Shown here in pieces: positions 1-50,317 of a stretch of 50,317 bases of DNA. The notes beneath the pieces are model-generated. The model saw nothing but the letters and a program-made list of their open reading frames with translations. It made no database searches and was not told where the DNA came from. Each line of letters begins with the position of its first letter. The stretch's first letter is position 1. Origin of the DNA: Balneolia bacterium (lineage in GTDB: Bacteria > Bacteroidota > Rhodothermia > Balneolales > Cyclonatronaceae); NCBI GenBank assembly GCA_022565795.1, contig JAIUMA010000018.1, positions 1-50,317 of the forward strand. The letters run 5' to 3'. The translations under genes were made by a program, and so were the position numbers.

Positions 1-1907
1 CTGCACAGGTTCTACTTGCCGTAATGGCCGGTGCTTATGCGGTTTACCACGGTCCTGAAGGACTAAAGCGCATCGCTTCCCGAATTAACGGTATGGCCCG
101 TCTGGCCGAAAAAGGGCTGGAAGGCCTTGGTTTCACGCAAACCAACGCGGTCTATTTCGATACTCTCAAAATTGAAGTTGAGTCAGCCGAATTCAGAGAT
201 GCAGTTCGCAAAGAAGCAGAATCCCGCGAGGTGAACTTCCGCTATTTCGACACCAACCATATCGGTATGTCGTTCGACCAGAAAAAAGAACCGGAAGACG
301 TAGCTGAAATAGTTGATATATTTGCTACCGTGATGGGCAAAAATGCAGGCTTTGATCTTGCGAAGGCCTCTGAGGGCATCACCATAAGCTTTCCTGAAAC
401 CATCACGCGCAACACAGAGTATCTTACGCACGAGGTCTTCAACATGTACCATAGCGAGCACGAGATGCTCCGCTACCTCAAGCGCCTGGAAAACCGTGAT
501 CTTTCCCTTACGCACTCGATGATTTCGCTCGGATCGTGTACGATGAAGCTGAATGCCACCACCGAGATGATTCCGGTGACCTGGCCCAAGCTTGGCTCGA
601 TTCATCCGTTTGTGCCGGTAAATCAGGCGCAGGGATACAAACAAATGATTGATGATCTAACGAGCTGGCTGTCTGAAATTACCGGATTTCACACCGTATC
701 TATGCAGCCAAATTCCGGTGCACAGGGCGAGTATGCCGGCTTGATGGCCATTCGTGCCTACCACATCGCTAATGGTAATGCTAACCGTAACGTGGCAATT
801 GTGCCTTCGTCAGCACACGGGACCAACCCTGCAAGCGCGGTGATGGCGGGGATGAAGGTAGTCATTACTAAATGCGACGAGAAAGGGAACATCAACGTGG
901 ATGACCTTCGCGAAAAGGCAGATAAGTACAAAGATGATCTTGCCGCGCTGATGGTAACCTACCCGTCGACACATGGCGTTTTCGAAGCTGATATCCGCGA
1001 AATCTGTGAGATTATTCACGAGCGTGGCGGTCAGGTTTACATGGATGGTGCCAATATGAATGCGCAGGTGGGATTAACTTCCCCAGGAATTATCGGCGCT
1101 GATGTGTGTCACCTCAACCTGCACAAAACGTTCTGTATTCCTCACGGCGGCGGCGGACCCGGAATGGGGCCGATTGGTGTTGCTAAGCACCTCGCGCCTT
1201 TCCTTGCCGGACACGTTACGCTCGAAAACGAGAAGACCAATACCACTGCGATTTCCGCTGCTCCGTACGGTAGTGCGAGTATTCTGGCGATTTCGTACGC
1301 CTACATTCGTATGATGGGTGCTGAAGGCCTCACAAACGCGACGAAGCTGGCTATTCTCAACGCAAACTACATTAAGGCGCGTCTTGAAGGCCATTATGAA
1401 GTGTTGTACAAAGGCGAAACCGGCCGTGTCGCCCACGAGATGATCGTAGAGCTGCGCCCGTTCAAAGCTGAATGCGGTATCGAAGCTGTTGACATCGCAA
1501 AACGCATGATGGACTACGGCTATCACGCGCCGACTATGTCGTTCCCGGTTGCCGGAACCATTATGATTGAGCCGACCGAGAGCGAGTCGATCGCTGAGCT
1601 GGATCGCTTCTGCGATATGATGATATCAATTCGCAAAGAAATTCGGGACATAGCTGAAGGGCGTGCCGATAAGGAAGACAACCCGCTGAAGCTTGCTCCG
1701 CACACCTCCGAAGTTGTTACAGCCGATGAGTGGAACCACAGCTATACGCGCAGGCAGGCTGCTTATCCGTTGCCATGGATTTCGAGATCAAAATTCTGGC
1801 CTACCGTTAGCCGTATCGACGATGCTTACGGAGACAGAAATCTGATTTGCAGCTGCGCAGACGTATCATCCTATGAAAGCGAAAGCGAGCTGGAAAGCGT
1901 CTCCTAA
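1..1907 (+). CDS. gcvP: Glycine dehydrogenase (decarboxylating), P protein, 3' part
   Basis: This is the P protein of the glycine cleavage system, which decarboxylates glycine and passes the aminomethyl group to the lipoyl arm of the H protein. The reading frame is open to the left edge of the window (first full codon at 3), so the N-terminal third is missing. The PLP-binding lysine lies in the motif [20 protein letters not shown]; its codon is at 1125-1127. The glycine-rich stretch after it and the C-terminal block ending in [10 protein letters not shown] are typical of the family. The visible part runs to a normal stop with no lesion. A strong terminator follows 24 bases downstream, so this gene ends its transcription unit. 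Confidence 0.97.
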
Positions 1908-1930
1908 ACGATTGTAAGACAGCTAAATAA

Positions 1931-1969
1931 AAAAAGAGCATTCATTTTTGATGGATGCTCTTTTTTTTT
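1931..1969 (+). terminator. Rho-independent terminator of gcvP
   Basis: A 10-bp stem (GAGCATTCAT pairing with ATGGATGCTC, one G-U pair) with a 5-base loop is followed by nine T residues. It lies 24 bases after the gcvP stop. Confidence 0.9.
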
Positions 1970-2105
1970 GACACATAGAAGTTATGCATTACGCATTACT
2001 AGTTGTTGGCGAGATGACCTCGAGCTACACAGGACTTTTTCAAAGAGCACACGACGCTCGACGAAAAAGACAGGACCATAACCAACAGTCCATAGGTAAG
2101 ATCTG

Positions 2106-2138
2106 AAAAGCCGGCGCCGGTGAACGGCCCCGGCTTTT
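2106..2138. terminator. Bidirectional hairpin terminator after the hydrolase gene
   Basis: AAAAGCCGGCGCCG pairs with CGGCCCCGGCTTTT (14 bp, one mismatch), with T-runs available in both directions. It abuts the stop codon of the minus-strand hydrolase gene (2139-2141) and probably terminates that gene, while backing up the gcvP terminator on the other strand. Confidence 0.8.
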
Positions 2139-2999
2139 TTATGGATTTAAATCCGGGAACAGGCTTTGCAGAAACTCTTTGTATGCTCGGGTATACTCCT
2201 GAGATTCAGGCAGGTCGTTATGGCCACCTCCGCGAACAATCTTAAGTGTTTTTTTCGGTGATGCTGACGCTTCGTAAAGTTTTTCCGCCATCACCTTTGG
2301 CGTTACCTGATCATCACCACCCGTTACAATAAACAGAGGTATTTGTGTGGTTTCAACGTTAGTTACATTGTTTTGGCTGCCGATTGCATCATCCACGCTA
2401 AAGCGTATGAAAGGCCGCAGAAGCCATGGCACCAGTCTTCTGGTCCAGTCTCTTACGTTGGAAATCGGGCTTTCCAGAATATAACCAGCGGCATTAGTTT
2501 CATTAGCAAGACGACCTGCCATGAACGAACCCATCGAGTGGCCATGCAGAACAATGCTTTCCCCGCTGATCCCCTGCGTTTCGGTAAGGAATTGAAAAGC
2601 TGACCGCGAATCGTCTATCAGCCCGTCTACGCTGGGAGAACCGCTGCTGAGACCGTAGCCACGATAATCGAACATCAAAACGTTGACGGGAACCTGTTCG
2701 AAATGACGAATCCATGGCCGAGCTTTCACCAGTAGAAAACCGTTACCACCGAAGTAGAGCACCGTAGCTTCGGCATCGTCACGGGTAAACCACCATGCAT
2801 TAAGCGTTTCCCCGTCGCTGGTGCTGATTTCCGTTTCAGTAAGCGTAAACACGTCAGACCGAAAGCTCTCCGGAGTAACGGTTCTGTGGTTATCGAAGGC
2901 ATCCTGCTCGGTTATGTCGATAGTCGTACAAGACAGCAGGAAAAACAAAGCGGGCAATAATGACCATTTGAGCTGGTTTTTTGCGAAGGTAAAATTCAT
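2139..2999 (-). CDS. Alpha/beta hydrolase lipoprotein (serine hydrolase, S33-like)
   Basis: A predicted lipoprotein with a serine-hydrolase fold. Residues 1-24 form a signal sequence ending in the lipobox LLSC, so Cys24 should be lipidated and the enzyme tethered to a membrane on the periplasmic side. The nucleophile motif GHSMG puts Ser155 at the elbow; the Asp of VTGGDDQVTP (about 229-230) and His260 in GGGHND complete a plausible catalytic triad. An oxyanion-hole region FGGNG is near residue 85. The closest general class is the BAAT/serine aminopeptidase-like hydrolases; the substrate cannot be read from sequence. It is monocistronic, flanked by a terminator downstream and divergent from the gene at 3129. 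Confidence 0.85.
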   Translation of the reverse strand: MNFTFAKNQLKWSLLPALFFLLSCTTIDITEQDAFDNHRTVTPESFRSDVFTLTETEISTSDGETLNAWWFTRDDAEATVLYFGGNGFLLVKARPWIRHFEQVPVNVLMFDYRGYGLSSGSPSVDGLIDDSRSAFQFLTETQGISGESIVLHGHSMGSFMAGRLANETNAAGYILESPISNVRDWTRRLVPWLLRPFIRFSVDDAIGSQNNVTNVETTQIPLFIVTGGDDQVTPKVMAEKLYEASASPKKTLKIVRGGGHNDLPESQEYTRAYKEFLQSLFPDLNP

Positions 3000-3128
3000 G
3001 CAGATTGTTTAAGGCGATTATGAGGATTGTTTCGTTGTAACCAGAGTAAAAACATTTTTGTGGGGGAAAGGTTCATAAAAGTTTTTTCTGAATTCTCTTT
3101 ATCAATTTCTTTTTTTATATTTCGAGAT

Positions 3129-3557
3129 ATGAAGACCATAAAACTCTTTTACGCCTCTATTTTTATTGGGTTTCTGCTAATGGCAGCCAACACGGTTGTT
3201 ATTACACAATTCCTTGCAGATATACCGGATCCCAATAAAAATGAGATAAAGCTAACCTGGGTAGCTCAGGACGAGGTGAATTTACAGCATTACGAAATAC
3301 GCCGCAAAATGGTTCGTGATCAGGAGTTTTACACAATAGCAACGGTGGCGCCACAACCACCATCAGCTACTCCGAACTCGTACGAATATACCGATAGAAA
3401 TGTCTTCAGAAATAATGAAAATTCAGAACCTGTCACGTACGAACTTAATGCAGTCTTCACGAACGGAGACCGATCTTTTGTAGGTCAGGCGGAAGTAAAC
3501 TACACATCGACCGCCGTTCGCAGGACCTGGGGCAGCATTAAAGCAATGTTCCAGTAG
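3129..3557 (+). CDS. Small exported fibronectin-III-like protein
   Basis: A protein of about 142 residues. The open frame extends upstream to 3027, but the ATG at 3129 (MKTIKLFYASIFIGFLL) starts a clean signal peptide or membrane anchor and is preferred. The rest, with IKLTWVAQDEVNLQHYEIRR and later VTYELNAVF, reads like one fibronectin type III repeat, the kind that often precedes surface or gliding proteins in this group. It ends 5 bases before pyrR, so the two are probably co-transcribed, although no functional link is known. The role is unknown; secretion and a beta-sandwich fold are inferred. Confidence 0.65.
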   Translation: MKTIKLFYASIFIGFLLMAANTVVITQFLADIPDPNKNEIKLTWVAQDEVNLQHYEIRRKMVRDQEFYTIATVAPQPPSATPNSYEYTDRNVFRNNENSEPVTYELNAVFTNGDRSFVGQAEVNYTSTAVRRTWGSIKAMFQ

Positions 3558-3562
3558 GCATT

Positions 3563-4075
3563 ATGACCGATACGCTTCGGCCTCAGCTTATTCTGATGGA
3601 TCCCGCGAGGGTTAAGCGTACGGTACGCAGAATGGCATTCCAGCTTGCTGAAGGAATATCTAATCCCGAAAACGTTGTACTGGTGGGCCTAAACGTACGC
3701 GGACAAATTATTGCTTCTCTTTTGGGGGAGGATTTGTCTAAAGCGATTAAATATTCCATCCCTGTATATCAGACCGATGTGAATACAACCGAACTGCCTG
3801 AACCCGGATTTGATACCCAAAATAAAGACATCATCCTGGTAGACGACGTGCTTTTTTCAGGTCGTACCATGTCAAGAGCTCTCAGCGTAGTAAGCGCAGA
3901 AGGGGAACCTGAACGCATTAGAATAGCTGTTTTGGTAGACCGTGGTCACCGCACATTTCCGCTTTATCCGGAAGTCTCCGGAATGCGATACCCCACCAAA
4001 TTCGATGAGCATGTGGAAGTGGTGCCGTCAGATTCAGATCAGTCGGTCTCTGTTTTACTGTTTGAAAACAGCTAA
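3563..4075 (+). CDS. pyrR: PyrR-type phosphoribosyltransferase / pyr regulator
   Basis: PyrR-family protein: in Bacillus-type bacteria it is an RNA-binding attenuator of pyrimidine genes with uracil phosphoribosyltransferase activity. The PRPP-binding signature DIILVDDVLFSGRT is at residues 89-102, close to the canonical form with Tyr-Thr replaced by Phe-Ser. The downstream LVDRGHR motif followed by YPTKFDEHVEVV is characteristic of PyrR rather than of other phosphoribosyltransferases. At 170 residues it is slightly short of the usual 180. No pyr biosynthesis genes or attenuator are visible nearby, so whether it still regulates or works only as an enzyme is open. Confidence 0.85.
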   Translation: MTDTLRPQLILMDPARVKRTVRRMAFQLAEGISNPENVVLVGLNVRGQIIASLLGEDLSKAIKYSIPVYQTDVNTTELPEPGFDTQNKDIILVDDVLFSGRTMSRALSVVSAEGEPERIRIAVLVDRGHRTFPLYPEVSGMRYPTKFDEHVEVVPSDSDQSVSVLLFENS

Positions 4076-4245
4076 ATAATTATTGTCTGCTTATCGGTAG
4101 AGAATTTTTTCAGGCAGGTTAAAAAGTTCTTAATAAAAAGCGTCTTAAAAGTCGTAAAATCCGTTTTTTTTATTATTTTAAGCACTAATACTGAGACAAC
4201 GTCGCATATTTCTTACTGAATGTTAATCAAACTGTACCTTTATAC

Positions 4246-5148
4246 ATGAAAAAGTTACTGTTAGCGCTATTTTGTGCAGCCATCTTTTCTACAACAGCAA
4301 ACGCCGATGCCGGACTGGGCGGCGTAGAATGGGGCGAAGTACCCCCGGATTCCGTTTCTCCATGGAAACTTGAACTAAGAGGTAGTCTTAATGGCTCGCA
4401 GGCCAGCTATCGTAACTGGGAGCAAGGTGGTGTAAATACAGTTGCTGTTAGTGCAGCAACAAACTTTAACGCACTGTACAGAAGCGAGCGCTGGGGATAT
4501 AATCTAGATATAGCACTTCTCTATGGCCAGGCTAAATTAGATGATGACTTCAGAAAAACAGATGATGAAATCCGAATCAGAAACACTGGCCGGTATTTTC
4601 TTAATGATGAGCGCTGGAGCATCGTGGCTAGCGTTAACTTCGATTCCCAGTTCGACCGTGGTTTCGATAACAATCGCGAGTTTGTTATTTCACGCTTTAT
4701 GTCGCCTGCTTACCTCACAGAAACACTGGGTATTTCATTTAAGCCCGTTTCTTATTTTAATATCGACTTTGGTGCTGCAGCAAAGCAGACTATTGTGCTG
4801 GAGGATGGTCTGGCAGGAGTGAGAGGGGGCGAGCCTATTACGTATCGTGCGCGATACGGTCTGGATGAAGACCAAAGCGTAAGAAATGAGCTTGGTTTTT
4901 CGTTGCTGCTTCAGTTCGACAAGGAGCTTTTTGAAAACGTACGCTACGTTTCCACGCTCGAGACGTTTACCAATGCAAACAGAAATCCGGATCGCTCCGA
5001 CTTCCGTTTTCACAACGAGCTGATTGGCCGCATCAACAACTTTATGAACACCACGCTGCGTTTCACGATGTTGTACAATGATGATATCTCTGATAAACTA
5101 CAGCTTCGTCAGACGCTTTCCGTGGGCGTTTCATTTCGTCTTATCTAA
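4246..5148 (+). CDS. DUF3078 outer-membrane beta-barrel protein
   Basis: Signal peptide at residues 1-20 (MKKLLLALFCAAIFSTTANA), then a series of amphipathic strands with aromatic ends, finishing in ...LSVGVSFRLI, as expected of a barrel strand. The early NWEQGGVNTV motif matches the DUF3078 family, a Bacteroidota-specific group of roughly 300 residues with no assigned role. It is preceded by a 170-base A/T-rich leader that probably holds a promoter. The PLP decarboxylase gene starts 8 bases downstream, so they likely share a transcript; the reason for this pairing is unknown. Confidence 0.8.
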   Translation: MKKLLLALFCAAIFSTTANADAGLGGVEWGEVPPDSVSPWKLELRGSLNGSQASYRNWEQGGVNTVAVSAATNFNALYRSERWGYNLDIALLYGQAKLDDDFRKTDDEIRIRNTGRYFLNDERWSIVASVNFDSQFDRGFDNNREFVISRFMSPAYLTETLGISFKPVSYFNIDFGAAAKQTIVLEDGLAGVRGGEPITYRARYGLDEDQSVRNELGFSLLLQFDKELFENVRYVSTLETFTNANRNPDRSDFRFHNELIGRINNFMNTTLRFTMLYNDDISDKLQLRQTLSVGVSFRLI

Positions 5149-5156
5149 ATTAAACC

Positions 5157-6551
5157 ATGTTTAAAGAGCTGCTTCCTTATCTGAGCAAGTGGTTTGAGCA
5201 GGCTGAAATTCGGGGATATTCCATCCCCCCAACATACGGAAAAGAACATACTAAGGGACATTCGGATGCTTCATCCGGTGTCCCTTCTTCATTTGACCTG
5301 GATGAGGTTTTTGAAGAGTTTGTCGACCGCATGAAGCTCAACTACCCGTTTCATCATCCCGACTATGCCGGGCAGATGCTAAAACCGCCGCATCCAGTTG
5401 CATGGTTGGCCTATAGCATGGCCATGAGCGTGAATACCAACAACCACGCGCTAGATGGCGGACCTCCAACTTCGGAAATGGAAAAAGAGGTGGTGGCAAA
5501 ACTGGCAAAAATGTTTGGTTACGGTGATGTGTTTCTGGGCCATCTCACCAGCGGAGGCACCATAGCCAACCTTGAGGCGCTTTGGATCTCAAAAAGCCTT
5601 CACCCTGACAAACCTGTGCTGTTTTCCGATGCATCTCATTACACGCATAAAAGAATGTGTGACGTGCTCGGTGTGGAAAGCCGCTCTGTGTCACTGGCAG
5701 AAGACGAGAACTTTGAGCAGCGACTTAAAGCAGAGCTGAAGGAAGCCGGTACACTCGTGGTCACGGTTGGAACTACTGGCACTGGCGTTATTGAGCCTCT
5801 GCATCGCCTTTTGCCTCTTTGCCGTGAAGCAGGCGTTCGCATCCACGTAGACGCGGCCTATGGTGGCTTCTTTAAACTGCTTGCCGGTTCAGGACTGATT
5901 GACTCAAAGCCCTGGGATGTTATCCATGAGGTGGACAGCATTGTAGTCGATCCTCACAAGCACGGGCTTCAGCCTTACGGCTGTGGATGTGTACTCTTTA
6001 AAGATCCGGCTGTTGGTCGTTTTTATAAGCACGACTCACCCTATACCTATTTTTCATCGGATGAGCTTCACCTTGGTGAAATTACCCTTGAGTGCTCCAG
6101 AGCAGGAGCCGCTGCAGCTGCACTTTGGTTTACGCTGAAGTGCTTTGGGTTAAGCAGCAGATCACCCTTCGCGGCCATGCTTGAGGACTGTGTAAAAGCA
6201 GCTAAGGATTTTGCTAATCGTATGGAAAATGCCCGTGATTTTGGTCTTTACATTCGTCCGGAGACCGATATTGTGGTCTACTTTCCGAAGGCAGAAAACA
6301 CCGCAGAGGTCAGCCGTCTGAGCCGGGAGATCTTTCAGGACTCCATGCGGCAGGGGCAGCAGTCGCTTTATCTCAGTCTGTTTAAAGTTGATGCGAAATA
6401 TTTCACCCGAAACTTTCCTGATGTTGAGCTAAGCGAAGGTGAGGAGCAGGTGACTTTATTGCGAAGCGTTTTTATGAAGCCGTCTCACCTTGCGTTCACC
6501 GGTGAAATGGAAATACGTCTGAACGCTTCATTAAAACGGATTAACAGCTAA
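5157..6551 (+). CDS. Group II PLP-dependent amino acid decarboxylase
   Basis: A fold-type I PLP enzyme of the pyridoxal-dependent decarboxylase family (glutamate, DOPA, tyrosine or 2,4-diaminobutyrate decarboxylases). The Schiff-base lysine is Lys268 in VVDPHKHG, Asp232 of HVDAAYGG should bind the pyridine nitrogen, and a histidine of SDASHYTHK (161 or 164) probably stacks on the ring. TSGGTIANLEAL near 131-142 is the phosphate-loop region. Length 464 is normal for the family. The substrate cannot be assigned; aspartate or aromatic amino acids are possible. It begins 8 bases after the DUF3078 gene and the next gene starts 71 bases later with its own leader. Confidence 0.85.
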   Translation: MFKELLPYLSKWFEQAEIRGYSIPPTYGKEHTKGHSDASSGVPSSFDLDEVFEEFVDRMKLNYPFHHPDYAGQMLKPPHPVAWLAYSMAMSVNTNNHALDGGPPTSEMEKEVVAKLAKMFGYGDVFLGHLTSGGTIANLEALWISKSLHPDKPVLFSDASHYTHKRMCDVLGVESRSVSLAEDENFEQRLKAELKEAGTLVVTVGTTGTGVIEPLHRLLPLCREAGVRIHVDAAYGGFFKLLAGSGLIDSKPWDVIHEVDSIVVDPHKHGLQPYGCGCVLFKDPAVGRFYKHDSPYTYFSSDELHLGEITLECSRAGAAAAALWFTLKCFGLSSRSPFAAMLEDCVKAAKDFANRMENARDFGLYIRPETDIVVYFPKAENTAEVSRLSREIFQDSMRQGQQSLYLSLFKVDAKYFTRNFPDVELSEGEEQVTLLRSVFMKPSHLAFTGEMEIRLNASLKRINS

Positions 6552-6622
6552 GATTTTAATTTCAGGCAGATTAGGTTATTTTAAGTTCGACAATCTAATC
6601 TTAAGAAAGCATAAGGACTGGT

Positions 6623-8632
6623 TTGAATCGCCTGAATACCTTTTTAAGCAGCGTAATAGCTGTTTTTATCGTTTTAATTCTCGCAGCATCGCCTGCACTC
6701 TCACAACAAACAGACATTGAGGAATCACTTTACTATCGGGTGACTGTCCCGATAGCTAACAGCGAGACGATCCGCACCATTGGTGATCTCGGGCTTCCCA
6801 TCGATCATGTGCATTACCACGAAAGGGTGATGCATGCCGAGTTCAGCGGTTACGATCTTAATCTGCTCACCGAAGCAGGAATCGATTGTCAGATTTACCA
6901 GGCGGACATGGCTTCGTACTATGAGCAGAAGCTGACCTCAGACGAGCTTTTCCACAGCCGTGATCTTACGGGTAGCGGTGCTCCGCAGAATTTCAAACTG
7001 GGATCTATGGGTGGGCATCTCACTTTGGACGAGGTAATTGATGAAATGGATCTGATGCATGAACTTTTCCCCAATCTCATCACCGAAAAATTCAGCATTG
7101 GTCAGTCCTATGAAGGCCGCGATATTTGGACCGTATGGATGGGAACCGAGCTGGATGAGGAGAAGCCACAGGCGTACTATAACTCTCTGATACACGCCCG
7201 CGAGCCTATGAGTATGATGAATCTGGTCTACTATATGTGGTGGCTGCTGGAGAATTATGGGGAAGATGAAATGGCTACCTTTCTGCTCGATGAGCGGCAT
7301 TTGGCGTTCACCCTGGTACTTAATCCCGATGGCTATGAGTTCAACAGGCAAAACAGCCCAAACGGAGGCGGCATGCACCGCAAGAATATGCGTCCCAACG
7401 GCACCACAAATCCAGGGGTGGACCTGAACAGAAACTTTGGTCCGGAAATTTTCTGGGATCATCCTAACGGCGGCTCTTCAACATCTCCCTCCAGCGATAC
7501 CTACAGAGGACCTGCACCATTCAGCGAACCTGAAACGCAGGCGCTGAAGGCATTTGTGCTGGAAAACAGCTTCAGAACGGTTTTTAACTACCACAACTTT
7601 TCAGACCTGCTTATCTACCCCTATGGTGCGCTTCAGCGCCAAACGGCAGATGCTCACATATTTTTGCCGTATGCGAAGCAAATGACGGCATTCAACAATT
7701 ATCTGTATGGAACAGATCAGGAAACGGTTAACTATAGTACCCGAGGTGGCGCAGATGACTGGTTTTATGGTTTTGAAGAGGGCAATGATAACCGGGTAAA
7801 CGCTATTTCAATGACGCCGGAAGTTGGAAGCGTAAGTGACGGTACAGGAGGCGTCTGGGGTGCATTCTGGGCAAGAGCTGACAGAATTGTGAGATTGTCT
7901 CAGGATAATATATATCCAAATCAGCTTTTGGCTCTATTTGCTGGTCCTGCATTAAGACAAACAGAACTTACATCAATTGGAGCATTTCAACCATACCAAT
8001 CTCTCAGCCCTGAAATTTCGCTCAACTCTGCTGAGGCAGGGGGTGAGACATTTTTTAATCTGTTTTTTGATGAGGTGCTTTATAACGCCGGGCGGTATGG
8101 TATGGAGGTGAACCTCACGGCTTCGACTGATGCGGAGTTTGTGGCCTTCATGGAAAATACGGTAAGCTTCACTGTTGATATCGATGACAGCTTTGCCGGA
8201 AGTACACCCGAATTCGTGATGGAGCTCGACTCTGAAGTGCCGGATGATATGGAGTTTGTGGTCACTATAGATATGGATATCCCGTTCACTCAGGACAGCT
8301 TCAGCTGGGACTTTATTTTTACCACATTCGGCAGTCCTGTTAGCGCAGAGCCTGGACATGAATTGCCGCGCAAGGTAGCGCTCAAGCAAAACTATCCAAA
8401 TCCGTTTAATCCTGACACCAGCATTCAGTTCATGCTTCCAGAAAGCGCGGAGGTCACCCTTGAGGTCTATGACACCATGGGGCGCCGGGTGCAAACGCTG
8501 GTTAACGGTTCCATGAGCGCAGGCGAGCACAGAGTGAACTTCGATGCTTCATCACTTTCGAGCGGTGTGTATCTCTACCGTCTGACAACAGGAAGCGAAG
8601 CCCACGTTCGAAAAATGACATTGCTGAAATAG
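6623..8632 (+). CDS. Secreted M14 zinc carboxypeptidase with T9SS sorting domain
   Basis: A metallocarboxypeptidase. The start is a TTG at 6623 preceded by TAAGGA; no ATG or GTG is available in frame because a stop lies at 6602-6604. Residues 1-28 form a signal peptide. The zinc site is H191-A-R-E194 plus His324 (FNYHNFSD); Glu400 in MTPEVG is the expected catalytic glutamate. A beta-sandwich region follows, and the last 80 residues are a T9SS type A sorting domain (NYPNPFNPDTSIQF ... GVYLYRLTTG), which implies export through the type IX system and surface attachment or release. All catalytic residues are present, so it should be an active extracellular peptidase used in protein scavenging. 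Confidence 0.92.
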   Translation: MNRLNTFLSSVIAVFIVLILAASPALSQQTDIEESLYYRVTVPIANSETIRTIGDLGLPIDHVHYHERVMHAEFSGYDLNLLTEAGIDCQIYQADMASYYEQKLTSDELFHSRDLTGSGAPQNFKLGSMGGHLTLDEVIDEMDLMHELFPNLITEKFSIGQSYEGRDIWTVWMGTELDEEKPQAYYNSLIHAREPMSMMNLVYYMWWLLENYGEDEMATFLLDERHLAFTLVLNPDGYEFNRQNSPNGGGMHRKNMRPNGTTNPGVDLNRNFGPEIFWDHPNGGSSTSPSSDTYRGPAPFSEPETQALKAFVLENSFRTVFNYHNFSDLLIYPYGALQRQTADAHIFLPYAKQMTAFNNYLYGTDQETVNYSTRGGADDWFYGFEEGNDNRVNAISMTPEVGSVSDGTGGVWGAFWARADRIVRLSQDNIYPNQLLALFAGPALRQTELTSIGAFQPYQSLSPEISLNSAEAGGETFFNLFFDEVLYNAGRYGMEVNLTASTDAEFVAFMENTVSFTVDIDDSFAGSTPEFVMELDSEVPDDMEFVVTIDMDIPFTQDSFSWDFIFTTFGSPVSAEPGHELPRKVALKQNYPNPFNPDTSIQFMLPESAEVTLEVYDTMGRRVQTLVNGSMSAGEHRVNFDASSLSSGVYLYRLTTGSEAHVRKMTLLK

Positions 8633-8755
8633 GGGGAATAAAGAATAAGTAATTAACAATAAATAATAAGGCAATGAGGATCAGAAATTGTTTGTAGCCA
8701 TCAATTGCCCATTCCATTCTGCGTCCTCGGACAGTCAAAGATCAGCAATCTACAA

Positions 8756-9799
8756 TCAGAAATCAGAGTGCTTTAGCCCTATGATATTTACTTCGGGTTC
8801 GAGGTGAATTCCGAATTTCTGCTCTACATCATCGCGAATGTTTCGGGCAAGGGCTAGCAGCTCCCTTCCTGATGCCTTGCCGAAGTTTACGAGCACAAGC
8901 GCCTGATGCGGCCAGGTTCCGGCATCACCGTTTCTGGCTCCTTTCCATCCGGCGTGTTGAATCAGCCAGCCGGCGGGTACTTTGGTGAACCCTTCACCGG
9001 CGGGGTAGGAGGGCACTTCCGGACGCGCTTCTTTCAGCTGTTCAAACTGCGCATCGGGTATGACCGGATTTTTGAAGAAACTTCCCGCGTTGCCGTATTT
9101 TTTCCAGTCAGGCAGCTTCGATTCCCTTATTTTGATGACTGCACTAGACACATCGCGTGGAGTCGGATTATCTGCCCCTATTTCCCCCAGCGTTTGAGCA
9201 ATAGCTCCGTAGCTTGTGTTAACCTCTGCGTGTTCGGCATCAGTCAGGCGAAGGGTGATGGCGCTGATGATGTATTTATCTTTCAGCTCTTCCTTAAAAA
9301 CGCTGGTGCGGTAGCCAAAACGGCATTCTTGAGGACTAAAGGTTTTCAGCTCACCGGTCAGGCGATCGATAGCCTCAAGTGAGTGAAATACGTCCTTGAG
9401 CTCAACGCCGTAGGCTCCGATATTCTGCATGGGAGCCGCGCCGCAGCAGCCCGGAATGAGGGACAGGTTCTCGATACCCGCAAGGTTCGCATCAAGAGTG
9501 TGCATCACAAGGTCGTGCCATACGACTCCGGCACCCGCCCGTACAAAACTAGTGCCATCATCCTGCTTTTCTATGCTAATACCTGAAATGGATATCTGAA
9601 GCAGGTCGAATGCGGGCTCGTCTACGAAAAGTACGTTACTTCCGCCTCCCAAAACCATCGCTTGTGATGCGCTATGAGGGTTTGCCTTTAGATAATCGCG
9701 GTAGTCCTGCACCGAATTGATTTGAATGAGACGCGGGGCCGTAACGTCTATTCCGAAGGTGGTATAATTTTTTAGACTTACCGAGGTCCGTATGTTCAC
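8756..9799 (-). CDS. murB: UDP-N-acetylenolpyruvoylglucosamine reductase
   Basis: MurB makes UDP-N-acetylmuramate from the enolpyruvyl intermediate using NADPH and FAD, in the cytoplasm, as part of peptidoglycan synthesis. The FAD-binding N-domain shows TTFGIDVTAPRL and VLGGGSNVLF; the substrate domain shows QNIGAYGVE, GYRTSVFK and NAGSFFKNP (the serine proton donor), and the C-terminal EPEVNIIG carries the catalytic glutamate. With 347 residues it is the long type I form. The usual PGSVGAAP is PGCCGAAP here, a benign-looking variation. It sits alone, away from other mur genes, between two convergent or divergent neighbours. Confidence 0.95.
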   Translation of the reverse strand: MNIRTSVSLKNYTTFGIDVTAPRLIQINSVQDYRDYLKANPHSASQAMVLGGGSNVLFVDEPAFDLLQISISGISIEKQDDGTSFVRAGAGVVWHDLVMHTLDANLAGIENLSLIPGCCGAAPMQNIGAYGVELKDVFHSLEAIDRLTGELKTFSPQECRFGYRTSVFKEELKDKYIISAITLRLTDAEHAEVNTSYGAIAQTLGEIGADNPTPRDVSSAVIKIRESKLPDWKKYGNAGSFFKNPVIPDAQFEQLKEARPEVPSYPAGEGFTKVPAGWLIQHAGWKGARNGDAGTWPHQALVLVNFGKASGRELLALARNIRDDVEQKFGIHLEPEVNIIGLKHSDF

Positions 9800-10125
9800 A
9801 GCTTGTTGGTTGGGTTATTATGAGGCATCCTGAGTTTGCGGAGGAAATTCGCTCACAAAATAACAAAATAATCCTACAGAATTGGAATTAAGAGCGGGAG
9901 CAACGGCCGGAGGCCGACTGTCAAAAGTCACTAAAAATTCTTAAATTATTGAGTTACAATCGTTTTCAAAGCTGGAGTTTTGGCGCGTCTGAGCTGGTGA
10001 GCATTCTGCAAATATGTGAACGCAGAGCAAGATGTTTCTCGTTAATAAAGCGCAATACATCATGCAAAACTAACGGCCTCAAACGCCTGCTCACTAAACC
10101 TATCACACTTTACCATATAACTATC
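9800..10125. other. Gene-free divergent spacer between murB and the PTPS gene
   Basis: A 326-base interval that must hold promoters for both flanking genes. It contains a small GC hairpin (CGGCC-gga-GGCCG at 9904-9916). An open frame continues into the PTPS gene from 9949, but its translation does not resemble a protein and it is treated as non-coding. Confidence 0.5.
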
Positions 10126-10566
10126 TTGGTATACGTTACCCGAAAAGTTCACTTCAACGCTGCTCACCGGCTTGTTAATCCGGCGAAGAGCGAGGAATGG
10201 AATGCAGAGACTTACGGCAAGTGCAACTACCCGAACTGGCACGGACATAACTATGTTATGGAAGTTACGGTTTGCGGAATGCCTGATCCTGATACGGGTT
10301 ACGTGATTGATTTAGGCAAGCTCAAGGAAATTCTGAAGCGTCGTATTACAGATAAGTGCGACCACAGGAATCTCAACATGGATGTGGATTTTCTAAAAGG
10401 AGTAATTCCATCTACTGAAAACCTTGTTATCAAATTTTTTGCTGAACTGGAGGACGAAGTAAAACTAAACGCATCAGAGGGATCTCGTCTTTACTCAGTC
10501 AGACTTTTTGAAACAGAGCGGAATTTTGCGGAATACCGACCAAATGATACTCTCAAAAACACATAG
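10126..10566 (+). CDS. 6-pyruvoyl/6-carboxy-tetrahydropterin synthase family protein, PTPS-II type
   Basis: A small T-fold pterin enzyme acting on 7,8-dihydroneopterin triphosphate, the product of the next gene. A TTG at 10126 gives the family-typical N-terminus MVYVTRKVHFNAAHRL (146 residues); the longer frame from 9949 adds unrelated sequence. Zinc ligands are His14, His39 and His41. Catalytic Cys33 lies five residues before the HGH motif (CNYPNWHGH), the spacing of animal PTPS (C-x5-HGH) rather than C-x3-HGH of QueD. The gene ends 8 bases before folE2. Automatic annotation would call this queD; the motif leaves a tetrahydrobiopterin-type product open. Confidence 0.85.
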   Translation: MVYVTRKVHFNAAHRLVNPAKSEEWNAETYGKCNYPNWHGHNYVMEVTVCGMPDPDTGYVIDLGKLKEILKRRITDKCDHRNLNMDVDFLKGVIPSTENLVIKFFAELEDEVKLNASEGSRLYSVRLFETERNFAEYRPNDTLKNT

Positions 10567-10574
10567 ATTTATTT

Positions 10575-11474
10575 ATGATTACATCTAATCTCAAACGTAT
10601 CTACGACCCTACGTTCGTGGTTACAGACGAATACAAAAAATCACTGCCCGATTTGCAAAACGGCCCTGCTTCTTTAATTGAGGGCGCAAACGTTCCTATT
10701 CAACAAGTAGGTATTTCCAATTTCAAACTTCCGCTCAAATTCCCGACGCGGGATGGCGACATTCTTACGCTCGAAGTTACCGTAGATGGTTACGTAGAGC
10801 TTGATGCCGGTAAGAAAGGCATCAATATGAGCCGTATTATGCGCTCGTTCTATAAGTTTCAGGATGAAGTGTTTCATCCTGAGGTTCTGGAATACGTGCT
10901 TCAGATGTATAAAAAAGACCTCGATGCTCAGAAAAGTTATCTGAAGCTAAGCTTCAACTATCCGATGCTGAAGGAGAGTCTTCGGTCAGGTCTGAAAGGT
11001 TATCAGTACTATGCGGTATCGCTTGAAGCCACTATGGATGAATCGGATAAAGTCACCAACTTCATGCATCTGGACTTTGTGTACAGTAGTGCCTGCCCGT
11101 GCTCATATGAGCTGGCCGAGCACGCCCGTGAGACGCGCGAAGTTGCGGCTATCCCGCACTCACAGCGTTCAGAAGCATACCTGACCGTACAGCTACAGGA
11201 TAACGTAACCATCGAGGAGATGGTCGAGCTTTGCCGCGACGCATTGCAGACCGAAACTCAGGTGATGGTGAAGCGTGAAGACGAGCAGGCCTTTGCCGAA
11301 CTCAACGGAGCATACCAGAAGTTCGTAGAAGATGCGGCGCGCCTTATGTACGACAAGCTGAATCCACATCCTGCCGTAAGAGATTTTGTGGTTCGCTGCG
11401 TACACATGGAAAGCCTGCACAGCCACGATGCCGTAAGCCGAATCTGCAAGGGATTGCCCGGAGGACTGCGCTAA
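10575..11474 (+). CDS. folE2: GTP cyclohydrolase IB
   Basis: FolE2 converts GTP to 7,8-dihydroneopterin triphosphate, the entry step to folate, queuosine and tetrahydropterins, and does not strictly need zinc. Recognisable blocks are GKKGINMSRIMRSF near residue 78, SSACPCSYELAEHAR with the active-site cysteine motif CPCS, HSQRSEA, and the C-terminal SLHSHDAV. Length 299 is standard. It lies 8 bases downstream of the PTPS-like gene, so the two consecutive pathway steps are co-expressed. A strong terminator closes the pair. Confidence 0.95.
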   Translation: MITSNLKRIYDPTFVVTDEYKKSLPDLQNGPASLIEGANVPIQQVGISNFKLPLKFPTRDGDILTLEVTVDGYVELDAGKKGINMSRIMRSFYKFQDEVFHPEVLEYVLQMYKKDLDAQKSYLKLSFNYPMLKESLRSGLKGYQYYAVSLEATMDESDKVTNFMHLDFVYSSACPCSYELAEHARETREVAAIPHSQRSEAYLTVQLQDNVTIEEMVELCRDALQTETQVMVKREDEQAFAELNGAYQKFVEDAARLMYDKLNPHPAVRDFVVRCVHMESLHSHDAVSRICKGLPGGLR

Positions 11475-11496
11475 CCTACACCGGCTGATTTACATT

Positions 11497-11535
11497 AAAA
11501 AAGGCTTACCTGCTAGTAGCGGGTAAGCCTTTTTT
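11497..11535 (+). terminator. Rho-independent terminator of the PTPS-folE2 operon
   Basis: A perfect 14-bp stem (AAAAAAGGCTTACC with its complement), a 10-base loop and a T-run lie 23 bases after the folE2 stop. Confidence 0.92.
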
Positions 11536-11592
11536 GTTTAAATGCAGTGCAGAATCATTTTAATAACCGTACCTGGCTGCGCAGAACCTTCA

Positions 11593-12332
11593 TTAAAACG
11601 GAATTGTGACTCCAATTGCTGGTAGCATTAGCGTGCTGCCGTTAGACGATGACGATCCCGGAAAAATAAACAGGATGAAGTCCACAGCCGCCCTGCCCGG
11701 GTAGTAGCGCTGACCAATAGATAAAATAGCCAACTCTGAGCTTGAAGGGGCGAAATAGTTCTCTGTAATAAAGGCAAAACGCGTGCTATATCTGAGGTGC
11801 GCGTTGATGCCAATTATTGGCTCATTGTTTAGCCGGCTGCCGTTACTGAATCCGAAGCCTGTGCTCAGGCTGGCGTTGTATCTCTGGTTGCCTAAAGTCG
11901 CCTTGGTGAATGCTATACCCCCCAGCGTATTCGTGCCTCTTTCAAGAGTGCTGAAGAGGTAAAACCCGCCCGATACGTTAAGCCAGTCCGATTGAATGGG
12001 TAACGTGATTTCAGGTTTGATGTAAACGGGAGTTTCAATATTGATGAGAAAGCCGGGATAAAGCCGGCTGTGAACGAAATATTATCAGTTATTCCATAGC
12101 TAAGAGAGTTGACAAAAACCATGAAGTTGTTATAAATAAAGCGACCCTGCTCAATACCCAGCGAATTGCTGGACAGTACATAACGATTGTAGCCCTGATA
12201 ATCCCGTGCTGTGACGTCGTTAGAGTAGGAAGACTGCGCCATCAACTGCTGTGCCGGGACTGCGAGCATATAGATAATTGCTGCAAATAATGCCAGATAG
12301 CGAAATCGTGGGGTGATAGATAAATTTATCAT
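11593..12332 (-). pseudogene. Frameshifted exported beta-barrel-like protein
   Basis: Read on the minus strand, 12332 to about 12055 encodes a signal peptide and the start of a family common in this phylum (YNRYVLSSNSLGIEQG, then NSLSYGITDNISFTAGFIP). The frame then fails. A second frame continues without stops from about 12055 to a TAA at 11593-11595, with FLINIETPVYIKPEI, ITENYFAPSS and a terminal LMLPAIGVTIPF. Adding one G to the CCCGG run at about 12053-12056 restores a continuous GFIPGFLINIETP. The rest of the gene shows no other stop, so either the mutation is recent or it is a sequencing error. Function of the family is unknown. Confidence 0.8.
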
Positions 12333-12551
12333 ATCTGTAGATATTCAGTTAGATTGATAATCTCTGAGCCGTGAGAATAACATTAACCCTATAATTGAGG
12401 ACTTTGTTCTGAGTGGATATAAAATAGCTGTTTATGGATAATTATCAATTATGAAATAGTTCCGTTTTTTACACTATTCCGGGACGTTGAAACCTGAAAA
12501 TGTGCATGGTTGCCGTTTCGCTGCGACGGATTCAATAGCGGGTTGCTTAAG

Positions 12552-12595
12552 GGCACTGTGGATGGCGTTATTTGGGCCGATGAGGAATCCTAAGG
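12552..12595 (+). repeat. 45-bp dispersed repeat unit, copy 1
   Basis: Starts GGCACTGTGGATGGCG and continues through TTATTTGGGCCGATGAGGAA. It matches the unit at 12876-12919 with about eight differences. It is a degraded relative of the tail that follows the REP palindromes in this window. Confidence 0.7.
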
Positions 12596-12660
12596 TTGTT
12601 TGAATTGGTAAAGGACTAAAATCAAAACGCAGATATATCGCACAAAACCAGAATTTAGCA

Positions 12661-12746
12661 GTGCCGTCAGGCACGATCAATATTGTAAACCCGGATTTTA
12701 ATCCGGGTTTAACAAGCAAAACAAAGCTACGAGTGCCGTCAGGCAC
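12661..12746 (+). repeat. Pair of GTGCCGTCAGGCAC palindromes flanking a hairpin
   Basis: Identical 14-mers GTGCC-GTCA-GGCAC lie at 12661-12674 and 12733-12746. Between them, at 12688-12709, is a 10-bp perfect inverted repeat (AACCCGGATT with its complement). The set looks like a small REP-type element without coding content. Confidence 0.7.
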
Positions 12747-12829
12747 GGTGCATATTAGAAGATTTAGATCATTTGTTTCTGTTCTGATCCGGCGATTTCG
12801 TAAGGCAGATTCCGGGATCGAATTCCCCG

Positions 12830-12919
12830 CGACGGGTTGAAACCCGTCGCTACCATATCGGGGCGTACCCTGAAAGGCACTATTGATGGCGTTATTTGGG
12901 TAGATGAGAAATTCTAAAG
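12830..12919 (+). repeat. REP-like palindrome with conserved tail, copy A
   Basis: CGACGGGTT-GA-AACCCGTCG (12830-12849) is followed by GCTACCATATC, GCGTACCCTGAAAGGCAC and the 45-bp unit copy 2 (12876-12919). The palindrome and part of the tail recur near 49550 with paired base changes in the stem. Confidence 0.75.
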
Positions 12920-12956
12920 TGCAGGCAGGTGCTTCCCATAAAAGTACCAGTAGCCA

Positions 12957-12970
12957 CCGATTTTAATCGG
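12957..12970. repeat. Short palindrome overlapping a stop codon
   Basis: CCGATT-TT-AATCGG is a shorter relative of the AACCCGGATT palindrome at 12688. It overlaps the 3' end of the minus-strand gene at 12963 and may act as a weak terminator. Confidence 0.45.
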
Positions 12971-13238
12971 TAAGCGGTGAACTATCATCTGAAAAACATT
13001 CAAGACAATAGTCGTAAGTGCTAAAATCAAACTTGAAATTTGTTTTCAATAGACGTTGTAGATTTTCTACATGCTTGGGTTTAATATCATGTACCATGAT
13101 TAACTCAGGGTCACCTTGATAAGGAGTAAATATCTCCAATAAATCCTGTAGTGAAATTTGACCAATAGGTATTCCCCCAATATACAAGTCACTTCTTTTA
13201 TTATACCTTGTGATATACCTGTTTATTTCTCTATCCAT
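12963..13238 (-). CDS. Small hypothetical protein
   Basis: A 91-residue acidic protein without signal or membrane segment, beginning MDREINRYITRYNKRSDLY and ending with a Y-D-Y-x-L-E motif and several acidic residues. I do not recognise the family with confidence; the overall pattern (short, acidic C-terminus, next to a toxin-antitoxin remnant and repeats) would suit an immunity-type or other accessory protein, but that is only a guess. Base composition is more A/T-rich than the housekeeping genes around it. Confidence 0.5.
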   Translation of the reverse strand: MDREINRYITRYNKRSDLYIGGIPIGQISLQDLLEIFTPYQGDPELIMVHDIKPKHVENLQRLLKTNFKFDFSTYDYCLECFSDDSSPLTD

Positions 13239-13541
13239 ATGATTTAACTAGCTAAATAAGCGTTAACTTGGGGAAATCTACTAAAATATTCCCATTTTAG
13301 ATGACGAAATATTAGGATGAAGAGGAGGGGGATATTGGCAGAGTCACACCCGGCCTTTCTTTGAATTAGGATTCGGTGGATTTAAGGATTAAGATGATTT
13401 CTTGGAAAGTACGCCGGGTGAGTTGCTTACCTTGAATCAAATTACCACCCAGATATCCTCAAAATTCCCATCAACATTGTGTTCCTCACTAAGTGGTCAG
13501 AAGATTGTATAGAGTTTGTATTTTAACATGATCAACCAAGT
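13239..13541. other. Gene-free A/T-rich spacer
   Basis: No credible coding sequence. It contains purine-rich stretches of the GGATTTAAGGATTAAG type that recur around 14265-14285 (reverse sense) and 50020-50055, as in decayed intergenic repeats of this phylum. Confidence 0.4.
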
Positions 13542-13933
13542 TTATATATCCTCAGCACTCAGATAGACTACATTAAGCTCTTTTATTTTTCTAAAATCTA
13601 TATCTGCCGTGAGTAGCGGAGCGTCCAAATAAATAGCTGTAGCACTTACGATAGCGTCAGGGAGCTTCAGGCTGTATTTTTGTAAGAGTTTTTTTGTGAT
13701 GCTTTTAATTTCCGCATTGATATCAAGAACGAAGCAGCTTTCAATCAAACGCCTATTTCCTTCAACTCTTTTTTTTGCAAACCTTTCTTTCCGAATAATT
13801 CTAATTCGGAAATTACCGATATCCACACTTGTTTACCATCAAGTGCGTCCGCTGCAATCGGTGACAGGGGTTCTTCTCCATTTAGAATATAAATAAGCGG
13901 ATTTGTATCAGAAACGATGCTAATCCCACTCAT
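13542..13933 (-). pseudogene. PIN-domain (VapC-type) toxin with a frameshift
   Basis: A ribonuclease toxin of the PIN family, split between two frames. The first part carries SDTNPLIYILNG (first acidic residue) and VISELELFGKKG (second). It runs into a stop after KELKEIGV. The second frame continues NRRLIESCFVLD, then KLPDAIVSATA and LTADIDFRKI (third and fourth acidic residues). One extra A in the GAAATA run near 13758 would give KELKENRRLIESC and join them. The start is taken at the ATG at 13931-13933 (MSGISIVSDTN), which overlaps the antitoxin stop; an ATG 24 bases further upstream is also open. All four metal-binding acids survive, so the intact ancestor was a functional toxin. Confidence 0.8.
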
Positions 13934-14084
13934 AGCGTTTGCTTTTTTGGTAGACAACAGGATCTTCTTCCCACTTCACCTTACCGTAGTGTTCACTGGA
14001 TTTGAATACTTTTGCAGGCTTGATTTGCCTGATCTTTTTGTCAAGTTCCTTTCCCGTGTTTTCTTTTTTTGTTTTGATAACCAT
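13920..14084 (-). CDS. Putative 54-aa antitoxin paired with the PIN toxin
   Basis: A small lysine-rich protein (MVIKTKKENTGKELDKK ... YEWD) starting at the ATG at 14082-14084 and ending at 13920, overlapping the preferred toxin start by 14 bases, the usual toxin-antitoxin coupling. The C-terminal half has HYGKVKWEEDPVVYQ, an acidic-aromatic stretch suited to neutralising a PIN active site. No ribbon-helix-helix or AbrB domain can be identified at this length. Because the toxin is frameshifted, the antitoxin may now be an orphan. Confidence 0.6.
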   Translation of the reverse strand: MVIKTKKENTGKELDKKIRQIKPAKVFKSSEHYGKVKWEEDPVVYQKSKRYEWD

Positions 14085-14411
14085 AGAGTAGAAATTAGCT
14101 GTAAGTGAAAGGTTGAAACAAATATTTGTACTTTAACATACTACAAACGATGAATATTTCAAATTTTGCTTGTCTGAAACATCTGAGCTATAAAAAGGAG
14201 TTGAGAAGTTGTTTTAAACTTTCTGACTACTGGGAAAGATTACATAAACTACCCCCCCCGGCCTTCCTCAAAATCCTTAAATCCTTCACATTCTGAGTCA
14301 GATAGCCCCAATGTGTATCTTCCATCCCATAAAAAAAAGCTCCCCGATACATTCAGGGAGCTTTGGAATCGGAATTTAGAAACCTGATTTCAGAGAGAGG
14401 CATTTCCGTCC
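14085..14411. other. Gene-free spacer with repeat remnants and a terminator
   Basis: About 330 bases without a gene. It contains a run of eight C residues near 14252 followed by AAATCCTTAAATCC-type repeat sequence (14268-14285), and the terminator described at 14331. Confidence 0.45.
14331..14364 (-). terminator. Terminator of the sulfur operon
   Basis: On the minus strand AAAGCTCCC pairs with GGGAGCTTT, followed by a run of eight T residues. It lies 48 bases past the rhodanese stop. Confidence 0.88.
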
Positions 14412-14816
14412 TTACTTCGCTTCAAACCCATCCCGTACCAGCCCGTCGAAGCCGCCAACGTTGAAGACGTTTTCAAAGCCTTCCTGCTTCATCATGCGGG
14501 CGGCCTGACCGCTTCTGTTGCCGGAGCGGCAGTAGAGATAGTAGGTTTTGTCTTTGTCCATTTCGGTTATGGCCTTCTGGAATTCGCCATTCAAAACGTC
14601 GAGGTTGGTATCGGTAATTTTGAGCTGTCCTTCGCTGTTCTCTCCGGCTGTCCTTACATCGATTACTACGCCCCGCTCGTTCTCGAGCTTCTGGCGAAAA
14701 TCATCGCTTGAAATGTCGATGTCGTTTGCTGATTTATTGAAAAAGTTAAACATAGCTATTGAAATTATGAGAGTGAAAAATATAAATGTGATGTTTTTTG
14801 TCATGGCTGTGTTCAT
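14412..14816 (-). CDS. Single-domain rhodanese, membrane-anchored or exported
   Basis: A sulfurtransferase that carries sulfane sulfur on a cysteine. Residues 5-25 (MTKNITFIFFTLIISIAMF) form an N-terminal hydrophobic segment, so it should act outside the cytoplasm. VVIDVRTAGENSEGQL is the usual rhodanese entry motif and Cys96 in YLYCRSGNRSGQAA is the persulfide-forming residue. ATGs at 14816 and 14804 are both possible starts. It is the last gene of the minus-strand sulfur set, 53 bases after the SLC13 gene. Confidence 0.88.
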   Translation of the reverse strand: MNTAMTKNITFIFFTLIISIAMFNFFNKSANDIDISSDDFRQKLENERGVVIDVRTAGENSEGQLKITDTNLDVLNGEFQKAITEMDKDKTYYLYCRSGNRSGQAARMMKQEGFENVFNVGGFDGLVRDGFEAK

Positions 14817-14868
14817 TTGAGCACATCACAACGAATGTGATAAAGGTTGAATAATTGACCTTTCGGTT

Positions 14869-16662
14869 TTAGAAAAATGTGTAGTAGAAGAACAGTACGG
14901 AAACAATAAGGAACAGTACCGTCATTCCGCCGCCCGCCTTAAAGTAATCTTTGGTCTTATAACCGCCGGCAGTCATCATTAGTGCATTCACCTGATGAGT
15001 TGGTAAGATAAAAGAGTTTCCGGCGTTTACAGCGGCTAAAAGCACGAGCGGTCTCGGATCAACGCCGGCCAACAGGCCGATGCTTACTACCAAGGGCGCA
15101 AGTACGACAACAGCACCCACGTTCGACATTACCAGTGAAAATCCCGTAGAGAGGAGGGCAACGGTAAAGAGCAGCACGATGAGTGGACTGCCTTCGACTA
15201 TCCGCATCACGCTTTCGGCCAGGAATTCAGCCGTACCGCTGTTTTGCATGGCAATACCCAGCGGAATTAAGCCGACAAGCAGGAACACCACTTTCCATTC
15301 GATGGCCTTGTAGGCCTCCTGTATGGTCATTACTTTACCCAGTACCATCACAATAGCGCCCGTAAGAAAAGAAATAGAGATAGAGAAACCGCTCATGGCG
15401 AGCACAATCGCAAGGATAAAACTTCCTGCAGCGTGCATGGTTTTACCCGGCTGTTTAGGTTCGAAATTGTAGGGTGTGGCCACTACAAAAAACTCAGAGT
15501 TCTGAAGGTCTTTAACGTTATCCCATGGGCCGTAGATTACAAAGGTGTCACCGGCTCGGATTTCGGTATCAGAGAAGTCGCCTTCAACGCGCTCGCCTTT
15601 GCTGAAAAGCATTACAGGCTCCACGGCAAAACGCTTGCGCATTCCGAACTCGCGAAGGGTTTGGCCAACAAGCTCAGATCTAGGAGGAACGATTACTTCC
15701 ACAAAACCTGACTCAATAGGATCACCAAGTATTTCAAACTGCGGCTGTATTCCTGTGTTTTCGAGCTGGAAATCGGCTGCGAACTGCTTCATACGCTCGT
15801 CGTCTCCGTAGATCGCAATCACCTGACCTTCATCGAGCTGGGTTTGCCTCCATGGCGCATAATCCACGTGCTTGTCGTGGGAAATGGCAAGAATATTCAG
15901 ATCATACGTATTCCATATCCCTGATTCTTCCACAGACTTGCCACTAAGCGGGCTTCCCTTTGTAATGGTGAAATAGCTTATGTCTTTCTTGAGATTGAAG
16001 GCATCGATGAGCTTTTCTTGTTCGGTCTGCTTTTTTTCGCCACCTGAGCGCTCCTGCGGCAGGAAAATTTTGCCAAAGAATACGAAGAAGAGCATAGCTG
16101 AGACCAAAAGAGCAATACCAACGGGTGTTACGGCGAAAAGTCCGTAAGGGGCCAGGTCGGCGCTTTCCAAAAGGTCGTTGGTGAGAATAAGGTGACCTGA
16201 TCCTACCATAGTGAGCGTACCGCCGATAATGGCCGCGAAGCCAATCGGCATAATCAGCACGGATGCTGATACTTTGATGCGTCTGGCTATGTCCATAATG
16301 CTCGGCAGGAAAAGAGCCGCTGCACCGATATTCTGAATCACACCTGATAAGGTACCAACTGAGAGCGTGAGAGAGCCAAGCACGCGGTTTTTGTCGCTTC
16401 CTACTTTTTTGAGCAGCCATTTAGAAAAGCGTGACATCATGCCCGTTTTGGCGACGCCTTCACCCAGAATCATCACTGCAATCATGGCGACCACGGCGTT
16501 ACTTGAGAACCCGGATAACGCTTCGCTGCTGGTGAGAATACCTGTCCAGCTGAGCAAAAGCATGGTAATGATGGCGGTTACGTCGATTCGCACCAGCTCG
16601 GTTACCAGCATAAAGATGGTAAATCCCATGATGGCCAGTACTATCATTATTTGTGGATCCAT
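14869..16662 (-). CDS. SLC13/DASS-type permease with two RCK_C domains
   Basis: A 597-residue anion:sodium symporter-like permease. Hydrophobic helices occupy residues 1-200 and 405-597; between them are two TrkA-C (RCK_C) domains, each ending in a nucleotide-loop-like sequence (QVIAIYGDDERMKQF and DTFVIYGPWDNVKDL). This layout is found in putative sulfate or dicarboxylate transporters and may confer ligand gating. Repeat motifs in the two halves (SGVIQNIGAAALFLPS and SNVGAVVVLAPLV) correspond to the substrate-binding hairpins. The gene follows the SulP gene by 18 bases, so both are almost certainly co-translated; sulfate or another sulfur oxyanion is the likely substrate. Confidence 0.87.
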   Translation of the reverse strand: MDPQIMIVLAIMGFTIFMLVTELVRIDVTAIITMLLLSWTGILTSSEALSGFSSNAVVAMIAVMILGEGVAKTGMMSRFSKWLLKKVGSDKNRVLGSLTLSVGTLSGVIQNIGAAALFLPSIMDIARRIKVSASVLIMPIGFAAIIGGTLTMVGSGHLILTNDLLESADLAPYGLFAVTPVGIALLVSAMLFFVFFGKIFLPQERSGGEKKQTEQEKLIDAFNLKKDISYFTITKGSPLSGKSVEESGIWNTYDLNILAISHDKHVDYAPWRQTQLDEGQVIAIYGDDERMKQFAADFQLENTGIQPQFEILGDPIESGFVEVIVPPRSELVGQTLREFGMRKRFAVEPVMLFSKGERVEGDFSDTEIRAGDTFVIYGPWDNVKDLQNSEFFVVATPYNFEPKQPGKTMHAAGSFILAIVLAMSGFSISISFLTGAIVMVLGKVMTIQEAYKAIEWKVVFLLVGLIPLGIAMQNSGTAEFLAESVMRIVEGSPLIVLLFTVALLSTGFSLVMSNVGAVVVLAPLVVSIGLLAGVDPRPLVLLAAVNAGNSFILPTHQVNALMMTAGGYKTKDYFKAGGGMTVLFLIVSVLFFYYTFF

Positions 16663-16680
16663 AAGCCCTTTTATTTCCCT

Positions 16681-18417
16681 CTAGTTTGTGTGTGTAGCAT
16701 TTTCTGATGATTTCTCAGCGTCTGCCAGTATTTCGCTGTGATAATATTTTAAAGCGTCCTCTATATCGAGGAAGAAGCTCTGATCTTCCATGGTTCCAGG
16801 AATGCCGCACTTTTGGAGTTTATCACGAACGGGCCAGTGAATACCGGCTATCACGAAATGAATGCGACGCTCTTTGAGATTCCCGATTACCTTGCGAAGC
16901 ACGTGCATACCCGTAGAGTCGATGTCGTTAATTGATGATGCGTCCAGAATTACAAGACGAAGCGCATCACCATGTTCAGACATTCGGTCTTCGAGGGTTT
17001 GCTCGAAATGTTCGGTGTTGGCAAAGTAGAGGACAGCATCAAAACGGTAAATGAGCACGTCTTTGCTGGTTACCGCATCAGGATAGCGGTTGATGTTCCG
17101 GAAAATGCGGCTGTCGCCAATACGACCAACTTCTGCAGTATGTGGCCGGGCACTGTTGAAGGTGACCATCACAACAGATAAGACCACGCCGGCTATAATA
17201 CCCTGCTCAATACCTGCAAAGAGCGTCACGAAAAAGGTGATGCCCAGAAGCACCAGATCTTTTCTGTCGTTTCTCCAGAGGAATCCGATTTCTTTGTAGT
17301 CAAAAAGCGAAACGACCGCAAGTATAATGATGGCCGCCAGGATTGCCATTGGCAGATAATAGAACAGCGGCGTGAGAAACAAGAGCGTTGCGGCAACCAA
17401 AAGCGCACTGATAACTGAAGACATAGTTGTGCGTCCGCCTGATTGAGCATTTACGGCCGTGCGGGAGAAGCCGCCCGTTGTAGGAAAAGCCTGGAAAAAT
17501 GATCCGGCAAGGTTGGCTGCTCCCAAACCTATAAGCTCCTGGTTGGCATCAATTTTATACCCTTTTTTAGTCGCAATGGCTTTGGCAACGGCAATAGACT
17601 CCATAAAACTAATGAAGGAAATGGCAAGAATCGTAGGCCAGAGGAGTGTAATGTCGCTAAGGGAGACGGCAACAGTTTCAAAAACGGGGAGTCCCGATGG
17701 AATCTCTCCAATAATGCGAAGACCACGGTCCTCAAGGTTGAACAGCCATGCGGCCATAATTCCGAGAACTACTACCGTAATGGCTGCTGGCACGGCAGGG
17801 CGTATTTTTTTGATAATGAGCATCAGAGCGATAGCTCCGAGTCCGGTTGCTGCCGCCGGTATATTGATGTCGCTGAAATTTGAGAAAAGCACAGCAACGA
17901 TTTCATATACGGCACTGTCGCGGGGGATGGCTATACCAAAGAGATTTCCAATCTGGCTGGCACCAATAATAATCGCGGCTGCTGAAACGAAGCCGCTAAG
18001 CACGGGATGAGATAAAAAGTTTACGAGGAATCCGCCTTTGAGCAGACCCATGAGAAGCTGTACCACACCTACTGAAAAAGCGGTAAGGATGGCAAGCTGT
18101 ATGAAGCGGTCAGTGCCCGGTTCGGCATGTTCACTAACACCGGCAAGTACCAGCAGCGACAGCAATGCTACAGGACCAAATCCAAGATGGCGCGAGGTTC
18201 CAAGCCCGGCATAAATAAAAAGAGGTACGAGTGAAGCATAAAGTCCGTAAACGGGGGGGAGGCCTGCAAGAACGGCATATGCCATGCCCTGTGGAATCAG
18301 CATCACGCCAACGGTCAGGCCGGCGTTTAAGTCACCTCTGAAATCATCTTTGCTGTACCGGGTAATCCAGTCGAGCATTGGAATGTAGCGTTTCAATATG
18401 GAGGATTGCTGTTTCAA
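16681..18417 (-). CDS. SulP family anion transporter with STAS domain
   Basis: A 578-residue SLC26/SulP transporter. The N-terminal block MLIPQGMAYAVLAGLPPVYGLYASLVPLF is the diagnostic SulP motif, about a dozen membrane segments follow to residue 410, and the cytoplasmic STAS domain (residues about 430-560) contains LVILDASSINDIDSTGMHVL. Members carry sulfate, bicarbonate or other anions. Its position between persulfide dioxygenase and SLC13 genes points to sulfate or sulfite. A terminator lies upstream (18522-18566), so this gene may also have its own promoter in the 18418-18520 gap. Confidence 0.92.
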   Translation of the reverse strand: MKQQSSILKRYIPMLDWITRYSKDDFRGDLNAGLTVGVMLIPQGMAYAVLAGLPPVYGLYASLVPLFIYAGLGTSRHLGFGPVALLSLLVLAGVSEHAEPGTDRFIQLAILTAFSVGVVQLLMGLLKGGFLVNFLSHPVLSGFVSAAAIIIGASQIGNLFGIAIPRDSAVYEIVAVLFSNFSDINIPAAATGLGAIALMLIIKKIRPAVPAAITVVVLGIMAAWLFNLEDRGLRIIGEIPSGLPVFETVAVSLSDITLLWPTILAISFISFMESIAVAKAIATKKGYKIDANQELIGLGAANLAGSFFQAFPTTGGFSRTAVNAQSGGRTTMSSVISALLVAATLLFLTPLFYYLPMAILAAIIILAVVSLFDYKEIGFLWRNDRKDLVLLGITFFVTLFAGIEQGIIAGVVLSVVMVTFNSARPHTAEVGRIGDSRIFRNINRYPDAVTSKDVLIYRFDAVLYFANTEHFEQTLEDRMSEHGDALRLVILDASSINDIDSTGMHVLRKVIGNLKERRIHFVIAGIHWPVRDKLQKCGIPGTMEDQSFFLDIEDALKYYHSEILADAEKSSENATHTN

Positions 18418-18521
18418 GGGTTGTGGTAGTTCCTATAAGGTGGGTTTTGCGTAAGCAGGTGGTGGTTAGATTCAGATCTGTTGAAATTCAGAAGGCAGGC
18501 AAAGCTGCAGGCGGGAAGAGT

Positions 18522-18566
18522 TAAAAAAAAGAGGGCCGGCCTGCCTGCAAGCCTGACCAGCCCTCT
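18522..18566 (-). terminator. Terminator between the dioxygenase and SulP genes
   Basis: On the minus strand AAGAGGGCTGG pairs with CCGGCCCTCTT (one G-U), followed by eight T residues; it lies 40 bases after the dioxygenase stop. It could separate an upstream detoxification unit from the transporters or allow partial read-through. Confidence 0.78.
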
Positions 18567-18605
18567 TGTTATCTATCGTTTGAAACTTGAGATCACCAGA
18601 AGTGA

Positions 18606-20024
18606 TTAAGCTTCAGCTTTTTGGGTCATGTACTGTGTGAACTCATCATCCACGAGTACTACATCATGACCTTCACGCTTCAGGTATGCGCTCGCAACCG
18701 CAGAGCGTCCACCGGACATACAGTGTACAAGATACTTGCTTCCCTGAGGAATTTCGTCCTTGCGGTTAAACAGACGCGTATGGGCATAGTTAAGCGCTCC
18801 GTCGAAAGAACGTTCGCTGAACTCGCTGCCTTTACGCACGTCGAGGATTTTGTAATCGCTCTGCTGAGCTCTTTTTTCCATCTCTTCGAAATCGATGGTC
18901 TCGAGAGTATCCATTTTCCCGCCCTGATTTTTGAACAGGCGCAAATCAGCTGGAGTGATGAAGCCTTCGATGTTGTCTAGTCCGATACGGATGAGGTCAG
19001 TTACCGCTTCTTTAACGCGGTGCTCTTCTACAACCAGGTAGATTTTCTCATCTTCATCCACATACGAACCGGCAACAGTGTTGAACTGCTTGTTGAGCGG
19101 GGAAAGCAGCGAGCCGGGAATGTGGCCTGCAGCAAACTGATCGCGCTCACGGGTATCGATGATTGCAACGTCTTTACCTTTTTCGGCCAGCTTCATAATC
19201 TCACCGATGTTGAGCTGCTTTGGATTTGGGAGACCTTTCAGAAGCTTAGGGCCAATTTTGTTATCACGCTTCATGCGGGCAAAGTACATTGGCGGCTCAG
19301 GCTGACCTTCGAGGATGAACTTCACAAAGTTGTCTTCGGAAGAGGCAGACTTCAGAGAGTTGTTGAAACGAAGCTCGTAGCCAACGGTAGTTTCAGGAAT
19401 GGCGCCAAGTGCTTTACCACAGGCAGAACCTGCACCGTGTCCGGGCCAGATCTGAATGTACTCAGGAAGTCCTTTGAACTCTTCTACGGTTTTGTAGAGC
19501 GTACGGGCAGATGGTTCCATTACGTTTTCTTGTCCGGCAGCTGACTCAAGAAGATCAGGACGACCTACGTCGCCTACGAATACAAAGTCGCCGGTTGCGA
19601 CACCGATTGGTACGTCTGCTGCGGCTCCGTCGGTAACGAAGTAGCTAAGGTGCTCAGGCGTGTGGCCGGGTGTATGCCACGCTTTAATGGTGATGTTACC
19701 AAGCTTGATTTCATCATTGTTCTTTAGCAGCTCGTAGTCGTAGCTGCTGCCCATGAGCCACTCATACTTCCAGTCGGCATCACCTTCATCAGAACCGTAC
19801 ACTTTAACGCCGCGCTCGGCGAACTCACGAAGGCCTGAAATGTAGTCGGCGTGAATGTGGGTATCCAGCGCCATGGTGATTTTGAGGTTCTCTTTGGTAG
19901 CAGCCTGAATGTACTGATCGATGTCGCGCATCGGGTCAATTACGATAGCTTCGCCAAGAGCCTGGCAGCCGATCAGGTAGGAGTACTGTGCGAGTTTTTC
20001 ATCAAAGAATTGCTTGTAATACAT
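18606..20024 (-). CDS. MBL-fold persulfide dioxygenase with two rhodanese domains
   Basis: A mono-iron dioxygenase of the ETHE1 type fused to rhodanese domains, oxidising persulfides to sulfite. Metal ligands are H56-I-H58-A-D60, the HTPGHTPEH segment and FVGDVGRPDLL, plus IWPGHGAGSACGK. The first rhodanese domain (about 280-360) opens with VAIIDTRERDQFAAGHIPG but has VVEEHRV where the catalytic cysteine should be, so it is inactive. The second (about 375-472) has Cys435 in LVHCMSGGRSAVA and should be active. CstB and similar proteins show comparable fusions. It lies 56 bases after the DUF6691 gene. Confidence 0.92.
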   Translation of the reverse strand: MYYKQFFDEKLAQYSYLIGCQALGEAIVIDPMRDIDQYIQAATKENLKITMALDTHIHADYISGLREFAERGVKVYGSDEGDADWKYEWLMGSSYDYELLKNNDEIKLGNITIKAWHTPGHTPEHLSYFVTDGAAADVPIGVATGDFVFVGDVGRPDLLESAAGQENVMEPSARTLYKTVEEFKGLPEYIQIWPGHGAGSACGKALGAIPETTVGYELRFNNSLKSASSEDNFVKFILEGQPEPPMYFARMKRDNKIGPKLLKGLPNPKQLNIGEIMKLAEKGKDVAIIDTRERDQFAAGHIPGSLLSPLNKQFNTVAGSYVDEDEKIYLVVEEHRVKEAVTDLIRIGLDNIEGFITPADLRLFKNQGGKMDTLETIDFEEMEKRAQQSDYKILDVRKGSEFSERSFDGALNYAHTRLFNRKDEIPQGSKYLVHCMSGGRSAVASAYLKREGHDVVLVDDEFTQYMTQKAEA

Positions 20025-20080
20025 GGTGTTTCTCCGTTATTGGATGGTTTTTTGTTTGTTTAAAATCTTTAGGTGCACTC

Positions 20081-20509
20081 TTAATGAGGCAGTTTGGTTC
20101 TTAGGGCGCCGTAGGTCCAGGTGCCGGCTAAGGCAGCAAGAATAGGCACGATGATGATAGTGATGCCGCTGCCGAGCAGGGCAAACATCGGTCCGGGGCA
20201 GGCGCCAAGAAGGGCCCAGCCGAGACCGAACATACTTCCGCCAACGATGTAGCGGGTAACCTGTTTAGGATCCTTAGGCGGGATTGTAATAATGTTGCCC
20301 TCAAGGTCCTTTACGTTTTTGCGCTTAATAATCTGTACAGAGATGAGGCCTACGAATATGGCAAGGCCGATAATGCCGTACATATGAAACGAGTCGAAGC
20401 GAAACATCTCCTGAATACGGAACCAGGATACTACTTCAGATTTCATGAGAACAAAACCGAAGAGTGTTCCGGCGCTCAGGTATTTTAAAAAGTCTTTTGC
20501 TGATATCAT
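20081..20509 (-). CDS. YeeE/YedE-like half-transporter (DUF6691 type)
   Basis: A 142-residue protein with about four membrane segments. The motif GWALLGACPGPMFALLGSG holds the conserved cysteine thought to relay thiosulfate or persulfide sulfur in the YeeE/YedE (TsuA) family. It starts 13 bases downstream of the other half and the two probably form one heteromeric channel. The sequence of genes suggests it feeds sulfur to the dioxygenase next to it. Confidence 0.88.
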   Translation of the reverse strand: MISAKDFLKYLSAGTLFGFVLMKSEVVSWFRIQEMFRFDSFHMYGIIGLAIFVGLISVQIIKRKNVKDLEGNIITIPPKDPKQVTRYIVGGSMFGLGWALLGACPGPMFALLGSGITIIIVPILAALAGTWTYGALRTKLPH

Positions 20510-20522
20510 TGTGAAAAGCTGT

Positions 20523-21083
20523 TTAGAGAATGATTGGGTAGATGAACCAGGTCATGAGCAGACCGCCGATAAAGAAGCCGATTACGGCAATCAGTGAGGC
20601 AAGCTGCAGATCCGAAAGACCGGAAATAGCGTGCCCGGATGTACAGCCGCCGGCATATCGTGCGCCGAAGCCAACCAGGAATCCGCCAAGTACGAGAACG
20701 ATTAGACCGGTTCCGCTTCCCAGTACTTCCCATGTAAATAGTTCGGCAGGAACAAAGCCGGTGAAGTCGGTTATTCCGAGCTCGCGCAGATCATTAATAG
20801 TAGAGGCCGCAAGCTGGATGGGTTCAGGGTTGGCAAAGATATACCCGCCCAGGAAGCCGCCGAAAACCACACCAATTAGAAAAGTGAGGTTCCAGGCGCC
20901 GTTTTTCTTCCAGTCGTAGTTGAAGAATTCAACGTTACCAATGTTGCAGGCAGCGCAGGCGTGTCTGAGGTTTTCAGAAATACCGAACATCTTTCCACCC
21001 ATAATTAATAGCATTGGCACGGTAAGGCCGACAATCGGTCCGGCTATGTACCAGGGCCAGGGCTGTGTTAAAAGATCGAACAT
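20523..21083 (-). CDS. YeeE/YedE-family sulfur transporter subunit
   Basis: A 186-residue membrane protein with about five helices. The start at 21083 (MFDLLTQPWPWYIAGPIVGL) is preferred over an open extension to 21143, because the extra 20 residues are polar and lie in the leader near the promoter. Conserved cysteines are in LRHACAACNIG and in GARYAGGCTSGHAISG; both motifs occur in thiosulfate/sulfur uptake proteins of the YeeE/YedE group. First gene of the sulfur operon, transcribed from the promoter at 21141-21171. Confidence 0.88.
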   Translation of the reverse strand: MFDLLTQPWPWYIAGPIVGLTVPMLLIMGGKMFGISENLRHACAACNIGNVEFFNYDWKKNGAWNLTFLIGVVFGGFLGGYIFANPEPIQLAASTINDLRELGITDFTGFVPAELFTWEVLGSGTGLIVLVLGGFLVGFGARYAGGCTSGHAISGLSDLQLASLIAVIGFFIGGLLMTWFIYPIIL

Positions 21084-21140
21084 AATCAAAAATTGTTTAT
21101 TTGTGTGGTTGGTTAACTGACTTGTTTTTGTTTTCTGACC

Positions 21141-21171
21141 CAAATATAAAGCTGATATTACTACTTGTCAA
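21141..21171 (-). promoter_or_regulatory. Promoter of the sulfur operon
   Basis: On the minus strand TTGACA (21166-21171) and TATATTTG (21141-21148) are separated by 17 bases, a close match to the Bacteroidota TTG / TAnnTTTG promoter. The -35 hexamer is inside the palindrome at 21163-21178. Confidence 0.75.
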
Positions 21172-21178
21172 TACAAGT
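21163..21178. promoter_or_regulatory. Candidate GntR operator, site 1
   Basis: ACTTGT-CAAT-ACAAGT is a palindrome with 6-bp arms. It covers the -35 box of the sulfur operon promoter. Binding here would block polymerase; the protein is presumably the GntR regulator encoded next to it. Confidence 0.65.
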
Positions 21179-21294
21179 TGAACTTGTTTGGTGCTAAAGC
21201 GTATGTGTGTGTAACATTGGTTACCAAAACAAGCTTTATATCTGTATGTAGAGTGATTTATGCAACGTGGAAGACCTGCTTGTATTATGTATCT

Positions 21295-21310
21295 ACTTGT
21301 ATTGACCAAT
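21295..21310. promoter_or_regulatory. Candidate GntR operator, site 2
   Basis: ACTTGTATTGACCAAT equals the reverse complement of site 1 over its first 12 bases. It covers the -35 box of the gntR promoter. A further half-site CTTGTATT lies at 21279-21286, 17 bases upstream. Confidence 0.55.
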
Positions 21311-21332
21311 TCATTTTATCATCATATATTAC
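21302..21332 (+). promoter_or_regulatory. Promoter of the GntR regulator gene
   Basis: TTGACC (21302-21307), a 17-base spacer and TATATTAC (21325-21332), ending 31 bases before the ATG. The arrangement mirrors that of the divergent sulfur operon promoter. Confidence 0.6.
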
Positions 21333-21363
21333 ATGCGTAAATACAAAACAACCATTCTGTACT

Positions 21364-22149
21364 ATGGAACTCAGAAACAATATACCACGCCACGAACAAA
21401 TAAGTACATGGCTTCGCTCGCAAATCGCAGACGGCCGTTTCGGAAAGGACGAAAAACTCCCTTCCGAACAGGAATTGTCTAAACGTTTCGACGTGAGCCG
21501 TGTAACCGTACGCCGCGCGCTCCAGACTTTGGAAAACGATAAGATGATCTATCGGTGCCAGGGGCTGGGCTCTTTTGTGAAAGGGGAGAAGTCTACACCC
21601 AAAATGATTCACCTTACCGATTTCATGGAGGATATGCGGCAGTCGGGCAAAGAGGCCCGCTCTGAAGTAATTGAGGTGAAGCAGGAACCGGCCGATGAGC
21701 TGGTAGCATCAAGACTGAACGTAAAGCCTGGTCAGCATGTGCTCAGGCTGGACCGGCTTCGCCTTGGTGATGATCAGCCGGTAGCCTACGATACCACCTG
21801 GTTTCCGATTTTCTACGGGCAGCTGATTGTAGATCACGAGCTGGCCGACAATACCATCTTTCGTATTCTGGAGGAAGAGTACGAAATCCCTATTATTCGC
21901 GGTACTTATGAAATACAGGCGTGTGTAGCTACCGAAAAGATTGCCGCTCACCTTCAGGTACTAAAAGGTGCGCCGCTGCTTATGTTCGATCGCCTTTCTG
22001 TAACCGTGAATGATAAGCCGGTATATTTTCAGCGTCGATACTACCGCGCCGACAAAATCAGCTGGCAGGTTAGTCTGGAAAGAAACCCTTCTGCGAAAGG
22101 CAGCGATGAAGATATGCCTCTGAAGGAATTCGTGCCCGTATTCCGATAA
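21364..22149 (+). CDS. GntR/HutC family transcriptional regulator
   Basis: A 261-residue repressor-type regulator. The winged helix occupies residues 1-75 (LPSEQELSKRFDVSRVTVRRAL is the helix-turn-helix), and a UTRA effector domain follows from about 95 to 245 (LRLDRLRLGDDQPVAYDTTW and similar). The open frame continues upstream to 21178, but the ATG at 21364 gives the family's normal N-terminus and leaves room for the promoter. Divergent from the sulfur operon and with shared operator-like sites, it most likely controls that operon and itself. UTRA domains bind small organic molecules; the ligand here is unknown. Confidence 0.92.
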   Translation: MELRNNIPRHEQISTWLRSQIADGRFGKDEKLPSEQELSKRFDVSRVTVRRALQTLENDKMIYRCQGLGSFVKGEKSTPKMIHLTDFMEDMRQSGKEARSEVIEVKQEPADELVASRLNVKPGQHVLRLDRLRLGDDQPVAYDTTWFPIFYGQLIVDHELADNTIFRILEEEYEIPIIRGTYEIQACVATEKIAAHLQVLKGAPLLMFDRLSVTVNDKPVYFQRRYYRADKISWQVSLERNPSAKGSDEDMPLKEFVPVFR

Positions 22150-22237
22150 GAGATTTCAGTCCTTAATTTTGACTGATGCTATCTAATGGCTTACTTTATC
22201 GTTCAGAATCGTTAATCAATCAAAAAATGTATCACCA

Positions 22238-22660
22238 ATGACCTACAGATTTGAGCTTCCAATAAGCGTTCGGGACTACGAACTTGATGTGCAGGGTGTC
22301 GTGAATAATGCCGTATATCAGAATTACTTCGAACACGCTCGTCATGAGTTTCTTCGCTTTATCGGCCTTAATTTCGTGGAACTTCATAATAAGGGGTACG
22401 ATGCCGTTGTCCATAAGATTGAAATCCAGTATAAAAAAGCACTTATGGCTGGTGATAACTTCGTGGTGAAAGTAGCCGTGGAGCAGGAGGGGCCACTCAG
22501 GTTTATTTTTCATCAGCAGATTGAGCGGACTTCGGATAAAGTGGTGACTACAATTGCTAAGGTCACAACGGTGTTCATGAATAACGGCCGACCTATACGT
22601 CCGCCTGCCGAAGTACTTGAAGCCGTGCAGGCACACCAGAATACCGCAGGGGAAGTGTAG
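22238..22660 (+). CDS. Hotdog-fold acyl-CoA thioesterase (YbgC / 4HBT type)
   Basis: A 140-residue hotdog protein that hydrolyses acyl-CoA thioesters. The signature DYELDVQGVVNNAVYQNYFEH places the catalytic acid near residue 16 in the 4-hydroxybenzoyl-CoA thioesterase pattern (D-x-x-G-x-V-N-N-x-x-Y). The remainder follows the fold with alternating beta strands. It ends 3 bases before the convergent SDR gene. Substrate is unknown; short acyl-CoA is typical of the group. Confidence 0.85.
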   Translation: MTYRFELPISVRDYELDVQGVVNNAVYQNYFEHARHEFLRFIGLNFVELHNKGYDAVVHKIEIQYKKALMAGDNFVVKVAVEQEGPLRFIFHQQIERTSDKVVTTIAKVTTVFMNNGRPIRPPAEVLEAVQAHQNTAGEV

Positions 22661-22662
22661 GC

Positions 22663-23469
22663 TTACGTCACCTTCATTCTGCGAAGCACTTTGTTAAGCA
22701 GGCCGGGAAAAAACCTCTTTAGGTAAACGGCGTACACTTCCTTGCCGCCTATGTAGATTTCGGTTTTTCGCTTTTCAAGCTTTGGAACAAGTTTTTCTGC
22801 GAATGCTTCGGCCGACATGGCCGTTTGCTGTCCGGTACCCATCTTGCCAAATCGCTTACCGTCTGCTGTTAGCGCATTCACAGTAATTGGAGTCTTTACA
22901 TAGCCCGGACAAACGAGGGTGACATCCACATTATAATCGTACATCTCCTGGCGCAGGCAGTCGAACCACCCCTGAAGGGCATGCTTGGAAGCCGCGTACG
23001 TGGATCTGAACTTGGTCCCGAACTTGCCCATAACGCTGCTTACTACCACAACATAGCCGGATTTCCGCTTCGTGAAGTGCGGCAGGATGGCCTTGGTAAG
23101 GGCGATGGTTCCAAAGAAGTTTACCTCCATAATCTGCCGGATAACGTCGAGGCTGGCTTCCATAGCCGTTGCCCTTTGGCTCATTCCACCGTTGTTAATA
23201 AGCACATCTACATGACCGAACAGCTTCACGGCCGCATCGGCTTTTGAGTTTAGGCTGGAGGTCTGGCTTAAATCAAGAGGGAGAATCATGATATGATCCT
23301 GATTTCCGGGGCAGGAGACCTTCACCCTTTCCAGTTCATCCTCACGTCTGGCCGATAAAATTAACCTGGCGCCACGCTTGCTGAATGCATAGGCCAGCGC
23401 CTCGCCGATTCCGGAAGATGCTCCGGTTATCCAGATTACAGATTCAGAAATGGAAGGACGATCAGACAT
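22663..23469 (-). CDS. Short-chain dehydrogenase/reductase
   Basis: An NAD(P)-dependent oxidoreductase of 268 residues. The cofactor motif TGASSGIGEAL is at residues 15-25, NNGG is in DVLINNGGMSQ, and the catalytic Tyr-x-x-x-Lys is in YAASKHALQG after VVVSSVMGKFG. The C-terminus is basic and mildly hydrophobic (VYLKRFFPGLLNKVLRRMKV), as in the DHRS7-like group that sits on membranes. Convergent with the thioesterase gene. Substrate unknown. Confidence 0.88.
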   Translation of the reverse strand: MSDRPSISESVIWITGASSGIGEALAYAFSKRGARLILSARREDELERVKVSCPGNQDHIMILPLDLSQTSSLNSKADAAVKLFGHVDVLINNGGMSQRATAMEASLDVIRQIMEVNFFGTIALTKAILPHFTKRKSGYVVVVSSVMGKFGTKFRSTYAASKHALQGWFDCLRQEMYDYNVDVTLVCPGYVKTPITVNALTADGKRFGKMGTGQQTAMSAEAFAEKLVPKLEKRKTEIYIGGKEVYAVYLKRFFPGLLNKVLRRMKVT

Positions 23470-23689
23470 AAGGCGAACTTAAGGTTAAGGTTAAAGTATC
23501 GGTATAACCAATATATAAAAAAATAGCAGTGACTCACCGGATTGTACGCGTATGTGTTAGGGATTCATCATACACGTTGTTTTACGTTCCTTACAGGTTT
23601 TAAAAACTCATGGCTGGTTATCCCGTGTTAGATTCGTTATAATATTGAAATACAATTATTTAAAGCCTGAAGTGAGATATAATTTTATA

Positions 23690-23788
23690 ATGAAACTGAA
23701 GCACAGGAAATGTGCTGAGTCTTTGGGTAAGGGAAGGCTTAAATCAGTCCTTCCAAGAGTGGTAATGTTCATCAAAAAAATATTTTAG
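23690..23788 (+). CDS. Possible 32-aa basic leader peptide or small ORF
   Basis: ATG at 23690 opens 32 codons and stops at 23786-23788, two bases before the ATG of the ATP-grasp gene. The product is strongly basic (about ten Lys/Arg/His), has one Cys (residue 8) and ends in a hydrophobic stretch RVVMFIKKIF. No ribosome-binding site is obvious. It may be a leader peptide for translational coupling, a precursor peptide for the downstream enzymes, or chance; the two hairpins at 23701-23754 fall inside it, which weakens the coding reading. Confidence 0.3.
   Translation: MKLKHRKCAESLGKGRLKSVLPRVVMFIKKIF
23701..23754 (+). promoter_or_regulatory. Two-hairpin leader of the ATP-grasp operon
   Basis: GCACA-ggaaa-TGTGC (23701-23715) and GGAAGG-11 nt-CCTTCC (23732-23754) lie 37-90 bases before the ATP-grasp start. 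No T-run follows, so this is not a terminator. I could not match it to a known riboswitch class. The rest of the 320-base gap from 23470 holds an A/T-rich promoter-like region (TTATAATATTG near 23638). Confidence 0.4.
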
Positions 23789-23790
23789 AT

Positions 23791-25017
23791 ATGAGTAGTA
23801 AGGTAGCCCTGTTAGGCTGGAGTTTGCCAGCAATTGAAAGTGTACAGAAAATGAATAAGCCCTATGTGGTGGTTAGTTTTCCTGACTTTGAGCCGTATGC
23901 CAAAGAAAACGGAATCCCTTTCGTCTCATGGAAGTTTGACGACTGGAATGAAAAACACAATGCGCTGCAGCTCAAAGAGCTTTTAGATGCGGAGGGAGCT
24001 GAATACGCGGTTGCTTTGTACGAAGAAACGGTGGAATGGGCCGGAGCGCTGAACTCGCTCTATCGCGATGACCCACGTGTTTTAAACCGCGCCTATCTGT
24101 TCCGAAACAAATCTCTGATGAAGCGGAAAGCGATGCTGGCTGGTTTGCGCGTCGGATATTTTGAAGAGGTGTATAAAAAGGCAGATGTCGTAAAGTTTAT
24201 GGACCGTCTGAACGAAGCTAATCTTCAATTAGAAGGAGAAGAAGACGCATGGGTACACCTTAAGCCGTTTAGCGCGGCAGGAACCGTCGGGCATAAATTG
24301 CTGCGCAGTAAGCAGGATATAGACGATCGTGTTGAGGATGAAGACTTCCCGTGTATGGTTGAAAGCCACCTGCCGGGTAAAGAATTTTCCTGTGAAGCCT
24401 TCATTCACGACGGCAAAATCCGTTTTCTTAATATCACCGAGTATGTAAAGCTTGGCTTTTCCAACTTTATTCCTTGTGGTGAAGAACTTCAGTCCAAGCG
24501 TCCTCTTATCGCTGAGGCCATGCAGAAACTGGTCGATTCATTTGGAATCAAATACGGCGTTATTCATCCGGAATGGTTCCTTACGGAAGACAACACAATC
24601 AGTTTTGGTGAGGTAGCCAGTCGTATCCCGGGTGGACATATTTTTGAGCTCATTCAGTCTGCCTATGGTTTTGATGCCATTCAGGCACTTATTCTGGTGA
24701 ATGATCCGAAGGTCACCCAGGAAGAAATCGATACCTTTTTCCCGAAATCGGAAGCCGATTTTCAAACCTATGCCGGAAGCGTGATGGTATATCCGAAGCC
24801 GGGTTACATTAAGCGTCTGCAAATACCCGACGAGCTCAAGGAAGATCCATTCTTTAATCATCATACGCTTTATGAGCCGGTTGAGCATAAAGTTTCGAAC
24901 ACCCGTGAAGGATTTGGCAATCACTACGGTACGGTTTTCTTTAAAGGTGATGATCCCGTTCGTATGAAAGAGCTCCTCACCCATTATCAGGATGCTGATT
25001 TTTACGGAAGAGACTAG
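23791..25017 (+). CDS. ATP-grasp carboxylate-amine ligase-like protein
   Basis: A 408-residue ATP-grasp enzyme, which joins a carboxylate (through an acylphosphate) to an amine or thiol. The N-terminal pre-grasp domain (1-110) starts KVALLGWSLPAIESVQK; nucleotide-binding features are VHLKPFSAAGTVG (Lys158), VESHLPGKEFSCEAF (Glu191/Glu198 region) and the magnesium site HPEWFLTEDNTISFGEVASRIPGG (Glu274, Arg278). The layout resembles dipeptide-forming L-amino acid ligases more than D-Ala-D-Ala ligase. First gene of a likely operon with the 661-aa protein (71-base gap) and a racemase-like gene. Substrate unknown. Confidence 0.8.
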   Translation: MSSKVALLGWSLPAIESVQKMNKPYVVVSFPDFEPYAKENGIPFVSWKFDDWNEKHNALQLKELLDAEGAEYAVALYEETVEWAGALNSLYRDDPRVLNRAYLFRNKSLMKRKAMLAGLRVGYFEEVYKKADVVKFMDRLNEANLQLEGEEDAWVHLKPFSAAGTVGHKLLRSKQDIDDRVEDEDFPCMVESHLPGKEFSCEAFIHDGKIRFLNITEYVKLGFSNFIPCGEELQSKRPLIAEAMQKLVDSFGIKYGVIHPEWFLTEDNTISFGEVASRIPGGHIFELIQSAYGFDAIQALILVNDPKVTQEEIDTFFPKSEADFQTYAGSVMVYPKPGYIKRLQIPDELKEDPFFNHHTLYEPVEHKVSNTREGFGNHYGTVFFKGDDPVRMKELLTHYQDADFYGRD

Positions 25018-25088
25018 CGTAAATCAGCTGTATTTTATGTTCGACTTTCATATTTAATCCGGAAAACATCATTCAAAAAACGAAATCA

Positions 25089-27074
25089 TTGCCTGAACTA
25101 TCAGACAAAATGAAACAGAACCTGAGCGATGCGCTCAGCGAACTATCCGATTCAATGCCTGTACTCAGGCAGGAAAAGGTGAAAAAAGTACTCAGCCTAG
25201 CCGATCAGCTTACGGATACTCAGGAAGGAATTGAGCTACTTTATGAAGCGATACCTAAGCTGCATGAGGCCGGTGCCTTCTCCGAAAGTATGTGGGAAAA
25301 TCCGGAAAAACTTGTTCCGGCACTGGTCGGAGGTACGCTTAAAGCCGGCGGCCAGACCACCGTCATGGAGATTATGAGCGAACTTCGTATGCTTGCCATA
25401 AGTGAAAAGCGTATTAAAGTGAGCAACTTCTCTGATAAGCTCGCAAGCAGATTTCTGCGGTTTGTAATTGTAGCAAATCTGGATTTGATTTTTCCGGATG
25501 CCTCCGAAGAGTTAAGGGAACTCGACACGGTCACCACCCGTAAAATTACAGGTCTGTTTTCTTTTCTGAAGGAGTTTCTCCCGCTTGAAACCATTCGGGA
25601 AGACCTTGCAGAAGAAATTGATCAGATATGCCTGCAGCGTCCTGTTATCACTGAAAGAGCGCTTCATATTTTGAGTACGGTTCGTAACGAGCTAAAGCTG
25701 GATAATACTCATAAGGCTGACCGCAAACTGCTTAAATATGTTAACGCAGCATTTTCACCTACGGAGAAGTCGCGTTCATCTGATCCTGAAGCATATGCGG
25801 CATATTTAGAAAATGCCGATGAGGAAGAGCTTCATGCTGAGTCCGGAGCCATAGGATCAAGCATGCGGGATACCGGACTCTCATCCGAATATCACGCTGT
25901 GTTTCTTCGTAATGTGAGAAACCGCCCGGTATTGCTAAAAAGGGCTTTGGGTCTTGACAGCAGCGGCCGGGCCGAGCTGGATAAACACCGTGAGTTTGTA
26001 GCCAGGTTGATTGAAGAAGTCATTCATCCGGAAACCAGCCGTTCATGCTATGGTCTTGCACGGTTTCTTGAGCGGGCGCTGCTTTCGCATCAGCCGGTGA
26101 AAAGCGGACTTGAGCGCCTTCTCACGACAACGCTTCATCCTGAAGTAAGCAAGAATTTGCGGATATCACGACCTAAAGCGAACCTGAAACCGGAACAGCT
26201 TTTAGTTGCCGAATGCCTCGGTATTCTGGGGCAGCCGCTGGGTATTGGTCAGGGCTGGAATCCTACCTGCCAGTCGGCAAGGGGAATCAGCTTGTGGAGC
26301 AGGCATGCACCTGGCAAACTACTCAGGCTTATTGAAACAGCGGCGAAGACAAATAATCTAACGATGCGCTTCGAAGCTTATCTGCTTTCTTCATCCGAGC
26401 TTTCGGCAGGACTCGCCAAAAACTTCGACTACAACCTGGATGCCGTTTCCGTTGTTCTGGTGCCTCATCTTGATAAAATCTACAACCGCATGATGGAGCT
26501 GGCCGCACTTCGCGGGGAAGATCCGCACAAGTGGGTTAACCCGGCAATGTATGGCCACTGGATTCCGGTTGGGTTCATTTCAGCGTACGACGACGCTTCG
26601 CACTCCATTAAGGATTATGAAAAGTTTCTCAGAACATTCTATATAACGCATCATCCCGGATACAACGGCGGTCATGATTTAGTCTACCCGAATCCGGTGG
26701 GTATTTTTCTTACCGGAGCAAACGGTGCGCTGCTTGGGTTCCATGCCGTTTCAATTCTGAGAGTTGCCAAATATGAAAATGAGTACAGAATCTATTTCCT
26801 GAATCCGAATAATGAAGGTCGCCAGCAATGGCAGTCGGATATCCGGCCTACCGTATCCGGACACGGAGAACGGGTCGGAGAATCTTCGCTGCCGTTTTTC
26901 CAGTTTGCATCACGATTGTATGCGTTTCATTTCAATCCAAGCGATATGAAAGATCTCAACGAGGTGCGTAAGGAAGAAATTGATCAGGTAGCAGAAATTG
27001 CTAAAAATAGCTGGGGAGTATCCTATACCTGGACAGCCGGCACCGAACTTGGTTTAACCTCTCTTTTGCACTAA
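25089..27074 (+). CDS. Uncharacterised 661-aa protein with papain-like Cys/His/Asn signature
   Basis: I do not recognise the family. Residues 1-370 are almost all helical-looking and contain no signal peptide or membrane segment. The C-terminal 280 residues carry GWNPTCQSARGISLW (Cys394), ALLGFHAVSILRVAK (His552) and YRIYFLNPNNEGRQ (Asn572), in the order and context of papain-fold peptidases and transglutaminase-like enzymes (Cys at a helix start, His in a G-x-HAV strand, Asn/Asp after an aromatic strand). The frame opens with TTG at 25089; the ATG at 25110 would remove seven residues. It sits between an ATP-grasp ligase and a racemase-like gene. A peptidase or acyltransferase role is an inference from motif order only. 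Confidence 0.75.
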   Translation: MPELSDKMKQNLSDALSELSDSMPVLRQEKVKKVLSLADQLTDTQEGIELLYEAIPKLHEAGAFSESMWENPEKLVPALVGGTLKAGGQTTVMEIMSELRMLAISEKRIKVSNFSDKLASRFLRFVIVANLDLIFPDASEELRELDTVTTRKITGLFSFLKEFLPLETIREDLAEEIDQICLQRPVITERALHILSTVRNELKLDNTHKADRKLLKYVNAAFSPTEKSRSSDPEAYAAYLENADEEELHAESGAIGSSMRDTGLSSEYHAVFLRNVRNRPVLLKRALGLDSSGRAELDKHREFVARLIEEVIHPETSRSCYGLARFLERALLSHQPVKSGLERLLTTTLHPEVSKNLRISRPKANLKPEQLLVAECLGILGQPLGIGQGWNPTCQSARGISLWSRHAPGKLLRLIETAAKTNNLTMRFEAYLLSSSELSAGLAKNFDYNLDAVSVVLVPHLDKIYNRMMELAALRGEDPHKWVNPAMYGHWIPVGFISAYDDASHSIKDYEKFLRTFYITHHPGYNGGHDLVYPNPVGIFLTGANGALLGFHAVSILRVAKYENEYRIYFLNPNNEGRQQWQSDIRPTVSGHGERVGESSLPFFQFASRLYAFHFNPSDMKDLNEVRKEEIDQVAEIAKNSWGVSYTWTAGTELGLTSLLH

Positions 27075-27137
27075 AGTTCGAAGCCGAATACACGAACAGG
27101 ACTACCTAAGGAAAAATGAATTGAAGGAAAACATAAA

Positions 27138-28298
27138 ATGGTCAAACACTCATCCCGAATTGAACTTAGCCAGTCGGCTTTAAAGACGAATTTTAAATTT
27201 ATCAGAAACAAGATTGGTGAGAAGCCGATTATCTCATCCGTTGTTAAGGCGAATGCATTCGGCCATGGAATAGATCCGTTCGTTTCTATGGCTGAAGACT
27301 GCGGTATTAACCATTTTGCCGTCGCCTCGAGTTATGAAGCCTGGGAAGTAATCCAGGCCAGAAAACGTCCCGAAAGCAAAGTGATGATAATGGGTATACT
27401 GTACGAATCGGACCTTGACTGGGTTATTAAAAACGGTGTTGAGTTCTTTGTGTATGATTTCAGAAGGCTGGAGCAGGCCAGAAATGCAGCTAAAAGGCTT
27501 GGCAAAAAAGCCATTATCCACCTCGAGGTTGAGACGGGCGGCAACCGAACTGGTTTAAGCGACAAAGAGCTGATGCCATCGCTGCGATTCCTCAAAAACA
27601 ATCAGGACTTTCTTCAGTTTGAAGGATTCTGCACACACTTTGCCGGTATTGAAAGTCTGGCAAATCAGTTTCGTGTGCAGCGCCAGCTCAAGAAGTTTAA
27701 TGAGCTTTATGCCAGAGTTAAAAAGTTTGGTTATCTTCCCAGATTAAAGCATACGGCCTGCTCTGCTGCCGCACTGGCGTTTCCTGAAACGGTGATGGAT
27801 CTCGTTCGGGTAGGAACGGCTCAGTTTGGTCTCTGGCCAAGTCCGGATATCTATAACCTTCATCTTATGGAAGCCAAAAAGGTGAAGGATGCGCCACTGA
27901 AGCGAATTCTTACCTGGAAGACAGACATCATGCATCTCAAAGAGATTAAGAAAGATGAGTTTGTCGGTTATGGAACCAGTTATCAGGCGCCACGGGATAT
28001 GCGCATTGCTGTTATACCGATTGGCTACAGCAACGGATATCCACGTTCGCTATCCAATAAAGGTCAGGTTTTGATAAACGGCAAGAAGGCTGCTGTTGTA
28101 GGGCTCATTAATATGAATGTATTTATGGTTGATGTAACTCATATTCGTGATGTGGAGCTCACAGACGATGTAACCCTTATTGGTCGTGAAAAGCACAATT
28201 CTATTACAATTAAATCATTTTCAGAGTTTACAAACGCTATTAACAACGAGCTGGTTAGCCGCTTGCCTTCTGCTGTGCCGCGAAAAAGAGTGCGTTAA
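27138..28298 (+). CDS. Alanine-racemase-like PLP enzyme
   Basis: A fold-type III PLP enzyme of the alanine racemase family, 386 residues. The PLP lysine is Lys37 in VVKANAFGHG, Arg137 in VETGGNRTGL should contact the cofactor or substrate, and the second catalytic base is Tyr282 in FVGYGTSYQA. In the C-terminal domain the usual C-M-D-Q loop reads N-M-N-V (325-328), which may alter substrate choice. No signal peptide. Last gene of the ATP-grasp operon, 63 bases after the papain-like gene. It could be a second alanine racemase or a racemase for another amino acid serving the ligase. Confidence 0.82.
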   Translation: MVKHSSRIELSQSALKTNFKFIRNKIGEKPIISSVVKANAFGHGIDPFVSMAEDCGINHFAVASSYEAWEVIQARKRPESKVMIMGILYESDLDWVIKNGVEFFVYDFRRLEQARNAAKRLGKKAIIHLEVETGGNRTGLSDKELMPSLRFLKNNQDFLQFEGFCTHFAGIESLANQFRVQRQLKKFNELYARVKKFGYLPRLKHTACSAAALAFPETVMDLVRVGTAQFGLWPSPDIYNLHLMEAKKVKDAPLKRILTWKTDIMHLKEIKKDEFVGYGTSYQAPRDMRIAVIPIGYSNGYPRSLSNKGQVLINGKKAAVVGLINMNVFMVDVTHIRDVELTDDVTLIGREKHNSITIKSFSEFTNAINNELVSRLPSAVPRKRVR

Positions 28299-28448
28299 CT
28301 CTTAACGGACACCGGCTTCATAAACCACGTATTTCTGAATGGATAGTGATAACGGCTTTCTTTATCTTAAGATTTATTAATAATAAGGCGCTCAATAAAG
28401 CACCGCTGCTGTTATTAAGTATATTTATCAATATTTAAATTGTGCCCC

Positions 28449-30551
28449 ATGCAGGATATGTTTGAGAATCTTCCGGGATTGTTGTTTAGCTACAGCCTTA
28501 AAGTGGAAAAAAGAGAATTTAAGTTTCTGAAGACAGCCGGAGCTTTAGATGTAATACCCGGCGTATCGGCAGATCAGTTTGAAACAAATCCCGAGCTTTT
28601 CTTCAGTAAGATTCACTCCGGGGATCAGTCACGCTTTTGGGATGTAATTGTTCAGGAGGCTCTGGCCGGAAACGACTGGGGCTGCACCTTTCAGGTTTCC
28701 GATGGCGAAGATTCGATTTGGATGGACTGCTCGGCAAACGTTAAGCAAATTGATTCACAGGGATGCAGTGGTCATGGAATTATTACTCCAATGAGAAATG
28801 TCCATTTAAGCCTAAAGAAGAGTGAAGAACAGCTCCAAAAGCTGAATCAGCTGAATCAGCTCACTTCAGATATTGCGGCTACGCTTGTTCAGTCGGTTCA
28901 TGGTGAAGTGTTTGCTTCAATAGAAAATACACTAAGGCGTCTCGGGGAATATAGTAATACAGACCGTGTTTACATATTTGAGTATGATAAGTCCCGTGAT
29001 GTAATCAACAATACGTTTGAGTGGTGCGCTTCCGGAATAAGTGCGGAGATGGAAAACCTGCAGGGGCTTCCGTTTGGCATGATTCCTGACTGGAAAGAGA
29101 ATTTCACTCAAAATAAACCGGTGTACATTCCAAATGTCACTTTGCTGGGCCCGGATAAACAGCAGTTACGCGATGTGCTTGAGCCACAGGAAATCAAATC
29201 TTTACTTGCAACCCCCATGTACAGCGGGGAAACCTTTATCGGATTTATCGGCTTCGATTCGGTTCGTGGTCTCAGAGACTGGAGTGAGGGAGAAATTCAG
29301 CTTATACAGCTGGCAGGTAATATCATAGCGGGTACGATTTATAGGACGAGATTTGAGAACGAGCTGATTGCGGCCAGAAAAGCAGCGGAGGAAGCCAACC
29401 TTTCAAAATCTGAGTTTCTGGCCAACATGAGCCACGAAATAAGAACGCCCATGAACGCAATTCTGGGCTTCAGTGAAATAATGCTGAATACAGCAGAAAC
29501 GGAGCGCGACAAAAACTACCTGGGTACAATTACCAGCGCGGGACGCACGCTTCTGGCACTGATCAATGATATTCTGGACCTGTCGAAAGTTGAGTCAGGC
29601 AAGGTTAAGCTCCAGCCGGTTCCTACAGACCTTTCGATGCTTTTTGAAGAGCTGACCGGGCTCTTTGATACCACTGCCGGAGAAAAGGGGCTTGAGCTCC
29701 ATACGGAAATTGACAGGAAACTACCTCAGGTAGTGCTCATCGATGCGGTAAGGCTAAGACAAGTGCTTTATAACCTCATCGGTAACGCCATCAAATTCAC
29801 CTATGAAGGCAGCGTAAAAATCTTTGTGCGCTATGTAGATAAGGATGAACACAACCCAGTAAACAGGCTGGAAATTTCGGTATCAGATACGGGGGTGGGA
29901 ATTGCTCAGGAGCATCAGCATGATATTTTTGAATCCTTCTTCCAGATCGAAACAGGATATACCAGAAAAGAGGGCGGAACCGGACTCGGGCTCACCATCA
30001 CCAGGAAAGTGGTTGAGCTGATGGGTGGCAGCATCTCCTTAATGAGCAACCCGGGTCGCGGCTCAACATTTACCATCACGTTTAAAGACATAGAAACCTC
30101 GGCTCTGAAGTTAAGACGAGATACGACATACGACTGGAGCAAAGTAAAAATAACGTTCAATCCGGCAAAAGTTTTGATAGTAGATGATGTGCTCATGAAC
30201 CGCAAACTGGTATCGGCGTTTTTAAAAACCTTCGATTTCGACTTACATGAGGCTGTTAACGGTAAAGAGGCCGTAAAGAAAGCAAAAGAAATCATACCGG
30301 ATATAATACTCATGGATCTTCGAATGCCGGAGATGAGCGGATATGATGCGACCAGAGTACTAAGTAATCTTGGGGCTACATCACATATACCGATTGTTGC
30401 GTTTACGGCTTCGGCCATGAGCCATGAAGATGAGCTCATTAAGCAGCTTTTCGACGGATACCTCAGGAAGCCCGTTTCCAGGTACGAGCTACTTACCATG
30501 CTGGCTAACCATCTTGAGCACGAGATTGAGGAAAGCATAGAAAAAGAATAA
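28449..30551 (+). CDS. Cytoplasmic hybrid histidine kinase (PAS-GAF-HisKA-HATPase-REC)
   Basis: A 700-residue sensor kinase without membrane segments. A PAS-like domain covers about 1-120, a GAF domain about 130-300 (EYSNTDRVYIFEYDKSRD and LLATPMYSGETFIGFIGFDS), then HisKA with His329 in ANMSHEIRTPMNAILGF, the ATPase domain (NLIGNAIKFTYEG; SDTGVGI; GGTGLGLTI) and a C-terminal receiver with Asp623 in ILMDLRMPEMSG. A phosphotransfer or output domain is missing, so a partner elsewhere is required. The start ATG at 28449 or 28458 is preferred over TTG at 28440. It follows the racemase-like gene by 150 bases with its own leader, so a link is possible but not shown. Confidence 0.92.
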   Translation: MQDMFENLPGLLFSYSLKVEKREFKFLKTAGALDVIPGVSADQFETNPELFFSKIHSGDQSRFWDVIVQEALAGNDWGCTFQVSDGEDSIWMDCSANVKQIDSQGCSGHGIITPMRNVHLSLKKSEEQLQKLNQLNQLTSDIAATLVQSVHGEVFASIENTLRRLGEYSNTDRVYIFEYDKSRDVINNTFEWCASGISAEMENLQGLPFGMIPDWKENFTQNKPVYIPNVTLLGPDKQQLRDVLEPQEIKSLLATPMYSGETFIGFIGFDSVRGLRDWSEGEIQLIQLAGNIIAGTIYRTRFENELIAARKAAEEANLSKSEFLANMSHEIRTPMNAILGFSEIMLNTAETERDKNYLGTITSAGRTLLALINDILDLSKVESGKVKLQPVPTDLSMLFEELTGLFDTTAGEKGLELHTEIDRKLPQVVLIDAVRLRQVLYNLIGNAIKFTYEGSVKIFVRYVDKDEHNPVNRLEISVSDTGVGIAQEHQHDIFESFFQIETGYTRKEGGTGLGLTITRKVVELMGGSISLMSNPGRGSTFTITFKDIETSALKLRRDTTYDWSKVKITFNPAKVLIVDDVLMNRKLVSAFLKTFDFDLHEAVNGKEAVKKAKEIIPDIILMDLRMPEMSGYDATRVLSNLGATSHIPIVAFTASAMSHEDELIKQLFDGYLRKPVSRYELLTMLANHLEHEIEESIEKE

Positions 30552-30707
30552 ACGGCTTCGTTGCATACGTGGTTATCTATCAGACTCCGGCCATCCATCT
30601 GGTCTGAAGTCGATTATTTTGCTATTTTAGCCGACTTTTACGCAGGTTAAGCCGTTCATACCGGTCGCCTGAAAATGCAACGCTGAAAACCTCTTTAAAC
30701 CCCGCAG

Positions 30708-31619
30708 ATGAACGCTTTCTCTGAGTACTGCCGACAGATTGCACGTACCCGCTGGTTCAACAACTTTATTCTGATCGTAATTCTTGCAGCCGGTGTGCTT
30801 GTAGGTATACAAACCTATGGCGAACAGGTAGCCGAATACAAAACGCTCCTGCTGATTATCGATCAGATTATTCTGTTCATCTTTTTGGTAGAGATTATCA
30901 TCAAGATGGCGGCAGAGGGGAATAGACCTTTGCGGTACTTCAAAGACCCATGGAATATTTTTGATTTCAGCATTGTGTTCGTCTGTTACGCGGCCATGCT
31001 GCTGCCGGACGTTGATGGCTTCATGGTTGCTGTACTTCGTCTTGCCCGTGTGCTTCGCGTATTCCGTCTGGTGCGAACCATCCCGAAGCTTCAGCTTTTG
31101 GTAAACGCCCTGCTGAAATCGATCCCGTCTATTGGCTATGTGGGCGTACTTCTTGGGGTGATATTCTACATTTACGCTACTATGGGCGTCTTCATGTTCT
31201 ACACGAATGATCCCGTGCACTTCGGCAACCTGCAGCTTAGTCTGTTATCGCTGTTCAGAATTGTGACGCTGGAAGACTGGACCGACATCATGTACATTAA
31301 TATGTACGGGTGCGATCATACTATTTGGGGCTATACAGAGGCTGATGGCTGCGTGGCGCCACAGGCGTATGGCGTTTGGGCGGCTCTTTACTTTGTCTCT
31401 TTTGTTATGATAGGCACCATGGTTGTCCTGAACCTTTTCATTGGTGTAATTATGAATAGTATGGATGAGGCTAAGTCTGATGCATTCGATGAGGCTTACG
31501 CGCTACGTGACCGCAGCGCCGACAAGACCGAAGAGGATGAACTGCTCGAGCTGTCCCAAAAAATGGATGAGCTAAAAAAGCAGATCGATATGCTGGCCTA
31601 TAAACGAACCCGGAAATAA
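30708..31619 (+). CDS. Single-domain voltage-gated cation channel with acidic filter
   Basis: A tetrameric-type channel of the NaChBac/Nav family, 303 residues. S1-S4 lie in residues 18-128; S4 carries Arg at every third position (111, 114, 117, 120, 123). The pore helix is followed by the filter TLEDWTD (187-193), then an unusually long extracellular turn with Cys202 and Cys215, which could form a disulfide, then S6 (AALYFVSFVMIGTMVVLNLFIGVIMNSM). The C-terminus is an acidic coiled coil (VDxx-like ELSQKMDELKKQIDML) suited to tetramer assembly. NaChBac-type sodium channels have TLESW; the extra acids here favour calcium or mixed permeability, an inference. Confidence 0.9.
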   Translation: MNAFSEYCRQIARTRWFNNFILIVILAAGVLVGIQTYGEQVAEYKTLLLIIDQIILFIFLVEIIIKMAAEGNRPLRYFKDPWNIFDFSIVFVCYAAMLLPDVDGFMVAVLRLARVLRVFRLVRTIPKLQLLVNALLKSIPSIGYVGVLLGVIFYIYATMGVFMFYTNDPVHFGNLQLSLLSLFRIVTLEDWTDIMYINMYGCDHTIWGYTEADGCVAPQAYGVWAALYFVSFVMIGTMVVLNLFIGVIMNSMDEAKSDAFDEAYALRDRSADKTEEDELLELSQKMDELKKQIDMLAYKRTRK

Positions 31620-31640
31620 AGTTCGATTAGAAATCCGGAC

Positions 31641-32192
31641 TTATTTGCCGAATGGAAACATGCGATAGATATCCCAGTGCTTTCCATTATGCTTCAGCAG
31701 CGTGAGATTGTCTGCGGTGAAATGACCTTGAAACGGACGTACTTTTAACTCAAGCCAGGCGCGGTTAAACGCCTCCTCCGTGAGATCACGCGTTGCGATC
31801 GTCATATGCGGGTGAATTCTCCCGGAAACCTGCTTGTCGGTTAGTCCGGTCTTAATTAGTAAAAATGGCCTCAATCGGTGATGAAGCTCGTTTATCGGCT
31901 CATGATTCATCACCCTTACAAAAAGCACCCTTGGCGGAAAACAGTCGAAGCCGTTTAGATCAACCTCAAACGGTGCAGATTCAGCAGCACACTCTTCAAG
32001 GGACACGATGATGCGCTGCTCGTCCGATTCCTGCATCCGGAAAGGCATCTGCAGGGTGATATGAGCAGGCGATTTCAGCGCATGAGATGCTCCGAAGCGC
32101 TCCTTCATCTCGAGCTTCAGGGCTTTCACCCGTTCTCGAAGCTCTTCACCAGGCAGTAGTGCGATATAGTATAGTTGAAGCTTATTACTCAT
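31641..32192 (-). CDS. 2'-5' RNA ligase / cyclic phosphodiesterase-like (2H) protein
   Basis: A 183-residue 2H-superfamily protein. The two catalytic H-x-T/S motifs are AHITL (His44, Thr46) and PHMTIA (His129, Thr131). Members hydrolyse or ligate 2',5' and cyclic phosphate ends of RNA or nucleotides. Both motifs are intact. It is convergent with the channel gene (22 bases apart) and stands alone. Confidence 0.85.
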   Translation of the reverse strand: MSNKLQLYYIALLPGEELRERVKALKLEMKERFGASHALKSPAHITLQMPFRMQESDEQRIIVSLEECAAESAPFEVDLNGFDCFPPRVLFVRVMNHEPINELHHRLRPFLLIKTGLTDKQVSGRIHPHMTIATRDLTEEAFNRAWLELKVRPFQGHFTADNLTLLKHNGKHWDIYRMFPFGK

Positions 32193-32402
32193 TGGTGTCC
32201 GGAATCATATAGTCTTTTCTGATTAACACAAACATCTAAGCATCTGATACGATTCCTTTGGCACAATGCTGACCAAAATGTTAGTCCACATCTGTAGTTG
32301 ATACGTTATCCGTCTGATAAATCAGTTTCCAATGGATAGTATTTATTTGCGCTCTGTGATACTACGATAACGATTTACTTGTAGTTTTTCCTTCCAGAAA
32401 TA

Positions 32403-32440
32403 AAAAAGCCTTCTCTGCTGTGGCCGGCAGAGAAGGCTTT
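32403..32440 (-). terminator. Terminator of the phosphatase gene
   Basis: A 14-bp perfect stem (AAAGCCTTCTCTGC with its complement) with an 8-base loop; on the minus strand it is followed by six T residues. It lies 34 bases after the phosphatase stop. The rest of 32193-32402 shows no gene. Confidence 0.88.
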
Positions 32441-32473
32441 GCGCTGACTTGTTGTGCTGTTAACAAGTGCAGG

Positions 32474-33808
32474 TTAGGGTGCAGCTTCCTGCTGCCAGGG
32501 AATGGCCATACTGTGGGTATTTAGGTCAGTATGGGGCGTAGCCGGGTACTCATCGATAACTTCGCCATCGATGCTTATCATCATAAAGTGCTGGTGAGGG
32601 CCGTGTATAGTACCGATGATGGCACCACGCTGGGATTTAGCACGCTTCAGATACCATGCAGTACCTTCGTGGTCGCGACCCAGCGGGCGGCTCGAAACGC
32701 CCCAGTTGCCATCACCTAAATAGACAACTCCGGTCGGGTCGATTTGCCCGTTTCGAATTGGGAACGTGCGTTTGTAAACATGATCGTGGTTTTCGAAAGC
32801 GACCCGTACGCCATATTCCTCAAAAAGGGGCACAAAGTTTTCGCGAACTTTAACTTGTAGTGAGCCCTCCGGGCTGCGTACCGACGGAAATGCAGGAACA
32901 TGATACGCAGGGAAGACATGAGGCACGTGGGTTCTTTCGGCGAGCGCCTGCTCCAGCCATTCGCTTTGCTGACCTTCAACCGGATTGGTATGATCGGTAT
33001 CGAGCAGTATGATGCTCATATAGTCGCCAAAGTCCAGCGCACCGTAGCCTGGCTGTCCCGGGAATGCAAACAGCTCGTAGTAGTAGGGCGCATATGCAGC
33101 CCGGATTTCATCGGTTTGCTCGTATTCCGGCAGAGGCGTTCCTGCACGATCTTCGCGCCAGTAGTAGCCGCCTTTCACCTCGTGGTTTCCAATCGAAGCC
33201 AGAATGGGAATCTGGCGCCCGTCCGGGGCTATGAGCGTATTCATCACAGAATCCATAAAGTCGAACCAGCGGTAGTTTCTGTCTGGCTGACCGTTAGCAT
33301 AGGCCAGGTCGCCTCCCCACACGATAAAGTCAGGGTCGTACTGCACTACCCGGCGATTCATCTCATCCATCCATTCTATTCGATGGCGAACATCCCCGCC
33401 GGAGGCAAAACGGATGGGGCGGTTTGCGGTTTCCGGCATAGTTCGGAAAAAGCGCACGCGGGTGTAGTCGCCTACCCGGAATTCGTACATGGTGTCCGGC
33501 GAAAGACCCGTGACCTCAACGCGGTGGATGAGACGCTCGGAATACGGATAGTCCCTGTTTCCGCCTGACACAATTTGCCATTCGTCGCCGCCTTTCTCAC
33601 GATAAACAAGGGTCGAATTAGTATCATTGGTACCAGTGTGCCAGTCGATGGTCATAGTAGTAAGCGGATCCTGCTGCCAACTTAGAATCATCCCGAGGGG
33701 ATCGAAGGATGAAGAGCCTTCAGAATAAACTTTAGGAGAAAGTGATAATCCTGAAATGAGAAGGATTAGTATCAGTTTTGCAGCTTTTGATGTGTTTTGA
33801 AGCATCAT
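32474..33808 (-). CDS. Purple-acid-phosphatase-like metallophosphoesterase, exported
   Basis: An exported phosphatase of about 444 residues. ATGs at 33808 and 33805 precede a clear signal peptide (LILILLISGLSLSPKVYS); the upstream extension is dropped. A fibronectin-like N-domain (about 35-120) is followed by the calcineurin-like domain with metal motifs GGDVRH, WGGDLAYANG, GNHEVKGG, AYHVPAF and ENHDHVYKR. These are the five dinuclear-site blocks of purple acid phosphatases, all present. It follows the TonB receptor gene by 92 bases behind a terminator. A role in scavenging phosphate from organic phosphates taken up or held by the receptor is plausible. Confidence 0.9.
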   Translation of the reverse strand: MMLQNTSKAAKLILILLISGLSLSPKVYSEGSSSFDPLGMILSWQQDPLTTMTIDWHTGTNDTNSTLVYREKGGDEWQIVSGGNRDYPYSERLIHRVEVTGLSPDTMYEFRVGDYTRVRFFRTMPETANRPIRFASGGDVRHRIEWMDEMNRRVVQYDPDFIVWGGDLAYANGQPDRNYRWFDFMDSVMNTLIAPDGRQIPILASIGNHEVKGGYYWREDRAGTPLPEYEQTDEIRAAYAPYYYELFAFPGQPGYGALDFGDYMSIILLDTDHTNPVEGQQSEWLEQALAERTHVPHVFPAYHVPAFPSVRSPEGSLQVKVRENFVPLFEEYGVRVAFENHDHVYKRTFPIRNGQIDPTGVVYLGDGNWGVSSRPLGRDHEGTAWYLKRAKSQRGAIIGTIHGPHQHFMMISIDGEVIDEYPATPHTDLNTHSMAIPWQQEAAP

Positions 33809-33835
33809 ATTGTGTTTTTGATATTCAGTTGGATT

Positions 33836-33870
33836 AAAAATCACCGACCGGAATTCCTCCCGGCCGGTGA
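33836..33870 (-). terminator. Hairpin between the TonB receptor and phosphatase genes
   Basis: On the minus strand TCACCGGCCGG pairs with CCGGTCGGTGA (one mismatch) and is followed by TTTTT. It lies 31 bases after the receptor stop. It may give the receptor higher expression than the phosphatase. Confidence 0.75.
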
Positions 33871-33900
33871 TGCTTTTTTTACGTCAATCAGATCTTCGGT

Positions 33901-36795
33901 CTACATTCTGTAGCGAATGCCAAGCTGTCCCCACCATGAGTTCCAGTTCTCGCGATAGGGGAAGCGCTCGTCGAGGTAGTAATCCATGTTAGAGTCGTCG
34001 AGCAGGTTCTTGAGCTCAAGGAAGACATAGGTTCCGCGAAGCACACGCTGGCTTGCCGATACGTCGAGCGAGCCAAAAGAGTCACGGTAGCGATCTGGGA
34101 AGGCGCCTTCACGCTCTGCAATTACGCTTGGTAATCTGGTGCTGGTACTCAGGAATGAACTGCTTTGGTAGTTGTAAGAGAGCATGCCGGAAAAGCCCAG
34201 ATAATCGAAAGACAGCGCGGTGTTAAGCACATGCGGCACCTGGTACGGAAGCGGGTATTTCTCGTCTCTTCCGTAATCGGCTTCCGAATAGGTATAGGTA
34301 TAGTTTGCAAACAAACCGAGACCGCTCAGTGCTCCGGGCAGGAAGGTGAAGCGCTGCTGCCAGCCAAACTCCATACCCCAGACCAGAGCGTTATCGCCGT
34401 TCAGAGGGGTTTCCTGAATCCAGCCTGCAAATTCACCGGCAGCTATTTCTGAAGACTCAAAGAAGGTGAAATCAGAAATGTATTTGTAGAACGCGCCTGC
34501 TGATACCATACCCACGTTCATGAAGTAATGCTCAACTGACAGATCCAGATTTGTAGAACGGAGAGATACCAACCCCGGATTTCCAACCTGGAGAACCTGG
34601 TCGTCGAAGTCTACAATTCTGTATGGAGACAGATCTCTGTAATTCGGGCGCTGAATGGTCTGGGTAACTGCAAAACGAACGTTGGTTCTGTCGGTGAGGC
34701 TGTACCGGGTGTGGAATGCAGGGAAGAAGTCGATGAAGCTGTCGCTGATATCAAGCGACCTGATGCCGTTGAAATCTCCGTTTTCATCGAATTGTACCTC
34801 ATTGGCCTGATTGTCCATATAGGTGAACTCAGCTCGTACACCACCGAGGAACATCCAACGGCCAACGTTGTGGGTAACCATGGCATAGGCAGAAGGAATT
34901 ACCTCTGTATTGCGGAATATCTGGTCCTGGCCATAGTAGGAATTGTACTCTTCGTCGGGAATCAGACGATCTGCAAACAGGCGCTCGAAATTTTCATTCG
35001 CCCAGTCGAAATCGAAATAGAATGGAATCTGCCATCCCTGGTTACCGCGCAGGTTGTAGGCATCACCCAGACGAAAGTCGGCCATGGTAATCGGCTCGGC
35101 AAATGAATATCGGGTGCGGTTACGCTCGCGTTCTTTTAGAGACCAGCGAATATCACCTCCTGTTTTAAATGCCCCGTCGGAACCAGACATCATGTATGGA
35201 ATTTCAATGTTGAAATTCGCCGAGGCTTCATGGTTCGTACCGAAGTTCGGGCTTTCGTAGTAGCTGTTCATAACCACATCTTCCGGGCGGATTGGCGGGC
35301 CTATCATACTGACTTGACCGGCCGTACGGTTTGAAATGTCGTAGGCGTAATCGAAGCCGTTGTCCTTACGGAATCCGTAGCGCGGGTTGTTTCCCCGGGC
35401 TCCGTCGAATCCGTACGAGTACGCTGCACGGTAATCCACATTAAAACCTGCCAGCCTGTGATTACCACCTGCGTTTATCGTATATAAATCTGTTACCCGT
35501 GGATCCCAGCGTGCATTGTAATCAAAACGTCCACGCTCACCGGTAGTAATTCCGCCAGGCAGGTAGGTTCCGCGGTCGAGTCTGTTAGTTACACGAATAC
35601 GGGTATTCTCGTTATTTCTGCGGCTGTAGGTTGCGCGCAGGGAGTAAGATGAAACGGTTGTCGGGTAGAAGTCGAAGGCCGCACTAAAGTTGTAGCGCTG
35701 ACGATCGATAGGGTAGAGTGATGGCTCCAGTCTCTCAAGCACATCCTCGGCCACTCCGTCGCCGGTCAAATCAACCGCTCCCCATCTGTGCCTTAAATCC
35801 TGCTGAAGGCGGTTGTCGCGACGGAAGCTGGCATTTATTACATAACTCAGCGTTTCGTTGCTTTCACCGTAGGTGAGGCCGGCATGGTAGTTCAGATCGG
35901 CCGGGGAGAAGCTGTTCACGCTATTGTTGTAGCCGGAGCTGGCCGTGAAGTTTACTATCCTGCTGTGGCCCACCGGGCGACGCGTAATCAGGTTGATGGA
36001 ACCGCTCACCGCATCGGCGTTCATGTCCGGAGTAAATGACTTATGGACCTCTACGGCCGCAATCATATCCGAAGAGATACCGCGCACATCGGTTTCTCGT
36101 CCGGTTCTGGAAGTAGATGGCATGCGCTGTCCGTCTACAGTAACGTTTCCGAACTCAGGTCCAAGACCGCGAATCATAACGTCACCGGCCTCTCCGCGGT
36201 CGTGTACGGTTGCGATGCCGGGAACGCGCTGAAGCGCATCAGCGATGGTAGGATCTGGGAAACGCTCCATTTGTTCGGAAGACACTACATTGCGCGAGTT
36301 CGAAGCCTGCCTCATCTGGGTGAAGGCACGAGACTGCCCGCGCTGTACGCCCATCACAATAACATCTTCGTTAATGACCAAATTTTCGGATAATTCGAAG
36401 CTAAGCTCCAGTCGCTGATTGGCTTCGAGGGTGATTTCCTCACGGTGCACATCATAGCCAATAAAACTAACTACAATTGTGTACTCACCTGCTGGAACAC
36501 GCCTAACGAGAAACGCTCCGTTTTGGTCGGCGGCATCGCCCAGGCGGGTGCCTTCGAGCACAACGGTTGCGCCCTGCATCGGCTCACCGGTTGATTTATC
36601 ACGAACCGTACCCGTTACAGAAGCCAACTGCTGCCGGGGATCGGTATCTGATGTTCCTGATTCTACGTTTGAAGAAGCAGGAGAGGCCGGAGCATAAACG
36701 CCGGCATAAGCAAGTTCTGAAGCACTTAAGCTGAAAAGTGAAAGCAGAACTACAGCTATACGTTTACCTTGTTTGTATAGATTTAGCCCATTCAT
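33901..36795 (-). CDS. TonB-dependent receptor with carboxypeptidase-regulatory domain
   Basis: A 964-residue outer-membrane transporter. The ATG at 36795 starts MNGLNLYKQGKRIAVVLLSL, a signal peptide; the open frame reaches 36855 but that extension looks non-coding. After the signal comes a carboxypeptidase D regulatory-like domain (about 55-135: VTGTVRDKSTGEPMQGATVV), a plug (about 160-270: ALQRVPGIATVHDRGEAGDV, then VTVDGQRMPST) and a barrel ending in ...WWGQLGIRYRM with a terminal aromatic-hydrophobic pattern. No SusD partner is adjacent, so it resembles stand-alone receptors. The downstream phosphatase suggests a phosphorus-containing ligand. Confidence 0.93.
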   Translation of the reverse strand: MNGLNLYKQGKRIAVVLLSLFSLSASELAYAGVYAPASPASSNVESGTSDTDPRQQLASVTGTVRDKSTGEPMQGATVVLEGTRLGDAADQNGAFLVRRVPAGEYTIVVSFIGYDVHREEITLEANQRLELSFELSENLVINEDVIVMGVQRGQSRAFTQMRQASNSRNVVSSEQMERFPDPTIADALQRVPGIATVHDRGEAGDVMIRGLGPEFGNVTVDGQRMPSTSRTGRETDVRGISSDMIAAVEVHKSFTPDMNADAVSGSINLITRRPVGHSRIVNFTASSGYNNSVNSFSPADLNYHAGLTYGESNETLSYVINASFRRDNRLQQDLRHRWGAVDLTGDGVAEDVLERLEPSLYPIDRQRYNFSAAFDFYPTTVSSYSLRATYSRRNNENTRIRVTNRLDRGTYLPGGITTGERGRFDYNARWDPRVTDLYTINAGGNHRLAGFNVDYRAAYSYGFDGARGNNPRYGFRKDNGFDYAYDISNRTAGQVSMIGPPIRPEDVVMNSYYESPNFGTNHEASANFNIEIPYMMSGSDGAFKTGGDIRWSLKERERNRTRYSFAEPITMADFRLGDAYNLRGNQGWQIPFYFDFDWANENFERLFADRLIPDEEYNSYYGQDQIFRNTEVIPSAYAMVTHNVGRWMFLGGVRAEFTYMDNQANEVQFDENGDFNGIRSLDISDSFIDFFPAFHTRYSLTDRTNVRFAVTQTIQRPNYRDLSPYRIVDFDDQVLQVGNPGLVSLRSTNLDLSVEHYFMNVGMVSAGAFYKYISDFTFFESSEIAAGEFAGWIQETPLNGDNALVWGMEFGWQQRFTFLPGALSGLGLFANYTYTYSEADYGRDEKYPLPYQVPHVLNTALSFDYLGFSGMLSYNYQSSSFLSTSTRLPSVIAEREGAFPDRYRDSFGSLDVSASQRVLRGTYVFLELKNLLDDSNMDYYLDERFPYRENWNSWWGQLGIRYRM

Positions 36796-37126
36796 TTTAT
36801 TAAGTGTTACATGATTGAAGGAATTGATACAGCCCGACGGTATATCCGGCTTCACTAAACTCTATGTCTTATGTTATCCCTGGGTAAACTAAATGTGAAA
36901 ATCCTGTTAAGTGGCTTCAACCAGATTTAATTGATAGGCGCCTTGTGGCCCATTGAACGGTGTTAAGTCATGTTACCTCAATGTTTTGTGGAAAACTTGT
37001 GATAAACAGGTAGGAGAATTTCTTCACATGGCTGAAAAGTGATCCCGAAAATGCCCTTCAAATTTGGTTATTTTAAAAGCGGGAATAGAGCACATTTTAA
37101 GTGAACAGGAACCCTCCGGAATTACT
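36796..37126. other. Divergent promoter region between TonB receptor and pdxH genes
   Basis: A 331-base gene-free stretch. Near 36960-36985 three spaced GTT-starting words (GTTAAGTCAT, GTTACCTCAAT, GTTTTGTGG) recur at about one helical turn. They could be a tandem activator site but the match is weak. Nothing else stands out. Confidence 0.4.
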
Positions 37127-37825
37127 ATGATTGGAAGCCTTAAAAGATGGATGAAGAAAAGAGACGTTGCGAGCTGGCGCACGGCCGTGGCGGCTGTCCG
37201 GCGGGAGTACACAGGAGAACCGCTTACTGAGGAGCGCGCCGGTGATGATCCGTTTAGCCTGTTTGAGAAATGGTATGCCGATGCGGCTGAACAAAGCCTG
37301 TTCGACGCCAATTCTTTTGTCCTCTCAACCGCAGTTGATGGCAAACCACGCTCACGGGTTGTCCTTCTGAAAGGATTTGATGGAAAAGGCTTCGTATTCT
37401 ATACCAACTACGAAAGTGATAAAGGAAGGGAGATAGAGGCAAATCCACACGTTTGTGTAAATTTCAACTGGCCGGAGTCATTTCGTCAGCTCAGAATCGA
37501 AGGGACGGCCGAAAAGATAAGTGATGAGGAGTCTGATGTCTATTTTAACTCAAGACCGTTTGAAAGCAATCTGAGCGCGGTTGCGTCTCCCCAAAGCAGA
37601 AAAGTGAGCAGCCGCGAGGAGCTGGAGATGGCACAGTCACGACTGCGGGAGGAGCACCGGAAAGGAATGAAGCCGCTGAAGAGACCATCAAATTGGGGCG
37701 GCTACCGGATTTTACCCCAAAAGTATGAGTTTTGGCAGGGAAGAACGGGACGGCTTCATGACCGCATCATCTTCGAAAAAAACAGCGACGGAAAAAGCTG
37801 GCTAAAATCCAGACTGGCACCTTGA
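37127..37825 (+). CDS. pdxH: Pyridoxamine/pyridoxine 5'-phosphate oxidase
   Basis: An FMN enzyme that oxidises pyridoxamine or pyridoxine 5'-phosphate to PLP. FMN-binding blocks are PRSRVVLLKGFDGKGFVFYT and SDKGREIEANP; the C-terminal WGGYRILPQKYEFWQGRTGRLHDR is diagnostic. The start at 37127 (MIGSLKRWMKKRD) gives 232 residues, slightly longer than typical; 37151 is an alternative and would give about 224. The N-terminal RREYTGEPLTEERAGDDPF segment is normal for the family. Single gene, convergent with dusB. Confidence 0.93.
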   Translation: MIGSLKRWMKKRDVASWRTAVAAVRREYTGEPLTEERAGDDPFSLFEKWYADAAEQSLFDANSFVLSTAVDGKPRSRVVLLKGFDGKGFVFYTNYESDKGREIEANPHVCVNFNWPESFRQLRIEGTAEKISDEESDVYFNSRPFESNLSAVASPQSRKVSSREELEMAQSRLREEHRKGMKPLKRPSNWGGYRILPQKYEFWQGRTGRLHDRIIFEKNSDGKSWLKSRLAP

Positions 37826-37859
37826 TACAGCATTTTAGTGCCGGCAGTGTTTCTATAAG

Positions 37860-38849
37860 CTAAATCGCCACCGGGTAGTATTTGCTTTCGTCGAAGTTAA
37901 GCAGGGCTTCGATGATGGGCTGAGGGGTGTCGTGCTGCATGAGTTCCATGCGCAATTGCTTGCCGTTGCGAATTCCTTTCAGATAGTTGCCGTAGTGCTT
38001 TTTCATGGTGATAACGCCATATTTCTCGCCGTGGTGATGCACCGAGGCCCGAAGCTGATCCGCACAAACTTCCAGGCGGTCGCGCAGTGTTGGTTCGGGC
38101 AGCAGCTCACCAGTTTCGAGGTAGACTTTCACCTGTTTGAAAATCCACGGATTCCCGATGGCTGCGCGTCCGATCATGATGCCGTCAACGCCGGTGCTTT
38201 CAAATACGTGCCTGGCTTCCTGAGGAGTGGTGATATCACCATTTCCAATAATCGGTATCTCAAGACCGGGTGTGTCTTTCAGGATTTTGAGGTATTCCCA
38301 GCGCGCTTCACCTTTATATCCCTGTGCACGGGTTCGGCAGTGTACAGTAAGCGCCTTTACGCCAATTCGCTGAAGCATAAGCGCAACTTCCTGAATACGA
38401 ATGGAGTCTTCATCCCAGCCAAGCCGGGTTTTTACCGTTACGGGCAGGCTTGTAGCTCCGACTACTTTCTCGGTCATTCTTTCCATTAGTCCAAGATCGC
38501 GCAGACAGGCTGACCCGGCGTTTTTCTTCACCACTTTGTAAACAGGGCACCCAAAGTTGATATCAATAAAATCCGGGTGATTATCAGCGGCAATCTGCGC
38601 AGCGCCTTCCATAGCTTCCTCACGTCCGCCAAAAATCTGAATACCAAACGGGCGCTCCATTTCTTCGAACCTCATTTTATGGAGGGACTTATCTGAATCA
38701 CGGATGATGGCTTCCGAGCTGATGAACTCAGTGTAGACCACATCGGCGCCAAGCTTCTTACAAACCTGCCGGAAAGGCGAGTCGCTTACGTCTTCCATAG
38801 GAGCAAGAAGTACCGGTTTTTCAGAGAGCTGGATGTGTGAAATGTTCAT
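37860..38849 (-). CDS. dusB: tRNA-dihydrouridine synthase
   Basis: A flavoenzyme that reduces uridines in the tRNA D-loop. The TIM-barrel starts VLLAPMEDVSDSPFR, the catalytic cysteine is in INFGCPVYKVVKKNAGSACL, and FMN phosphate motifs are IGNGDITTP and VDGIMIGRAAIGNPWIF. At 329 residues it is a DusB-type member by motif and length; the exact position modified is not readable. It is divergent from fbaB with a 296-base gap. Confidence 0.92.
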   Translation of the reverse strand: MNISHIQLSEKPVLLAPMEDVSDSPFRQVCKKLGADVVYTEFISSEAIIRDSDKSLHKMRFEEMERPFGIQIFGGREEAMEGAAQIAADNHPDFIDINFGCPVYKVVKKNAGSACLRDLGLMERMTEKVVGATSLPVTVKTRLGWDEDSIRIQEVALMLQRIGVKALTVHCRTRAQGYKGEARWEYLKILKDTPGLEIPIIGNGDITTPQEARHVFESTGVDGIMIGRAAIGNPWIFKQVKVYLETGELLPEPTLRDRLEVCADQLRASVHHHGEKYGVITMKKHYGNYLKGIRNGKQLRMELMQHDTPQPIIEALLNFDESKYYPVAI

Positions 38850-39128
38850 GCGGAAAGTGCGTTCAGAATTGATTTAGGATAAGTTTTAAATATACGCAAA
38901 ATATAGAAGAGAGGCACACCTGCCGGAAGAACAGGAGCGTTTGCCTGAGTCCTTTAAACATATCCTGATCATACGAACATGGCGTTTAAAAAGCTCAATA
39001 TATAAAAGCGCTTTTATGTTAAGGGTTCACAAAAACTGAATATGCGTGTTTAAAATCTCATACTTCTATTCAAAATTGAATTTCAAAAATGGTATATTAC
39101 GCGCATTCAATGTTATGAAAACAACCTT

Positions 39129-39134
39129 AGGAGG
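39129..39134 (+). promoter_or_regulatory. Strong Shine-Dalgarno site of fbaB
   Basis: AGGAGG sits 11 bases before the ATG of fbaB. Most genes in this window have A/T-rich leaders without such a site, so it stands out and fits high expression. Confidence 0.75.
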
Positions 39135-39145
39135 TTTAACACAAA

Positions 39146-40222
39146 ATGGCATTATCATTATCCAAAATTGAGCAGCTTTTAGCTGGAGAAGCAGACACAC
39201 TTCTCAACCACGAGTGCAAGACTATACCCAAATCTTCTGTGCACCTTCCATCATCCGACTTTGTAGATAACGTTTGGGCACACTCCGACCGTAACATCCG
39301 CGTGCTTCGGAATATGCAGTCAATTTACAACACCGGCCGCCTTGCCGGAACCGGCTACATGTCGATTCTTCCTGTAGATCAGGGTATCGAGCATTCAGCG
39401 GGTGCATCCTTTGCAAAGAACCCTATTTATTTCGACCCTGAGAACATCGTAAAACTTGCTATTGAAGGTGGCTGTAACGCTGTTGCTTCCACATTTGGCG
39501 TGCTCGGTTCTGTAGCCCGCAAGTATGCGCACAAAATTCCTTTTGTGGTTAAGATTAACCACAACGAGCTGATGACCTATCCGAACAACTACGATCAGAT
39601 TATGTACGGAACGATCGATCAGGCCTACGAAATGGGTGCTGCTGCCATTGGAGCAACCATCTACTTCGGTTCTGAAGAGTCCAATCGTCAGATTATTGAA
39701 GTTGCACAGGCTTTTGCCTATGCGCACGAGCTCGGAATGGCTACTATTCTTTGGTGCTACACGCGTAACGATGCCTTCAAAAAAGACGGCGTTGATTACC
39801 ACGTAGCTGCTGACCTTACCGGCCAGGCTAACCACCTTGGTGTTACCATCGAAGCCGACATCATTAAGCAGAAGCTTCCTGAAGTAAACGGCGGATTTAA
39901 AGCGCTGAACGCAGGTGACTCTTCTTATGGCAAGCTCGACGAGCGTATCTACACTGAGCTCACCAGCGATCACCCGATCGACCTTACCCGCTACCAGCTG
40001 GCCAACTGCTACATGGGCCGTGCCAACCTGATTAACTCAGGCGGAGCATCTGGTTCCAACGACTTCGCTGATGCGGTTAAGACTGCTGTTATCAATAAGC
40101 GTGCAGGTGGTGCTGGTCTCATTTCCGGCCGTAAGGCGTTCCAGCGCCCAATGGCAGAAGGAGCAGAGCTGCTTCAGGCTATTCAGGATGTGTATCTTAA
40201 TGACAAGATTACCATCGCATAA
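39146..40222 (+). CDS. fbaB: Class I fructose-bisphosphate aldolase (FbaB/DhnA type)
   Basis: A Schiff-base aldolase that splits fructose 1,6-bisphosphate in glycolysis or works in reverse in gluconeogenesis. Family blocks are [17 protein letters not shown] (about 68-84), [36 protein letters not shown] and the C-terminal [15 protein letters not shown]. Length 358 matches the archaeal-type class I aldolase of E. coli FbaB. The gene has an optimal ribosome-binding site and a strong terminator, as expected for an abundant central enzyme. Confidence 0.95.
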
Positions 40223-40256
40223 ATACCTGCTGTTTTCAGCACGTTTTACTACCTTA

Positions 40257-40292
40257 ATGGAGCCGGATATTTCTTCCGGTTCCATTTTTTTT
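40257..40292 (+). terminator. Terminator of fbaB
   Basis: ATGGAGCCGGA pairs with TCCGGTTCCAT (one G-U) around a 7-base loop, followed by eight T residues, 35 bases after the fbaB stop. Confidence 0.9.
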
Positions 40293-40356
40293 GTCCGAAA
40301 TTTATCCAGCGAATAACCTTTCACATTAAGACAAACACACAGAACCCGACTGATTG

Positions 40357-41298
40357 ATGAAGAACAGAATCTGCAGTTTATTTGGTATTCAATATCCGAT
40401 TATTCAGGCCGGTATGGTTTGGTGCTCCGGCTGGAGGCTTGCAGCAGCAGTATCCGAAAAGGGAGGACTCGGCATAATCGGCGCAGGGTCTATGTATCCT
40501 GAAGTACTTCGGGAGCACATTACAAAGCTTAAAGCAGCAACGGATAAGCCTTTTGCAGTGAACGTGCCGCTTTTGTATCCGGATATTGACAAGATTATGC
40601 AGATCATTGTGGATGAAGAAGTGCCCATCGTATTTACTTCAGCTGGAAACCCCGCCGCCTGGACCGGCTGGCTGAAGGAGCGGGACAAAACTGTGGTTCA
40701 CGTTGTTCCTAGCGTAAAGCTTGCTCTGAAGTGTCAGGAACGGGGAGTTGATGCTGTTGTTTGTGAAGGCTTCGAAGCCGGCGGACACAACGGAAAAGAT
40801 GAAATAACCAGCATGTGCCTTATTCCGCAGGTCGCTGACGCTGTAACCGTTCCGGTTATTGCCGCCGGAGGAATTGGTGACGGTCGCGCGATTGCGGCCG
40901 CTCTCGCTCTGGGAGCAGATGCAGTTCAGATCGGATCGCGTTTTGCGGCCACGGCAGAAAGCTCGGCCCATCAAAACTTCAAACAAAAGGTAGTAGAGGC
41001 AGACGATACGGCTACGGTCCTCACCATGAAAAACGTGGTTCCGGTCAGGCTGATAAAAAATAGCTTCTACGATAGAATTCTGGAAGCCGAACAGCGATGC
41101 GCAACACCGGATGAGATTCGTGAAATACTCGGTAAACGACGCGCTAAAGCTGGAATATTCGAGGGTGATATGACTGAAGGCGAGCTGGAAATTGGTCAGG
41201 TTGCCGGCCTTATTAAAGATGTGCCGACGGCTGCAGAACTTTTTGATCGCCTACTCGAAGAATACCGGGAAGCGACTGCATCTCTGACGCAGCTTTAG
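40357..41298 (+). CDS. Nitronate monooxygenase / FabK-like flavin oxidoreductase
   Basis: An FMN TIM-barrel enzyme of about 313 residues. ATG at 40357 is chosen over TTG at 40354. Typical features are PIIQAGMVWCSGWRLAAAVS at the N-terminus, the active-site histidine in CEGFEAGGHNG, and the FMN-phosphate motifs VIAAGGIGDGRAIAAALALGA and VQIGSRF. Nitronate monooxygenase, enoyl-ACP reductase FabK and related oxidoreductases share these, and length and motifs do not settle between them. Monocistronic or with the next gene (119-base gap). Confidence 0.85.
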   Translation: MKNRICSLFGIQYPIIQAGMVWCSGWRLAAAVSEKGGLGIIGAGSMYPEVLREHITKLKAATDKPFAVNVPLLYPDIDKIMQIIVDEEVPIVFTSAGNPAAWTGWLKERDKTVVHVVPSVKLALKCQERGVDAVVCEGFEAGGHNGKDEITSMCLIPQVADAVTVPVIAAGGIGDGRAIAAALALGADAVQIGSRFAATAESSAHQNFKQKVVEADDTATVLTMKNVVPVRLIKNSFYDRILEAEQRCATPDEIREILGKRRAKAGIFEGDMTEGELEIGQVAGLIKDVPTAAELFDRLLEEYREATASLTQL

Positions 41299-41417
41299 TT
41301 CACGAAAAATTGCCAGGGGCCGGGGTGTTAATCAAACATCCGATTTCAGGATTATGTATCTTGCGAGCTTGCTAGTCGGTCGGTTATAACCAGAACTTTC
41401 AGCAATACTTTCAATAT

Positions 41418-42593
41418 TTGTCGGATTCCCAGAAATATATCGCGCAGTCTCCGAAAGACTTATTTTCGAGTAAGTACCTCTTTGTATCGATTTCGCTAAG
41501 CGTCATTGCCACGGCTATTGTGCTCTACTTCACGTACACCCCTGAAGGATGGGAATATGTCGTTCTGAAGCGCATGCCCGGTCTGGTGATTGCCTGCTTT
41601 GTGCTTTTTCTCAAAATCTGGTGGACAGCCGCCAAGATTCGTCTTCTCGCTGATAATAAACTGACCTGGGCCGGTGCTTTTCGGATTGTGATATCATGGG
41701 ATTTTGCATCAGCCATTACGCCTTCTACCATCGGCGGTGCTCCGCTTGGAATCTACGCCATGACCCGCGAGCATATTCCGTTGGGCAAAGCGAGCGCCAT
41801 CACTCTGTATAGTTTGCTGCTGGATCAGATGTTTTATATAACCGTGATTCCAATACTGCTCATTGCCGGAATCTATTTGGAGGTCATTCCGGACAGCACG
41901 GGCTTCATCGGGAAATCAGCCATGGCGGTGGTGTATATCAGCCTGCTTGGCTATGGTCTCATTCTTGCCTATGGCGTGCTTGTGAACCCCATGTCGCTCA
42001 AAAAAGCAGTGAGAGCGCTATTTAAACTACCATTTTTGCGGAAACATGCGGATACGGTCGAGCGCGAGCTGGATAATCTTGTTGATACCTCAGAAGGGCT
42101 TCGTAAAAAACCAATCAGCTTTCTGGTGAAGACCTATATTCTTGCATCACTCGCCTGGATGGCCCGGGCATCGCTTCCTGCAATTGTAGTGCTCAGTTTT
42201 CTTCCGGCCGATGAACTGCTTCTCTTCCTGCGCAGTTTTGCGATGTCTTTTGCCAGCTTATTTATGCCAACGCCTGGAGGCAGCGGTGGCGTTGAGGCCC
42301 TGTTTGTCATTTTTCTTGGACCGTTATTTGCGCGCGAGGCTTTTATTGGTATTGCAACATTCATGTGGCGATTCATCACCTTTTATTCGCTTATCGGTAT
42401 CGGTATAATGGTGATGAGCTGGTATCTGAACAATGCGGTAGTAAATACTTTTGGTGAGCTGGCCGCAAAAGAGAAGAAGACTTCGGGTGATGAGTTGTCC
42501 GGGTCCGATGCCGACTCTGCCAATGCTTCATATTTTTCCGGTAATGGTTCAGATCCGGGGCATAAACCGAAAGAAAATCCCGACAGGGCTTAA
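41418..42593 (+). CDS. YbhN/UPF0104-type integral membrane protein (LPG-synthase TM domain)
   Basis: A 391-residue protein with about eight membrane segments from residue 22 to 360. The blocks AFRIVISWDFASAITPSTIGGAPLGIYAM and SLFMPTPGGSGGVEALF are the two conserved patches of the lysylphosphatidylglycerol-synthase transmembrane (flippase-like) domain. No synthetase domain is attached, so it is the stand-alone UPF0104 form, presumably lipid-handling. The start is TTG at 41418; the first in-frame ATG is deep inside the first helices. The 40-residue tail is polar and Ser/Asp-rich. radA follows 17 bases later. Confidence 0.85.
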   Translation: MSDSQKYIAQSPKDLFSSKYLFVSISLSVIATAIVLYFTYTPEGWEYVVLKRMPGLVIACFVLFLKIWWTAAKIRLLADNKLTWAGAFRIVISWDFASAITPSTIGGAPLGIYAMTREHIPLGKASAITLYSLLLDQMFYITVIPILLIAGIYLEVIPDSTGFIGKSAMAVVYISLLGYGLILAYGVLVNPMSLKKAVRALFKLPFLRKHADTVERELDNLVDTSEGLRKKPISFLVKTYILASLAWMARASLPAIVVLSFLPADELLLFLRSFAMSFASLFMPTPGGSGGVEALFVIFLGPLFAREAFIGIATFMWRFITFYSLIGIGIMVMSWYLNNAVVNTFGELAAKEKKTSGDELSGSDADSANASYFSGNGSDPGHKPKENPDRA

Positions 42594-42610
42594 GAGAAAA
42601 TTGTGTAATC

Positions 42611-43987
42611 ATGGCTAAAGCGAAAACAAGCTATCAGTGTAAAGAGTGCGGATATATGACCAGCCGCTGGCTCGGCAACTGCCCAACCTGTAAAAGCTGG
42701 AACAGTTTTGAGGAAGTCACTCAGGAGTCTGAGTCATCTGCACAAAAAACGCATCGCGCCAGACTGGAGACGCCCGGTAATGATAATACAACCGAAGCCC
42801 GCAAGCTCAGCGAAATCCGTATTGATGAAACCGCGCGTGAAACGACCGGAATGAGTGAGTTTGACCGTGTTCTCGGCGGCGGTATGGTGAAAGGCTCCTT
42901 TACTCTGCTGGGCGGTGATCCCGGCGTGGGAAAATCCACATTGGCCCTCCAGCTGGCGGGGAGAAGAAGCGACCTCACAATTTTGTACTGCTCGGGAGAG
43001 GAATCCGCAGGTCAGATTCGTCAGCGTGCCGATCGTATGAAGGTAACTTCCGAAAACCTGCACGTCTATACAGAAACGGACATCAGCAAAATTCAGCAGG
43101 CGGTAGATAAGCTGAAGCCGGATGTGCTAATCATCGATTCTATACAAACCGTCTATCGTCCGGAAATCACCAGTATGCCCGGTAGCGTAGCTCAGATACG
43201 AGAATGCGCCGGACTGCTGATGCGCCTTGCCAAACTCACGAACCTGACTACTTTTGTAATCGGGCACGTTACTAAGGACGGAGATTTAGCCGGTCCGCGC
43301 GTTTTGGAGCATATGGTAGACGTAGTGCTACAGTTTGAAGGTGACAAACAGCTGAACTATCGCCTGCTTAGGACGTTAAAAAACCGATTCGGTCGCACCC
43401 ACGAAGTTGGCGTGTTTGAGATGAATGAAGCGGGACTGCGTGATGTCACCAATCCGTCAGAGCTGTTTCTTTCAGGCTTCACGGAAGGAATAAGCGGGAA
43501 TGCGGCTGCATGCATAATGGAGGGAAACCGTGCCATCATCCTTGAAGTACAGGCGCTCGTAACGCCCGCCTCTTACGGCACACCGCAGCGCACGGCATCT
43601 GGATACGATCAGAAACGTCTTTCTCTGCTCATAGCCGTTCTTGAAAAAAGGCTGGGCTATCGTTTCGGTGATAAAGATGTATTCCTGAATGTGGCCGGCG
43701 GAATTAAGCTCAGCGATACTGCATCTGACCTTGCCATTGTATCTGCGCTTGTATCAAGCTACCTCGACAAAGCCATACCTGAGCGTAATCTGCTGATAGG
43801 TGAGGTAGGACTAGGAGCCGAAATACGTCACGTAAGCGGGCTTGAAACCAGAATAAGAGAGGCAGAAAAAACAGGTTTCAGGAGAATCTTCGTACCGGGA
43901 GGCACATCAGAAAGGGGAAGTAAAAAAACGGAGTTTGTCAACCAGCTTCATCAGGTGAACAGACATCTGTTTGGAGACAAAAAATGA
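42611..43987 (+). CDS. radA: DNA repair protein RadA
   Basis: A RecA-like helicase that helps branch migration and recombination intermediates. A C4 zinc finger (C10, C13, C24, C27 in QCKECGYMTSRWLGNCPTC) is followed by the ATPase with GGDPGVGKST (Walker A), ILYCSGEES and the RadA-specific KNRFG motif, then the Lon-protease-like domain (about 340-458) ending in VNRHLFG. Length 458 is standard. Starts 17 bases after the UPF0104 gene; own terminator downstream. Confidence 0.96.
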   Translation: MAKAKTSYQCKECGYMTSRWLGNCPTCKSWNSFEEVTQESESSAQKTHRARLETPGNDNTTEARKLSEIRIDETARETTGMSEFDRVLGGGMVKGSFTLLGGDPGVGKSTLALQLAGRRSDLTILYCSGEESAGQIRQRADRMKVTSENLHVYTETDISKIQQAVDKLKPDVLIIDSIQTVYRPEITSMPGSVAQIRECAGLLMRLAKLTNLTTFVIGHVTKDGDLAGPRVLEHMVDVVLQFEGDKQLNYRLLRTLKNRFGRTHEVGVFEMNEAGLRDVTNPSELFLSGFTEGISGNAAACIMEGNRAIILEVQALVTPASYGTPQRTASGYDQKRLSLLIAVLEKRLGYRFGDKDVFLNVAGGIKLSDTASDLAIVSALVSSYLDKAIPERNLLIGEVGLGAEIRHVSGLETRIREAEKTGFRRIFVPGGTSERGSKKTEFVNQLHQVNRHLFGDKK

Positions 43988-44060
43988 TGTTGCGTGTTGA
44001 GTGGGGCTCAAGCTCTGATTTCGATACATACATCTCGAATGTGACAAACCCTGAGCCTTG

Positions 44061-44088
44061 GACCCTTGGCTTTTGTCCAGGGTCTTTT
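44061..44088 (+). terminator. Probable terminator of radA
   Basis: GACCCTTGG pairs with CCAGGGTC (one bulged T) and is followed by TTTT, 73 bases after the radA stop. Confidence 0.6.
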
Positions 44089-44131
44089 GTGTTTCGTCCA
44101 ATCAATGCTGATTGTCCACTGATTCCCGGGC

Positions 44132-44160
44132 AAAAAAAAACCGTCGGGAGATGACGGTTT
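44132..44160 (-). terminator. Terminator of rpsU
   Basis: On the minus strand AAACCGTC and GACGGTTT form a stem followed by a nine-T run, about 80 bases after the rpsU stop. Confidence 0.85.
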
Positions 44161-44238
44161 TAAAAAACTATACAGGATGATGAAGCTATGAAAGCATCAC
44201 ATCCTAAAAATCAGCGAAAGCCGAATCGGTTTACAGAA

Positions 44239-44433
44239 TTAGTAGTTGAAACGCTGGCGGCGACGCTCTTCACGCACGCTCTTCTTAAGCGCTTCACGCT
44301 TTTCTTCAGAAGGCTTGGTATATTGCTGACGCTCCTTATATTCCATCAAAATTCTGGAACGGGTGATAAGTTTTTTAAAACGGTTGATCGCGCGATCAAC
44401 GCTTTCGTTATCTTTAACTTTAACTCCGATCAT
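44239..44433 (-). CDS. rpsU: 30S ribosomal protein S21
   Basis: A 64-residue basic protein. MIGVKVKDNESVDRAINRFKK followed by a lysine/arginine-rich helix ending REERRRQRFNY is the S21 pattern. S21 sits near the anti-Shine-Dalgarno region of 16S rRNA. The gene is monocistronic, convergent with radA and divergent from the ABC-F gene (44 bases). Confidence 0.95.
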   Translation of the reverse strand: MIGVKVKDNESVDRAINRFKKLITRSRILMEYKERQQYTKPSEEKREALKKSVREERRRQRFNY

Positions 44434-44477
44434 GTACTCTTAAAAAGATTAAAAATTAAATAGGTGATTACGTCTAA

Positions 44478-46529
44478 ATGTTGACAATCTCTAATATAAC
44501 ACTTTTTATTTCCAACTTCTGCATTTTCTCAAAACTTAATTTTCAGGCGAGTAAAGGAGACCGAATCGGCCTTGTAGGGCCAAACGGGGCAGGTAAAACA
44601 ACATTGCTAAGACTAATCGCGGGTCGTTATGAACCGGAGCAGGGTTCGGTTAACCTCCAGAAAGACAGTAAGGTAGGCTTTCTCGAGCAGGACGTATTGG
44701 AAATCAGTCTGGACCAGTCTGTCCGCGAATTTGCGCTTCATGCTTTTGATGAGGTGAAGGATATCGAAAAGAGGTTAAACGAAATTGGTCTTAAAATATC
44801 CGAGCAAACCGACTATGAGAGCGAAGGATACATGAAGCTGCTCGAAGAGATGGAGCGACTCAACAATCGGTTTGTGATGCTTGAGGGAGACCGGATTGAG
44901 TCAAAAACCGAGGAAGTTCTTGAAGGGCTTGGTTTTTCTACTGAGGAGCTTTCCCAGCCGCTGGAGCGCTTCAGCGGAGGATGGCGGATGAGGGCGGTAT
45001 TGGCTAAGCTACTTCTTCAGCGTCCGGATGTGCTCATGCTTGATGAGCCAACCAACCACCTTGATATCGACTCCATCGAGTGGCTCGAGCAGTATCTGAA
45101 AACCTATGAAGGCGCAGTTGTAATTGTGAGTCACGACCGCTTTTTCCTGAATAGAATGGTGACCCAAATCGCAGAGCTGCGTAATAAGAAAATCTTCACC
45201 TACACGGGCAATTACGACAAATTCGAGGTTCAGCGGCAGGAGCAGGTTGAGCAGCAGCAGCGTGAGTTTGAAGCCCAGCAGAAAGAGATTGCCGAGACAG
45301 AGCGCTTCATAGAGCGCTTCCGCTATAAAGCCACCAAAGCCAAGCAGGTGCAGAGCAGGGTGAAGGCGCTCGATAAGGTGGAGCGAATCGAGGAGCCTGA
45401 TGGCGGCAATAAGCAGATGGCTTTTCGTTTTCCGGATCCGCCGCAGTCAGGAAAAGTGGTGATGGAAATCAAAAATCTCCTTAAAACCTATCCGGTGCCT
45501 GACGGAGGCAAAAACGTTCGCGTTTTCACTGAGGCTCAGGATCTTCATATTGAGCGCGGAGACAAAATTGCACTCATTGGTCCGAATGGTGCCGGAAAGT
45601 CCACGCTCGCCCGAATTTTATATGGTCAGGAGCCTTTTGATGGCAGCAGATCAGAGGGCCATAATGTACTCATGACTTTTTTCGCGCAGCACCTGGCGGA
45701 CGTGCTGGAATCCAACCGAACGGTACTTGAAGAGATGGAATCCGAAGCCCGCACATCTGAGGTCAGGTCGCGTATCCGGAGTATACTGGGAAGCTTTTTG
45801 TTTTCAGGTGATGATGTGTTCAAGCCTATTTCTGTGCTTAGCGGTGGTGAGCGAGGGAGGGTGGCTCTTGCGAAAACGTTGCTTCAGCCGGCCAACTTCC
45901 TCATTCTTGATGAGCCTACTAACCACCTGGACATGAGCTCAAAAGAAGTGCTTATTCAGGCTCTGAATGAGTATAAAGGAACCATTCTGGCAGTAAGTCA
46001 CGACCGCTATTTCCTAAGTCAGTTTGCCACTAAAATCTGGAGGGTTGAAGGCGGACGCGTTATGGAGTACGATGGCGGCTACGATTACTATGAGTGGAAG
46101 AGAGGCAAACAGCAGGAAGAGTCAGCGCAGTCTGAATCCGTTAAAAAATCCCATACTGAAAAGGACAAAAAAGCAATTCCCCAACAACCTGATGACAGGC
46201 GTGCAGGTCCTAAAAGCAAGGATCAGAAGCGTATGGAAGCCGAGATCCGCAAGAAGTTTGGCAACAGGACGCGAGTCCTTCGCAAAGAGATAGCTGAGTG
46301 CGAAAAACAGATGGCAGAGTTTGAGTCTCAAAAAGCCGAGCTCGATAACAAGCTTGCAGACACTGATTTTTATCAGTCGGAGGGAGCGGCTGATGCGGTT
46401 AAAGAGCACAGTCGTCTGGTTAGAAAGCTCGATGAAATCACGGAGAAGTGGGCCGAACGTTCTGAGGAGCTTGAACAAATTGAACAGGCTCAGGAAGGTG
46501 AACTGGAAAAACTTGCCGCTCAGAGCTGA
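44478..46529 (+). CDS. ABC-F family ATPase
   Basis: A soluble twin-ATPase protein of 683 residues, of the kind that acts on ribosomes. Walker A motifs are GPNGAGKTT and GPNGAGKST, signatures FSGGWRMR and LSGGERGR, Walker B plus H-loop LDEPTNHLD...SHDR in both halves, joined by the helical interdomain linker (residues about 245-330, rich in Gln/Glu). A C-terminal extension of about 140 residues ends in a coiled coil (KQMAEFESQKAELDNKLAD), as in Uup/YdiF-type members, which can bind DNA or ribosomes. No transmembrane partner is present. Confidence 0.93.
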   Translation: MLTISNITLFISNFCIFSKLNFQASKGDRIGLVGPNGAGKTTLLRLIAGRYEPEQGSVNLQKDSKVGFLEQDVLEISLDQSVREFALHAFDEVKDIEKRLNEIGLKISEQTDYESEGYMKLLEEMERLNNRFVMLEGDRIESKTEEVLEGLGFSTEELSQPLERFSGGWRMRAVLAKLLLQRPDVLMLDEPTNHLDIDSIEWLEQYLKTYEGAVVIVSHDRFFLNRMVTQIAELRNKKIFTYTGNYDKFEVQRQEQVEQQQREFEAQQKEIAETERFIERFRYKATKAKQVQSRVKALDKVERIEEPDGGNKQMAFRFPDPPQSGKVVMEIKNLLKTYPVPDGGKNVRVFTEAQDLHIERGDKIALIGPNGAGKSTLARILYGQEPFDGSRSEGHNVLMTFFAQHLADVLESNRTVLEEMESEARTSEVRSRIRSILGSFLFSGDDVFKPISVLSGGERGRVALAKTLLQPANFLILDEPTNHLDMSSKEVLIQALNEYKGTILAVSHDRYFLSQFATKIWRVEGGRVMEYDGGYDYYEWKRGKQQEESAQSESVKKSHTEKDKKAIPQQPDDRRAGPKSKDQKRMEAEIRKKFGNRTRVLRKEIAECEKQMAEFESQKAELDNKLADTDFYQSEGAADAVKEHSRLVRKLDEITEKWAERSEELEQIEQAQEGELEKLAAQS

Positions 46530-46715
46530 AATTTTCTAACGGCTTAGTCTTAAGGTAGCCGGAAGAGGCTTCGTTCAGGGTAATCGGTTAATGTAAGGCG
46601 CTGAAAGTAAGCGTATTGCATCAAATATTATACCTAATGCACCCGTTCTATATTATCTTTATATTATGATTTCGCTAAAGTGCGCGATCTATTAAACAGA
46701 GTGTAGAACAACGGT

Positions 46716-47468
46716 ATGGCCGACAAACTGCAGAAGCAGCGTTTTGAGTATAAATATCACGTTAATGAGTACACCGCTCTTGCGATTCGTGATTTTGTCT
46801 CTTCCTACCTGGATTTGGATGAATATGGTGCTACGCGCCCGGATTTATCTTATCCCGTGCACAGTCTGTATTTGGATTCACCTGGCTATAAAACCTACAT
46901 GGATACCATAAACGGTGAGCGTAACAGGTATAAGCTTCGGATACGCTATTACGAAACCGGCGTCGATGGACCGGTCTTTTTTGAGATGAAACGACGCATA
47001 AATCAAATTATAGCCAAAAAGCGGGCCAAGGTTTACCGAAGCGCTGCCGAATCCATTCTTAATGGCCACTTTGCAGTTGAAGAAGATCTCGTAGACCCGA
47101 ATCCTGACAGTCTTGACGCCATCATCTCAATTTCAGAAAAGATTAATCACATTTCTGCGCGTCCGGCGGTTCACGTTTCCTACATGCGAGAAGCCTGGAT
47201 GGCTGATGGTAATAACAAGATTCGTGTCACTATGGACCGGAACGTTCAGTCTGAACCTGTAGACGGGCTGGTTTTTAAGAATGAGATGATTGACCCAATC
47301 AGCGTTTTTGGAAATACCGTAATTCTGGAACTCAAATTTACGGACCGTTTTCCAGACTGGTTTAAAACGCTTGTACAGATTTTCGGTCTAAGACAAGGCT
47401 CTGCTGCCAAATATGTTGACGGCCTTCAGTATCTCGGGAGACAGCACAGGGTACCAATCAGGTTTTAA
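46716..47468 (+). CDS. VTC-domain polyphosphate polymerase-like protein
   Basis: A 250-residue triphosphate-tunnel protein of the VTC/CYTH type. Tunnel residues appear in order: QRFEYKYHV (Lys13), SLYLDSP with YxxYMDTINGERNRYKLRIRYY (Lys73, Arg75, Arg77), VFFEMKRR (Glu90, Lys92), KKRAKV (101-106), and VILELKF near the C-terminus. In yeast the VTC catalytic subunit polymerises phosphate from ATP and pushes the chain through a membrane. Here the membrane partner is probably the DUF4956 protein, 27 bases downstream. Confidence 0.88.
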   Translation: MADKLQKQRFEYKYHVNEYTALAIRDFVSSYLDLDEYGATRPDLSYPVHSLYLDSPGYKTYMDTINGERNRYKLRIRYYETGVDGPVFFEMKRRINQIIAKKRAKVYRSAAESILNGHFAVEEDLVDPNPDSLDAIISISEKINHISARPAVHVSYMREAWMADGNNKIRVTMDRNVQSEPVDGLVFKNEMIDPISVFGNTVILELKFTDRFPDWFKTLVQIFGLRQGSAAKYVDGLQYLGRQHRVPIRF

Positions 47469-47495
47469 TTACTAATTCGAAATAAATATATAAGT

Positions 47496-48182
47496 ATGAA
47501 CGAATGGCTGTTTTTCGGGGACACAGCTCCGCTGCCAACTGATGTTCCTACGCTTGTGATGGCACTTCTCCTGGCATTTATGTGTGGTCAGGTGATGGCT
47601 TGGGTTTACATGTACACCCACACCGGCTTATCCTACTCAAGGAACTTTGTAAGCTCACTCATTATCCTTCCTGTAACCGTGGCCACGGTAATGACCGTGC
47701 TGGATAACAACCTTGTTACCGCCTTCAGTCTTCTTGCGGTGTTTGCCATTGTGCGATTCAGAAATATTGTGCGGGATACGCTGGATGCCATCTACATTCT
47801 CAGCATGATTGTGGTAGGTATGGCCTGTGGAACGCAAAAGTTTACTACCGCTGCTATTGCAACCCTCACCATGGGACTGATTCTCATTTATCTTTGGTAC
47901 ACTTCTTTCGGAAGTCGTCAGCGCTACGACATCATCCTGAACATGAACTGGGTAAGGCCGCTGTCCGAGATTTCTGCTCTTCATAAGCTGCTCGACCGGC
48001 ATTCCCTTAAAAAGGTGCTGGTGAGCGAACGCACAACGGGTGAAGACAGAGGTGTTGATGTCTCTTTCAGACTGCTTCTGCGTGATCCGAACCGCACCGA
48101 TTTGCTTATCAATGAACTGCGCCAAATGGAAGGCATTCAGCGCCTTACGAGCATGAAGGCCGAAGACGAGTCGGAGGTATAA
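47496..48182 (+). CDS. DUF4956 integral membrane protein
   Basis: A 228-residue protein with about four or five membrane helices in residues 15-150 (segments LVMALLLAFMCGQVMAWVYM, SLIILPVTVATVMTVL, FSLLAVFAIVRFRNIVRDTL and LTMGLILIYLWYTSF) and a soluble C-terminal domain of about 75 residues. The conserved core AIVRFRNIVRDTLDAIY matches DUF4956, a family often found beside VTC-domain genes. It starts 27 bases after that gene and 3 bases before the adaptor gene. A polyphosphate channel role is inferred from the neighbourhood. Confidence 0.85.
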   Translation: MNEWLFFGDTAPLPTDVPTLVMALLLAFMCGQVMAWVYMYTHTGLSYSRNFVSSLIILPVTVATVMTVLDNNLVTAFSLLAVFAIVRFRNIVRDTLDAIYILSMIVVGMACGTQKFTTAAIATLTMGLILIYLWYTSFGSRQRYDIILNMNWVRPLSEISALHKLLDRHSLKKVLVSERTTGEDRGVDVSFRLLLRDPNRTDLLINELRQMEGIQRLTSMKAEDESEV

Positions 48183-48185
48183 ATC

Positions 48186-49298
48186 ATGAATCAGTCTCAG
48201 AATCAGAACTTCGACCAAAAACCGGTACCGATTCCACCCAGCCAGCGCTGGCGTGAGTTTCGCATTCGTTTTATTCCGGTAATCATGTTTGGGATTGCCC
48301 TCATCGTTATTCTCACGCTTTGGGAAGAGCGCGTACGGTCACCCGATTTTATTGGCAGGGTGATGGCACCCCAGGCGGTAATCACCGCTCCCTCAGACGG
48401 ACTTCTAACCTCAGTTGATGTCGCTGACTTCAGCTTTGTGGAGTCGGGTATGGCATTTGCCAGAATCAACCGTGCTGTTCCGGAAGAACTGAACGCGCGT
48501 CGGAATCAGGTTTTGGCCGAAATAGACTACATCCGCACATCAATGTATCCGGTTCAAACCCAACAGCGCAGCTTCGTTGACTACCAGGGATTGCGTCTGG
48601 ACTGGATGGAAAAGCGCCTTGAGCAGTCAGCGCTACGTGCTGATTCTGTTTTTATCGAGAATGAGTTCCGCCGCACGCAACGACTTTTCGAATCCGGTTT
48701 TGTTGAAGAACAAGTGTTTGATGAAGTGAGCGCGCGTCGTGAAGTCAATAACGTGAGCCTTCGTGAGGTAACTGCGCTTATGCAGGATCTGGAGCAGCAG
48801 TTTGAAAACATCGGGGAAACCATCAGCTTTTCGGAAGACTACAGCGCGCGTACTATTGATGCCGCCATTCAGGTGCAGCTGGCCGAGCTGGAAGTAATTG
48901 AGAATGAATTTGGAAGTATTTTGGTGTCGTCGCCGGTATCCGGAATTCTGCTTGATCTGACAAAAAGCGCTGGCTCTTGGATCTCAAGGGGGGATACCAT
49001 CGCCGTTGTTGAAGCACGTGAATCAGAATATATCGTAGGATATCTGAGACAGCCTTTCTCTGTTCGTCCGGAAGTTGGGATGAAGGTTGAAGTTAGAAGC
49101 CGCAAAGTTGACCGCAGTCGTTATGAGGCCGAAATTTCAGAGATGGGCGCGCAGATCAGGCCCATCAGTCAGGATATGCAGCGTCCTGGAATGACATTTG
49201 AAAGCGGCCTTCCCGTAAAGATTAAGATTAGTGAAGAGTTTGCTGATGTATTCTATCCAGGCGAGCTGGTCGATTTAATTCTGCAGCCTGCACTTTAA
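48186..49298 (+). CDS. HlyD-family periplasmic adaptor (membrane fusion protein)
   Basis: A 370-residue efflux adaptor. One membrane helix at residues 31-47 (FIPVIMFGIALIVILTL) leads into the first lipoyl half (ITAPSDGLLTSVDVADFSFVESG), a helical hairpin of about 130 residues (RRNQVLAEIDYIRTSMYP to QFENIGE), the second lipoyl half (VSSPVSGILLDLTKSAGSWISRG) and a beta-barrel domain to the end. No transporter ATPase or outer-membrane factor is adjacent. Start ATG at 48186 follows the DUF4956 stop by 3 bases, so translation is coupled. Confidence 0.9.
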   Translation: MNQSQNQNFDQKPVPIPPSQRWREFRIRFIPVIMFGIALIVILTLWEERVRSPDFIGRVMAPQAVITAPSDGLLTSVDVADFSFVESGMAFARINRAVPEELNARRNQVLAEIDYIRTSMYPVQTQQRSFVDYQGLRLDWMEKRLEQSALRADSVFIENEFRRTQRLFESGFVEEQVFDEVSARREVNNVSLREVTALMQDLEQQFENIGETISFSEDYSARTIDAAIQVQLAELEVIENEFGSILVSSPVSGILLDLTKSAGSWISRGDTIAVVEARESEYIVGYLRQPFSVRPEVGMKVEVRSRKVDRSRYEAEISEMGAQIRPISQDMQRPGMTFESGLPVKIKISEEFADVFYPGELVDLILQPAL

Positions 49299-49321
49299 GC
49301 AAAGGCTAATGTTATATAAAA

Positions 49322-49353
49322 ATAAGCCCGCCTGATCTCTCAGGCGGGCTTAT
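49322..49353 (+). terminator. Terminator-like hairpin after the VTC operon
   Basis: A perfect 14-bp stem (ATAAGCCCGCCTGA with its complement) and 4-base loop, 23 bases after the adaptor stop. The T-run comes only later (49366 on), so termination may be partial. Confidence 0.75.
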
Positions 49354-49549
49354 GCGTTTAATAGCGTTTTTTAACTCTCTCTTTAGGAAATAGCTGTGTT
49401 CTCAGGTTAATCAAGTGTCTGAGGCAAAGATATGAGGTCGTGGTGACAGCATAGTGTCACTGCTTTTTTTGTTTATAGAAAAATTTTTTAGATATGTTCG
49501 GGGATGGATGTTCAGATGCCTGAATCGGCGATTTCCACCTGTTTCACCA

Positions 49550-49602
49550 CGAGGGGTTGAAACCCCTCGCTACGATGTCCGCCGTACCCAGAAGGGCACT
49601 TT
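49550..49602 (+). repeat. REP-like palindrome with conserved tail, copy B
   Basis: CGAGGGGTT-GA-AACCCCTCG (49550-49569) is followed by GCTACGATGTC and CCGTACCCAGAAGGGCACT. Same family as copy A at 12830; the stem base pair C-G has become G-C on both sides. Confidence 0.75.
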
Positions 49603-49709
49603 GGATTCAGGCATATTTGTCACAATCATCCATCAAATCCTAGGTATCCTGGTCTTCCTTAATAATCACTAAACTACCTCCCAAAGCCCGAATTTGACCC
49701 GTGTGCCCA

Positions 49710-49793
49710 CAGGCTGTAGGCCTGAACGGTCATAGCCCGGCGGCAACGCCCCGGGTGTATGACGCACCGCAGATTCCCAGGCTGTAAGCCTGG
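49710..49793 (+). repeat. REP cluster, forward half
   Basis: Three hairpins in a row: CAGGC-tgtag-GCCTG (49710-49724), a palindrome within GGTCATAGCCCGGCGGCAAC (49728 on), and CCAGGC-tgtaa-GCCTGG (49777-49793). Confidence 0.7.
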
Positions 49794-49903
49794 ACCAGAC
49801 GGGATTTTAAATCACCACGAAATTCGATCGCTGTTTTATATAGCTGAACTCACCTTGCAGCCTCTGGATTGAATGTAGCTCAGATATTCGCCTTTGGGCT
49901 CGT

Positions 49904-49986
49904 GCAGGCCTACAGCCTGCGCATAATGGGTGGATTCATAACCTGAGGCGTTGCCTCAGGCTATGACCGTTGAGGCTTACAGCCTC
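49904..49986 (-). repeat. REP cluster, inverted half
   Basis: GCAGGC-ctaca-GCCTGC (49904-49920), CCTGAGGC-gtt-GCCTCAGG (49942-49960) within TCATAACC...GGCTATGACCG, and GAGGC-ttaca-GCCTC (49972-49986). Each matches one member of the forward half in reverse orientation. Confidence 0.7.
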
Positions 49987-49989
49987 TGG

Positions 49990-50317
49990 ATGTGATCCCA
50001 AAAAATATTGGGGCTATCTAAATTAGGATGAATAGGAATTAAGGAGTTTTAGGATATCCGGGTCATAGAAAACTAACTCCAGTATCGACTCATGATGCCT
50101 GTCTAACCACGAGCAAAGCCCCTCTCCTGCATAAGAAACTGAAGAAAATCCTTCCTGGTATTCAAGGAGAGGGGTTGGGGTGAGGTCTAACACGGCAGGC
50201 GAACCATGATTTTCTTGATGTGTATGATGACCGGGATTGTACAGGGCGGTATTCACCTTTACAGAACCGAATTGTACTTTATTCATAGAATCCAACGTGG
50301 TCATCGTGCAGGTCTAC
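49990..50317. other. Terminal gene-free stretch with an inverted repeat
   Basis: CCCCTCTCCT (50119-50128) and AGGAGAGGGG (50165-50174) form a 10-bp perfect inverted repeat in a sequence of the widely seen CTCACCCCAACCCCTCTCC type. The 93-codon minus-strand frame across it (50023-50304) is judged repeat-derived. Nothing else is recognised before the window edge. Confidence 0.5.

Follow-up and report, generated by a model that had tools for sequence, protein, structure and literature searches.

Do three adjacent genes in a 50,317-nucleotide stretch of DNA from a Balneolia bacterium (the whole stretch is termed the window), which encode an ATP-grasp ligase, a 661-residue protein (p661) and an alanine racemase-like enzyme, constitute a single pathway, and what would this pathway make? 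The genes and the regions between them are as follows.

23470..23790, + strand: intergenic region of 321 bases, from the divergent SDR gene to the trio (gene layout)
23791..25017, + strand: predicted ATP-grasp amide ligase, L-amino-acid-ligase-like, 408 aa, ATG start (ORF list and Pfam ATP-grasp_4)
25018..25088, + strand: ligase-p661 gap, 71 bases, without a promoter-like or forward terminator-like match
25089..27074, + strand: p661, undescribed family, 661 aa, TTG start (ORF list)
27075..27137, + strand: p661-racemase gap, 63 bases, without a promoter-like or forward terminator-like match
27138..28298, + strand: predicted dedicated alanine racemase paralogue, 386 aa, ATG start (TIGR00492 and racemase tree)

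The common orientation of the three genes and the two gap lengths given in the preliminary description agree exactly with the ORF list, in which all three genes are on the + strand. The trio had been placed from position 23690; the genes are right, but the first start codon is located about 100 bases further downstream, at 23791. The gaps were checked for promoters and terminators by a simple scan, with Bacteroidota promoters outside its coverage, and the operon promoter is likely to be located in the 321-base region upstream of the ligase gene. The flanking genes are ordinary according to Pfam and NCBIfam, with those for a GntR/UTRA regulator, a thioesterase and an SDR upstream and that for a hybrid histidine kinase downstream. 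None of the three trio proteins matches any anti-phage defence model of PADLOC. Proteins corresponding to each of the three reading frames are conserved in many other genomes, indicating that these are not chance ORFs. A signal peptide is not evident at the N-termini of the three proteins when these are read by eye, suggesting that the pathway is cytoplasmic. Elsewhere in the window, at 16681-21143, genes for a SulP-type transporter, a metallo-beta-lactamase/rhodanese protein and two YeeE/YedE-like proteins are recognized by eye, and this region is likely a sulfur-handling cluster unrelated to the trio.

The p661 protein is detected in 13 genomes by a protein search of 98 genomes including the window's own, and in 19 of 129 Balneolales genomes (about one in seven; three families and 11 of 39 genera) by a profile search. 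A scan of GTDB contigs finds 15 p661 loci, which derive from Balneolales, Balneolaceae, Balneolia, Rhodothermaceae or Bacteroidetes MAGs and from Fodinibius roseus. The racemase gene is located 3' of the p661 gene in every one of these loci, and the ATP-grasp gene is located 5' of it wherever the contig extends. The matching ATP-grasp gene is present in 18 of the 19 p661 genomes (E < 1e-190 or better); in the other genome (G002), the contig begins at p661, so that the upstream ligase position is cut off. It is present in none of the 110 Balneolales genomes without p661, which give just five weak partial matches (p 4e-21 by Fisher's test for the co-occurrence of the ligase and p661). Outside Balneolales, p661 is not found among 394 genomes sampled from the phylum, and no relative is found in viral contigs or phage records. 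Plasmid records contain a single relative, that of Halomonas. Other phyla were covered through plasmid, phage and viral records and one scan of GTDB contigs for close relatives.

The order and orientation of the three genes are constant wherever contigs allow. When the gene neighbours of 17 Balneolales loci and the Halomonas locus are compared all-against-all, the three trio families are the only ones to recur widely. The remaining neighbour families are each found in at most two of the 17 Balneolales loci, and the immediate neighbours differ by locus (ArgJ, gyrase A, CorA, LexA, ClpB, patatin, a methyltransferase and others). Thus, the trio is a conserved, self-contained three-gene cassette of Balneolales. 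Its conservation in related genomes, on which the preliminary description had made its proposal of a common pathway depend, is that of one unit across this order. The pairwise distances of the three proteins correlate (r = 0.87-0.93), and the mean identities among the copies are 76% for the ligase, 57% for p661 and 71% for the racemase. The trio copies group largely by host family in the racemase tree, suggesting that the cassette is old in Balneolales; frequent loss and movement within genomes are also probable. A 49-residue stretch of another genome (G033:C18:2411-2557) matches the N-terminus of the trio ligase, contains a stop codon, and may be a remnant of a decayed or lost cassette. In genome G001, the thioesterase/SDR pair is present without the cassette; the opposite flank is not syntenic, so that a clean empty site is not provided. 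Intergenic distances of 200-480 bases are found within the trio in some relatives (L016 and L056), and a single transcript is therefore not assured everywhere. In one locus (L022 8761-9852), a gene for a D-serine dehydratase-like PLP enzyme is located directly 3' of the trio racemase gene in the same orientation.

The ATP-grasp ligase and alanine racemase-like assignments of the preliminary description are borne out by matches to the ATP-grasp_4 profile and to the Ala_racemase_N and Ala_racemase_C profiles respectively. The ligase gives 30.1 bits with Pfam ATP-grasp_4 against a cut-off of 27. When its AlphaFold2 model (mean pLDDT 76.6) is compared with the PDB by Foldseek, RizA (4wd3) is the best match with an E-value of 7.4e-20, and 3vot, 3vmm and 3wnz are also among the top six. 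The matches to RizA, BL00235 and BacD/YwfE are near full length, with E-values of 7e-20 to 2e-14 and TM-scores of about 0.65-0.70, although its identity to the closest relatives of solved structure is only about 17%. Three residues are invariant in the copies and are aligned with RizA residues by profile alignment.

24571-24573, + strand: ligase E261, predicted catalytic/Mg residue
24610-24612, + strand: ligase E274, predicted catalytic/Mg residue
24622-24624, + strand: ligase R278, predicted catalytic/Mg residue

These Glu, Glu and Arg residues are predicted to form a C-terminal ATP/Mg site like that of L-amino-acid ligases. The model therefore points to an L-amino-acid (dipeptide) ligase-like amide-bond former, the activity of which is predicted. 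The ligase is not BacD itself, because it gives 13 bits against 850 with the model of alanine--anticapsin ligase (NF053745). It is not a D-Ala--D-Ala ligase either, because it gives 12 bits against 310 with the Ddl models and a better Ddl candidate is present elsewhere in the genome. This Ddl-like gene (G000:C42) gives 238 bits, just below the cut-off of 245.65; neither ddl nor murF is seen among the genes adjoining the trio, as had been noted previously. A cell-wall role of the trio is rejected, because a separate Ddl candidate and other racemases are present in the genome. As to a graspetide precursor, its gene would hardly fit into the 71- and 63-base gaps within the trio, and no ORF of at least 80 aa recurs beside the trio.

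The p661 protein had been left unplaced in the preliminary description, and it indeed has no family in Pfam or NCBIfam; it also gives no match in PADLOC or PHROGs and no significant E-value against PDB sequences. It consists of a helical N-terminal half (about 1-380) and a conserved C-terminal half. Mean conservation is 34-59% over the first 360 residues and about 71-77% over residues 361-600. The conserved motifs are GQGxNPTCQSAR, HxWVNP, HPxYNG, G(F/W)HA(V/I) and NPNN. The Cys/His/Asn signature noted previously is invariant across the aligned copies, and is preceded by an invariant Gln.

26250-26252, + strand: p661 Q388, invariant, predicted catalytic
26268-26270, + strand: p661 C394, invariant, predicted catalytic
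26742-26744, + strand: p661 H552, invariant, predicted catalytic
26802-26804, + strand: p661 N572, invariant, predicted catalytic

The order Gln388-x5-Cys394...His552...Asn572 is invariant in 18 aligned Balneolales copies and is kept in the Halomonas copy. The spacing of these residues is identical in all Balneolales copies checked, and the Halomonas copy contains one additional residue between His and Asn. Gln-x5-Cys is the spacing of papain. In the AlphaFold2 model of p661, His552 is located inside one strand and Asn572 just past the next strand, which is the order expected for clan CA. The mean pLDDT of this model is 76.8, but it is low over residues 384-406 and below 50 around C394. Foldseek gives no match with an E-value of 0.001 or less; weak matches to cathepsin B recur (probability 0.1-0.47), with the model being poor near C394. 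Thus, of the previous description of this protein as papain-like, the Gln/Cys/His/Asn order stands as one that fits clan CA, whereas the structure comparison is too weak to establish the fold. The protein is well supported as a cysteine enzyme with a predicted Gln/Cys/His/Asn site, likely has a papain fold, and looks like a transferase- or peptidase-type enzyme. It resembles the clan CA peptidases and transferases in the ordered Gln-x5-Cys...His...Asn residues, but differs from them in the 157 residues from Cys to His, in the large helical N-terminal half and in the lack of a significant sequence or structure match. It shows no profile similarity to Peptidase C39/C39_2: hhalign gives a probability of 0.9% against an alignment of Balneolales C39-type proteins, and Pfam gives no match. 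"Papain-like" and "ligase plus racemase" are supported as the most sensible readings of the trio.

The racemase contains both domains of the family (Ala_racemase_N and Ala_racemase_C; PF01168 and PF00842) and gives 276.6 bits with TIGR00492 against a cut-off of 168. R224 (+ strand) is invariant in the copies, and two further residues are invariant in 17 copies and are aligned with those of solved racemases.

27246-27248, + strand: racemase K37, PLP lysine
27969-27971, + strand: racemase Y278, catalytic Tyr

The trio racemases form one clade with support of 96/95, separate from other alanine racemases, and in Balneolales are always encoded 3' of p661. In the tree, they are closest to a second Balneolales racemase (43-47% identity), which is found in genomes with and without the trio, and a third, more distant type is 25-29% identical to the trio racemase. 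Three PF00842 proteins are present in the trio genomes checked, the window's included, and one or two in genomes without the trio. Judging from these sequences, the trio racemase is a third, dedicated alanine racemase paralogue with intact catalytic residues, which probably arose by duplication of a local alanine racemase. Its substrate is predicted to be alanine, but could be serine or another small residue.

The trio is not complete in its single relative outside Balneolales. In Halomonas sp. PA16-9 (NZ_CP040452.1), the ligase (47% identical) and p661 (about 34-35% identical) are encoded by adjacent genes in the same order, but no racemase gene follows p661; the next gene reads by eye like TlyA. 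The sole alanine racemase gene of this record is located more than 500 kb away. The proposal of one pathway for all three genes is thus partly supported: they are a conserved unit in Balneolales but not in Halomonas, and the ligase/p661 pair is indicated as the core. With this single outside relative, it looks as if the pair came first and the racemase joined it in Balneolales, although the racemase may instead have been lost in Halomonas. The Halomonas p661 gene (L055 11980-14064) shifts frame near its 3' end, with the conserved FASRLY...SWG segment in another frame, and this may be due to a sequencing error or decay.

The following pathway may be proposed from the gene set, its co-inheritance and the conservation of its active sites, which are observed, and from knowledge of the families, on which the acyl-phosphate, D-Ala supply and acyl-enzyme steps are based. 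The racemase would provide the pathway of the trio, and not the cell wall, with a D-amino acid, which is most likely D-Ala formed from L-Ala. The ATP-grasp enzyme would convert a carboxylate to an acyl phosphate and then couple this to an amine, in the manner of dipeptide formation by RizA and BacD, and a D-Ala-containing dipeptide-like product would result. Cys394 of p661, together with His552, Asn572 and an oxyanion-stabilising Gln388, would form an acyl-enzyme on the ligase product or its precursor, and p661 would then transfer, cyclise or trim that compound. The trio probably makes a small D-amino-acid-containing compound. We give an even chance to the specific proposal that a self-contained cytoplasmic cassette makes a small amide-bonded, D-Ala-containing metabolite, for which the product and the p661 reaction are inferred. 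A wider reading, in which p661 founds a new clan-CA-type family and, with the dipeptide-ligase-like ATP-grasp enzyme, builds an undescribed D-amino-acid metabolite in halophiles, with the racemase recruited in one order, is possible but tentative. The product may serve as an osmolyte, antimetabolite or signal. Named hosts such as Fodinibius and Halomonas belong to halophilic genera; this hint of an osmolyte is weak, because most Balneolales genomes lack the cassette.

It is unlikely that the trio instead writes and erases a macromolecular tag, with the ligase adding (D-)amino acids to a protein or envelope component and p661 removing or transferring them. This reading is drawn by analogy, since coupling of an ATP-grasp enzyme with a peptidase is already known: RpsF is glutamylated by RimK and deglutamylated by RimB, and the rlo operon (RloABC) combines genes for an ATP-grasp enzyme, an aspartic protease and a transglutaminase that is inactive (PMC12239564). 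The trio is similar to these systems in that an ATP-grasp gene shares an operon with a gene of the peptidase or transglutaminase type (PMC12239564), and the large, helical N-terminal half of p661 could bind a protein. However, the trio ligase belongs to another ATP-grasp subfamily, with free-amino-acid dipeptide ligases and not RimK as its closest folds, and a racemase is present, while no gene for an aspartic protease or membrane transglutaminase recurs. No conserved target gene is located nearby, and the absence of the cassette from most close relatives argues against a core target.

It is quite improbable that the ligase and p661 produce an inhibitor of alanine racemase in the form of a bacilysin-like dipeptide, with the third racemase being an insensitive spare and not a biosynthetic enzyme. 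BacD-type ligases make antibiotic dipeptides, the genome has two alanine racemases besides that of the trio, the cassette is patchily distributed, and the Halomonas pair has no adjacent racemase, all as this reading would have it. Nevertheless, no exporter is conserved next to the trio, none of its members is like a warhead-forming enzyme, and the active site of the racemase looks ordinary. A catabolic or salvage route is very unlikely. In this route, p661 would be a peptidase that frees fragments containing D-Ala, L-Ala would be regained through the racemase, and a useful amide would be built anew by the ligase. The sister racemase adjoins M20 and M23 peptidases in other Balneolales, and the trio of L022 is followed by the gene for a D-serine dehydratase-like enzyme, but neither transporters nor peptidases are conserved alongside the trio, and an ATP-consuming ligase is unusual for a catabolic set.

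Returning to the biosynthetic reading, the trio ligase shares the ATP-grasp fold, the Glu/Glu/Arg residues and a size of about 400 aa with RizA (4wd3), BL00235 (3vot) and BacD/YwfE (3vmm/3wnz), but its partners are a cysteine enzyme and a racemase and not products of bacilysin or rhizocticin genes. Pairing of an ATP-grasp gene with a peptidase or transglutaminase gene is already known, whereas the ligase/p661/racemase combination and the p661 family match nothing in the databases and literature reached, in keeping with the previous suggestion that the trio is undescribed. The trio is not described in the literature on ATP-grasp enzymes with papain-like or racemase neighbours, although the 2009 amidoligase survey (Iyer et al.) may mention it. 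This compact and portable cassette is strictly conserved, yet its central enzyme, p661, is outside any described family. It is small enough to be expressed whole in a laboratory strain, so that its product can be sought directly. If the proposal is correct, a D-amino-acid dipeptide made outside the cell wall would add to the compatible solutes or antimetabolites of halophiles, or to the amide-bond chemistry of cysteine enzymes.

The sister racemase has neighbours of its own. In L060 443-5242 (G000:C56), in the same genome as the trio, the second racemase paralogue has nearby genes for a C39-like papain-fold protein and for a RimK-like ligase that carries an RLAN domain, an arrangement loosely resembling the trio. 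The C39-like family is found in many Balneolales, but not beside this racemase in the further genomes examined; this neighbourhood is not conserved and is therefore not a parallel trio. In L063-L066, L068 and L069, the sister racemase gene is accompanied by genes for a sodium:solute symporter, a GNAT protein, an Ala_racemase_N enzyme and M23 and M20 peptidases, and this set is a candidate for a separate D-amino-acid or peptide pathway.
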